Source of the DNA: a virus
Direction: 5' to 3' (one strand)
DNA: 29,744 bases
IMG/VR virus record: IMGVR_UViG_3300017593_001506
Coordinates: 1 to 29,744 of that record
The notes under the pieces were generated by a model. It did not search any database, had not been told where the DNA came from, and saw nothing but the letters and a program-made list of their open reading frames with translations. A program made the translations under genes and the position numbers. How positions within the stretch are numbered: the stretch's first letter is position 1; each line of letters opens with the position of its first letter. This document shows positions 1 to 29,744 of the stretch, in pieces.

Positions 1-255
1 CCACGTTCAAAGGGAGAAGCACAAAAGTTAAGGTGGCGTAGAAATAGTAAAATCGAACTCCAACCTAAATCAGAGATAGAAAAGCAACTAGCCTGGCGTT
101 ATGGAGGCAGAACGACCGTAATGTTGAATGGGACCTTAGTCTTTAAAGATGGATACTTAATTGGAGAGCTCGGTAGAAATTGGTGGAGGAAGAAAGTAAG
201 CAGCCTTGAGAAAAGGGTGAAACAATATACTGCAGATAGGGTAGGGCTGAGATGA
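1..255 (+). CDS. C-terminal part of an unrecognised protein (5' end outside window)
   Basis: Frame 1 is open from the first base and stops at TGA 253-255, giving 84 C-terminal residues. It is basic and Trp-rich, with segments KLRWRRNSKIEL, LAWRYGGRTTVMLNG and GELGRNWWRKK. The stop overlaps the ATG of the next gene (ATGA at 252-255), the tight coupling seen between genes across this window, which supports it as a real gene. I recognise no family and cannot judge the full length or function. Confidence 0.6.
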   Translation, partial: PRSKGEAQKLRWRRNSKIELQPKSEIEKQLAWRYGGRTTVMLNGTLVFKDGYLIGELGRNWWRKKVSSLEKRVKQYTADRVGLR

Positions 256-647
256 ATAGAGCAAAAGAGATGTATTACTATTATATTGCGAATTTAAAGA
301 AAAATGGAGCTAAAAATATCCGTTTCAGATACCCATTTAAGAGACATAAACGTTATTATGTCTTAGCTTCGATGCTGGCAGATAAGGTAGGGGCAAGTTA
401 CAAAGGGTGGGTGGTTGCTCAATTTGAAGGGTTGAAAGAGAATTATGTTTTTATCTTACCCTCACATCTATGTTCAGAGAGGGCAACAGATAGATATATG
501 AGATACATCAGGGCGAGAAACCTAAAAGTCTTAACACCTAAAGAGAGAGAGAAACAGAAGTCGAAATATATAAAGCGTTTAACGTCAAAATTCAACTTAA
601 GCAAGCCAGAGGCAGAAGAACTACTCAAGAGATACAAGGGTAAGTAG
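252..647 (+). CDS. hypothetical basic protein, 131 aa
   Basis: The ATG at 252 overlaps the preceding stop. The product is strongly basic, with Lys/Arg through its length, and ends in a predicted helical segment (about residues 95-131: TPKEREKQKSKYIKRLTSKFN, then SKPEAEELLKRYKGK). There is no membrane segment, signal peptide or cysteine cluster. A small basic phage protein next to the helicase gene might bind nucleic acid, but that rests only on composition and position. It is the last gene before a strong promoter and so probably closes an upstream operon. Confidence 0.65.
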   Translation: MNRAKEMYYYYIANLKKNGAKNIRFRYPFKRHKRYYVLASMLADKVGASYKGWVVAQFEGLKENYVFILPSHLCSERATDRYMRYIRARNLKVLTPKEREKQKSKYIKRLTSKFNLSKPEAEELLKRYKGK

Positions 648-695
648 CAACGAATCAACTTTTGCCTTGACTTATTTTAAAAACAGAGGTATAAT
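648..695 (+). promoter_or_regulatory. sigma70-type promoter P1 with conserved upstream element
   Basis: A near-consensus promoter: TTGACT at 667-672, a 17-nt spacer, and TATAAT at 690-695. An AATCAAC element sits at 653-659, exactly 7 nt before the -35 box. The 24 bases 648-671 recur exactly at 12543-12566 in front of another promoter, and AATCAAC with the same 7-nt gap recurs at 6937-6943. It drives the helicase gene starting at 716. Confidence 0.8.
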
Positions 696-715
696 TCTTT
701 AAAAAAGGAGAAAAA

Positions 716-1939
716 TTGGAAAAAGAGATAGAAGTCTTACAATATCTTATAAATGATAGAGCGCTCACGTTATCGGTGGATTCGATCAATCCGTTTACAG
801 GGGTTAACCAGATTTTATTTAACACGTTGAAACAGTATTATAAAAAATTCAAACAGAGGCCATCTCAGTCAGTTTTCACAAATGAGATTAAAAAACAGAT
901 CGCAAACAAATCCATATCTGAAACTAACATACCTTATATCGCTGATGTTTTAAAACAACTATTTAACAAAGTTGAAAATTTAGAATATTCGAGAAACGAG
1001 GCAACGCGGTATTTAAAAAGACTAATGCATAGAGAGGCGGCTAAAAAATATATCGACTTAATAGAATCAAATAGAGAGGAGGAAATTTATAAGGAATTTA
1101 TAAAAATAAAGTCTTTCGGTATAAAGGAGGAACCCGATTTATTCTACTTCGACGTAAACAGGGAAGATGTCTATAAGGAGGAACAGAGGATTCCAACATT
1201 AATACCTGAACTAGATCAAATAATAGGAGGTATAGGAAGGAAAGAGTTATTCATAATTTTGTCCTCACCGAAAAGTGGCAAATCGATTTTTCTTATGAAT
1301 CTCGGAGTCGCAGCTGTTTTAACAGGATATAAAGTAATATACTATACCTTTGAGATGAGTGCGAAGAAAGTGATAAGAAGATTCGACTCTCGCTTCTCCG
1401 GTATAACGCATTCCAGCTTACCTATCTCGCAACCGACTCTACAATCTAAATTAGAGGAGTTAAAGAAAAAATTTAAAGAGTCTTTAGTTATCAAAGAGTA
1501 TCCGACTTATGGATGCTCTGTTTCAATGATTGAAGAGAATTTGGATTCGTTAGCTAGTAAATACGATTTTAAACCAGATATGATAATAACAGATTATGCA
1601 GATATTATGAGGCCTGAGGAAAAAAGTGATATCAGGAGGTTTGACTTGGAAGAAATATATGGTGGACTAAGAAGAATTGCTGGAGAAAGAAATATGGCAG
1701 TTGTGACGGCGTCTCAAGGTAACAGAGCTTCGTTATCTAAAAAAGTGGTAACGATTGCAGATCTAAGTGAATGTTATGCTAAAGCTTTTATTGCCGACAT
1801 TATTATAAGTATGTGTCAAACATTGGAAGAGGAAGAAAAAGAGGAATTAAGATTATATATTGCCGCGTCTAGGGATACCCCTAAAGGTGCTCTAATTCCA
1901 ATTAAGACAAATTACTCGAAGATGATATTTGCAGTATAG
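716..1939 (+). CDS. DnaB-like replicative helicase
   Basis: Replicative DNA helicase that would unwind the fork ahead of the primase and polymerase encoded downstream. At 407 aa it is close to the usual DnaB/gp41 size. A helical N-terminal domain (about 1-110) precedes a RecA-fold motor. Walker A is SSPKSGKS at about 183-190, and Walker B lies in PDMIITDYADIMRP at about 285-300, followed by the ...RNMAVVTASQGNRAS segment typical of DnaB motif 3/4. The start is TTG at 716, with AAAAAAGGAG ending 5 nt upstream and promoter P1 just ahead. No separate helicase loader is recognisable. The helicase call is firm. Whether it is closest to DnaB or to a T4 gp41-like group cannot be settled by eye. Confidence 0.9.
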   Translation: MEKEIEVLQYLINDRALTLSVDSINPFTGVNQILFNTLKQYYKKFKQRPSQSVFTNEIKKQIANKSISETNIPYIADVLKQLFNKVENLEYSRNEATRYLKRLMHREAAKKYIDLIESNREEEIYKEFIKIKSFGIKEEPDLFYFDVNREDVYKEEQRIPTLIPELDQIIGGIGRKELFIILSSPKSGKSIFLMNLGVAAVLTGYKVIYYTFEMSAKKVIRRFDSRFSGITHSSLPISQPTLQSKLEELKKKFKESLVIKEYPTYGCSVSMIEENLDSLASKYDFKPDMIITDYADIMRPEEKSDIRRFDLEEIYGGLRRIAGERNMAVVTASQGNRASLSKKVVTIADLSECYAKAFIADIIISMCQTLEEEEKEELRLYIAASRDTPKGALIPIKTNYSKMIFAV

Positions 1940-1948
1940 GAGGTAAAA

Positions 1949-2044
1949 ATGTATCCGGTGAAAATCTCAACAATAGTTTTAACTTTGCTTGGACTTTTCA
2001 CATACTACTTAGTCCTAGTACTATATAGTATTGATAATATATAA
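1949..2044 (+). CDS. small single-pass membrane protein, 31 aa
   Basis: A 31-codon frame begins at ATG 1949, five bases after a strong AGGAGGT, and ends at TAA 2042. Residues 6-27 (ISTIVLTLLGLFTYYLVLVL) form one hydrophobic segment, so it is probably a tiny inner-membrane protein. The strong ribosome binding site and immediate spacing after the helicase stop support translation. Function unknown. Confidence 0.6.
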   Translation: MYPVKISTIVLTLLGLFTYYLVLVLYSIDNI

Positions 2045-2066
2045 GGAGAACTAAAATGGAGCATTC

Positions 2067-2225
2067 ATGTACCTAAAAAAGGAGAAATTTAAACAGCTCA
2101 CCCCAGAACAGGAACTTGCTTATTTACGTAGCATCCCGTTGTTAATGAATATTTATGAGTTAGAGAATGATAGAGAAATTACGAGTAAATTATTCAAAAA
2201 GAAGGAGGTGAAAGATAAATGTTAG
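2067..2225 (+). CDS. hypothetical protein, 52 aa
   Basis: The frame from ATG 2067 to TAG 2223-2225 encodes a charged helical peptide beginning MYLKKEKFKQLTPEQELAYL and ending KKKEVKDKC. Its 3' end contains the AGGAGGTG that serves the next gene, and the two overlap by 7 nt. The only upstream Shine-Dalgarno candidate (GGAG at about 2045) is far from this ATG. A six-codon frame from ATG 2056 ends within it and could couple translation. The arrangement favours a real small gene, but the weak start makes this uncertain. Confidence 0.45.
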   Translation: MYLKKEKFKQLTPEQELAYLRSIPLLMNIYELENDREITSKLFKKKEVKDKC

Positions 2226-2719
2226 TGTCTTTTGGAGATGATGAACAAGTCTATTACGGTAATGTAGTTGAAGTAGGTAGCGAAAGTTTAAGTAAATACA
2301 AGGTTAAAGTTGTTCAACCCGCAAAGTATGCTGGGCAGATAAAAGAAGTCTATTACGACGCTCTAGTTTTCGCAGAACCTTCTACGGATCCAAAAAACTG
2401 GATCTGTATCACAAATAACCTTATTTGTGGACCTTTAAAAGTTTCAGTAAAAGGATATGTAATTACAATCTATGACTCTAGATACAAAAACAGCAAAAAT
2501 AATCTTGGTAGACGGATTGGTAGCTTTCTTCCCTCTGGAGGCTTCGACTACTTTGATGAATTTGCAAAGAAGGGGTACCTTATTGCTGAATTACCTGAAG
2601 ACGGCTTAACCCATCCTATCTTGCAAGATTTTGTTGCTGGGAGAAAAGTTAAATGTCAAAAATACTTCAATGTTTTTGCTGAAATTTTAGGAAATACATA
2701 TATTGGAGAGCGAGAATGA
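2219..2719 (+). CDS. hypothetical protein, 166 aa
   Basis: Starts at ATG 2219, 9 nt after AGGAGGTGA, and ends 4 nt inside the next gene. The first ~55 residues (VSFGDDEQVYYGNVVEVGSE... YKVKVVQPAKYAGQIKEVYY) alternate in a way typical of a small beta-barrel (SH3/KOW-like) domain. The rest is mixed, with four scattered cysteines and no clear metal site. No family is recognised. The position between helicase and primase genes suggests a replication or regulatory role, by context only. Confidence 0.65.
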   Translation: MLVSFGDDEQVYYGNVVEVGSESLSKYKVKVVQPAKYAGQIKEVYYDALVFAEPSTDPKNWICITNNLICGPLKVSVKGYVITIYDSRYKNSKNNLGRRIGSFLPSGGFDYFDEFAKKGYLIAELPEDGLTHPILQDFVAGRKVKCQKYFNVFAEILGNTYIGERE

Positions 2720-3060
2720 AAGAGAATCAAACAAGTTTTCACAGAGATTTTAAAGGAGTTTGGATACCGAAGGAGATATGGTTGGATAAGAGGTTAAATG
2801 CGTTAGAGAAATGCATCCTAGTTGAAATCGATAGTTTAGATAATGCTAACCACTGTTACGCATCTAACAAATATTTAGCAGAATTAATGGGCTGTTCTGA
2901 GTGGAAAATCGGCGATACGATAACAAAGTTAAAGAAACTTCGTTTTATCAAGCAAGTTGGATTCGATGGGCGAAAGAGGTTTCTACAAAGCTTAATCCCA
3001 AGAATGAAGTTACCGACTCTGGAAAAACCAGAGGCTACCTCTGGAAAAACCAGAGTATAG
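2716..3060 (+). CDS. helix-turn-helix protein (HTH_36-like), possible replication initiator/organiser
   Basis: A 114-aa protein with the N-terminal pattern of phage HTH_36 domains: a conserved lead FKGVWIPKEIWLDKRL (13-28), the first helix LNALEKCILVEIDSL, then ASNKYLAELMGCSEWKIGDT with recognition helix and wing (about 48-80). Such proteins in phages and integrative elements often initiate or organise replication. The C-terminus is basic and encoded by two copies of a palindromic repeat (3017-3055), an arrangement seen when an initiator gene carries its own binding sites. It is followed by a 190-bp non-coding stretch and then the primase gene. The HTH call is good. The initiator role is inferred. 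Confidence 0.7.
   Translation: MKENQTSFHRDFKGVWIPKEIWLDKRLNALEKCILVEIDSLDNANHCYASNKYLAELMGCSEWKIGDTITKLKKLRFIKQVGFDGRKRFLQSLIPRMKLPTLEKPEATSGKTRV
3017..3055 (+). repeat. tandem palindromic repeat inside 3' end of the HTH gene
   Basis: CTCTGGAAAAACCAGAG occurs at 3017-3033 and again at 3039-3055, with a 22-nt centre-to-centre spacing (two helical turns). Each copy is itself a perfect 6-bp inverted repeat around AAAAA. Two identical sites on one DNA face look like protein-binding sites or iterons for the HTH protein in whose gene they lie. Confidence 0.65.
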
Positions 3061-3250
3061 ATATATATTTAGATAATAAGTAAAATAAGAAGTAGAAGCT
3101 GCTTTTCTAAAAACTAAAGTTTTTAGAAAAGAAGAAGCCAGTTAAATCAACAACTTCAACAAATCAACAACTACACAGCATCAGTTAAAATTATAGTAGC
3201 CCGCTAAAGCGGGACCGGCTTCGCCGGTTTATTTAATTGAGGAAGGAAAG
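3061..3250. other. non-coding, repeat-rich interval; candidate origin region
   Basis: No gene fits these 190 bases. They hold a perfect 14-bp inverted repeat (3102-3115 with 3118-3131, 2-nt loop), two copies of AAATCAACAA at about 3143-3152 and 3160-3169, an AT-rich stretch, and a pair of back-to-back GC-rich hairpins at 3200-3228. Together with the two palindromes just upstream and the HTH and primase genes on either side, it is the best candidate replication origin in the window. This is an inference from layout. Confidence 0.45.
3200..3236 (+). terminator. double-hairpin terminator-like element
   Basis: CCCGC-TAAA-GCGGG (3200-3213) is followed at once by ACCGGC-TTC-GCCGGT (3214-3228) and then TTATTTAATT. 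The second hairpin with its T-rich tail has the form of an intrinsic terminator ahead of the primase gene. The tail is interrupted by A residues, so termination may be partial. Confidence 0.55.
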
Positions 3251-4099
3251 ATGGATGTATTAGAGCAACTTAAAAAGAGGTACAAGGTCAAAGAGACTGC
3301 CGATCCGAATGAAATTCGCTTGAATTGTCCTAATTGTAATGATACCAAATTTCATTTATACTGTTCCCTCAAAAAACATGTCTGCTTCTGCCAGCGTTGC
3401 AACAAAATTTACAGCCTCTTCACACTGATATCAAATAAACAAATCAACAATAACTTTAAAAAGTGTCTTAAAACATCTAATAAAGTTTTAGTTGAGAAGG
3501 TGTCTTTGCCTCCAAATGCAGTCGATGCCTCTAAAAATAAAGGAGCTTTAAACTACTTGATTAACAGAGGTTTGACAAAACGAGATATAGATGAATATGA
3601 AATAGGATTCTGCAATGAAGGTAGGTATGCCCATCGTCTAATCTTCCCAATTAAGATAAATAACAGGGTGACTGGCTTTGTTGCACGAACGATTATTGAT
3701 GATAAGCCAAAATACTTATATCCCAATTCAATGAAAAAGTCAAATCAACTATTCAACATAGGCTATGATACAGCAGATTTTTATGTTTTAGTTGAAGGGA
3801 TTTTTGATGCCATAAGAGTTGGAAAGAGAGGTATAGCGATATTAGGTTCTTATTTATCTCAAGGTCAACTAGATTTACTGCTAGGTTACTTGCCGAAAAG
3901 TAGTACGATAGTTGTAATGCTTGATTCAGACGCAAAAATAAAAGCGTTAAAGGTTGCATCTAAACTTAGCTCATATTTCAACGTAAAAATCGCTTTTTTA
4001 AAAGATGGTGACCCGGGGTCAAAAACAAGAGAGGAGTTAAATGGGATAATTAAAAGTGCGAAGCCTTATTCGATTAATAGTTATAAGGAGGTGCTATGA
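3251..4099 (+). CDS. DnaG-type DNA primase (zinc finger + TOPRIM)
   Basis: Primase that would make RNA primers for the phage fork. At 282 aa it is shorter than cellular DnaG (about 600) and lacks a helicase-binding C-terminal domain, as in many phage primases. An N-terminal zinc ribbon uses C26, C29, C47 and C50. The TOPRIM domain shows the glutamate motif VEGIFDAIRV (E182) and the metal motif MLDSDAKIKA (D225, D227). Start ATG 3251 follows AGGAAGGAAAG. The stop overlaps the next ATG (ATGA, 4096-4099). It lies between helicase and polymerase genes, as expected for a replisome operon. Confidence 0.88.
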   Translation: MDVLEQLKKRYKVKETADPNEIRLNCPNCNDTKFHLYCSLKKHVCFCQRCNKIYSLFTLISNKQINNNFKKCLKTSNKVLVEKVSLPPNAVDASKNKGALNYLINRGLTKRDIDEYEIGFCNEGRYAHRLIFPIKINNRVTGFVARTIIDDKPKYLYPNSMKKSNQLFNIGYDTADFYVLVEGIFDAIRVGKRGIAILGSYLSQGQLDLLLGYLPKSSTIVVMLDSDAKIKALKVASKLSSYFNVKIAFLKDGDPGSKTREELNGIIKSAKPYSINSYKEVL

Positions 4100-4371
4100 A
4101 AGTAAAAGAGAGTGAACTTATAAAAAGGGATAAATCTTATACTCCATCGTACTCTGAAATTAGACCGAAAGCGGGAGATTTTGTAAAAGTCATCGATAAA
4201 GGGTCGACTAGTTACGGGCTTGTAGGTAGAGTTGATTGATACCCCTTATCTCAAAAAGTCCGTGTCGAATTTCAATGGGATGAAAAAGAGCCAATGAACG
4301 GGAAAATAGTTAGATGTAGGGAAACATTATCTTTTGACGAGGAAGAGTTAGAGATAATTGAGAGGAGGTGA
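4096..4371 (+). pseudogene. small SH3/KOW-like protein gene interrupted by in-frame TGA
   Basis: From ATG 4096 one frame runs to TGA 4369-4371 (91 codons), with a single internal TGA at codon 48 (4237-4239). Residues on both sides look coding. The N-part MKVKESELIKRDK resembles the next gene's KEKELIERDK, and the segments AGDFVKVIDKG...GLVGRVD and, after the stop, QKVRVEFQWDEKE match its VGDIVKATFYPG...GEVRS...CLVQFF. So this is an upstream paralogue of 4377-4580. TGA is a normal stop elsewhere here (many ATGA overlaps), so recoding is unlikely. The gene is either broken, a programmed readthrough, or carries a sequence error. If the stop is real, a 47-aa product remains. Confidence 0.6.
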
Positions 4372-4376
4372 AAGGG

Positions 4377-4580
4377 GTGAAAGAAAAGGAGCTGATAGAA
4401 AGGGATAAGAATAGTTATATTTACGTAGGAGATATTGTCAAAGCGACTTTTTATCCGGGATTTCGAGGTAGGTTAGGAGAAGTACGCTCTTGTTTAGACA
4501 ATTCTTGTTTAGTCCAGTTTTTTACTATCGAGGGAAAATATTGGGTTGATAGAAAATATTTAATAAAGGTGAAAAAATGA
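4377..4580 (+). CDS. small SH3/KOW-like hypothetical protein, 67 aa
   Basis: GTG at 4377 is preferred because AGGAGG at 4363-4368 lies 8 nt upstream. An in-frame GTG at 4368 would overlap that site. The product (KEKELIERDK... VGDIVKATFYPGFRGRLGEVRS... KYWVDRKYLIKVKK) has the short alternating strands of a KOW/SH3-like barrel and is a paralogue of the interrupted gene just upstream. It overlaps the polymerase start by 4 nt (ATGA), so it is translated with it. Role unknown. Confidence 0.65.
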   Translation: MKEKELIERDKNSYIYVGDIVKATFYPGFRGRLGEVRSCLDNSCLVQFFTIEGKYWVDRKYLIKVKK

Positions 4581-6937
4581 GTTGTAACAATTGCCCATTA
4601 AAGGGAAGTATTAAAGTTTTAGGTTCAGGAAACAAAAAAGCGAAGATTTTATGTATAGGAGAGGCGCCAGGATTTCATGAAACAGTGGAAAGAAAGCCAT
4701 TTGTCGGACCAGCAGGACAGGAGCTGAATAAAGCGCTCAGTGCAGCAGGTATAAGCAGGAGTGACATTTACTGTACGAATACAATCTTATGTAGACCACC
4801 TGAAAATGCTACACCTACAGTATCGATGATAAATTGTTGCAAGCAAAGATTACAAACCGAAATTAAAAACATAAACCCAGAGGTTATTGTATGCTTAGGT
4901 TCAATAGCCTCTAGAGCCTACCTCAATGTAAAGACATTAGATCTAGCGAGAGGTAGAGTTTTCAGTATCAATGGTTCGAAAATAATCTCTACTTTCCATC
5001 CTGCTCGTATTTTACGCCAATGGGAGTTAGAGCCGTTATTGATTAGGGATTTAAGTAATGCGAAGGAATTACTTAATGGGTTTAAAAAGGAGAGGCAGAG
5101 GTACGCAGTAATAGAGAATATAAACCAGTTTAGAAAACTAATGAGCTACTTGAGTAAAGCGGAAGTTTTTTCTCTAGATTCAGAGACGTCGAGTTTTGAT
5201 TTTTTGACTGGGAAGATTTTATGCCTTCAGTTTTCAACTAAGGCGGGGGAAGGGTTTTGCGTTCCTTTATATGGATATAAACTTAGAGAGATTTGGACTA
5301 AACAGGAAAAGCAGGAGATCATAGCTAGTTTAAGAGATTTATTAGGTTCTAACATTCCTAAAGTGATGGCGAATGCTAAGTTCGATATTAAATTTTTACA
5401 CAGGCTCGGTATTAACATAGGGGGAATTATATGGGATACAATGCTGATGCATCATCTGGTCGATGAAGATGTCCCACACTCTCAAGAGCAGATTTCGATT
5501 CAATATTTACCTCTGGGGTTTGTAGACGGTTATAAAGAGATAAGTGACAGAGTTCATTCAATGGCTCCAAAGAGGACGGATACGTTTGCAGATATCCCTG
5601 AAGACTTATTACACTATTATGGCTGTTATGATGTAGATGCTGGTATAAGGCTTTACCATGTATTAAAAGCAAAGCTTCAAAAAGAGTCACTTTTAGCTTT
5701 TTATTTGAAATTAGTATACCCGTTAGAGATTGCTGTTACTAGGATGGAGGAGAGGGGAGTGTTGATTGATAGACAGAAACTTGAAGCCGCTTCTTTAACT
5801 TTGAGTAAAAAGATAGAGGCGAAACAGAAGGAGTTAGAGCAGATAGCCGGTGAACCATTTAATCCGCGTTCAACGAAGCAGCTAGCTAAAATATTTGCAA
5901 AACTTAATATGACGCCCACATTAAAAACGGAGAAAGGTAACCCATCGTTTAATAAAGAATCATTAGAAAGTTTAAGTAAGAAACATACTCTCCCAAAGGC
6001 GATATTAGAGTTAAGGGGGCTTGAGAAACTGAAGTCAACTTACGTTGATGGTAGTAGTGGTGATAAAGGTATTAAAGTATTGTTAGATAAGAATAGCAGA
6101 GTTCACCCCAGCTATTTGATTCATGGCACTTCAACCGGCAGAACATCAAGTAATAAACCAAATTTCCAAAATATCCCAAGAGAGCCGTCTGAAATAAGAG
6201 CGATGTTCGTAGCTCCTAAAGGATGGAAGTTTATAGAAGCAGATTTTGAGAAAGCGGAACTAAACGTTGCTGCTTATATCACGAAAGATAAAAACTTAAT
6301 CAACCGCCTGCAAGGAGACGATTTTCACACGTATACTGCAAGAGCTGTTGGGATATGTAAGCCTAATGCTATTCCTAATAAAGAACAGCGCAATAGGAGC
6401 AAAATGCTTTCATTCGGAATTCTTTTTGCTGGGTCTCCGGAGGGTATCGCCTCAAGAATAAATGTAAGTCAAAGAAAAGCGATAGAGTTTTCAAATAAGT
6501 TTTTTATGACGTATCCTGTATTAGGTAGGTGGATGGAAAAGCAGAGGAGTTTAGTTGCAAGAGATAATTTCGTCATTGTGAATCCTTTTGGTAGGCGTAG
6601 ACACTTCAGCGGCCTGAAACGAGCAGATAATATGATAAGAGGCAGAGTTTCAAGACAGTCTATTAACTTTCCTATACAGAGTACTTCATCTGATATTCTA
6701 TCTTTCGCAACTATTAGAATAGATGAAAGATTGAAAGGTTTCAAAGCAGGTATAGTCGGGTCAGTACATGACTGTTTGTTTTTAGAGGTCCCCGGGAAAG
6801 AAGTTTTAGAAGTGTTAAAAATAGTAAAGGAGGAAATGGAAAGGTTTATTCCAGAGCTTAACTATTCTCCGAAAGTAGACATCAGGGTGAGCGACTGTTG
6901 GGGTGGAAAGAACGAAATCGATAAGTATAATGCCTAA
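4577..6937 (+). CDS. uracil-DNA glycosylase / DNA polymerase I (family A) fusion
   Basis: Replicative polymerase of 786 aa with an extra N-terminal domain. Residues 1-170 are a family 4-type uracil-DNA glycosylase: GEAPG at 28-32, THPA-like FHPAR at 140-144, and Fe-S cysteines C3, C6, C88 and C106 in the family spacing. Residues about 195-365 are a DnaQ-like 3'-5' exonuclease (SLDSETSSFD with D201 and E203, NAKFD near 267, YDVDAG near 351). The polymerase follows: motif A EADFEKAEL (D556), motif B with K609, F613 and F617 (Phe where Taq has Tyr671), and motif C GSVHDCLFLEV (H731, D732). There is no 5'-nuclease domain. SPO1-group phages also carry a UDG-like domain on their polymerase. The fusion could act in uracil sensing or repair at the fork. 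Confidence 0.93.
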   Translation: MSCNNCPLKGSIKVLGSGNKKAKILCIGEAPGFHETVERKPFVGPAGQELNKALSAAGISRSDIYCTNTILCRPPENATPTVSMINCCKQRLQTEIKNINPEVIVCLGSIASRAYLNVKTLDLARGRVFSINGSKIISTFHPARILRQWELEPLLIRDLSNAKELLNGFKKERQRYAVIENINQFRKLMSYLSKAEVFSLDSETSSFDFLTGKILCLQFSTKAGEGFCVPLYGYKLREIWTKQEKQEIIASLRDLLGSNIPKVMANAKFDIKFLHRLGINIGGIIWDTMLMHHLVDEDVPHSQEQISIQYLPLGFVDGYKEISDRVHSMAPKRTDTFADIPEDLLHYYGCYDVDAGIRLYHVLKAKLQKESLLAFYLKLVYPLEIAVTRMEERGVLIDRQKLEAASLTLSKKIEAKQKELEQIAGEPFNPRSTKQLAKIFAKLNMTPTLKTEKGNPSFNKESLESLSKKHTLPKAILELRGLEKLKSTYVDGSSGDKGIKVLLDKNSRVHPSYLIHGTSTGRTSSNKPNFQNIPREPSEIRAMFVAPKGWKFIEADFEKAELNVAAYITKDKNLINRLQGDDFHTYTARAVGICKPNAIPNKEQRNRSKMLSFGILFAGSPEGIASRINVSQRKAIEFSNKFFMTYPVLGRWMEKQRSLVARDNFVIVNPFGRRRHFSGLKRADNMIRGRVSRQSINFPIQSTSSDILSFATIRIDERLKGFKAGIVGSVHDCLFLEVPGKEVLEVLKIVKEEMERFIPELNYSPKVDIRVSDCWGGKNEIDKYNA

Positions 6938-6978
6938 ATCAACAAATGACTTGACAAAATTTATTATTATATTAAAAT
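6937..6978 (+). promoter_or_regulatory. sigma70-type promoter P2 with AATCAAC element
   Basis: AATCAAC at 6937-6943 (overlapping the polymerase stop), a 7-nt gap, TTGACA at 6951-6956, a 16-nt spacer, and TAAAAT at 6973-6978. The stretch from TTGACA through the -10 box is nearly identical to promoter P3 at 12562-12589. It would drive the genes starting at 7027. Confidence 0.75.
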
Positions 6979-7014
6979 ATAAATAATAAAATATAAATAA
7001 TAAAATATAAATAA
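6974..7014 (+). repeat. triplicated 14-bp AT repeat containing TATAAATA octamers
   Basis: The unit AAAATATAAATAAT occurs at 6974-6987 and 6988-7001, with a third copy missing its last base at 7002-7014. Each contains TATAAATA (6978, 6992, 7006). At P3 the same sequence is present once. The expansion lies between the -10 box and the ribosome binding site, so it lengthens the untranslated leader or multiplies the -10-like sequence. Confidence 0.75.
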
Positions 7015-7026
7015 AGGGAGAAAATT

Positions 7027-7215
7027 TTGATAGAGGGGGTTAAATACATAGTCTGCTGTAGGGTAGGAAAGGGATCTCTTCAAACAGAGGGGTTCCAGAC
7101 TTTCAAGGATGCTGTAAAGGAGGCTAAGAAGTCGATGGAAAGGTTTGCGGAAACGGTAAGAATTTGGGAGTTAAAGGAGGAGTTAAAGAGTAGAAAGGAG
7201 GTGAATAAAACTTGA
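7027..7215 (+). CDS. hypothetical protein, 62 aa
   Basis: First gene after promoter P2. The start is TTG 7027, after AAGGGAG with 7 nt spacing. The sequence begins MIEGVKYIVCCRVGKGSLQT, with two strands, then a helix rich in Lys/Glu (about 25-60). It ends with TTGA shared with the next start, and the next gene's AGGAGGTG lies in its last codons. No family is recognised. Confidence 0.6.
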   Translation: MIEGVKYIVCCRVGKGSLQTEGFQTFKDAVKEAKKSMERFAETVRIWELKEELKSRKEVNKT

Positions 7216-7790
7216 AACTAGTAGAAGCGTTAGAAGTTATTGGTAGCCAGTTGAAATTAGAAATGGAAAAACAGAGTACATCTTGTAAACGATTGGCGAA
7301 AGCGGCTGGATGTAGCCCCGAAACAATTTCTCGCCTACGTAATCCGAAGGAGAAAAAAACGGTCAGTTATGCTAAAACGAAATTGGTCCTAGAAACTTTA
7401 GGCTACCCTAACAAGTTCTTTTCTTTTGATATGGTAAAATTAAAACTAGCATTAGCTGTTATACGCAGGTCTGAGGAAAAGAAACCAGCTGAATCGCAAC
7501 TTGCCCCAGAAAAAAAAGAGACTAAAATAACTGAAGAGGTGAAGCAGGTGAAGCAGGAGAAGCCAAAAGTAGCGCAAGGAGTTGTTATAAGTTTCAAAGA
7601 GATGAGGAGTAAATTAAAAAGTGCAGAGGAGGATATGAATAACGCTTGTGTAAAACTAAAATGGGTGTTGGGCAATGCTATCAAGATAAAAGATAATATC
7701 GCCTCTCGATGGACCACGATATCGAAATTAGAAAAAGAAGTAAGATTTTTGGTTGAAAGAAGTGAGAATTTTTGGGAGAAAGAAGTGTAA
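7212..7790 (+). CDS. HTH (Cro/C1-type) protein with coiled-coil tail
   Basis: A probable DNA-binding protein of 192 aa. The N-terminal helix-turn-helix (about 14-60) reads STSCKRLAKAAGCSPETISR, followed by LRNPKEKKTVSYAKTKLVLE. This is the normal pattern of a Cro/C1 XRE domain, with AGCS in the turn. A Lys/Glu/Gln-rich linker (about 92-125, with VKQVKQEK) leads to a C-terminal coiled-coil-like helix (about 130-190). The start is TTG 7212, 9 nt after AGGAGGTG, overlapping the previous stop. The HTH with a long helical arm suggests a dimeric regulator, perhaps of the P1/P2/P3 promoters; that target is a guess. Confidence 0.7.
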   Translation: MKLVEALEVIGSQLKLEMEKQSTSCKRLAKAAGCSPETISRLRNPKEKKTVSYAKTKLVLETLGYPNKFFSFDMVKLKLALAVIRRSEEKKPAESQLAPEKKETKITEEVKQVKQEKPKVAQGVVISFKEMRSKLKSAEEDMNNACVKLKWVLGNAIKIKDNIASRWTTISKLEKEVRFLVERSENFWEKEV

Positions 7791-7796
7791 CTTATG

Positions 7797-7954
7797 CCCC
7801 GCTCTGTGGCGGAAAAGGTAGACGCTTCAGTTTGGGATAGCTGTGAAGGGGGAGACACCACAGGATACTCTGCTTCCCGTTCGATTCGGGAAATTGACGT
7901 CTCTGGGGAACAATTCGAGTATCTATGTAAGTGCAAATCTTTGCCGGAGCGGGG
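7797..7954 (+). ncRNA. tRNA-like structured RNA, copy A (158 nt)
   Basis: The ends pair over 10 bp: CCCCGCTCTG (7797-7806) with CGGAGCGGGG (7945-7954). The next bases TG and the arm GCGGAAAAGGTAGACGC (7809-7825) match positions 8-25 of bacterial tRNA-Leu, with a 3-bp D-stem. The 3' part has TGCAAAT in the place of a T-loop. The interior is unlike a tRNA: CTTCA/TGAAG arm, GATACTC (7864-7870) pairing with GAGTATC (7917-7923), and a hairpin of 6 bp with loop TTCGATT (7877-7895 region). Copy B is at 17535-17633 and keeps both ends. No normal anticodon arm can be folded and no CCA is encoded, so it is not called a tRNA. It sits between two + strand genes. Confidence 0.6.
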
Positions 7955-7970
7955 AAGAAAAAGGGAAGAG

Positions 7971-8399
7971 ATGATTCAGGATAAGAAGTTGACTATTATA
8001 TTGATAATTAACTGTTTACTTATCGGGAGTATACTCTTTTTCGGTTTAAGGTTAGCTGATAAAGTAAGAGCCGAGCCGAGTACTACAATTCAAGTAATTG
8101 AGGTAGAAGTAACTGCGTATTCACCCTCTCCTCACATTACTGATAAGACTCCATTCGAGATGGCATCAGGTAAAACAGCAAAACCAAAAGATTTAGAGCA
8201 GTTAAAGTATATTGCTGTCAGTAGAGATTTAAAACAACAATATAATTTGAGATGGGGAGAGAAAGTTTATATCGAATTTGAAATACAAGACTTAATGGGG
8301 ACAAAGGTTGAAAAGAGTGTCGATTTATTCATGCGCAACTTAGATTTAGCGAGAAAATTCGGTAGGCAAAGGAGAAGAATTATAATTGTAAAGGAGTAA
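7971..8399 (+). CDS. membrane-anchored 3D-domain protein (RlpA-like double-psi barrel)
   Basis: ATG 7971 is chosen over the more upstream ATG at 7794 because the latter would translate through the structured RNA at 7797-7954; AAGGGAAGAG precedes 7971. The 142-aa product has a single membrane helix at 7-27 and an outside-facing C-terminal domain. VEVTAYSPSP (46-54), TPFEMASGKTAKP, IAVSRDLKQQYNLRWGEKVYIE and VDLFMRNLDLARKFGRQRRR follow the order of a '3D' domain, found in peptidoglycan-acting proteins such as YuiC and MltA. D118 corresponds to the last of the three named Asp residues; the other two are not obvious, so activity is uncertain. It may help remodel the cell wall. Confidence 0.65.
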   Translation: MIQDKKLTIILIINCLLIGSILFFGLRLADKVRAEPSTTIQVIEVEVTAYSPSPHITDKTPFEMASGKTAKPKDLEQLKYIAVSRDLKQQYNLRWGEKVYIEFEIQDLMGTKVEKSVDLFMRNLDLARKFGRQRRRIIIVKE

Positions 8400-8404
8400 G
8401 AGAA

Positions 8405-8821
8405 ATGTCTTATGTCGACACGTTTGGTAAAACCTGGCAGTCCTTCGCCGGTGCTGGAGGTGTTTTGTATTTTGAAGATTTGGAGTTAACTCTTAAAAAT
8501 TGGAGTCTAGATATTGAAGCCCCGGGAGTTACTCATAGCCGTGCAGGAATGGTTAAGTTCGAAGGGTTCCTTAAAGCTTTCACCACTTTTAAATACTACC
8601 CAGATCCACATCCTTTTGAGTTAGTTTTCCCCTCTACTAAAGGAGTTGAATACGAAGTAACAGGTATTGGATGTCTAGCTGTACAAACCTCTTTACAAAA
8701 TCCAGGTAGTTCTTGGGAAGTAGAAGGAGTTATTTCTCAATGCATGGGGATTTCTATTAAGGAACGTAGTTCTACAAAACAAGATGTCGAAATATTGAAA
8801 AAATATATAAGGAGTGAGTAA
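8405..8821 (+). CDS. hypothetical beta-rich protein, 138 aa
   Basis: Starts at ATG 8405 after AAGGAGTAAGAGAA. The sequence (VDTFGKTWQSFAGAGG, LYFEDLELTLKNWSLDIEA, VKFEGFLKAFTTFKYYPDP) is beta-rich, aromatic and without charged helices, more like a virion or tail component than a replication enzyme, but I recognise no family. It ends in TAATGA overlapping the SbcD-like gene by one base. A structural-type protein in a replication block would be unusual, so the resemblance should be treated with caution. Confidence 0.6.
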   Translation: MSYVDTFGKTWQSFAGAGGVLYFEDLELTLKNWSLDIEAPGVTHSRAGMVKFEGFLKAFTTFKYYPDPHPFELVFPSTKGVEYEVTGIGCLAVQTSLQNPGSSWEVEGVISQCMGISIKERSSTKQDVEILKKYIRSE

Positions 8822-9858
8822 TGAGTAGACTATTAGCGTGTTCTGATCTTCATGCCGACAACTATTTACCATTTAGTTTCATAACCAAACGTGGTTTAAA
8901 TAGCAGGTTAGAAGATTGTTTAAACACCCTAGACCAGATCAACGAAATCGGTAAAACCCACGGGGTTAATACTATAATATTTTTAGGAGATTTATTCAAT
9001 TCGAGAGTTAAAATAAATGTAGATGTGATGTTTCATACATATTTGAAACTAAGGGAGTTGAGTAGAAATTTTCAACTTATACTCTTACTAGGGAATCACG
9101 ACCAGTATTTAAAAACAGGAGATGTAAATTCATTAGAGCAATTTGAGAAAATTGCAGAAGTAATTAAGGAGCCTGGATTTTCGTCCGTACCATGGTATGG
9201 ATACAAACTAGTATTTCTACCTTACGCTGAAGATACAACTAAAATGAAGAAGTTCTTATCAGGACTACATTTATTCAAACATCCCGCTTTGTTATTTGGC
9301 CATTTAGGCGTAAACGGAGCTGAGGTAGGTCCATACGATTTCAAATTGCCATCTTCTCTTAATGCTAGTGATTTACTACCGGATAAGTTCGTGTGGGTGT
9401 TTTTAGGTCACTATCATAAATTCCAAGTGTTAGGTAAGAATATAATTTATGTTGGAAGTATGCTACAGCATGATTTTGGAGAAAGAGGACAGGAGAAGAG
9501 TGTAATTATTTTCGACACTGATCACCCTATGAAACTGAAACAGGTTGAACTTAACTCTCCTAAATTTTTAGAAATAACTAGTTTAAAATCTATTGATGAG
9601 AAAGTGAAGGGGAACTATGTTAAGGTGGTATGTGATAAAGAAGAAAGGGATGAGGTTGAGAAGAAGCTTAATCAATTATCTCCAAGAGGATATATAATTG
9701 AGCAAAGGTTTATTAAAGAGTTTCAGCCACGAATTGAATTAGATCCAACTTTAAGCTTTCAAGAAATGGTAAAGAAATATGTCGAGTCTAGCGAGACGGA
9801 CTTAGACAAAAAGAGGCTGTTAAAAGTTGTGAAGGAGATTATGAATGAAAAAACTTGA
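8821..9858 (+). CDS. SbcD / T4 gp47-like recombination nuclease
   Basis: A metallophosphoesterase of 345 aa, the nuclease subunit of the SbcCD (gp46/gp47, Mre11/Rad50) complex that resects DNA ends for recombination-dependent replication. All phosphoesterase motifs are present: CSDLH (D9, H11), FLGDLF (D57), LGNHD (N92, H93), FGHLG (H161) and GHYHK (H197, H199). The ATG overlaps the previous stop. The partner ATPase is at 10664, separated by a phosphoesterase-domain gene and two small genes. Confidence 0.92.
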   Translation: MSRLLACSDLHADNYLPFSFITKRGLNSRLEDCLNTLDQINEIGKTHGVNTIIFLGDLFNSRVKINVDVMFHTYLKLRELSRNFQLILLLGNHDQYLKTGDVNSLEQFEKIAEVIKEPGFSSVPWYGYKLVFLPYAEDTTKMKKFLSGLHLFKHPALLFGHLGVNGAEVGPYDFKLPSSLNASDLLPDKFVWVFLGHYHKFQVLGKNIIYVGSMLQHDFGERGQEKSVIIFDTDHPMKLKQVELNSPKFLEITSLKSIDEKVKGNYVKVVCDKEERDEVEKKLNQLSPRGYIIEQRFIKEFQPRIELDPTLSFQEMVKKYVESSETDLDKKRLLKVVKEIMNEKT

Positions 9859-9906
9859 GTTATCTTTTTTTGATTCTAAGTATAAATAATAAAGAAAGGA
9901 TATGAG

Positions 9907-10356
9907 TTGTCTGAGAAAAGAATGAGTGAATATGAACGGAAAAGAAATTTCGGAAAGACTCCAGAGCCTGCTGGGAGAGTTGATGATACGATTAACGGTA
10001 AGTTCGTAGTCCATGCTCACTTTGCAGAGAGAGCGGGTCAGCACCATGATTTTAGACTAGGTATAAAAGGTGTATTATCATCTTGGGTAGTTCCGAAAGG
10101 AGTACCAATCGAGAGAGGTGTTCGGAGGTTAGCTATTAAAGTAGAGGATCACCCAGCAAGCTATATTAACTTTGAAGGAGAAATACCGAAAGGGAGTTAT
10201 GGTGCAGGGAAGGTTATGATTTGGGATAAGGGCACCTTTATTTCGCAAGAAACAGCAGGAGGTATGAGATTCACCCTAAGAGGAAGGAAGTTAGAAGGAG
10301 ATTATTCCTTGATAAGAATAGGGGGTAAAAAGTGGCTAATATTCAAGCGATGGTAG
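9907..10356 (+). CDS. stand-alone LigD-type DNA 3'-phosphoesterase
   Basis: A 149-aa protein equivalent to the 3'-phosphoesterase (PE) domain of bacterial ligase D, which trims 3'-phosphate and 3'-ribonucleotide ends. Family residues are present: H38, H46, D48 and R50 in HFAERAGQHHDFRL, H82 in VEDHPASY, and the hallmark runs VPKGVPI and GEIPKGSYGAGKVMIWD. The usual spacing between the first two His is two residues longer here. TTG 9907 is favoured, with AGAAAGGA ending 6 nt upstream; ATG 9922 is too far from it. The gene lies between the two SbcCD-like subunits, so it may clean the ends they process. No Ku or ATP ligase is in the window. Confidence 0.85.
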   Translation: MSEKRMSEYERKRNFGKTPEPAGRVDDTINGKFVVHAHFAERAGQHHDFRLGIKGVLSSWVVPKGVPIERGVRRLAIKVEDHPASYINFEGEIPKGSYGAGKVMIWDKGTFISQETAGGMRFTLRGRKLEGDYSLIRIGGKKWLIFKRW

Positions 10357-10369
10357 AGGAGATCATGGG

Positions 10370-10522
10370 GTGAGAAAGCTTAAGCGGAAGAACATTTCAC
10401 ATATAGGGAAAAGTTTCGATATAGAGTCAAGTATCACAATTGAAGGTGATTCTGTAGTATTTGTAGCATATGATACTAAAAAAGATAGGGAAATTATGAA
10501 AAAGTTGCTTAAGAAAAAATGA
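10370..10522 (+). CDS. hypothetical basic protein, 50 aa
   Basis: GTG 10370 lies 8 nt after GAGGAG; the frame ends at TGA 10520, overlapping the next ATG. The product (MRKLKRKNISHIGKSF, ITIEGDSVVFVAYDTKKDRE, IMKKLLKKK) has two strands and a basic C-terminal helix. The tight coupling on both sides supports it as real. Function unknown. Confidence 0.55.
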   Translation: MRKLKRKNISHIGKSFDIESSITIEGDSVVFVAYDTKKDREIMKKLLKKK

Positions 10523-10677
10523 AAGTACACAAAGTAGATTTGATGAAGGTGGAAAGAATAGGCAAAAACACCATAGATAAATATCTCTGGAAGGTTTGGC
10601 AATCTGCGAAATTTAAACATGAGAAGGAGATAGTGAAGAGGTTATTTAAAAGGAGAAAAGGCGATGAAGTTAAATAA
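10519..10677 (+). CDS. hypothetical basic protein, 52 aa
   Basis: ATG 10519 overlaps the previous stop (ATGA) and the frame ends at TAA 10675, 14 nt inside the SbcC-like gene. The product is helical and very basic (KVERIGKNTIDKYLWKVWQS, KEIVKRLFKRRKGDEVK), with two Trp. It supplies the AAAAGGAG-like site for the next gene. No family is recognised. Confidence 0.55.
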   Translation: MKVHKVDLMKVERIGKNTIDKYLWKVWQSAKFKHEKEIVKRLFKRRKGDEVK

Positions 10678-12565
10678 GATTTTTATCAAGAATTTCCTGA
10701 GTTTCCAAAAAGCTGAAATAGAACTTAACTCCCTTGGACTAGTATTAATATCAGGAAATAATCTTGATGCAAGCTCGGCTGAATCAAATGGTAGTGGTAA
10801 AAGTACAATTGCAGAAGCGTTAGTTTGGGTATTGTTCGGACAGACTTTTAGAGGTTTAACTGGGGATGAAGTTTTAAACAATAAAATAAAAAGGGATTGT
10901 GAGGTTACTGTTGACTTCGAAAATGACGGAGTTAAGGGACAGATAAGAAGGTTTAGGAAGCTAAAAAAGTATGGGGATGGATTAAGTTTAAGGCTAGACG
11001 GTGAAGATGTGACTAAATCCTCTGTCAAAGAGACGCAAGCATTAATTAACTCTTTATTGGGGGTTGATTTCAGTACTTTCTCGAACTTAGTCAGTTTCCC
11101 CCAAGGTGCAGCGAGGTATTTTGCCTCCTTAACCGATAAAGAGCAAAAAGGTATATTAGAAAAAGCTTTGGGATTAGAGAAGTTAACAGAGTATCTTATG
11201 AGGACTAAAGAAATTCTTAACGGGAGGAGGTCTAAGTTAGACGAGACTATTTATAAACTTTCCCAAATAGAAGGCCAGATAGATGCGACACAAAGCAGGT
11301 TAAGGGATTTAGAATTTAAACAGTCAAACTTTGAAGAGTTAAAGTCCTCTCGTATTGAGTCAACTAAGATAAACATTGCTACAATAGATTCGCAACTATT
11401 AAAATCGAAGAGTGATAATATACTTAAACTAAAATCTAAAGTTGACACGTTGAAGAGGTCTTTAGCTAATGTTGATAAAAGTAAGTTGGAAGAAAGAGTA
11501 GATTCTACTAAAGAGAAATTAGCGAGGTATTCTGAGAAAATATACCAGTTTAGTTCTCAAAGAGATAAGGTGCAAAAGAAACTGAAAAATTTAAAATCAT
11601 TAGTTGGGAAGGAGAAGTGTCCTTATTGCGGTCAGTTATTAACTGAAGAGAACTTAGATAAGCATAAGAGGGAGTTAAGTGCAGAGCTGGTCGAGTTGGA
11701 GAGTGAAATAAAAAAGGAACATACTGCAGAAACTAAGATGGAAGGTGTTTTAGAGGAGTTGGAGAAAAAAGTTGATAAAGTGGAGTTACTAGAATCAGAC
11801 TTATCGCTCACCGAGAAAGAGCTCTCAAATGAGGAATGGAAAGAGAGGAATGAGAGAACTGAACTCGAGACAAAGAAAAAGATGCTCGAAAAAGAATTGG
11901 TAAAAATTAGGGCTGAATTATCCCCATATCTAGAACTTATTAATAAAGAGAAAGAAGCTCTTATTAACTTTAAAACGGAATTAGAGAAATTAAAAAGTTT
12001 TAAGCAAAAGGTTGAATCTGATGTTAAGTATTTAGAGTTCTGGGAGGTCGGTTTTAGCAATAAAGGTTTGAAGTCGTATATCTTAGATAACGTAATTAAT
12101 GTGTTAAACGAAAGAGCTAACTTTTACTCAAGTAAATTAACTAATGGGGAGATACAAATTAACTTTCATACGCAAAGTAGATTAAAGGGAGGTGGAGTAC
12201 GAGAGAAGTTCGGTGTTGATGTTGAAGTACCGAATGGTACTAACTTATATAAAGGTACCTCAGGCGGCGAAAGAAGAAGAGCCGACCTCGCTATTTTATT
12301 AGCCCTAAGATATCTGGTTACTAAGCGTTCAGAAAAGCAATTTAATTTTTTAATTGCTGATGAGATTCTAGATGCATTAGATGCCCCAGGAGTTGAGAAA
12401 GCTGTAGAAGTTTTAAAGGATGAGGTAGGAGAAGATGGGACTATTTTTCTAATCTCCCATAGACCAGAGCTGCTCGATGCTGAGTCCTACGACAGAAATA
12501 TAGTGGTCCAAAAGAAGGATGGTATCTCTAGAGTTATAAAAACAACGAATCAACTTTTGCCTTGA
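10664..12565 (+). CDS. SbcC / T4 gp46-like SMC-type ATPase
   Basis: The Rad50-like partner (633 aa) of the SbcD-like nuclease. The N-terminal ATPase half has Walker A SNGSGKSTIAEAL (41-53). A long coiled coil (about 180-470) is broken by a zinc hook KCPYCGQLL (C319, C322). The C-terminal half has the signature TSGGERRRADLAILLALR, Walker B FLIADEILDALDA and the switch motif ISHRPE. The length is in the gp46 range, much shorter than E. coli SbcC (about 1,050 aa). It ends within the upstream part of promoter P3, whose 24-bp repeat overlaps the last codons. Confidence 0.93.
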   Translation: MKLNKIFIKNFLSFQKAEIELNSLGLVLISGNNLDASSAESNGSGKSTIAEALVWVLFGQTFRGLTGDEVLNNKIKRDCEVTVDFENDGVKGQIRRFRKLKKYGDGLSLRLDGEDVTKSSVKETQALINSLLGVDFSTFSNLVSFPQGAARYFASLTDKEQKGILEKALGLEKLTEYLMRTKEILNGRRSKLDETIYKLSQIEGQIDATQSRLRDLEFKQSNFEELKSSRIESTKINIATIDSQLLKSKSDNILKLKSKVDTLKRSLANVDKSKLEERVDSTKEKLARYSEKIYQFSSQRDKVQKKLKNLKSLVGKEKCPYCGQLLTEENLDKHKRELSAELVELESEIKKEHTAETKMEGVLEELEKKVDKVELLESDLSLTEKELSNEEWKERNERTELETKKKMLEKELVKIRAELSPYLELINKEKEALINFKTELEKLKSFKQKVESDVKYLEFWEVGFSNKGLKSYILDNVINVLNERANFYSSKLTNGEIQINFHTQSRLKGGGVREKFGVDVEVPNGTNLYKGTSGGERRRADLAILLALRYLVTKRSEKQFNFLIADEILDALDAPGVEKAVEVLKDEVGEDGTIFLISHRPELLDAESYDRNIVVQKKDGISRVIKTTNQLLP

Positions 12566-12589
12566 CAAATTTTATTATTATATTAAAAT
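12543..12589 (+). promoter_or_regulatory. sigma70-type promoter P3 with 24-bp repeat
   Basis: Bases 12543-12566 are identical to 648-671. AATCAAC is at 12548-12554, then a 7-nt gap, TTGACA at 12562-12567, a 16-nt spacer, and TAAAAT at 12584-12589. A TATAAATA octamer begins at 12589. It drives the UvsY-like and gp32-like genes. Confidence 0.78.
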
Positions 12590-12612
12590 ATAAATAATAA
12601 AAGGAGAAATAA

Positions 12613-13056
12613 ATGAAAGTTAAAGTAAAAGTGGGTAGTGAGAATTATGAAACTGATGTTGAAAAGGAGCTTAGAATTGATAGGAATAAATTGGATGAGG
12701 AATTAGCAACACAAGCATCACTGCTAGGTCACTTCGGGGTGTTAGCGGAAGTTTCGAGAGGCCTGCTCGAAAGAAAGAAACTTGAACTAGATGTTTTAGG
12801 AGCTGAGTTAGATGCTGAATATAGAAGGAAGTTTACAGAGAATGGAGGTAGGTTTACTGAAAAAATGGTTGCGGGGGCAGTAACTTTAGATAAAAGATGG
12901 TTGAAGGTAGCTAAAGAAAAATTAGATTTGGAAAAGCAGACCAAGGAATTATCAGCATTAGTCGAAGCTTTCAGACAAAGAGGGATGAGTTTATCAAGCA
13001 TTGCAAGGCTAAGAGCTTCAGAGCTAATGCAGACTGAGTTGACAGTAAATAAATAA
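12613..13056 (+). CDS. UvsY-like recombination mediator
   Basis: A 147-aa helical protein after AAAAGGAG. Its layout follows T4 UvsY (137 aa), which loads UvsX onto gp32-coated DNA. An N-terminal IDRNKLDEELATQASLLG resembles UvsY IDSTKLQYEAANNVMLYS; a central helix (GLLERKKLELDVLGAELDAEYRRKF) corresponds to the mediator's long basic helix; the C-terminal EAFRQRGMSLSSIARLRASE resembles DAIKSRGFAIKHIQDMRAFE. These comparisons are from memory of the T4 protein. The presence of UvsX- and gp32-like genes in the same window supports the call. Confidence 0.7.
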   Translation: MKVKVKVGSENYETDVEKELRIDRNKLDEELATQASLLGHFGVLAEVSRGLLERKKLELDVLGAELDAEYRRKFTENGGRFTEKMVAGAVTLDKRWLKVAKEKLDLEKQTKELSALVEAFRQRGMSLSSIARLRASELMQTELTVNK

Positions 13057-13069
13057 GGAGGTGATATGA

Positions 13070-13354
13070 ATGGATGAACAGTCTAAAACGGGTAGAATAG
13101 ATTTGAAAATAAGTTCTATCCAAGAGTTAGTTAAAACTATCTCAAGCGTTACAGATAATATTAATACGAAGCTGCTGTTTCTGCCTAAAGAAAAGAGGGA
13201 AAGTTTAGATTTGCCTGAGGCGCCAGGTTGGTTTGAAGAGAAGTATAATCAACTAGAACGTATTATGGAACAGCTTAGGATTATCTACGATAGAGTTTTA
13301 AAATTGAGTGAAGCAGTGGATGCAAATAAAGTTGTAAAAGGAGGTGAGAAGTAA
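13070..13354 (+). CDS. hypothetical protein, 94 aa
   Basis: ATG 13070 is used because the ATG at 13066 leads to an immediate stop; AGGAGGTGA lies 6-13 nt upstream. The protein is acidic-to-neutral and helical, with a central LDLPEAPGWFEEKYNQLERI and heptad-like leucines. It is coupled to the gp32-like gene by stop/start overlap (TAATG). Sitting between the mediator and the single-strand-binding protein genes, it may be a recombination accessory; unknown. Confidence 0.6.
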   Translation: MDEQSKTGRIDLKISSIQELVKTISSVTDNINTKLLFLPKEKRESLDLPEAPGWFEEKYNQLERIMEQLRIIYDRVLKLSEAVDANKVVKGGEK

Positions 13355-14277
13355 TGGTAAAGAAGCAAGTTACGTATTATCAAACTGATGTAAAGAAGGT
13401 AATCGAGGAAGGAAAGAGGGCAACAAGAGGAGGAGGCTTAAGCGGCTTCTTCAATCCAAAAGTTGGGCCGAATGAGATTAGAATTTTACCGCCTTGGAGC
13501 GATAGCGGATTGCCTTTCAAAGAAGTCGTAGTACACTTTGGGATTGGCCCAGAAAGCCAGACAGTCGCTTGTTTGCGTCCGTTTAGGAAAAGATGTTATA
13601 TATGTGAGCAGGTTTCGAAGTTATGGTCTTCAGGTCTAGAACAGGATCAGGATACAGCACGCAGGATCGGAAGAGCGAATAGATATCTGTGGAATATAAT
13701 CGATTTACAAGAACCGGAGAAGGGGGTGCAGATTTTAAGTTGCGGCGTGAAATTATTTGAGCAAATCTGGGCGTACTTCGCAGACGAGGAGTGGGGAGAC
13801 CTAACTAATCCAGATAGCGGATACGATCTGACAATTGTTAGGGAGGGATTGGGATTGAAAACGAGATATACTAGCGTGAGGTTACGTAGGAATCCAACTA
13901 AGTTACAGAATATGGAGTGGTTAGAGTCACTAAACGATTTGGATAAGGCGTTGAACGTCTTGAGCTACGATGCTCAAAAAGAGTTGTACGAAGGATATGC
14001 CGAAGATGAGGAAGTTGGTATAGAAGAAGAAAATGTGATAGAAAGAGTGGAAGTAGCCCCGAAAGTGTCTCCGCCTAAAGTTGAGGAGCCTGGGATAGGT
14101 AGGGTTTTAGAGAAAACCACGTTAGAGAAGAAGTGCTTCGGGAATTTTGATCCACGGTTGTTTGCAGAAAGGGAATGTGTTAAGTGTCCCAAATTACAGG
14201 ACTGTATGAAAGCTGCCCAAGACAATGAAAGCGATGCCCGTGAGATAGAAAGAGAACTGAAGGAGGGGTTAAAGTGA
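13354..14277 (+). CDS. gp32-like single-stranded-DNA-binding protein
   Basis: A 307-aa protein that would coat ssDNA during replication and recombination. The basic N-terminus (1-25), OB-like core (RILPPWSDSGLPFKEVVVHF), and a zinc site H61-x11-C73-x7-C81-x2-C84 closely match the H64/C77/C87/C90 site of T4 gp32. NRYLWNIIDLQEPEKGVQIL and the following segment match phage SSB cores. The tail is acidic (about 220-245), as expected for partner binding, and then carries a second Cys cluster (CFGNFDPRLFAERECVKCPK, then LQDC) absent from T4 gp32. It shares GTGATAA with the next gene. Confidence 0.85.
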   Translation: MVKKQVTYYQTDVKKVIEEGKRATRGGGLSGFFNPKVGPNEIRILPPWSDSGLPFKEVVVHFGIGPESQTVACLRPFRKRCYICEQVSKLWSSGLEQDQDTARRIGRANRYLWNIIDLQEPEKGVQILSCGVKLFEQIWAYFADEEWGDLTNPDSGYDLTIVREGLGLKTRYTSVRLRRNPTKLQNMEWLESLNDLDKALNVLSYDAQKELYEGYAEDEEVGIEEENVIERVEVAPKVSPPKVEEPGIGRVLEKTTLEKKCFGNFDPRLFAERECVKCPKLQDCMKAAQDNESDAREIERELKEGLK

Positions 14278-15065
14278 TAAAAGTTTGTCACCTGGCTTCT
14301 ACGCCCCATTTGAAATTAGCTTCTACCTATTCAAGCTTCTATCTGATGCTAGCTCATGTTAAAGACGAGGGATATTGGAACTTTTTCAAACAGTTAAAGA
14401 AAGAGAGCCCGAAGTTTAAGTTAGTTCTTGACTGCGGAACTTTAGAGAACGGGGTACCTGTAACTAACAAAAGACTATTTGATAAAGCAGTTGAAGTTGG
14501 AGCCGACGCAATTGTAGCACCAGACCACTTTAGAGATTGTAAAAGAACGATAGAATCGACAGAGAAGTTTATAGACTTTCTAAAAGAACGGAACAGACTA
14601 GAAAAAACAGGATTTGAAATTTGGGCAGCAGCGCAGGGAAGGAGTGTGGAGGAGTACTTCACCTCCTTCCTCCGTTTTTATAATAATCCAGACATAGATA
14701 AGGTCTGTCTGAGTTACATAATTGTTAAAGAGGTATTCGACCCAATTGTACATGGACACAGAGTGATGCCTAATCGATTGTATCTTACTAAGTTATTAAA
14801 TGAGTTACAACTAACTAAAAAGCCGATTCATCTATTCGGTCTAGGTAATCCAATTGAGTTAAAGTATCAGAGGATATACCCTTTTATTAAATCATGTGAC
14901 TCCTCAGCAGCGTTCGCATTAGCATCGAGACAATTGTCGTTAGAGAGTAAGGGATATGATAGAGATATAAAGGTGATAGATTTGAATAGAAGATTAAGTG
15001 GACCGGAGGCAGATACATTTGAACATAATATGAGGCAAATAAATAAATGGAGGTGGCCAAGATAA
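14274..15065 (+). CDS. DpdA/Tgt-like 7-deazaguanine transglycosylase
   Basis: A 263-aa TIM-barrel protein of the tRNA-guanine transglycosylase family. The phage members (DpdA) exchange guanine in DNA for preQ0-type bases. Family positions are visible: LDCGTLENG (D53) for the first catalytic Asp, VAPDHFRDCKRTIE (D84) for the base-binding Asp, WAAAQGRSVEEY (Q121-G122), IHLFGLGNP (G189-G191), and KSCDSSAAFALASR (D209) for the nucleophile. The C-terminal zinc site of bacterial Tgt (CxCxxC...H) is absent, as in many short phage forms. The GTG start overlaps the SSB stop, after AAGGAGG. FolE, QueD, QueE and QueC follow, which strongly supports a DNA-modifying role over tRNA. Confidence 0.8.
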   Translation: MIKVCHLASTPHLKLASTYSSFYLMLAHVKDEGYWNFFKQLKKESPKFKLVLDCGTLENGVPVTNKRLFDKAVEVGADAIVAPDHFRDCKRTIESTEKFIDFLKERNRLEKTGFEIWAAAQGRSVEEYFTSFLRFYNNPDIDKVCLSYIIVKEVFDPIVHGHRVMPNRLYLTKLLNELQLTKKPIHLFGLGNPIELKYQRIYPFIKSCDSSAAFALASRQLSLESKGYDRDIKVIDLNRRLSGPEADTFEHNMRQINKWRWPR

Positions 15066-15346
15066 ATATTGAAGAAATAATAAAGGTAATAGCTAGAGGA
15101 CATCCAGAAGAGAGAGAGGGAAAACCTAATAGTTATCCAGAGGCTTGGGATGCTGGGTTTGAGGCGGGATGTAGTTACGCTGTTTTGAAACTCTTGGAGC
15201 TAAAAAAAGAGATGGAGGGAAAGATTCTAGAGGCACAAGGTAGACGTAAGGAGACAAAGGGAGCTAGTAAGTTTTATCTTGGTGGGGTTATCGATGCCTA
15301 TAAGACGTTACTAGGCGCTCAAAAAGAAGAAGGAGGTAATAAGTGA
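15047..15346 (+). CDS. hypothetical protein, 99 aa
   Basis: Begins 19 nt inside the transglycosylase gene, at ATG 15047, and ends with GTGA overlap at FolE. The sequence has IEEIIKVIARGHPEEREGKP, NSYPEAWDAGFEAGCSYAVL and a helical Lys/Glu tail. EAWDAGFEAGCSYAV looks like short phage proteins found beside nucleotide genes, but no function is known. Position inside the 7-deazaguanine operon suggests an accessory role. Confidence 0.6.
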   Translation: MEVAKINIEEIIKVIARGHPEEREGKPNSYPEAWDAGFEAGCSYAVLKLLELKKEMEGKILEAQGRRKETKGASKFYLGGVIDAYKTLLGAQKEEGGNK

Positions 15347-15912
15347 AACATCCATTGAAGTATGAAAGATATGTACATGATTTTCTAGAATATGTAGGGG
15401 AAGACCCGAGCAGAGAAGGGCTAAGAGGTACTCCAAAAAGGGTAGTCGATGCTGTACAAGAGCTCCTAAGAGGATATACGACTCCAATGCCGGACCTAAA
15501 AACCTTTAAGTCTACTAACGATCAAATGGTAGTTTCAAGCGGGATTCATTGTTTCTCTATGTGCGAACACCATGTTTTACCTATCTGGATTGTAGCAGAT
15601 GTTGGATATATACCTAATAAAAAAGTAATCGGTATTTCAAAAATTTCTCGATTAGTCAAATGGTGTTGCGCTAGATTAGTTATCCAGGAGGATTTAACAG
15701 ATAGGATAGCAGAGATTTTAACAGAACGCCTTAACCCTTTAGGAGTTATAGTTGTGTTAAGGGGTAGGCATATGTGTATGGAAATGCGAGGAGTTAAAAC
15801 GAACTCAGTTATTACAACTTCAGCGATAAGAGGTTTGTTTAAAAAGCCTCTAAACACAGGGCTTAACCCAGTCGAAGAGTTTTTACATCATTGTAGAAGG
15901 AGTGTGATATGA
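15343..15912 (+). CDS. folE: GTP cyclohydrolase I
   Basis: Converts GTP to 7,8-dihydroneopterin triphosphate, the first step to preQ0. At 189 aa it matches the single-domain family length. Zinc ligands C74 and H77 lie in FSMCEHHVLP and C145 in RHMCMEMRG, and the substrate pocket runs VIGISKISRLVKW and GVKTNSVITTSAIRG. The start is GTG 15343 after AAGAAGGAGGTAATAA. In this context it supplies the 7-deazaguanine pathway rather than folate. Confidence 0.95.
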   Translation: MKHPLKYERYVHDFLEYVGEDPSREGLRGTPKRVVDAVQELLRGYTTPMPDLKTFKSTNDQMVVSSGIHCFSMCEHHVLPIWIVADVGYIPNKKVIGISKISRLVKWCCARLVIQEDLTDRIAEILTERLNPLGVIVVLRGRHMCMEMRGVKTNSVITTSAIRGLFKKPLNTGLNPVEEFLHHCRRSVI

Positions 15913-16271
15913 GAATAATAGTTGAAACTAAGTCTGAATCAGCTCATTACATCCCAGGACATCCTAAATGCGGGCAGATCCATGGCCACTCATATAAGCT
16001 AAGAGCTGAAATCGGAGGGAAGACGAACCTAAACGGTATGGTTGTTGATTTCGGGGATGTTAAAAAGGTTTTGAGACAATTTGACCACCGTTGTATAAAC
16101 GACGTCGCAAGGGAAAAAAATATTGAGCAGTTAGTAATACCTACAGCGGAGAATCTAGCTAGCTACTTTGTATCGGAAATTGTTAAACTCTTAAACGATC
16201 ACTATTCAATAAAAGTTGTAGTTTGCGAGACTGAAAACAACTGTGCAGAGGAAACTTATGAAAATTTCTGA
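15909..16271 (+). CDS. queD: 6-carboxy-5,6,7,8-tetrahydropterin synthase
   Basis: Converts dihydroneopterin triphosphate to 6-carboxytetrahydropterin, step two of preQ0 synthesis. At 120 aa it has the family length. Zinc histidines H13, H25 and H27 (SAHYIPG and IHGHSY), catalytic C21, MVVDFGDVKK, FDHRCIND and PTAENLA are all present. It overlaps folE by 4 nt and queE by 14 nt. Confidence 0.93.
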   Translation: MRIIVETKSESAHYIPGHPKCGQIHGHSYKLRAEIGGKTNLNGMVVDFGDVKKVLRQFDHRCINDVAREKNIEQLVIPTAENLASYFVSEIVKLLNDHYSIKVVVCETENNCAEETYENF

Positions 16272-16899
16272 GATATTCTACAGTATCCAAGGTGAGGGAG
16301 TGAGTATAGGTAGACCGACAGCATTCGTGAGGACGTATGGCTGTAACTTACGCTGCTCCTATTGTGATACCATTTACGCAAGGGAAGGGGGTAACTTCAC
16401 AGACACAACAGTAGAGGAAGTAGTTGAGAAGGTTAAGGAGTTCCCAACTAGGTTATGCTGTGTAACAGGCGGCGAGCCTATGATACAAGAAGAGATATAC
16501 AACTTAATCGATCTGTTAATAAAGAACAGTTATGAGGTAGACTTAGAAACTAATGGGACAATATTACTTCCGCTTACGTTCTGTTCTAAAGAAAAACTAC
16601 ACGTTGTGGTTGATTGTAAGTGCCCGTGTTCAGGGGAAAATGAATTCAGAGAAGCTAACCTGGGCAGACTCTCTGATAAAGATGCTGTCAAGTTTGTAGT
16701 AAGAGATAAGACAGATTTTAGTTTTATTAAGAAAAAGTTAAAAGAGTGGGGTGGACCTGAGTTAAAGTACTTAGTTTCACCTATTTGGGGTGAGGCGGAC
16801 CTCGCAGAAGTAGCAGAGTTCGTAAAAGGTGACAGCCGTCTCACCCTTAACCTTCAGTTGCATAAAATAGTTTGGCCAAATAAAGTTGGAGGAGTTTAA
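16258..16899 (+). CDS. queE: 7-carboxy-7-deazaguanine synthase (radical SAM)
   Basis: Radical SAM enzyme converting 6-carboxytetrahydropterin to 7-carboxy-7-deazaguanine. ATG 16258 is chosen over the in-frame GTG 16243 because homologues start MKISEIFYSIQGEG and AGAGGAAA precedes it; this gives 213 aa. The cluster cysteines are C29, C33 and C36 in GCNLRCSYCDT. VTGGEPMIQ binds SAM, FYSIQGEG binds substrate, and LQLHKIVWP is the typical C-terminal motif. It follows queD with a 14-nt overlap. Confidence 0.94.
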   Translation: MKISEIFYSIQGEGVSIGRPTAFVRTYGCNLRCSYCDTIYAREGGNFTDTTVEEVVEKVKEFPTRLCCVTGGEPMIQEEIYNLIDLLIKNSYEVDLETNGTILLPLTFCSKEKLHVVVDCKCPCSGENEFREANLGRLSDKDAVKFVVRDKTDFSFIKKKLKEWGGPELKYLVSPIWGEADLAEVAEFVKGDSRLTLNLQLHKIVWPNKVGGV

Positions 16900-16902
16900 T
16901 AA

Positions 16903-17523
16903 ATGATAGAAACGAGAGTAAAAAATCTATGGAAGTTGCTGTTACTAACTTCTATTTTTATCGGAAGTCTAGTAATAGCAAATGTGATTGTCAGTAAAAT
17001 TATTGCTGCATTCTGGTATTTTTGCATACCAGGGGGGGTGATAGCATATGCGGTTACTTTTTTAATGACAGATACAATCTGTGAGGTTTGGGGTAAAAAG
17101 ATAGGGAATCTTATTGTAGCTGTAGGCTTTTTGGCGCAGCTGGTTGTTCTATGCTTAACAATGGTTACATTAAAGTGGCCGGCTGCTGGGTTCTGGAAAA
17201 ATCAAGCTGCCTTTGAGAGTATATTAGGTATAATGCCACGCATAGTCTTAGCATCGTTAATAGCGTATTTAGTCTCACAGTTTCACGATATCTGGGCATT
17301 CCATAAATGGAAAACCATCACAAAAGGTAAACATTTGTGGATTAGAAATAATGCATCCACTATGGTATCCCAGTTTATAGACAGTGTGATATTCGTGACA
17401 ATAGCGTTTGCTGGGGTAATGCCTGTACAGCCGTTAGTCCTAGGCCAATGGGTATTTAAGTTGATAATAGCTGCAATTGATACTCCGTTTGTGTACGGGT
17501 TAGTAAACTGGGCTAAAAAATAA
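16903..17523 (+). CDS. YhhQ/QueT-type queuosine-precursor transporter
   Basis: An integral membrane protein of 206 aa with about six hydrophobic segments (roughly 11-33, 43-57, 66-88, 108-127, 153-172, 182-200). Family marks include TDTICEVWGKKIGN, SQFHDIWAFHKWK, RNNASTMVSQFIDSVIFV and the terminal DTPFVYGLVNW. The family (DUF165) imports preQ0, preQ1 or queuine. Encoded by a phage beside the preQ0 synthesis genes, it would let infected cells take up the base or a precursor. It starts 3 nt after queE. Confidence 0.88.
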   Translation: MIETRVKNLWKLLLLTSIFIGSLVIANVIVSKIIAAFWYFCIPGGVIAYAVTFLMTDTICEVWGKKIGNLIVAVGFLAQLVVLCLTMVTLKWPAAGFWKNQAAFESILGIMPRIVLASLIAYLVSQFHDIWAFHKWKTITKGKHLWIRNNASTMVSQFIDSVIFVTIAFAGVMPVQPLVLGQWVFKLIIAAIDTPFVYGLVNWAKK

Positions 17524-17534
17524 ATTACAATATT

Positions 17535-17633
17535 CTCCCGCTCTGTGGTGGAATAGGTAAACACAAGGACTGGTAACTGCTCTGAAACGCCAGTAATGGG
17601 CTTGCAGAGTGCGAATCTTTGCCGGAGTGGGAG
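17535..17633 (+). ncRNA. tRNA-like structured RNA, copy B (99 nt)
   Basis: The ends pair over 11 bp: CTCCCGCTCTG (17535-17545) with CGGAGTGGGAG (17623-17633), extendable by two A-T pairs. The D-arm-like GTGGAATAGGTAAACAC (17548-17564) follows TG as in tRNA-Leu. A T-arm-like GCAGAG-TGCGAAT-CTTTGC (17604-17622) abuts the 3' strand. The middle arm is AAG/CTT with ACTGG (17569-17573) pairing CCAGT (17590-17594) around a 16-nt loop, so no 7-nt anticodon loop forms. The long acceptor stem and absence of CCA separate it from a normal tRNA. It shares both ends with copy A and lies between the transporter and queC. Confidence 0.65.
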
Positions 17634-17655
17634 AAAATAACTCTCCGTTAGGTAG

Positions 17656-17698
17656 TATGGTTGCCGTTCGTTCATAAAGGATAGGCGGCAACCGCATA
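17656..17698 (+). other. hairpin in the queC leader
   Basis: GGTTGCCG (17659-17666) pairs perfectly with CGGCAACC (17686-17693) around a 19-nt loop, and TATG/CATA extends it after a small bulge. It ends 13 nt before the queC ATG, ahead of AAAGGAGGAG. There is no T tract, so it looks like a leader structure rather than a terminator. Confidence 0.55.
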
Positions 17699-17711
17699 AA
17701 AGGAGGAGTAA

Positions 17712-18443
17712 ATGAAAAACAAAACTTGTATCGTCCTATGGAGTAAGGGCATGGATAGCACGGTATGCCTGTGGGTAGCATCGAAAAAATTTAAAGACGT
17801 TATTGCACTAAAAATTTTCTACGGCCAAAAGTGCAGAGAAGAAATGAGGCCTTGGGGTACAGCTTTACCAAAGAATGTTAAAGTAAAAGATATAGATTAT
17901 AATCTAAATTTCTGTAATTCTTCTTTAGTTCGATCTAGCGAAGATGTTAAACGTTCGAGAGAATTAAGTAGCAAAATTCCGAGAACTTTCATGCCGTGTA
18001 GAAATCTAATTTTCTTGACATTAGCAGCAGCGTACGGTTACCCCGACATTGTAGACATTTTTATAGGTACAAATACGATTGATTACAGTGGGTACTCAGA
18101 TTGTCGTTCTAACTTCTTGTATCATGCAGAAAACACAATCTCACTTGCTCTAGATAAAAAAGTTAAGATACATCGACCGTTACAACAATTAAGTAAGGCA
18201 GATATTATAAAGTGGGGTATAGATTTAGGAGTCGACTTTGCTAATACTGTTTCTTGCTATAACCCGAGTTTTGGCGTCCCGTGTTTCATACCGCCACTAA
18301 AAGTTTCATCGAAAATGAGTCTAGAAGAGTTACAGAAAGATCCAGTTGGATGTGAGAGTTGCGTCATAAGATGTAAAGCATTTAATAAGCTTAAAATGGT
18401 TGACCCGTTGTTAACAAGATTGAGAAAGGAGGGGTTGATATAG
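17712..18443 (+). CDS. queC: 7-cyano-7-deazaguanine (preQ0) synthase
   Basis: ATP-dependent enzyme turning 7-carboxy-7-deazaguanine into preQ0; 243 aa. The pyrophosphatase loop reads WSKGMDSTVCLW (11-17 SKGMDST; most members have SGGxDST). PCRNLIFLTLAAAYG and IGTNTIDYSGYSDCR are typical. The zinc site is unusual: C182 and then GCESCVIRC (C214, C217, C221), with about 30 residues inserted, including C191, where the family has about 8. It may still bind zinc through C191. The start follows AAAGGAGGAGTAA. Confidence 0.9.
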   Translation: MKNKTCIVLWSKGMDSTVCLWVASKKFKDVIALKIFYGQKCREEMRPWGTALPKNVKVKDIDYNLNFCNSSLVRSSEDVKRSRELSSKIPRTFMPCRNLIFLTLAAAYGYPDIVDIFIGTNTIDYSGYSDCRSNFLYHAENTISLALDKKVKIHRPLQQLSKADIIKWGIDLGVDFANTVSCYNPSFGVPCFIPPLKVSSKMSLEELQKDPVGCESCVIRCKAFNKLKMVDPLLTRLRKEGLI

Positions 18444-18844
18444 TGCATTTGTACATGACGTATTGTTGTAGACAAAAACACTTTTCCATTTTACCGCAAA
18501 CACCTGAGAAGTTATATATCTCGAAGCGTATAAAACAGTTCTTCGACTTTGTTAAAGCTAATAACTTACCGTTTGCAGTTTTCTCTGACAAATATGGCGT
18601 AGTATTTTCAAATGAAAAAATTATGTGGTATGATGTACCTCCAGGGAAAGTAAGAAATAGAACTAAGCTCTTTACTCGAGCATTGACAGAGCTTCGGAGA
18701 AGAGGCATTTCTAAAATCTGTTTCTGGGCCCCCGCTCCTCTAGAACCCTTATATAAAGAATTTATAAAGGAGTTGAGAAATACCTTTCCAGTTTGCGTAA
18801 GAAAAGAACTAGTTGTGTTTAAAGAAGATAAAGGAAGGAGGTAA
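18443..18844 (+). CDS. DUF6884/ArcS-like small protein
   Basis: A 133-aa alpha/beta protein starting GTG 18443, sharing a base with the queC stop. The pattern MTYCCRQKH near the N-terminus, then FAVFSDKYGVVFSNEKIMWYDVP (45-67) and ISKICFWAPAPLEPLYKEFI matches the layout of DUF6884-type proteins and of the archaeosine-synthase (ArcS, DUF5591) N-terminal fold: first strand plus Cys/Ser, 'SxKYG', later a (P)xxY element. Its place directly after queC suggests a role in handling or further modifying the 7-deazaguanine base. Family assignment is from pattern only. Confidence 0.5.
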   Translation: MHLYMTYCCRQKHFSILPQTPEKLYISKRIKQFFDFVKANNLPFAVFSDKYGVVFSNEKIMWYDVPPGKVRNRTKLFTRALTELRRRGISKICFWAPAPLEPLYKEFIKELRNTFPVCVRKELVVFKEDKGRR

Positions 18845-18846
18845 AA

Positions 18847-19038
18847 ATGATAGACCAACTTGTTTATTTAGATATAGATTCTACTGAGGAGTATAAGTAC
18901 AGATACACAGATGCATCAGATTTAATTTGGTACGATGCGTCTACGCTGGAGTTTAAGACTCGTCCAGGAGTTAGTCAAAAAGATGTAGAAGAGAGAGATA
19001 AGAAATTAGTAAGTAAATTGTTTAAGAAGAAGAAATAA
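18847..19038 (+). CDS. hypothetical acidic protein, 63 aa
   Basis: ATG 18847 follows AAGGAGGTAAAA. The product is Tyr/Asp-rich (LVYLDIDSTEEYKYRYTDAS, DLIWYDASTLEFKTRPG) with a basic Lys-rich end. It closes the 7-deazaguanine gene run, with 141 bp of non-coding leader before the UvsX gene. No family is recognised. Confidence 0.6.
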   Translation: MIDQLVYLDIDSTEEYKYRYTDASDLIWYDASTLEFKTRPGVSQKDVEERDKKLVSKLFKKKK

Positions 19039-19042
19039 ACAC

Positions 19043-19205
19043 TATAAATAAAGAGTTATCTCAAAGAAAGAGTCGCCGCATTACAAAAGGTCGTGGTGAC
19101 TGTAATTCAATCGACATTGAAAGGAAGCAATAAACAATGTTCACCAAAGAAGGAATAGCATTAGCAAAGGAGAAATATAATGGAGATAATAGAAAAGAAA
19201 GGTGA
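19043..19205 (+). promoter_or_regulatory. structured leader of the UvsX gene with a 22-codon upstream frame
   Basis: A TATAAATA octamer (19043-19050) is followed by a 9-bp hairpin AGTCGCCGC (19071-19079)/GTGGTGACT (19093-19101), and then TTCAAT-CGAC-ATTGAA (19106-19121) directly before AAGGAAG. ATTAC in the first loop could instead pair with GTAAT at 19102-19106, so two folds compete. ATG 19137 opens a 22-codon frame (MFTKEGIALAKEKYNGDN...) that runs past the UvsX start at 19180 and stops at 19205. This looks like translational control of UvsX. A -35 box is not clear. Confidence 0.45.
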
Positions 19206-20190
19206 GGACGACTTCGTAAAGTATGTAGTTAAACAAATTGAGCAAAAGTTCGGTTCAGGTGCTGCAACCACTCTTTCAAGTGATACAATAATTAGTCACG
19301 TTCCAGGTTACGTTAGGACCGGCTGTACTGGCCTGGATTACGCTATAAGCAGGCCCGGCATTCCACTAGGAAGATTAACAGAGGTTTGCGGATTCGAGTC
19401 AGTAGGCAAAACCTTACTCGGTATACATATCTTAACAGAGTGTCAAAAAATGGGGGGTGTCGCTGTCTTAATTGATTCTGAACAAGCCTTCGAACCAGCT
19501 TGGGCTAAACAGATAGGCCTGGATGCAGATCGACTTGTTTGTCTACAACCTGATTCACAAGAAGAAGTATTCGCCCAAATGGAGTATGTAATAAAAACTG
19601 TTAAGGAGAAGAAGAGTAAAGTACCTATGGTTATTTTATTAGATTCTTTAGCCGGTGCGCCTACAAAAGCGGAGGTAGAGGGGAACTTTGGAGATATATT
19701 TCCTGCTGTTCACGCTCGTCTAATCGCTTCATCTATCAGGAAAATCTTGCCTTTAATTACGAAAGAAAAAATAGGTCTCGTAATTATCAACCAGTTGAAG
19801 GAAAGAGTGGGTATAATGTTTGGAGAAAAGAGTGTATCATTCGGAGGCAGAGCTCTTAAATTTCATGCCACAGTACGCATAAAGTTAACAAGGACTGGAT
19901 ACATTAAGAATAAAAATGAAATTGTCGGAATTGCAGTAAAGGCAAAAGTTATAAAAAACAAGATCGCCCCACCGTTCAAAGAGTGTCGTTTCGACATTTA
20001 CTTCGAGAGAGGGATTGATAATGCTTCATCTTTACTGCCTCTTGCGGAAGAACAAGGGGTGATAAAAAGATCTGGAGGATTTTATGTAGCTAAAAATGAA
20101 AAATTTAGGGCAAAAGATTTCGGCTCATCTAAAATTTTTAAGTCATTTGAAAACCAGTTAAGGCAGTCACTAAGAAGTAGAGTGTTCTAA
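19180..20190 (+). CDS. UvsX/RecA-like recombinase
   Basis: DNA strand-exchange protein of 336 aa, in the size range of RecA. Walker A is GFESVGKT (71-78), the catalytic glutamate is E101 in IDSEQAF, Walker B is VILLDSLAG (151-159), and the L2-adjacent run VIINQLKERVGIMFGEKSVS followed by FGGRALKFHATVRIKL matches RecA/UvsX. AAAGGAG precedes ATG 19180. The C-terminus lacks the acidic RecA tail. With the UvsY-like, gp32-like and gp46/47-like genes it forms a complete recombination set. Confidence 0.92.
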   Translation: MEIIEKKGEDDFVKYVVKQIEQKFGSGAATTLSSDTIISHVPGYVRTGCTGLDYAISRPGIPLGRLTEVCGFESVGKTLLGIHILTECQKMGGVAVLIDSEQAFEPAWAKQIGLDADRLVCLQPDSQEEVFAQMEYVIKTVKEKKSKVPMVILLDSLAGAPTKAEVEGNFGDIFPAVHARLIASSIRKILPLITKEKIGLVIINQLKERVGIMFGEKSVSFGGRALKFHATVRIKLTRTGYIKNKNEIVGIAVKAKVIKNKIAPPFKECRFDIYFERGIDNASSLLPLAEEQGVIKRSGGFYVAKNEKFRAKDFGSSKIFKSFENQLRQSLRSRVF

Positions 20191-20208
20191 TTATAGAAAG
20201 GAGAAAGA

Positions 20209-20736
20209 ATGGATGATAAAAAAGAAAGAGTTTTAGTTACAGTGGATACGGAAAATATATATTTAGGAGTTCTTGAAAAATTCGGCAGGACTTCGCGTGT
20301 AGATTTTAGTAAATTAAAGAGATTAATCATCTCAAATCATCCCATTGCTGAAATTAAGGCGATTGCGTATATTGTATCCGATCTAAGTTCCGACTCAAGA
20401 GGATTTATTCAACTAGTAGGACGTTTGGGATTCGAGACGAAAGTTGAAAAAGTGAAGGGGAAAGGCAAATCGACTCTTGATATAGTTTTAGCAGTTGATG
20501 TCTGTTCGAAAATAGACGAATTCGATACGTGGGTATTGGTAGGAGGTGATTCAGACTTCTGCCCATTAATGAACTACTTAAAGTCAAAGGGGAAAAGAAC
20601 CGAAGTTTTAGCCGTTCAACAAGACTTATCTGCTAAATACTTAAGGTTGGCTGATAAAATAGACTTCATAGAAGAGGGGTTATTATATGAAAAGAAAAGA
20701 GAGCCGAAAGGTGAGTTTGAGGTTAAAGAAAAATAA
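20209..20736 (+). CDS. NYN-domain (PIN-like) nuclease
   Basis: A 175-aa protein of the NYN/LabA family, PIN-fold nucleases usually acting on RNA. The acidic site is visible: VTVDTENIY (D13, N16), STLDIVLAVD (D91), and LVGGDSDFCPLMNYL (D114, D116). ATG 20209 follows GAAAGGAGAAAGA. It overlaps the next gene by 50 nt, so the two are probably co-translated. The substrate is unknown; such phage proteins could process host or phage RNA. Confidence 0.85.
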   Translation: MDDKKERVLVTVDTENIYLGVLEKFGRTSRVDFSKLKRLIISNHPIAEIKAIAYIVSDLSSDSRGFIQLVGRLGFETKVEKVKGKGKSTLDIVLAVDVCSKIDEFDTWVLVGGDSDFCPLMNYLKSKGKRTEVLAVQQDLSAKYLRLADKIDFIEEGLLYEKKREPKGEFEVKEK

Positions 20737-21112
20737 AAAAGCAAATTCTCCAGCAAAGAGGAGACTATTGAGAGCAAAACGCTCGGAGCGTGAAGCTGCT
20801 CGTAACTTATTAAGAATAGATGGCGAGCCAGGAGAGAAGGAGTTGAAAGCGTTGATGTCTTCTACCGGTCGTGTGGGAGAATACTATGGGCTGCAAGTGG
20901 ATTGCGTATCGAAGAATTACTGCGCCGAAGTTAAATCAACTATAAAGAATAGCCTGAGGGTCGAGAAAGGAATTATAAATAAGATTAAAGAAGGGGCTAA
21001 GAAATTCAACAAAGAGTGGTTATTGATACTAAAGTTCCACAATCTGGAGATACATTGTATATCGAAAGAAAGGCATGAGGAGTTATTAGAAGCCGAAAGG
21101 AGAATTCCATAG
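20687..21112 (+). CDS. PD-(D/E)XK nuclease, possible Holliday junction resolvase
   Basis: A 141-aa protein with a very basic N-terminus (1-40) and then a small nuclease core: GRVGEYYGLQVDCVSKNYCA followed by EVKST gives D72-x8-E81-V-K83, the PD-(D/E)XK signature, with E65 or E34 as a further acidic residue. The size and layout resemble Hjc-type resolvases. Next to UvsX, resolving branched DNA is a reasonable role. A GAGGGG site lies 8 nt before ATG 20687, inside the NYN gene. Confidence 0.6.
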   Translation: MKRKESRKVSLRLKKNKKANSPAKRRLLRAKRSEREAARNLLRIDGEPGEKELKALMSSTGRVGEYYGLQVDCVSKNYCAEVKSTIKNSLRVEKGIINKIKEGAKKFNKEWLLILKFHNLEIHCISKERHEELLEAERRIP

Positions 21113-21177
21113 ATAGAAAAGCAATAGAGAATTTTCTAGGCGAAACGCAGCCAATTCCTACTCAAGTATTAACAGCT

Positions 21178-21525
21178 TTGAACGGGATATGGCCATTTGA
21201 TATATGGAGGGCGTCAGAACTAAAGGGAACAGGTGTTATTTTAACATCTCGAACTGTAATAGATTATGAAATGCTAGAGGTTGAGGACTTTAGATTTGTC
21301 CTTAACCATCTTGCTCATAAGCTTCTCGAAGAAACGCTGTATAATATAAGGGAGAAAGGTTACGTGCCGACTTCTAAGGCGTCTTTATTTAAATTTTTCG
21401 ATGATAGTAGATGTTGTCTAACGTTGGAGCTTAAATGGTTATGTGTAAGAGATTTTAATCCAGAGGAAGATAAGAAAATTATTTCTAAATTAATAAGGAG
21501 GAAAAGATGGAAGAAAGGTTCTTGA
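21178..21525 (+). CDS. hypothetical protein, at least 115 aa
   Basis: TTG 21178 is the first standard start, but it has no ribosome binding site. The frame is open back to 21079, and AAAGGAG (21096-21102) stands 6 nt before an ATA at 21109, from which the protein would begin I/M-DRKAIENFLGETQPIPTQ. So the true start may be the rare ATA. The product (WPFDIWRASELKGTGVILTS, VEDFRFVLNHLAHKLLEETL, RCCLTLELKWLCVRDF) is alpha/beta, with no family recognised. It overlaps the following gene by 19 nt. Confidence 0.6.
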   Translation: MNGIWPFDIWRASELKGTGVILTSRTVIDYEMLEVEDFRFVLNHLAHKLLEETLYNIREKGYVPTSKASLFKFFDDSRCCLTLELKWLCVRDFNPEEDKKIISKLIRRKRWKKGS

Positions 21526-21830
21526 AACAATGGAACAAAATAAGAAACATCCTAGGGGATAGGCAGACGGCCTATGGTAACACGTTTGCATTGGGTAAGA
21601 GAGCGTTTGATAGGAACGCCGATCTCTTAATAGCAAAGGCGTATAGGTTAGAGGAACAGGTCTTTGGTATGCGAGGGAAAGATGTGAAACAGATAACAAA
21701 TTCAGTTATTGATATGGCTGGCTATTGTACGTTACTACTAACTTTAATAGAGGAAGGAAAAATAGGTGAAGCTAAAGGGACACGTGGGGAGAGGACGGAT
21801 ATTAGCGCCGCTCCTGATGGAACAGTATAA
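21507..21830 (+). CDS. DUF1599-like (nucleotide modification associated) protein
   Basis: A 107-aa helical protein after AATAAGGAGGAAAAG. It resembles DUF1599 (Nmad1): RQTAYGNTFALGKRAFDRNA at about 19-38, then AYRLEEQVFG, and VIDMAGYCTLLLTLIEEGK at the end, matching the family's 'YG...RL.DK..RL...D...DLA.YA.L....' pattern. That family is linked by gene context to modified nucleotides in phages, which suits the 7-deazaguanine genes here. The call is by pattern only. Confidence 0.5.
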   Translation: MEERFLKQWNKIRNILGDRQTAYGNTFALGKRAFDRNADLLIAKAYRLEEQVFGMRGKDVKQITNSVIDMAGYCTLLLTLIEEGKIGEAKGTRGERTDISAAPDGTV

Positions 21831-22638
21831 GAAAGGGATATTTGGCGTAAGACAGACACCTGAATTCACTTTACCGAAAGGGATGAAAGCAGGTAGTAGA
21901 GCGCATTTACGTTTCGTAACTATATGTGCCCCATTGTCTTATATACGCAATGCTGATGAGCTTCATAAAGCTGCGCGAGAGACTTATGAGGACGAATCGA
22001 CTAGATTCTTGTTTTATCCGAAGCAGGTTTTGAAGAAAACTAAAGAGGAAGTTTATGAGGCGTTGGTGAAACATGGGTTAGGCAAAAGGATACATAGAGA
22101 GACGGACTCATTTATCATACCCCTATCCCAGAATCTAGCTTATTTGTTTGATGGCGATCCATACAATATGTTCCAACACTTCGACTTTGATGCAAGGGTG
22201 ATTTACGAGGAAATGAGAGGGGAGTTCGCTAATTGGTTCCCATATATTTCTGGAATCAAAGTAATCTCATTCTATTTGAGAGAGGTTTCGACGTTAGGCT
22301 TTAAGTTTAAGTTAAAGAATTTAGATAAGATTCCAATTCCCGTAGATGTAAATCTATCACGGGCTACTATAAAATTAGGTTGCGTGACTGGAAGGTTTGA
22401 AGGTTGGGTTGAAGACGCTAATAACGTTATACGGGATTATTGGAGCGAAGTTTGTAAAGGTGAAAAATTCTACCCTCTACAACTTGATCAACCCCTCTGG
22501 TTGCTGGGTAAGCACGGTTGTAAGCTGAGTAAGCGTAATTATTGTCCGAAAGAGAAGGAATGTTACTTTGCTGCTTTTTGTAAGGAAGGCGTATTCGAAA
22601 AAAGTAGCGACTTTGTTAAAATAGATATAGGAGGTTAG
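21766..22638 (+). CDS. probable HhH/Fe-S-like protein of unknown function, 290 aa
   Basis: GTG 21766 lies inside the previous gene and follows GAGGAAGGAAAAATA. The C-terminal half is helical and contains IPIPVDVNLSRATIKLGCV (about 191-209), reminiscent of the HhH-GPD 'PvDthv.R...rlG' element. It ends with GKHGCKLSKRNYCPKEKECY then FAAFC, a four-cysteine run spaced C-x7-C-x5-C-x5-C that could hold a [4Fe-4S] cluster as in endonuclease III (C-x6-C-x2-C-x5-C). A DNA or nucleotide glycosylase-type role is possible, and relevant beside 7-deazaguanine genes. Low certainty. Confidence 0.45.
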   Translation: MKLKGHVGRGRILAPLLMEQYKKGIFGVRQTPEFTLPKGMKAGSRAHLRFVTICAPLSYIRNADELHKAARETYEDESTRFLFYPKQVLKKTKEEVYEALVKHGLGKRIHRETDSFIIPLSQNLAYLFDGDPYNMFQHFDFDARVIYEEMRGEFANWFPYISGIKVISFYLREVSTLGFKFKLKNLDKIPIPVDVNLSRATIKLGCVTGRFEGWVEDANNVIRDYWSEVCKGEKFYPLQLDQPLWLLGKHGCKLSKRNYCPKEKECYFAAFCKEGVFEKSSDFVKIDIGG

Positions 22639-22639
22639 A

Positions 22640-22831
22640 ATGAAGATATTTCTAACAAAAGAGGAAATTTTAAGAATGATCTGTGAAAAATTCAAAATCC
22701 AAATGATGACAGTCGATGGGGAGTTGTGTCCGCTGGGTGACAACGAAGTATATTGGGAGGGGAATCCAGAAGTTGAAGAGAAAGCTAATCTAACAGCAGA
22801 TAAATCTTTAAAACAAGAAAATAATTTTTAG
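22640..22831 (+). CDS. hypothetical protein, 63 aa
   Basis: ATG 22640 follows AGGAGGTTAGA one base after the previous stop. A short helix-strand protein: MKIFLTKEEILRMICEKFKI, MMTVDGELCPLGDNEVYWEG, and an acidic end. No family is recognised. It is part of the run ending at 23419. Confidence 0.55.
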   Translation: MKIFLTKEEILRMICEKFKIQMMTVDGELCPLGDNEVYWEGNPEVEEKANLTADKSLKQENNF

Positions 22832-22843
22832 GAGGTGAAATAA

Positions 22844-23419
22844 ATGCCTAAGAAAGTGTTATGCGTGACTATGTCAGTAGGAGAGTGTGCAGAAGGTACT
22901 TTGGAGCCGGATCATTTATTTAAGAATCCCGAAGTAGGTAGGTTTATACAGACCTGCTCGATGTCAAAGAAGCCTTTTGCGATATTGAGAGCTGATGGAT
23001 TACAAATGTTTAATGAGGCAAAGAAAGCGCCGACGAAAGATGTAGAAGATTTAGGTTACGATGAAAGGGTAGAGCTAGGTGAACAGGTGGGGGAACTAAT
23101 TAAGGCGGCAAAATTCGATTCGATCATCTTCTTTTCAATTTCTGGATACGAGGAGGCAGCATACATCCACATATTACAAATGACTCACATTCCATACAAA
23201 GTTGTTAAACGCTTATCAAGAATCGGGGGTGAGCAGATAGGTCAATTGAGTAGAGGTACGACAAGGACAAAAGTTATTTCTTTAGAGCCACCTGATGTTG
23301 TGATGCTTTATCGGGCACGGGGTGTTTTGGAGATGAAAGCAGGGAAGCAGATTAAAGAGACTGAGGTAATACGCTTACTCTTGGAACAATTTCTAAAACA
23401 GAATAACATAACTGTGTGA
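22844..23419 (+). CDS. hypothetical protein, possibly DUF6884-like, 191 aa
   Basis: ATG 22844 lies 8 nt after TAGGAGGTGA. The first ~130 residues (PKKVLCVTMSVGECAEG, PFAILRADGLQMFNEAKKAP, ELIKAAKFDSIIFFSISGYE, EAAYIHILQ) follow the same order of elements as the gene at 18443: strand with Cys/Ser, then 'AI.RADGL' where that has 'FSDKYGV', then a strand and a Tyr-containing helix. They could be distant relatives. The C-terminal ~60 residues are basic and helical. Function unknown. Confidence 0.5.
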   Translation: MPKKVLCVTMSVGECAEGTLEPDHLFKNPEVGRFIQTCSMSKKPFAILRADGLQMFNEAKKAPTKDVEDLGYDERVELGEQVGELIKAAKFDSIIFFSISGYEEAAYIHILQMTHIPYKVVKRLSRIGGEQIGQLSRGTTRTKVISLEPPDVVMLYRARGVLEMKAGKQIKETEVIRLLLEQFLKQNNITV

Positions 23420-23449
23420 GGATTTTGATAGAAAAATGTTCAGATAAGA

Positions 23450-23590
23450 TAAGATCCCTCTTTTAACAATGAGGTTGTAAAATCAACTATAAAATGCCGC
23501 CTTAAACGGGGGAATTTACCGCTTAAAATAAAAAGTAATATAATTCCATATCTAAAAATTTAAGGCGGCTAATTTAAGGGTTGGATCTTA
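23450..23590 (+). other. large nested-hairpin leader upstream of the phosphoribosyltransferase gene
   Basis: In the 210-base gap 23420-23629, three nested stems form one long hairpin: TAAGATCC (23450-23457)/GGATCTTA (23583-23590); GCCGCCTTAAA (23496-23506)/TTTAAGGCGGC (23559-23569); GGAATT (23511-23516)/AATTCC (23542-23547). An AATCAAC occurs at about 23481. There is no T tract after it, and the downstream ATG is at 23630 after AGAGGAG. It could be a regulatory leader or a small RNA. It does not match the purine riboswitch consensus I know. Confidence 0.6.
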
Positions 23591-23629
23591 GAAAGCTACT
23601 TATAGAACTAAATTTAAAGAGGAGTTAAA

Positions 23630-24070
23630 ATGGTAGACGATTCTATTCTCAGAATTTCGGAGAAAAAGTACTTACAGACTTTGAAATTACTAGTCGAAGA
23701 CGTTAAACATTTAGCAACGCAGCTCGATTTTGTGGTTGGGATTGCAAGGGGAGGGTTAATTCCAGCAACTGTTATTGCTAAAAAGTTTAATAAACCACTG
23801 CTGGTAGTTTACGCATCTTTGTATAAAGGAAGAACAAAAGATACATTAAGGCTAGAATTACCGAAAAGAATAGATCATATAAAGGGTAAACACGTATTGT
23901 TAATTGATGATATTGTGGACACGGGTGAGACATTAGATGCAGTCCAGACTCAAATAATGAACTTTGAACCTGAGCGAGTAGTTGTTAGATCCCTGTTTTC
24001 AAAAGAGGAAAAAATATATAGCGTTCTAAACCTAAAAACAGAGAAGTGGGTCCGTTTTTGGTATGAATAA
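23630..24070 (+). CDS. type I phosphoribosyltransferase
   Basis: A 146-aa PRTase. The PRPP-binding motif is HVLLIDDIVDTGET (88-101); the first loop is VVGIARGGLIPATVIA (36-50). The short hood region and the size are like xanthine-guanine or hypoxanthine PRTases, so a purine or purine-like base (possibly a deazapurine, given the neighbourhood) is the likely substrate. It is the last + strand gene, and the - strand genes converge on it 36 bp away. Confidence 0.85.
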   Translation: MVDDSILRISEKKYLQTLKLLVEDVKHLATQLDFVVGIARGGLIPATVIAKKFNKPLLVVYASLYKGRTKDTLRLELPKRIDHIKGKHVLLIDDIVDTGETLDAVQTQIMNFEPERVVVRSLFSKEEKIYSVLNLKTEKWVRFWYE

Positions 24071-24106
24071 AACTTGGGGAGGTGCCTGGCAGATGTTCAA
24101 GAAGCA

Positions 24107-24306
24107 TTACGCGACTACAGGTGCCTCCACGAACTTTCTAACATTTTCACTATTAAGCTTAATATACTCACTGTCAACTCTTATCCAACGCGCTCCAGGT
24201 TGATACTTCCTTAACTCTCTTACATCTAGATGTAATCCTTTATGCGCCCAGCTAGGATAAATACCTATCCCGTTAAAACTAAACCTCTCCGCAGCTAAAT
24301 AAAAAT
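24107..24306 (-). pseudogene. C-terminal half of an M15 peptidase (endolysin), separated by inversion
   Basis: Reading leftward from 24306 this gives DFYLAAERFSFNGIGIYP, then SWAHKGLHLDVRELRKYQ, then PGARWIR, to a stop at 24107. GIGIYP and HLDVR with following RW are the C-terminal marks of M15A-type D-Ala-D-Ala carboxypeptidases, including zinc ligand H102 of the rebuilt protein. There is no start of its own. Its N-terminal half is on the opposite strand at 24378-24617. Flipping 24307-24606 joins them in frame at L76/D77. Confidence 0.8.
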
Positions 24307-24606
24307 CAAGCAGAAGGGTTAAATCCCGAGTCGAAAGCTGCGAAGCAATTGATCGAAAAAGTAAAAGGAAAGGTGAGTTGACGAAGAAGGAGTGGGAGAC
24401 TACCAAGCATTTCACTGTTAATGAAAACTTTGGTGATCCTTTTAAGATGGATTACAGTCTGCTGAAGAGGTTGGATGCGTTAAGAGAGTTCGTAGATAAA
24501 CCGATTACAATTTTATGTGGGTATGCAACATCTGGACACGTGAAAAATTCTCAACACTACTTTGGAAAGGCTGTGGATTGTTACTGTGAAGATTTAAGTC
24601 TGCTTG
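24307..24606. other. inverted 300-bp segment with 8-bp inverted repeats at its ends
   Basis: CAAGCAGA at 24307-24314 and TCTGCTTG at 24599-24606 are exact inverted repeats, and no longer homology extends beyond them. The segment carries, on the + strand, 24313-24381 (the last ~22 codons of the membrane protein) and the M15 N-terminal half. If inverted, codons run on in both genes without shift, and the membrane protein stop overlaps the M15 TTG start (TTGA at 24378-24381). No recombinase gene or longer recombination site is adjacent. Confidence 0.85.
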
Positions 24607-24617
24607 TAACCCCTTAA
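24378..24617 (+). pseudogene. N-terminal half of the M15 peptidase (endolysin), inside the inverted segment
   Basis: TTG 24378 follows AAGGAAAGGTGAG and opens MTKKEWETTKHFTVNENF, a run KRLDALREFVDKPITILCGY, then NSQHYFGKAVD with zinc ligands H60 and D67 (SxHxxGxAxD). After codon 76 (24605) the frame leaves the gene and stops at 24617 after three foreign residues. The third zinc ligand lies on the other fragment. As drawn, no active peptidase can be made. The rebuilt enzyme is 142 aa, the usual size of small phage M15 endolysins. Confidence 0.82.
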
Positions 24618-24780
24618 TTATCATATCAATTATCTTATCAACGTTGTCTGGTGTTACCTCTTTCACTTTCGTCAAAATATCAATTACAACGTTAATGTAC
24701 TTCTTTCTCGGATCTATCCCGTATGCTCCTAGTACTAGAGCGATCACTACTGCCACTATGTATACTATGTGTAGTATCAC
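24505..24780 (-). pseudogene. holin-like membrane protein, 3' end displaced by the inversion
   Basis: GTG 24780 follows AGGAGGTGAAAGAAA. Residues 1-60 read MILHIVYIVAVVIALVLGAY and then GIDPRKKYINVVIDILTKVK..., with one membrane helix (2-20) and a helical region. At 24607 the reading frame crosses the inversion border and picks up 31 unrelated residues ending at 24505. With the segment flipped the protein is 82 aa, ending in NPESKAAKQLIEKVKGKVS, and its stop overlaps the M15 start. Position just before the endolysin suggests a holin, though with only one membrane helix. Confidence 0.7.
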
Positions 24781-24786
24781 TTTCTT

Positions 24787-24924
24787 TCACCTCCTTTCTA
24801 CCAATATTCTTAGAATAAACTTTTTAACTTCGTCTAGATTTTCACAAAGTTCATGCACTTCACTCTCAGGTATTACGTGAACTTCCCACAACTTATCTCC
24901 ATATGTTTCAACTAGAAATTTCAT
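24787..24924 (-). CDS. hypothetical protein, 45 aa
   Basis: ATG at 24924 overlaps the stop of the preceding - strand gene (ATGA) and has GGAGGCGGA just upstream. The product starts MKFLVETYGDKLWEVHVIPE and ends LRILVERR; the last codons supply the AGGAGGTGA of the holin-like gene. It resembles a short beta-strand/helix unit, and has no known family. Confidence 0.55.
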   Translation of the reverse strand: MKFLVETYGDKLWEVHVIPESEVHELCENLDEVKKFILRILVERR

Positions 24925-25403
24925 TCCGCCTCCTTTCTAAACTCGTAGGAAAGTCCGAAGTAGACTGTACCCTCACTTGTTAATAATTGAGCATCCGCCT
25001 TTTCGAAAATCTCAGCAACATCCTTAAGTAATGGGATGCCCCTAAACTCTACCCCGTAAAATGTCGGCTGGTCGAATAACTCTTTTTCTTCGTATTTTAC
25101 TACTTTACCTACAACTACCGCCCACTCAGATCTTTTCCAGACAGATTCTGGTTTCGACTCCCATATTGTTATCTGTAGGCCACTATAAACTTTGTCCTGG
25201 AAATTAGCGTTAGGTTTCGCAGTTTACATGAATCTCGTAAACAGTTCTGCTAAGAAGTCGACTTGTTCGGTTATATACTCGCCCAAGTTAACTGGATTTT
25301 CCCGAACAACTTCCGTACTAAATATCTTCTCACGGCATATCCCTTGAGTAGACAGAGCGAACAACAGGGACAAAATCAACGGAATTACAAAGAGTCTTTT
25401 CAT
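24921..25403 (-). pseudogene. secreted protein gene interrupted by an in-frame TAA
   Basis: ATG 25403 follows AAGGAGGTGTGAG. A signal peptide (MKRLFVIPLILSLLFALSTQ) leads into 59 codons ending in TAA at 25224-25226. The same frame then continues open for 100 codons to TGA 24921 (TAKPNANFQDKVYSGLQ, ITIWESKPESVWKRSEW, FYGVEFRGIPLLKDVAEIF, VYFGLSYEFRKEAE). No start codon with a ribosome site precedes the second part, so one gene of 161 codons with a single nonsense codon is the simplest reading. A single-base change (for example from GAA, CAA or AAA) would restore it. In the lysis region, a spanin-like or envelope role is possible. Confidence 0.65.
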
Positions 25404-25426
25404 CTCACACCTCCTTCCAGCTTCGG

Positions 25427-25906
25427 TTACATCATAATAAAGTAAGTTTGGTACTTTGACCTCTTTTCTTCTTTCGCCAGAATTAATTCATCTGTTTGCG
25501 GTTCTACTAGATATACCTGCATCTCATTATCACTATCCAAGGCAACTAATACATTGTATGCGTGAACCATAGAGGTAGCTATTCCAAAGGTAATATCACT
25601 CCAACCAGGGATACTGAATTGCCCCATTAATCTGAATGAAAAATCATCGCAGTCGAAGAATTCTGGAATATATTTATATAAGTCGGTCTTATCCTCTTTC
25701 AAGAACTTTTTCATATTCTCCAGCGTTGGTACCTTATATTTTTTGTCGACTAAAAACAACTGACACGCCTTGCCCAATACTCCTCTTAATAAATTCTTCA
25801 ACTCTGCGTTTGTAATAATTTTCCTTCCTTTCTTCTTAGGCTTGGGGATAAGCCAAGCTATTAGTAAAAAGCAAAGCCAAACAATACCATTCTTAACAGC
25901 TCTCAT
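25427..25906 (-). CDS. papain-like (MOA-type) protease-domain protein with N-terminal membrane segment
   Basis: A 159-aa protein with a membrane or signal segment (8-20), a basic stretch, and a catalytic-looking domain: PEFFDCDDFSFRL (C86), MVHAYNVLVAL (H115, N118), VYLVEPQTDEL (E135, Q137). The order C-D-D-F ... H-A-x-N ... EPQ is that of the papain-fold C-terminal domain of the mushroom agglutinin MOA and its phage relatives. ATG follows AGGAGGTAAAATA, located in the last codons of the upstream gene. Within a lysis/tail operon it could cleave proteins or peptide cross-links. Confidence 0.65.
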   Translation of the reverse strand: MRAVKNGIVWLCFLLIAWLIPKPKKKGRKIITNAELKNLLRGVLGKACQLFLVDKKYKVPTLENMKKFLKEDKTDLYKYIPEFFDCDDFSFRLMGQFSIPGWSDITFGIATSMVHAYNVLVALDSDNEMQVYLVEPQTDELILAKEEKRSKYQTYFIMM

Positions 25907-25910
25907 TATT

Positions 25911-26747
25911 TTACCTCCTGATATTTATTGTAAATTTTTCTGTAGCCGGCATAGAATTCGTAATGCCTATAAAGTCTCTTGTTTCAATTTGTGCAATTCC
26001 ATGTAAAACCGACCATGTTATATCTCCTTTAAGATAATCTAATAGAAATTCAGCAGCCTTTTCGTCTAGTTCCTTCATTACCTTTAAGAACATTTTTCCT
26101 TGTTTCTCACTTTCCTCGCATTGAAAAGAACAAGTTAATTGGGGAACAATGCGTAATCCAAAATATCGCATACACTCATTAGCATACCCATTTGTCTTTA
26201 AAGTGATAGTATTTCCCTCTCTTTTTGCTCCTTCTGTATTCTCTGCTGCCTGCCAAATAGGATCATAATATCCCTCAGCCCAAACTTTAGTGAAAAAGTT
26301 AGCGCAGCACTTTGGGTAACCAAGAAGTTCTGCAAGTATTTTATGATCACATTTGCCTTGAGATGCCTTTTTGAATTTTTGAGCATATTCCAATTTCCAG
26401 GATACAGCACCATAAACTGTGGATTGAGGATCATCTTTGCTAGTAGGAAAATGTTTATGGCTGAATCCTTCATAACACTTTGAGCGTTGAATCGGAATCC
26501 AAAATAGACCATCATTTGTGATTCTTTCAATTTGGTCTTCGAATCCTCGAGGTCTAACATGGAAAGTGTAAACTTTCCTTAATTTTCTTCTTACTGTCTC
26601 GTATTCAGCAAGATTACAGATGTGACTTGCTCTTTGAATCAAGTCTACAATCTTATCATTTTCCTTCTTCCAGAAAATTTTTGTGAAAGGAGGAATATCT
26701 AACCCCTCAATTAGTTTCATTTTATTTCCTTTCATAGATTCTCGCAA
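25911..26747 (-). CDS. DUF483-like protein
   Basis: TTG 26747 is preferred because GGAGG lies 6 nt upstream; ATG 26720 (with AAAGGA) is an alternative. A longer reading back to 26783 would overlap the previous gene and lacks a ribosome site. The 278-aa product contains CDHKILAELLGYPKCCANFF, followed by GYANECMRYFGLRIVPQLTC and SFQCEE. The GYP-x-CC-xx-FF motif and several later cysteines fit DUF483, a family of unknown function known mostly from archaea and phages. It sits in the same operon as the radical SAM enzyme, separated by one 50-aa gene, so it may work with it. Confidence 0.65.
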   Translation of the reverse strand: MRESMKGNKMKLIEGLDIPPFTKIFWKKENDKIVDLIQRASHICNLAEYETVRRKLRKVYTFHVRPRGFEDQIERITNDGLFWIPIQRSKCYEGFSHKHFPTSKDDPQSTVYGAVSWKLEYAQKFKKASQGKCDHKILAELLGYPKCCANFFTKVWAEGYYDPIWQAAENTEGAKREGNTITLKTNGYANECMRYFGLRIVPQLTCSFQCEESEKQGKMFLKVMKELDEKAAEFLLDYLKGDITWSVLHGIAQIETRDFIGITNSMPATEKFTINIRR

Positions 26748-26763
26748 CTTGAAACCTCCGAAT

Positions 26764-26916
26764 TTATTCGTCTGGATGAGCACCTAAATGAAAATCAAAT
26801 AGATTTTTCAGCATTTCTAACGCATCTTCCTTATTATCGAATTCTTGCTCAATACTAGGCGCAGCTTCCAGCCTGATATAAATTTTTCCCTCTGATATAT
26901 TTATTATTAATCTCAT
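26764..26916 (-). CDS. hypothetical protein, 50 aa
   Basis: ATG 26916 overlaps the stop of the radical SAM gene (ATGA), with GGAG 7 nt upstream. The product MRLIINISEGKIYIRLEAAP then SIEQEFDNKEDALEMLKNLF has two strands and a helix, the size of a small peptide-binding or RRE-like element, but too short for certainty. It lies between the radical SAM and DUF483-like genes. Confidence 0.55.
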   Translation of the reverse strand: MRLIINISEGKIYIRLEAAPSIEQEFDNKEDALEMLKNLFDFHLGAHPDE

Positions 26917-28244
26917 CCCGAATCTCCATGTCTTTGATAATTGCCGTGTGGTATATCGGCATGTTTACCCTCATAACCTTTTGGAGGTTTATCATTCCAA
27001 TCTTCCCAATCTCGCTCTGGATTATTCGAATCACTGTGTCTAGCATAATCTCCGTGTGAATCGGAATGGTCTTCTCCTCCCCTTTCCCTCCTCTTTTTTC
27101 TTGTATAATTAGAAGAGGTTCTCCAAGTGGAACCCTCCATTCTTTCAACCTTATTGCAAAACTTGTAATTAGACACAGAATCTTCCGGTCCTTCAACTTT
27201 ATAATCAGTTATTAACTTTATCCTAGGGAATAGACCTCTGCTCCGTTTTTCAATCTTTTCGTACAAGGAATAATAGACTTCGCAAAATACCGATTTATTC
27301 CTCCAATCTCCGTCAATTGCCTCCGAGGGACATAATCCAGAACATATTGGCCAGTATTTACAGCCTTTACATCCTCCAAACTCCTTTGGTGTATTGAATA
27401 ACGCTTCGTACCTGATCTTTATAGGTGCTTCACCTTGCAGAACATTGCCACTTACCACTGTTTTCATACAATTTCTAATACTCCCGTCACCCAAAATAAC
27501 ATGCGCTGAGTTAGTCCAAAAAGGGTCGCACTGATGGTAAATACAAGTTGATTGCCTAAATCCCATCAAATTATCTATTATATCTCTAAAAGGTTGCCAT
27601 TGTAATTTATCGTCGGCAAGAATAAAATCGCACATATCTGAATAGAAATCCTTGAATTCATTAACGGTCGGAACATAATCCCCTTTTCCTAATACTGGAT
27701 TCATTCGTCCACTTGGACAGCCAATTCCCTTCATTTCCATAATAAAATCCTTAAACTTCTTTCGCTGTTTTGGAAGGCAGTTATATTTTGTTATTACCGA
27801 AATTAGTCCCACTGAAATCTTTTCGTATCGTAGTTTGTAGATATTTTTGATAACTTTTATTGTCCGCTCCTTATTTTTTTCTCTCCATCTCCCCATGTTT
27901 AGTTCATCGGGTCCATCAATAGAAATTCCAATAGCTGTTTTATATTTCTTAAACATTGCTATAATTTCATCATCGATTAGCAATCCGTTTGTCTGCATCG
28001 ATGTTTTCCCAGCAAGTTCGAACCCTTTTTTTAATAACTTTTCAAGGTCATGTTTAGGAATTAATAGAGGCTCACCTCCATGCAGACAAATATCAGTCTT
28101 AAATCGCTTGTGAGCGGTTTCCATAGCTGATAATACTCTACTTAAATCGTAGTCTAAAAGCATTTTCTTTTTTCTTAAATTATTCTCATAGCAATAAATA
28201 CAATTGCTATTACATCTCATTGTTGGCTTAACTAATATGCTCAT
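26913..28244 (-). CDS. radical SAM/SPASM peptide maturase with Asp/His-rich tail
   Basis: A 443-aa enzyme of the peptide-modifying radical SAM family. The catalytic cluster is C11, C15, C18 in MRCNSNCIYCYE, with HGGEPLL (55-61) and GISIDGP (106-112). The SPASM region has C234, C239, C259 and CKGCKYWPICSGLCPSEA (C292, C295, C301, C305), then C321, enough for two auxiliary Fe-S clusters as in anSME and PqqE-like enzymes. Residues 391-443 are not part of the enzyme fold: they repeat the style of the neighbouring protein (HSDSHGDYARHSDS, DWEDWNDKP). The ATG overlaps the stop of the repeat protein by one base (TAATG), so the two are translationally coupled. A part of the gene is duplicated in reverse at the window end. 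Confidence 0.9.
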   Translation of the reverse strand: MSILVKPTMRCNSNCIYCYENNLRKKKMLLDYDLSRVLSAMETAHKRFKTDICLHGGEPLLIPKHDLEKLLKKGFELAGKTSMQTNGLLIDDEIIAMFKKYKTAIGISIDGPDELNMGRWREKNKERTIKVIKNIYKLRYEKISVGLISVITKYNCLPKQRKKFKDFIMEMKGIGCPSGRMNPVLGKGDYVPTVNEFKDFYSDMCDFILADDKLQWQPFRDIIDNLMGFRQSTCIYHQCDPFWTNSAHVILGDGSIRNCMKTVVSGNVLQGEAPIKIRYEALFNTPKEFGGCKGCKYWPICSGLCPSEAIDGDWRNKSVFCEVYYSLYEKIEKRSRGLFPRIKLITDYKVEGPEDSVSNYKFCNKVERMEGSTWRTSSNYTRKKRRERGGEDHSDSHGDYARHSDSNNPERDWEDWNDKPPKGYEGKHADIPHGNYQRHGDSG

Positions 28245-29365
28245 TAAACTTCTCCTTCATAAGCTGGTTTATCTGTATGACCTGCTCCCGAATCATTATG
28301 ATTATCCCAGTCTTGGTATGCGACATCGGAATAATCTGCGTGATCGGAGTGCGGTCTGTCGGAATACTTTGTATAGTCTTCATATCCTGTTCCTGTATCT
28401 TCGTGCGAATAATCCAAATGTTCAACGTCGGAATGATCGCTATGGTCATCGTGAGGTACGTCGGAATGGTCACCATGGTCTCGATGCGCTGTATCATTGT
28501 GATCGCTGTGGTCTTCGTGAGCATCATCTATATGGTCATTCCATTCATCTCCCGAATTACTGTGATCGTTATGGTCTTCGTGAGCATCATCTATGTGCGG
28601 CATATCTGACCAAGTAGTATTATCATGATCGCTATGATTATCGTGGTTATCCCACTGAAAATGGTCGTGATATGGGCCGGAATAAGAGTCTTCATGGTCA
28701 TCATAATCATCATGATCGTCGTGATCTTCATAAATTTCATCGGACCAATCACTATAAGCTTCGTCATTGTGCTGATCCCAATCGCTATGTGTGTCAGTAT
28801 GATCGCCCCAATCATCATAAGGAACATTATCATGGTCATCCCAATTTGTATGGGAATCGTTGTGGTCATCCCAATCTGAATGTGCTGTATCGTCATGGTC
28901 ATCCCAATTTGAATGTGCTATATCATGATGATCCTGATGATCTGCATGCACATCATTATATTCGTCCCAATCACTATAATCAGTATGAGGTGCTGTATCA
29001 TAATGATATGTTCCATCTTGATGAGCAGAATCATTATGCGGTGAAGAATCCTGGTGAAATGAATCGTCATGATTCTCGTGTGCGATATATCTTTCTTCTC
29101 CCGCTTGGTCAATGATTCTGGGATAATTCTCAATCCAGATGCTGCCTTGTAATGCTCCAGTTGGAAAATTACTAGTTGAAGTCATAGTAATAATCCGCTT
29201 ATGACCATCATCATCAATATACGCAATCAAAGAACCTTCAATCCAAAGCGAGCCTTTTAACCCTGCAACTAATCCTTCGTCTGTTCCTTCAATCGAATAT
29301 TCACTGCTTCCTTTTATCCAATGTAATTTAGTCCCCTCAACCCAAATACTTCCTGATTTTGCCAT
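28244..29365 (-). CDS. Asp/His/Trp repeat fibre-like protein, likely radical SAM substrate
   Basis: A 373-aa protein, very acidic and without cysteine. Residues 1-94 hold three beta units starting GSIWVEG, GSLWIEG and GSIWIEN, of a type seen in phage tail-fibre modules. Residues 95-365 are about 24 imperfect 11-residue repeats of the form [ST]-x-x-H-x-D-[WHY]-x-D-H-x-D; for example TAHSDWDDHND (160-170), DVPHDDHSDHS and TAHRDHGDHSD. The C-terminus ends HTDKPAYEGEV. It lies after a tail-type gene and immediately before the radical SAM/SPASM gene (one-base overlap), an arrangement typical of precursor and maturase. The many Asp/His could bind metal in a trimeric shaft. Function is inferred. Confidence 0.75.
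   Translation of the reverse strand: MAKSGSIWVEGTKLHWIKGSSEYSIEGTDEGLVAGLKGSLWIEGSLIAYIDDDGHKRIITMTSTSNFPTGALQGSIWIENYPRIIDQAGEERYIAHENHDDSFHQDSSPHNDSAHQDGTYHYDTAPHTDYSDWDEYNDVHADHQDHHDIAHSNWDDHDDTAHSDWDDHNDSHTNWDDHDNVPYDDWGDHTDTHSDWDQHNDEAYSDWSDEIYEDHDDHDDYDDHEDSYSGPYHDHFQWDNHDNHSDHDNTTWSDMPHIDDAHEDHNDHSNSGDEWNDHIDDAHEDHSDHNDTAHRDHGDHSDVPHDDHSDHSDVEHLDYSHEDTGTGYEDYTKYSDRPHSDHADYSDVAYQDWDNHNDSGAGHTDKPAYEGEV
28271..29083 (-). repeat. degenerate 33-bp tandem repeats encoding the Asp/His array
   Basis: The coding DNA of residues 95-365 repeats with a 33-nt period (11 codons), most clearly between 28790 and 28920, where GTCATCCCAATNTGAATG-type units recur on the + strand. Units are diverged in third positions, so the array has been kept by protein-level selection rather than recent slippage. 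Such repeats are also hard to assemble, and their copy number here may not be exact. Confidence 0.75.
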
Positions 29366-29366
29366 A

Positions 29367-29663
29367 TTAGCTCGCCCACTTATCTGACCCTACTGGTAAT
29401 ACCATTGCCCCTGCTTCGACGTCGCCCTTAAAAAACGCATTCCCTGTATTAGCGGATAAATTAAACATTATGGTACCACTTGTAATAGCAGCAATTCCGC
29501 TCGAATTGATTGTAATTACATCGTCCCCCGCTTTTATTGTCGAGAGATCTGCGTTTATCGACTTAATCATATTCGCTTCAATTGAGTTAACTGTAAATTT
29601 TTGATCGCTTCCTGGCGATGTGTAAATACTCGAAGATAAATTACTCGCCCTGTTCGTTCCCAT
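29367..29663 (-). CDS. tail-protein fragment, 98 aa shown
   Basis: Reading leftward from ATG 29663: NLSSSIYTSPGSDQKFTVNS, IEANMIKSINADLSTIKAGD, DVITINSSGIAAITSGTIMF, NTGNAFFKGDVEAG. ITINSSGI and GNAFFKGDVEAG are typical of baseplate/tail-fibre attachment proteins, in which a beta repeat follows a conserved helix. The ATG has no ribosome site, and the frame is open upstream (EQKL-M) to the foreign junction at 29677, so the real protein is probably longer and its N-terminal part lies outside the window. The stop is one base from the next ATG. Confidence 0.6.
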   Translation of the reverse strand: MGTNRASNLSSSIYTSPGSDQKFTVNSIEANMIKSINADLSTIKAGDDVITINSSGIAAITSGTIMFNLSANTGNAFFKGDVEAGAMVLPVGSDKWAS

Positions 29664-29676
29664 TAATTTCTGCTCT

Positions 29677-29744
29677 GCAACCTTTTAGAGATATAATAGA
29701 TAATTTGATGGGATTTAGGCAATCAACTTGTATTTACCATCAGT
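29677..29744. repeat. inverted copy of 27530-27597 (radical SAM gene) at the window end
   Basis: These last 68 bases are the exact reverse complement of 27530-27597, inside the radical SAM gene. Identity starts at GCAACC (29677-29682) and stops being testable at the window end. It cuts into the tail gene reading frame just upstream of 29663. A fold-back of the contig (chimera or misassembly) explains it more simply than a natural duplication without any divergence. Confidence 0.9.

Follow-up and report, generated by a model that had tools for sequence, protein, structure and literature searches.

The window, meaning the whole 29,744-nt stretch of viral DNA that was analyzed, contains two tRNA-like elements on its plus strand, copy A (7797-7954) and copy B (17533-17635). 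They lie 9.7 kb apart, are 88% identical over their first 26 nt and 82% over their last 33 nt, and both have a tRNA-Leu-type D-arm, a T-arm and a long acceptor stem. In copy A, delimited from its sequence and with a covariance model, the 5' acceptor strand CCCCGCTCTG (7797-7806) pairs over 10 bp, including one G-U pair, with the 3' strand CGGAGCGGGG (7945-7954); the 7-bp core defined by acceptor covariation in the family described below lies at 7800-7806. The following segment (7807-7825) comprises U8-G9 and the D-arm proper (7809-7825), with the stem GCG/CGC, at a position that covaries in the family, and the loop GAAAAGGTAGA. The T-arm (7927-7944) consists of GTAAG/CTTTGC with one bulged U and the loop TGCAAAT. 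The insert of approximately 100 nt between these arms contains a 7-bp long-range stem (GATACTC, 7864-7870, with GAGTATC, 7917-7923) and two features read from this single sequence, a candidate crossing stem (GAGAC, 7852-7856, with GTCTC, 7899-7903) and an extra hairpin (TTCCCG, 7874-7879, with CGGGAA, 7887-7892) closed by the T-loop-like sequence TTCGATT. The 10-bp acceptor-like stem, the D-arm, the long-range stem and the 6-bp TTCGATT hairpin are all where an earlier sequence-only reading had placed them, and the second copy with common ends that it had reported about 10 kb away is copy B.

Copy B is a typical family member of approximately 100 nt with a 13-bp acceptor stem, in which the 7-bp family core (17539-17545 with 17623-17629) was assigned from the sequence and the covariance model. 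Its D-arm (17548-17564) has the stem GTG/CAC, a compensatory change with respect to GCG/CGC of copy A, and its T-arm (17604-17622) pairs GCAGAG with CTTTGC over 6 bp around the loop TGCGAAT. Two helices were placed in its insert by crossing-stem analysis: S1 (ACTGGT, 17569-17574, with GCCAGT, 17589-17594) and S2 (GCTC, 17579-17582, with GGGC, 17598-17601). Single-sequence folding energy was unremarkable for copy A (z = -1.5) and modest for copy B (z = -2.5). As folding energy is not proof for either copy, the evidence is carried by more than 100 relatives that display strong compensatory change.

The pattern used to find these relatives consisted of the D-loop and T-loop letters only, separated by a gap of 30-60 nt. 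It matched at least 119 viral contigs, nearly all with the common architecture, and the more than 100 distinct relatives come mainly from phages and prophages of Bacillota and also from Enterococcus pheromone plasmids; the family is widespread in viruses and plasmids with Gram-positive hosts. Searching by other routes was less productive: relatives reached via the phage DNA polymerase were only about 30% identical phages with no clear copy in any of them, and patterns from the 3' end gave no matches or unrelated sequences. BLAST matches in cyanophages were rejected as members, being tRNA-Leu genes. The anatomy common to the family consists of a 7-bp covarying acceptor, an invariant U8-G9, a 3-bp covarying D-stem with a near-invariant D-loop and, on the 3' side, a near-invariant U followed by a 6-bp T-stem with the T-loop UGCAAAU, the T-stem being stacked on the acceptor; an anticodon arm is absent.

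Covariation was analyzed in an alignment (A1) of 83 non-redundant sequences that had been pre-filtered for a paired D-stem and some acceptor pairing. In this set, 97.9% of the cells of the acceptor (7 bp), D-stem (3 bp) and T-stem (6 bp) were paired, compared to 71% in shuffled alignments, and 381 double-change cells were counted vs. 104 in the shuffles, with double changes in 14 of the 16 pairs. None of 500 shuffles reached as high a covariation score, and slid versions of the helices lowered pairing to 35-46%. The compensatory changes in homologues that the earlier reading had asked for are thus present. When the pairing filter was omitted, the pattern matches split cleanly into members with a complete T-stem (6/6 in 143 of 212) and acceptor (7/7 in 126 of 212) and a remainder at background level. 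Pairing along the acceptor was 83-99% by position, then 59-61% for two positions and then background, which sets its limit at 7 to 9 bp; apart from pairing, the acceptor sequence is largely unconstrained across the family.

Conservation of the D- and T-loops is partly a result of selection because the search pattern fixed those letters. Outside the selection criteria, U8-G9 (tRNA positions 8 and 9) was found in 112 of 112 relatives and the U preceding the T-stem (tRNA position 48) in 110 of 112. The tRNA core is thus represented by U8, the D-loop GG, nucleotide 48, the T-loop and the 7-bp acceptor, and the departures from it are G55 and the 6-bp T-stem; the D-loop of the member on plasmid pMG2200 is without the GG pair. 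With G for U at position 55 of the T-loop and a 6-bp T-stem, the elbow and the 13-bp stack are expected to be unlike those of elongator tRNAs. Taken as a whole, the family is almost certainly a real structured RNA.

Both window copies were examined with a covariance model (R2) that had no window sequence in its training set. Copy B was recovered with 55.6 bits (E=1.2e-12), and the 5' half of copy A with 27.6 bits (E=2.5e-5), a score no better than that of true tRNA-Leu genes, which obtain approximately 30-45 bits with the family model. Its large insert and a T-stem that is fully paired only when one U is bulged make copy A an outlier, and it was assigned to the family because of the ends it has in common with copy B, its T-arm and its lack of an anticodon arm, in addition to the score. 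A third window match (14243-14344, minus strand, 16 bits) was judged to be chance.

The insert that takes the place of the anticodon arm has no long sequence conserved among members. A segment ending 2-3 nt before the T-stem pairs with the upstream insert (S2; z = 18 for 5-mers, relative to the inserts of other members), and a second helix (S1) crosses S2 (z = 5.9). In the one subfamily that could be aligned (seven distinct sequences), double changes were found in 3 of 4 S2 pairs and 3 of 6 S1 pairs. The pairing of S2, the crossing S1 helix and these compensatory changes indicate that the insert forms an H-type pseudoknot in most members. Nested hairpins between the pseudoknot strands were no commoner than expected by chance, and the shortest members retain S2 alone, as a hairpin. 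The insert of copy B fits an H-type pseudoknot and copy A is a large version of it, in which the long-range stem takes the family position of S2.

Among annotated phages, members were found in Lactobacillus phages Sha1, LP65 and phiJL-1, Listeria phages LP-101 and LP-114, Enterococcus phages EG-TP1, EFDG1 and EA1, Leuconostoc phage Ln-9, Weissella phage PWc, Paenibacillus phage Pd_22F, and the SPbeta-like phages BUCT082, BUCT083, phi3T (a B. subtilis phage) and SPbetaL4. A similar pattern identified 80 loci in bacterial assemblies (one genome per species), 29 of which scored at least 59 bits with the model; these 29 belong to Weissella, Listeria, Enterococcus, lactobacilli, Clostridia, Bacillaceae and a few MAGs assigned to other phyla. 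Among sampled genomes, a member was present in 16 of 121 from Lactobacillaceae, 6 of 25 from Listeria and 3 of 149 taken from across the phylum. None was found in the E. coli genomes searched, and the partial stretch of Listeria phage P100 that was searched gave no match. For the highly transcribed non-coding regions of Listeria phage CKA15 (PMC12282133), no tie to the family was established. Multiple copies with differing inserts occur within one phage at loci L128, L175 and L163 and in the window.

Members are intergenic, with both neighbors co-directional in 58 of 93 cases, and in 23 of 102 the element starts within 25 nt of a same-strand upstream stop codon, as in the window. Gene calls in the metagenomic loci were crude (longest non-overlapping ORFs). 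Upstream genes often encode transcriptional regulators or activators such as precede phage late genes: phrog_36, a late-activator type, accounts for at least 17 of 78, phrog_248 for 13 and phrog_2198 for 8, in overlapping sets. Terminase small subunits recur downstream. Some members have other contexts, either mid-operon or in tRNA/tmRNA clusters, the phage tRNA clusters of LP65 and EFDG1 among them. In EFDG1, an unannotated Rfam tmRNA match (L261 2645-2995, 140.6 bits) lies in the tRNA cluster directly upstream of the member.

Phages of the SPbeta group differ in whether they have the element between yonN and yonK: it is a presence/absence module that the four SPbeta-like phages named above carry and SPBc2 and SPbetaL2 lack. 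As SPBc2 is without the element, the YonO-linked non-coding RNA of SPbeta cannot be the family RNA. The late operon of SPbeta-like loci begins with a long yonN-yonK gap (L266 3140-4660 and L268 2316-3996) that is non-coding and conserved; it includes a DUF3800-VIII RNA match, and most of it is unassigned. On plasmids pMG2200 and pKUB3006-2, the member occupies the gap that separates sea1/prgA from the aggregation-substance gene. Downstream of the member, this gap also contains a tRNA-like element of a different kind, whose T-loop is the canonical TTCGAYT (L282, pMG2200, approximately 1801-1873; L278, approximately 4440-4511), and the stretch between the two tRNA-like elements is conserved and unannotated. 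The prgB leader mechanism of Enterococcus plasmid pCF10 (PMC8265641) was suspected to be connected with the family, an idea that was dropped, the element being absent from pCF10.

One of the closest known RNAs is tRNA-Leu (RF00005). The family D-arm UGGCGGAAUAGGUAGACGC is nearly identical to that of tRNA-Leu, and U8, the 7-bp acceptor and a T-arm with its T-loop are shared; in contrast to tRNA-Leu, the family has no anticodon arm, a 6-bp T-stem, the T-loop UGCAAAU with G at 55 and a pseudoknot insert. ARAGORN predicted no gene anywhere in the window or at those member positions that were checked, and Rfam RF00005 scores a typical member at 15.5 bits vs. a cut-off of 29. The joining of a tRNA-like acceptor and T-arm to a pseudoknot recalls tmRNA (RF00023), from which the family differs by a real tRNA-Leu-type D-stem, a length of about 90-150 nt and no tag reading frame seen; neither RF00023 nor the tmRNA search of ARAGORN gave a match in the window, including A and B, or in typical members. 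The bacterial Y RNA YrlA is a tRNA mimic bound by Ro60/Rsr, and its occurrence in mycobacteriophages has been reported. The family resembles YrlA as a small tRNA-mimicking RNA found in some phages; the Rfam Y RNA models gave no match at E ≤ 10 for A, B or relative L113, and no Ro60/Rsr gene was seen among the scanned window proteins. MALAT1 mascRNA-type elements and the 3' tRNA-like structures of plant viruses likewise mimic tRNA without decoding and recruit RNase P, RNase Z or other tRNA enzymes (PMC4810234). Unlike the family, they occur in eukaryotic or RNA-virus contexts, and in the plant-virus structures the pseudoknot forms the acceptor, whereas in the family it replaces the anticodon arm. 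ROOL and GOLLD are large phage non-coding RNAs that are often near tRNA islands (PMC12286853); they measure several hundred nt, form RNA cages and have no sequence or structure match to the family. One member lies just downstream of a ROOL (L062), and the known phage RNAs mcrA and ROOL (L264 4120-4170, L080 2062-2112 and L062 2067-2606) occur within approximately 200 nt of members.

Rfam searches with A, B and relatives, at gathering and permissive thresholds, gave no family at the element, ribozymes and riboswitches included; the family is absent from Rfam 15. No description of it was found in the openly licensed full-text literature, and it may have been mentioned earlier elsewhere. Judged by these sequence comparisons, the family apparently is a new class of tRNA-mimic RNA. 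The proposal of a new class of phage RNA, made from copies A and B alone, is well supported by a large covarying family in which A, B and typical relatives have no Rfam match. tRNA mimicry is well known from plant RNA viruses and tmRNA; a widespread family dedicated to it in DNA phages and conjugative plasmids, whose decoding arm has given way to a pseudoknot, appears undescribed.

Two functions suggested earlier for copy A are not supported. One is a decoy for tRNA enzymes, proposed with a nearby Tgt-family enzyme in view. TGT acts at the UGU of the anticodon loop, which these RNAs do not have, and no TGT domain (Pfam) was found in the scanned window proteins; the ORF at 18443-18841 matches DUF6884 only below the Pfam cut-off, and the families most common in the immediate neighborhood of the relatives include none of Tgt type. 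The other, a catalytic or self-processing RNA, has no support: known ribozyme families gave no match, and beyond the tRNA-like body no conserved core was seen. Processing by host tRNA enzymes explains the element better.

Annotated cyanophage tRNA-Leu genes match the D-arm over 20-23 nt at 95-100%, and descent from tRNA-Leu is the simplest reading of these sequences. The family looks built for handling by the cellular tRNA machinery without ever decoding. Following the 7-bp acceptor, base 73 is A in 53% of relatives (p = 6e-5) and U in 28%, base 74 is U in 57% (p = 4e-12), and a U at 74 or 75 is found in 67%. An encoded CCA was found in 1 of 109 members and T-runs within 40 nt downstream in only 12 of 109. 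In CCA-less tRNAs, a uracil no more than 2 nt from the discriminator stimulates B. subtilis RNase Z approximately 200-fold (PMC10100781), and the tRNA elbow is a site of recognition or contact for RNase P and RNase Z (PMC4810234). The acceptor boundary, A73, U74 and the missing CCA resemble CCA-less tRNA precursors, which favors processing by RNase P and RNase Z. Across the family the features of such precursors are found (elbow-type arms, 7-bp acceptor, no CCA, U after 73), but the window copies have acceptors of 10 and 13 bp and G at 73-74, so that the RNase Z signal is a family tendency and not a property of A or B. In the mechanism we propose, the D-loop would dock with the T-loop to form a tRNA elbow, upon which cleavage by RNase P (5' side) and RNase Z (3' side) would excise the embedded element. 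These cuts would separate the flanking mRNAs and release a stable, CCA-tailable, non-decoding RNA of about 90-150 nt. Most likely, the element would serve to process the transcripts of phage operons, in many cases close to the early/late junction, and to set free a stable structured RNA from them. We put the chances that RNase P and RNase Z maturation does both, releasing a stable tRNA-like RNA and separating the mRNAs, at about even. If matured, the element would offer phages a new means of operon punctuation or of supplying the host tRNA system with a non-decoding tRNA.

The departures of the T-loop and T-stem from elongator tRNAs, the missing GG of the pMG2200 member, the long acceptors and G73-74 of the window copies and the members in other contexts count against the processing account. 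So does the pseudoknot, which is not obviously required for a pure processing signal. It has a place in the main rival, which is compatible with the same maturation: the released RNA could act in trans as a tRNA mimic that occupies or redirects tRNA-handling partners to the benefit of the phage, with the variable pseudoknot conferring a specific function. Candidate partners are the CCA-adding enzyme, LeuRS, EF-Tu, the ribosome and tRNA-targeting defence proteins. The near identity of the D-arm to tRNA-Leu, the several copies with different inserts in one phage and the members in phage tRNA clusters, that of EFDG1 directly after a predicted tmRNA, point in this direction. On the other hand, the acceptor sequence is loosely constrained, the inserts have no long conserved sequence and the partner is putative; leucylation was rejected as a general property, since the discriminator is A in only 53% of relatives and U in 28%. 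Action in trans is therefore a tentative possibility, and it is rather doubtful that the family is a new phage and plasmid RNA class in which a tRNA-Leu body with a pseudoknot would be matured, CCA-tailed and then act in trans on translation or tRNA surveillance during infection.

Control of neighboring genes in cis, as a leader or 3'-UTR element, would need no excision: the fold would bring about attenuation, antitermination or RNA protection, and the tRNA shape would serve to recruit a factor. That members frequently follow late-activator genes and precede the terminase region agrees with this, but they occur in many unrelated contexts, including mid-operon in the window, and the 7-bp acceptor boundary and U74 resemble maturation signals. 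The absence of the element from the same locus of SPBc2 and SPbetaL2 indicates that it is not essential to that leader, and we consider a cis-acting role improbable. A DNA-level site (cos/pac, attachment or homing site) might explain why the element is near the record end in phiJL-1, Ln-9 and LP-101 and why HNH genes are common neighbors. DNA has no need of conserved tRNA core positions or a crossing pseudoknot, and multi-copy members, both window copies included, are far from ends, making such a site very improbable. That members are degenerate phage tRNA genes is scarcely credible: tRNA-Leu ancestry is likely and the tRNA-like loci of LP65 are annotated as pseudo tRNA-OTHER, but compensatory change keeps the helices, the body is nearly invariant across unrelated phages, and the anticodon is uniformly absent with a conserved kind of fold in its place. 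Maturation by host tRNA enzymes is thus the reading we prefer.

Copy B sits between the queuosine-precursor transporter gene and queC, in a 7-deazaguanine cluster (15343-18841) that encodes GTP cyclohydrolase, QueD, QueE, the transporter, QueC and the weak DUF6884 protein. Between copy B and queC there is a strong hairpin (17660-17695; GGTTGCCG / CGGCAACC) without an Rfam riboswitch match. A 68-nt perfect inverted repeat (27530-27597 and 29677-29744), the second arm of which is at the contig end, is probably an assembly fold-back artefact. On the minus strand, a radical SAM peptide-maturase-like gene (26913-28244), which comes closest to cyclophane-forming and sulfatase maturases at scores far under the cut-offs, adjoins an ORF (28244-29365) with internal repeats of 21-42 nt and no family match; together they possibly represent a RiPP-like modified peptide system.

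Follow-up and report, generated by a model that had tools for sequence, protein, structure and literature searches.

A tRNA-like RNA family with a hypervariable, pseudoknotted middle domain in viruses of Bacillota, traced from an element upstream of queC

What kind of RNA, if any, is encoded by the tRNA-shaped element found directly before queC in the virus contig IMGVR_UViG_3300017593_001506, and what could it do for the phage? The window, i.e., the whole stretch of DNA analysed here, is this single contig of 29.7 kb (29,744 nucleotides). An earlier note had described two such elements within it, copy A and copy B. For copy B (17535-17633), the coordinates, the 11-bp end stem, the D-arm and the 6-bp T-stem with a TGCGAAT loop were all confirmed in the sequence. 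The parts of copy B are as follows:

17535..17545, + strand: 5' strand of the acceptor-like stem, CTCCCGCTCTG, forming 11 bp with 17623-17633 (from the sequence; a paired acceptor is a family feature)
17546..17564, + strand: U8-G9 and the D-arm GTG-GAATAGGTAAA-CAC, with A14, A15, G18 and G19 (from the sequence; D-arm of tRNA-Leu type)
17569..17574, + strand: 5' strand of the putative pseudoknot helix, ACTGGT, pairing with 17589-17594 (a topology enriched in the family versus shuffles)
17579..17582, + strand: 5' strand of the predicted long-arm helix P4, GCTC, pairing with 17598-17601 (GGGC); a weak helix of 4 bp, one of them G-U
17589..17594, + strand: 3' strand of the putative pseudoknot helix, GCCAGT (pseudoknot descriptor)
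17598..17603, + strand: 3' strand of P4, GGGC, then T and the invariant T48 at 17603 (family and pseudoknot descriptors)
17604..17622, + strand: T-arm with the 6-bp stem GCAGAG/CTTTGC and the loop TGCGAAT, i.e., G55 (sequence and family comparison)
17623..17633, + strand: 3' strand of the acceptor-like stem, CGGAGTGGGAG, then AAAATA, with no CCA (from the sequence)

The end stem reaches 13 bp when 17533-17534/17634-17635 are counted, and the fold energy of the copy is modest (z -2.4). The compact middle arm with a 16-nt loop (ACTGG/CCAGT), described in the earlier note, is present in the sequence, but an H-type pseudoknot is the better reading, with this arm as one helix and GCTC/GGGC as the second. 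Such a pseudoknot fits the topology of the family, and copy B itself probably forms it, although its second helix is weak. Between copy B and the queC ribosome-binding site there is also a perfect 8-bp hairpin, GGTTGCCG...CGGCAACC (17659-17692), without a T-run.

Copy A (7797-7954) is flanked by a gene of an HTH-type regulator and a gene of a short membrane-anchored protein, which probably starts at 7971 and not at 7794. It consists of the following parts:

7797..7806, + strand: 5' strand of the acceptor-like stem, CCCCGCTCTG, forming 10 bp with 7945-7954
7807..7825, + strand: U8-G9 and the D-arm GCG-GAAAAGGTAGA-CGC (sequence and family model)
7828..7843, + strand: predicted hairpin CAGTT/AGCTG at the place of the anticodon arm (RNAfold of the middle region)
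7864..7923, + strand: long arm closed by GATACTC/GAGTATC, 7 bp, stopping 2 nt short of T48 (7926), i.e., at the position of the family P4
7874..7892, + strand: second, canonical T-arm, TTCCCG TTCGATT CGGGAA (from the sequence)
7927..7944, + strand: T-arm GTAAG TGCAAAT CTTTGC, 5 bp with one bulged T
7945..7954, + strand: 3' strand of the acceptor-like stem, CGGAGCGGGG (from the sequence)

The arms that the two copies were said to share are all present in copy B, whereas the T-stem of copy A (GTAAG/CTT(T)GC, 5 bp and a bulge) is weaker than had been implied. The changes reported between the copies were borne out: one acceptor pair and one D-stem pair differ on both sides, C-G having become U-A, and one further acceptor pair changes from G-C to G-U. 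The family covariance model scores copy B at 57.2 bits (E 2.7e-13), a value that is not independent because copy B is among the 57 training rows, and copy A, which was outside the training set, at 40.1 bits (E 9.1e-9).

Constant features of the family

A tRNA finder and a wider motif search, both of which had been proposed in the earlier note, were run. ARAGORN reported 0 tRNA genes and no tmRNA in the window. Nothing in Rfam, RF00005 included, matched copy A or copy B at the gathering threshold or at E up to 10, and other members of the family were unmatched as well; the matches seen at loose thresholds were chance, snoRNA-like ones only. The element is thus no ordinary tRNA: tRNA models recognised neither copy, and no CCA is encoded there.

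The motif search revealed a large RNA family. The scan of IMG/VR for the D-arm GTGGYGGAAWAGGTARACRC gave at least 119 DNA stretches, a set biased by these letters towards tRNA-Leu-like D-arms, and among the matches listed many occurrences were not ARAGORN tRNAs and had the layout of copies A and B. The exact 3' end, GTGCRAATCTTTGCCGG, gave 7 matches in viral contigs; all of them fell by chance in coding-like sequence and lacked a D-arm. A family descriptor composed of the D-arm, the T-arm and the end stem, applied to IMG/VR contigs and GTDB genomes, collected at least 133 distinct members, the loci being parts of contigs. In this set, chosen partly by pairing and with the T-loop TGCRAAT (G55) fixed by the descriptor, the 6-bp T-stem and the T48 just before it are each present in 133/133 members.

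Since the descriptor set was selected for pairing, a second set was picked by the letters of the D-loop and T-loop alone (77 loci of GTDB genomes, gap 45-75, 76 of them scorable). T48 was found in 76/76, a T-stem of exactly 6 bp in 72/76 and all seven acceptor pairs in 60/76, while acceptor strands with swapped partners were fully paired in only 232/5,700 combinations (4%). Moreover, in an alignment of 57 members, 236 compensatory cells were observed versus 54 in shuffled and 25-44 in slid alignments, and the covariation reached 0.708 versus 0.180 and at most 0.124, respectively, which supports the claim of a selected tRNA-like structure. The D-stem variants GCT/AGC and ATG/CAT, found in a relaxed search, are compensated too, and uncompensated variants were absent there.

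The constant parts comprise a paired acceptor (usually 7-9 bp), a D-arm of tRNA-Leu type, the invariant U48 with A15, the 6-bp T-stem and the loop UGCRAAU; the elbow positions U8, A14, A15-U48, G18-G19, C56 and A58 are invariant or nearly so among the 57 aligned members. About half of the members have an acceptor that can be extended beyond 7 bp, and acceptors of up to 10-23 bp occur. In the middle regions of the members (8-192 nt), no constant arm of the anticodon kind (5 bp with a 7-nt loop) was found. The literature covered, which took in few subscription journals, held no description of such an RNA, nor were the letters of its D-arm and T-arm found in any relevant paper; the large phage RNA family is thus apparently undescribed.

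The middle domain and the distribution of members

The letters of the middle domain are close to random; only a CAT before the T-stem stands out, and the rest is weak. Its structure was assessed with a pseudoknot descriptor, in which a helix ending just before T48 (P4) is combined with a pairing of the start of the domain into the loop of that helix. This combination is present in 50% of members versus 14% of dinucleotide shuffles. In a Paenibacillus/Bacillus subgroup of nine sequences, two kissing pairs are each represented by four to five pair types, double changes occur at 6/9 pairs of P4, and the whole structure shows 47 double-change cells versus 14 in shuffled data. Hence, the middle is hypervariable in sequence yet forms a pseudoknot or kissing loop that is supported by covariation.

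A canonical second T-arm (GTTCRANTC loop) lies in the middle domain not only in the window (7874-7892) but also at the loci L024, L106, L182, L185 and L218, so that such members are single RNAs with two T-loops. In a further subfamily, an arm with the invariant ends TGACTATACGAG...CTCGTCAAAT is inserted within the T-loop and encloses a second hypervariable stretch (loci L026, L062, L116 and L248-L289; e.g., L116 898-974). Of its 45 viral-contig stretches, 43 have a 6-bp T-stem, 41 have T48, and at least 22 combine the same D-arm with a paired acceptor.

The family is common in viruses of Bacillota (Lactobacillus, Paenibacillus, Bacillus, Listeria and Clostridia). In the letters-only set, 70/77 loci (about 90%) belong to this phylum according to their record titles, the other seven being MAG contigs. 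Genomes with a match at E<=1e-7 amounted to 25/201 in Lactobacillaceae and 9/398 in the phylum of Paenibacillus, in counts from which the filters lose matches and in which the weakest matches may be tRNA-Leu. Members were identified in the Lactobacillus phages phiJL-1, 8014-B2, LP65, P1, Sha1 and Iacchus, with no annotated feature under the match, and in LP65, 8014-B2 and Iacchus they lie inside tRNA clusters. Some records hold several members with different middles in one phage according to model R1, whose matches below about 46 bits include true tRNA-Leu. In an Oscillospiraceae MAG (L218 7293-7781), three members follow a tRNA-Met-like gene at spacings of 1-8 nt (6-8 nt between members). At another locus (L044 189-254), a cow-rumen-4 RNA (RF02948) was found, in a phage with 26 tRNA genes and two family members.

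The commonest neighbours are the genes of a late transcription activator together with HNH/terminase, and other members lie between genes of a single-strand-binding protein and a polymerase; one fixed neighbour gene was not found across the member loci. Relatives of the window polymerase were distant, and the sole matches of the model near them were weak (21-24 bits); inspection of one of these showed a true tRNA-Leu. Close relatives of the window QueC were not confirmed.

The window itself carries folE, queD, queE, a gene of a queuosine-precursor transporter and queC, so the context of queC is in keeping with a phage set of preQ0 synthesis genes. Beside these genes, a 263-aa protein (14274-15065) has by eye the look of a TGT-type enzyme, possibly a DpdA-like DNA transglycosylase; it has no Pfam match, no meaningful NCBIfam match and matches only two PHROGs of unknown function. 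Elsewhere in the window, a 373-aa protein with many short Asp/His-rich repeats of the DDHxD type (28244-29365, - strand; no PHROG match) adjoins a radical SAM protein (26913-28244).

Possible function and alternative explanations

The sequences flanking the acceptor bear on how the RNA may be made. After the seventh acceptor pair, A73 is present in 55% (p 2e-7), T74 in 53% (p 1e-9) and T75 in 41% (p 4e-4) of members, and amongst the 44 members with an acceptor of exactly 7 bp T74 occurs in 28; CCA is encoded in 1/120 members. Uracils downstream of the discriminator aid the RNase Z of B. subtilis. A discriminator A followed by U, with no CCA, looks like what a pre-tRNA trimmed by RNase Z would show, while the leader base at -1 does not clearly mark an RNase P substrate.

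Computation showed a conserved fold, a pseudoknot and a 3' flank like that of a tRNA, and on these the following mechanism may be built. Copy B would encode a small non-coding RNA, about 91-103 nt long, that folds as the acceptor end and elbow of tRNA-Leu (an acceptor stem, a D-arm docked to the T-arm, and A15-U48), the anticodon and variable arms being replaced by a pseudoknotted domain. The phage transcript would be cut in the manner of a pre-tRNA, by RNase P at the 5' end and RNase Z at the 3' end, and the excised RNA would act in trans as a tRNA mimic unable to decode. Its preferred role would be that of a decoy or competitive inhibitor of an elbow-binding enzyme, above all of tRNA-cutting nucleases of phage defence, since the fast-changing domain would sit where such nucleases cut, in the anticodon loop or variable loop. 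Action in trans, as excised RNAs, is favoured by the tandem arrays and by positions within tRNA clusters. The parts kept constant are the ones by which proteins recognise the elbow and acceptor of a tRNA, and the changing part lies where the anticodon and variable arms would be. With G55, the psi55 synthase TruB loses its target; a G is allowed at this position in T-loops of other RNAs. The fast change of the middle would also be expected if the domain were a spacer under relaxed constraint, or if only its shape were recognised. Our preference for a processed, trans-acting, non-decoding tRNA mimic that serves as a decoy or inhibitor is tentative; we judge its chance to be somewhat short of even, and any particular target is less likely than that. 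A broader reading is possible without being probable: the family may be a modular class of viral RNAs, in which a constant tRNA-Leu-like shell carries swappable, fast-evolving knotted modules at the place of the variable arm and, in the further subfamily, inside the T-loop, diversified and stacked as RNAs for anti-defence or host takeover. If so, phages would stack RNA modules much as they stack anti-defence proteins.

The elements might instead act in cis, as tRNA-like punctuation for RNase P/RNase Z cuts or as a knot stopping RNase J (a 5'-3' exonuclease), so that neighbours such as queC are expressed separately. Copies A and B do lie in same-strand intergenic gaps, each directly before a gene, many members occupy the gaps between the neighbour pairs named above (late activator and HNH/terminase, or single-strand-binding protein and polymerase), and the 3' flank resembles an RNase Z site. 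Punctuation, however, has no need of three consecutive members behind a tRNA, spaced by 6-8 nt, or of copies inside tRNA clusters, and it leaves a diversified pseudoknot of conserved structure unexplained, which makes a cis element unlikely. A chargeable mimic of tRNA-Leu, to which CCA is added and which LeuRS loads with leucine, either for a use outside translation or as a drain on leucine and LeuRS, is more doubtful. Bacterial LeuRS reads the tRNA body rather than the anticodon, A15-U48 is a feature of tRNA-Leu, which the family shares together with the D-arm type, and A is the commonest discriminator base; on the other hand, that A is found in only 55%, acceptors extend to 10-23 bp, CCA is not encoded, and the search pattern itself accounts for part of the likeness of the D-arm to tRNA-Leu, although only compensated D-stem variants turned up in relaxed searches.

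A structural or packaging RNA that multimerises through a loop-loop helix, in the manner of the phi29 pRNA, would account for kissing loops that differ widely in sequence while keeping their complementarity, and some members are near terminase genes (P1, Sha1) or at the genome end (phiJL-1). It is nevertheless quite improbable, as the copies of LP65 and 8014-B2 lie in tRNA clusters away from packaging genes, copies within one phage have different loops, and those of the window are placed among replication and preQ0 genes. The link to 7-deazaguanine suggested in the earlier note, i.e., a preQ0/preQ1 sensor controlling queC, drew on the location of copy B between the queuosine-precursor transporter gene and queC, and was not supported. 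None of queC, folE, queD and queE is encoded in the available DNA of 129 other member loci, so the neighbourhood of copy B and queC is most likely incidental. Copy A, as the earlier note had itself remarked, is not beside such a gene, no preQ riboswitch of Rfam matched, and the middle domain has no conserved letters of a binding pocket; a sensor is thus very improbable. Equally hard to credit is a functionless tRNA-Leu gene, whether decayed or oddly built: the D-arm resembles that of phage tRNA-Leu, but 133 members share features foreign to tRNA-Leu (the 6-bp T-stem, G55, the pseudoknot and the missing anticodon arm) with strong covariation, and decay would not keep covarying shared features.

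Comparison with known systems

The closest likeness is to tRNA-Leu (class II, RF00005), with which the family shares the layout of acceptor, D-arm and T-arm, U8, A14, A15-U48, G18-G19, C56, A58 and near-identical D-arm letters. It differs in the 6-bp (not 5) T-stem, in G (not U) at 55, in the pseudoknotted domain between D-arm and T-arm and in having neither an anticodon arm nor an encoded CCA, and it is recognised by neither ARAGORN nor RF00005. That both tRNA finders and Rfam miss it seems to be why the family has been overlooked, even in phages sequenced twenty years ago.

RNAs of the YrlA type are found in phages too and, like the family, are non-coding RNAs carrying a tRNA-like domain. 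The outer stem of the family is, in contrast, a variable acceptor stem, and no Rfam match was obtained. The Ro60/TROVE domain (PF05731) was looked for in the window and in 11 other phage records with members and found in none of them, and it was present somewhere in 1/8 host genomes tested. The bacterial Y RNA YrlA is presented as a tRNA-mimicking non-coding RNA with a tRNA-like domain (Chen et al. 2014, as covered in PMC7790460).

With tmRNA, the family has in common a tRNA-like acceptor and T-arm without an anticodon arm, plus a pseudoknot, but it is about 100 nt long, with no tag reading frame, no encoded CCA and a D-arm of tRNA-Leu type; the ARAGORN search for tmRNA was negative in the window, and the Rfam tmRNA models did not match at these elements. 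The phi29 pRNA is a phage RNA whose loop-loop pairing is conserved in complementarity rather than in sequence. It is not tRNA-like and occurs as one copy per phage beside packaging genes, whereas copies of the family can be several and diverse, without a constant tie to packaging: terminase is tens of kb from the members in LP65 and was not found in the window.

The anti-defence tRNAs of phages (tRNA-Tyr of T5/T6 against retron-Eco7 and Septu) resemble the family in being tRNA-shaped, in their tRNA clusters and in a changing variable-loop region. These are true tRNAs replacing the cut ones, while members of the family cannot decode, and therefore only decoy or inhibitor action would be open to them. 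Mimicry of tRNA is familiar from non-coding RNAs of viruses and bacteria, and the family bears directly on how phages counter tRNA-cutting defences. The covariance model lets annotators find its members, and cultivable phages are available for asking what an anticodon-less, tRNA-shaped RNA does during infection.

Follow-up and report, generated by a model that had tools for sequence, protein, structure and literature searches.

A 300-bp inversion through a phage lysis cassette, probably arising from DNA amplification

In site-specific invertons (Gin/Hin/Cin-type serine invertases, tyrosine-recombinase shufflons and invertible promoters), a short segment between inverted repeats is found in both orientations. 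Inverted chimeras made during multiple-displacement amplification (MDA) join opposite strands of nearby sequence through a short complementary overlap. MDA chimeras are 85% inverted, with most sites <10 kb apart and priming at 2-21 nt (Lasken and Stockwell 2007, PMC1855051), and in a larger survey the distance peaked at 250-300 nt and most overlaps were 5-8 nt (PMC4595205). Such an event commonly yields one inverted junction together with a deletion. Multi-switch read pairs account for about 3-4% of chimeras (PMC4595205), and complex multi-inversion molecules have been reported from high-gain MDA (PMC13265396).

The locus described here resembles both. Like an inverton, it is a short segment between inverted repeats that occurs in both orientations; unlike the site-specific systems, its repeat is 8 bp, no linked recombinase was found, and the inversion destroys essential-looking lysis coding sequence instead of exchanging it. 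With MDA chimeras it shares nearby sequence joined in inverted orientation, a 7-8 nt overlap and a separation close to the 250-300 nt peak; the contig also contains a second such junction. It differs from their common product in that two junctions together make an inversion without loss.

The inverted segment and a contig with the opposite orientation

The window, meaning the whole stretch of DNA analyzed, is 29,744 bases long and covers IMG/VR record IMGVR_UViG_3300017593_001506 entirely. Scanning 2.9 million viral contigs for the endolysin encoded at this locus returned one relative, IMGVR_UViG_3300016457_001505 (L002/L022, here L022; 8,007 bp), which is 99.94-100% identical to the window over 23630-29683. 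The alignment falls into pieces corresponding to window 29683-24599 (99.94%, 3 differences in 5,085 bp), 24307-24606 (100%, opposite strand) and 24314-23630 (100%), and adjoining pieces share precisely the 8-bp repeat. The features of the segment are as follows.

24307-24606, no strand assigned: inverted 300-bp segment; it matches L022 7031-7330 at 100%, with both flanks matching on the other strand
24307-24314, plus strand: left repeat CAAGCAGA, a breakpoint; the L022 alignment pieces overlap by exactly these 8 bp
24599-24606, minus strand: right repeat TCTGCTTG, a breakpoint, from the L022 alignment
24319-24325, plus strand: second inverted repeat TTAAATC, nested inside the first pair, whose partner is GATTTAA at 24591-24597; the arm duplex pairs both stretches

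A sequence-only reading of the window had proposed a 300-bp inversion at 8-bp inverted repeats and had suggested looking for the other orientation in related phages. L022 bears this out, as it carries the segment in the opposite orientation and the strand changes exactly within the 8 bp. The nested TTAAATC/GATTTAA pair was rejected as the crossover site because the bases between the two repeats travel with the segment in L022. Two additional scans used flank-plus-repeat sequences and would have recognized either orientation; neither returned another contig, and records close to the window were possibly excluded from them. The drawn inversion is absent from L022, the only other copy found, and each orientation is represented by one contig. 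Other relatives were set aside as guides to the locus: L023, an 88% relative, stops before the lysis genes, and the polymerase relatives L006-L021, at 23-35% amino acid identity, are too far removed.

An 8-bp inverted repeat by itself is nothing unusual here and is common by chance: 310 exact pairs of this length with a span of 50-500 bp occur in the window, 58 of them spanning 250-350 bp. In arm stability, the CAAGCAGA/TCTGCTTG pair ranks 5th among 138 pairs of similar span. In a DNA folding at 30°C of the segment together with its flanks, only ~14% of the ensemble contained the 8-bp stem, so there is no strong hairpin. The well-pairing arms and the nested 7-bp repeat could favor template switching, either in the tube or in the cell.

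The lysis genes at the inversion

Both genes of a putative lysis cassette are interrupted in the drawn orientation, as had been read from the window alone. The parts are listed below.

24378-24617, plus strand: ORF with the N-terminal half of an M15 endolysin (residues 1-76; H60, D67), TTG start
24107-24415, minus strand: ORF encoding endolysin residues 77-142 (the C-terminal half, with H102), of which 24107-24306 is genuine
24505-24780, minus strand: ORF of a small membrane protein upstream of the endolysin, GTG start; genuine N-terminal part 24607-24780
24307-24381, plus strand: C-terminal portion of the small membrane protein; its stop codon overlaps the endolysin start in TTGA at 24378-24381
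24789-24795, minus strand: ribosome-binding site AGGAGGT of the membrane-protein gene, seen in the sequence

Re-inverting the segment restores minus-strand ORFs of 82 and 142 amino acids, joined by the TTGA overlap, with no frameshift, and both are intact in L022 (the 82-amino-acid protein, with one transmembrane helix, at L022 6857-7105). It also unites the zinc ligands H60, D67 and H102; these and D104 show no variation when aligned with four phage M15 peptidases. The intact L022 endolysin matches PF05951 (36.1 bits, cut-off 27), PF08291 (25.4 bits, cut-off 23.2) and phrog_894, endolysin (3.1e-10), whereas the N-terminal half alone gives a weak PF08291 match of 19.1 bits, below the cut-off. 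Judged from its family matches above the curated cut-offs and its conserved zinc ligands, the intact form is predicted to be an M15 peptidase endolysin. It shares H60, D67, H102 and D104 with the M15 endolysins of Faecalibacterium phage FP_oengus and Flavobacterium phage hemulen9-1; it differs from M15 endolysins (PF08291/PF05951; phrog_894) in having only 32-38% identity to them and a longer C-terminus after the ARW motif. No relatives of the endolysin were found in 84,980 prokaryotic genomes, and a sequence search of solved structures gave a single weak match, which was irrelevant.

In several phages with related M15 peptidases, the peptidase adjoins or lies near an annotated holin, a PF05105-annotated protein or a protein with a transmembrane helix, as here, but the membrane protein of the window phage matches no holin family. 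Its description as “holin-like” holds for its position and its one hydrophobic segment and not for family membership; searches with the 82-amino-acid protein gave no PHROG match at E<=0.01 and only a sub-threshold match to DUF2120 in Pfam. The L022 orientation is taken as the functional one, and the window orientation as derived, because the L022 endolysin is intact, its ligands are invariant, and related phages carry the peptidase near a holin or membrane protein. Most likely, the lysis cassette of the native phage is an ordinary one of two genes, for a small membrane protein and an M15 peptidase endolysin, with the former probably coupled translationally to the latter through the TTGA overlap.

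A programmed on/off lysis switch, in which the phage reversibly inactivates the endolysin and its membrane partner by inverting the 300 bp with a site-specific recombinase from the host or from an unsequenced part of the phage, is consistent with the presence of both orientations in near-identical contigs and with the clean way in which inversion turns both genes off and on. Against it, the repeat is only 8 bp, no longer than repeats that arise by chance, and is one of the 310 pairs counted above. Neither PF00589 (tyrosine recombinase) nor PF00239 (serine recombinase) was found in six frames of the window, which is a phage fragment, so that a host enzyme could be supposed. A literature search for a precedent of an invertible endolysin returned nothing relevant. 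We regard a switch as extremely unlikely.

The window end, the substitutions and the origin of the inversion

The contig also ends in a fold-back.

29677-29744, plus strand: chimeric window end, a perfect reverse complement of 27530-27597, with 7-nt microhomology GCAACCT at 29677-29683

This fold-back, remarked on in the sequence-only reading, is real. L022 and the window are in agreement up to and including 29683 and diverge beyond it; L022 is colinear with L023 through the fold-back point (80% over that stretch). Because L022 is continuous and colinear with L023 past 29683, the last 68 bases of the window are an inverted chimera joined at GCAACCT. No exact 30-nt terminal fold-back was found among the other viral contigs compared by their ends (a small sample).

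Three substitutions separate the window from L022.

25226, minus strand: L022 has G and the window A, turning a Gln codon of a minus-strand ORF into a stop; outside L023 coverage
26569, minus strand: L022 and L023 have C and the window T, giving Tyr in place of Cys
29470, minus strand: L022 and L023 have G and the window A, giving Ile in place of Thr; the local L023 match is only 69%

All are G:C>A:T in the window and change the protein, one being nonsense. L023 agrees with L022 at both sites that it covers (26569 and 29470), making two of the substitutions private to the window. The set, although small at n=3, is more in keeping with damaged template or copying mistakes in low-input DNA than with variation under selection. 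The 25226 stop, absent from L022, cuts an ORF at 25209-25404 (minus strand) that has a signal-like N-terminus.

Relative to L022, both the inversion and the window end join opposite strands of nearby sequence through short complementary overlaps. For the inversion the overlap is 8 nt and the arms lie 284 nt apart (292 nt when computed with the distance formula of PMC4595205); for the fold-back it is 7 nt, at about 2.1 kb. Both fit the published dimensions of phi29/MDA inverted chimeras, and the inversion lies on the peak. The earlier statement that short microhomology and inverted orientation are typical of MDA agrees with PMC1855051 and PMC4595205. Its treatment of switch and chimera as equal options does not stand, since the chimeric end shown by L022 and the typical dimensions favor a chimera, and no recombinase in the window, long repeats or recurrence in other contigs was found to support a switch.

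We therefore consider that the inversion is probably an amplification (template-switch) chimera, absent from the phage genome. Here we infer both that the sample was amplified and that amplification, rather than mutation in vivo, made the inversion. The destruction of a conserved lysis enzyme in the drawn orientation and the lack of a tyrosine or serine recombinase match in the window also count for a chimera. In such a scheme, low-input template would have been amplified by a strand-displacing (MDA-type) reaction in which template switching took place. A 3' end with CAAGCAGA as its last bases would detach and anneal to the complementary TCTGCTTG ~290 nt away on the displaced strand, from which the segment would be copied in reverse. 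The second junction could come from equivalent mis-priming on the opposite strand or from a second switch within one molecule, and it could fall at the same site because the repeat reads identically from either side. Alternatively, the assembly may have merged two snap-back products formed separately, one left flank-reversed segment-left flank and the other right flank-segment-right flank. In either case, assembly would join flank, reversed segment and flank, and the fold-back at the window end would be the product of the same kind of event.

Some points count against a chimera. An inversion without loss needs two junctions, because one template switch yields only a fold-back; the contigs (2) and substitutions (3) are few; and the well-paired arms could favor inversion in the cell. 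A real but sporadic inversion in vivo, in the phage or in a minority of its population, would arise by template switching in replication or by recombination at the short repeat, and would be an unregulated loss of function. It predicts what is seen at the junctions, which lie at the same repeat with no base lost; the nested 7-bp partner strengthens repeat pairing, and the phage encodes RecA and SbcCD-like proteins. At the sequence level, an inversion made in vivo at the same repeat would look identical. However, with the endolysin and its partner destroyed, it should not become common in the phage; the same contig carries the chimeric end and a nonsense substitution relative to L022; and no other contig with the inversion was found in the viral contig scans. 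We judge this origin unlikely.

A purely computational mis-assembly, formed without any inverted molecule, might be suspected from the 68-nt fold-back, which indicates that the assembly was tangled there. Assemblers normally use k-mers or overlaps far longer than 8 bp. The repeat is too short for this, and without chimeric reads no path joins the segment in reverse, making a mis-assembly very unlikely.

Other genes of the contig and implications

A run of genes at 14274-18844 suggests a phage with 7-deazaguanine-modified DNA.

14274-15065: TGT-type (DpdA-like) protein, the likeness judged by eye
15343-15912: GTP cyclohydrolase
15909-16271: PTPS/QueD
16243-16899: radical SAM QueE-like protein
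16903-17523: Vut_1/YhhQ-like transporter
17712-18443: QueC

At 21766-22638 there is a match to an AGOG-type N-glycosylase/DNA lyase (28.2 bits, cut-off 26.1), an enzyme best known in archaea. An Asp/His/Trp-rich repeat protein with many D-H-x-D units (28244-29365, minus strand) had no family match. It lies directly upstream of a radical SAM protein (26913-28244, minus strand) whose own C-terminus has similar H-x-D motifs and which is 93% identical in L023; the repeat protein is possibly modified. Past the right end of the window, L022:91-520 and L023:4831-5577 hold a further repeat-rich coding stretch, with many offset translated matches between the two.

If the lysis switch were true, part of the phage population would be unable to lyse its host. 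We know of no earlier invertible lysis enzyme, and that of the window would then be the first. For viral contigs in general the locus is a warning: before short, gene-breaking inversions at 5-9-bp inverted repeats are called phase variation, independent contigs should be compared and contig ends inspected for fold-backs.
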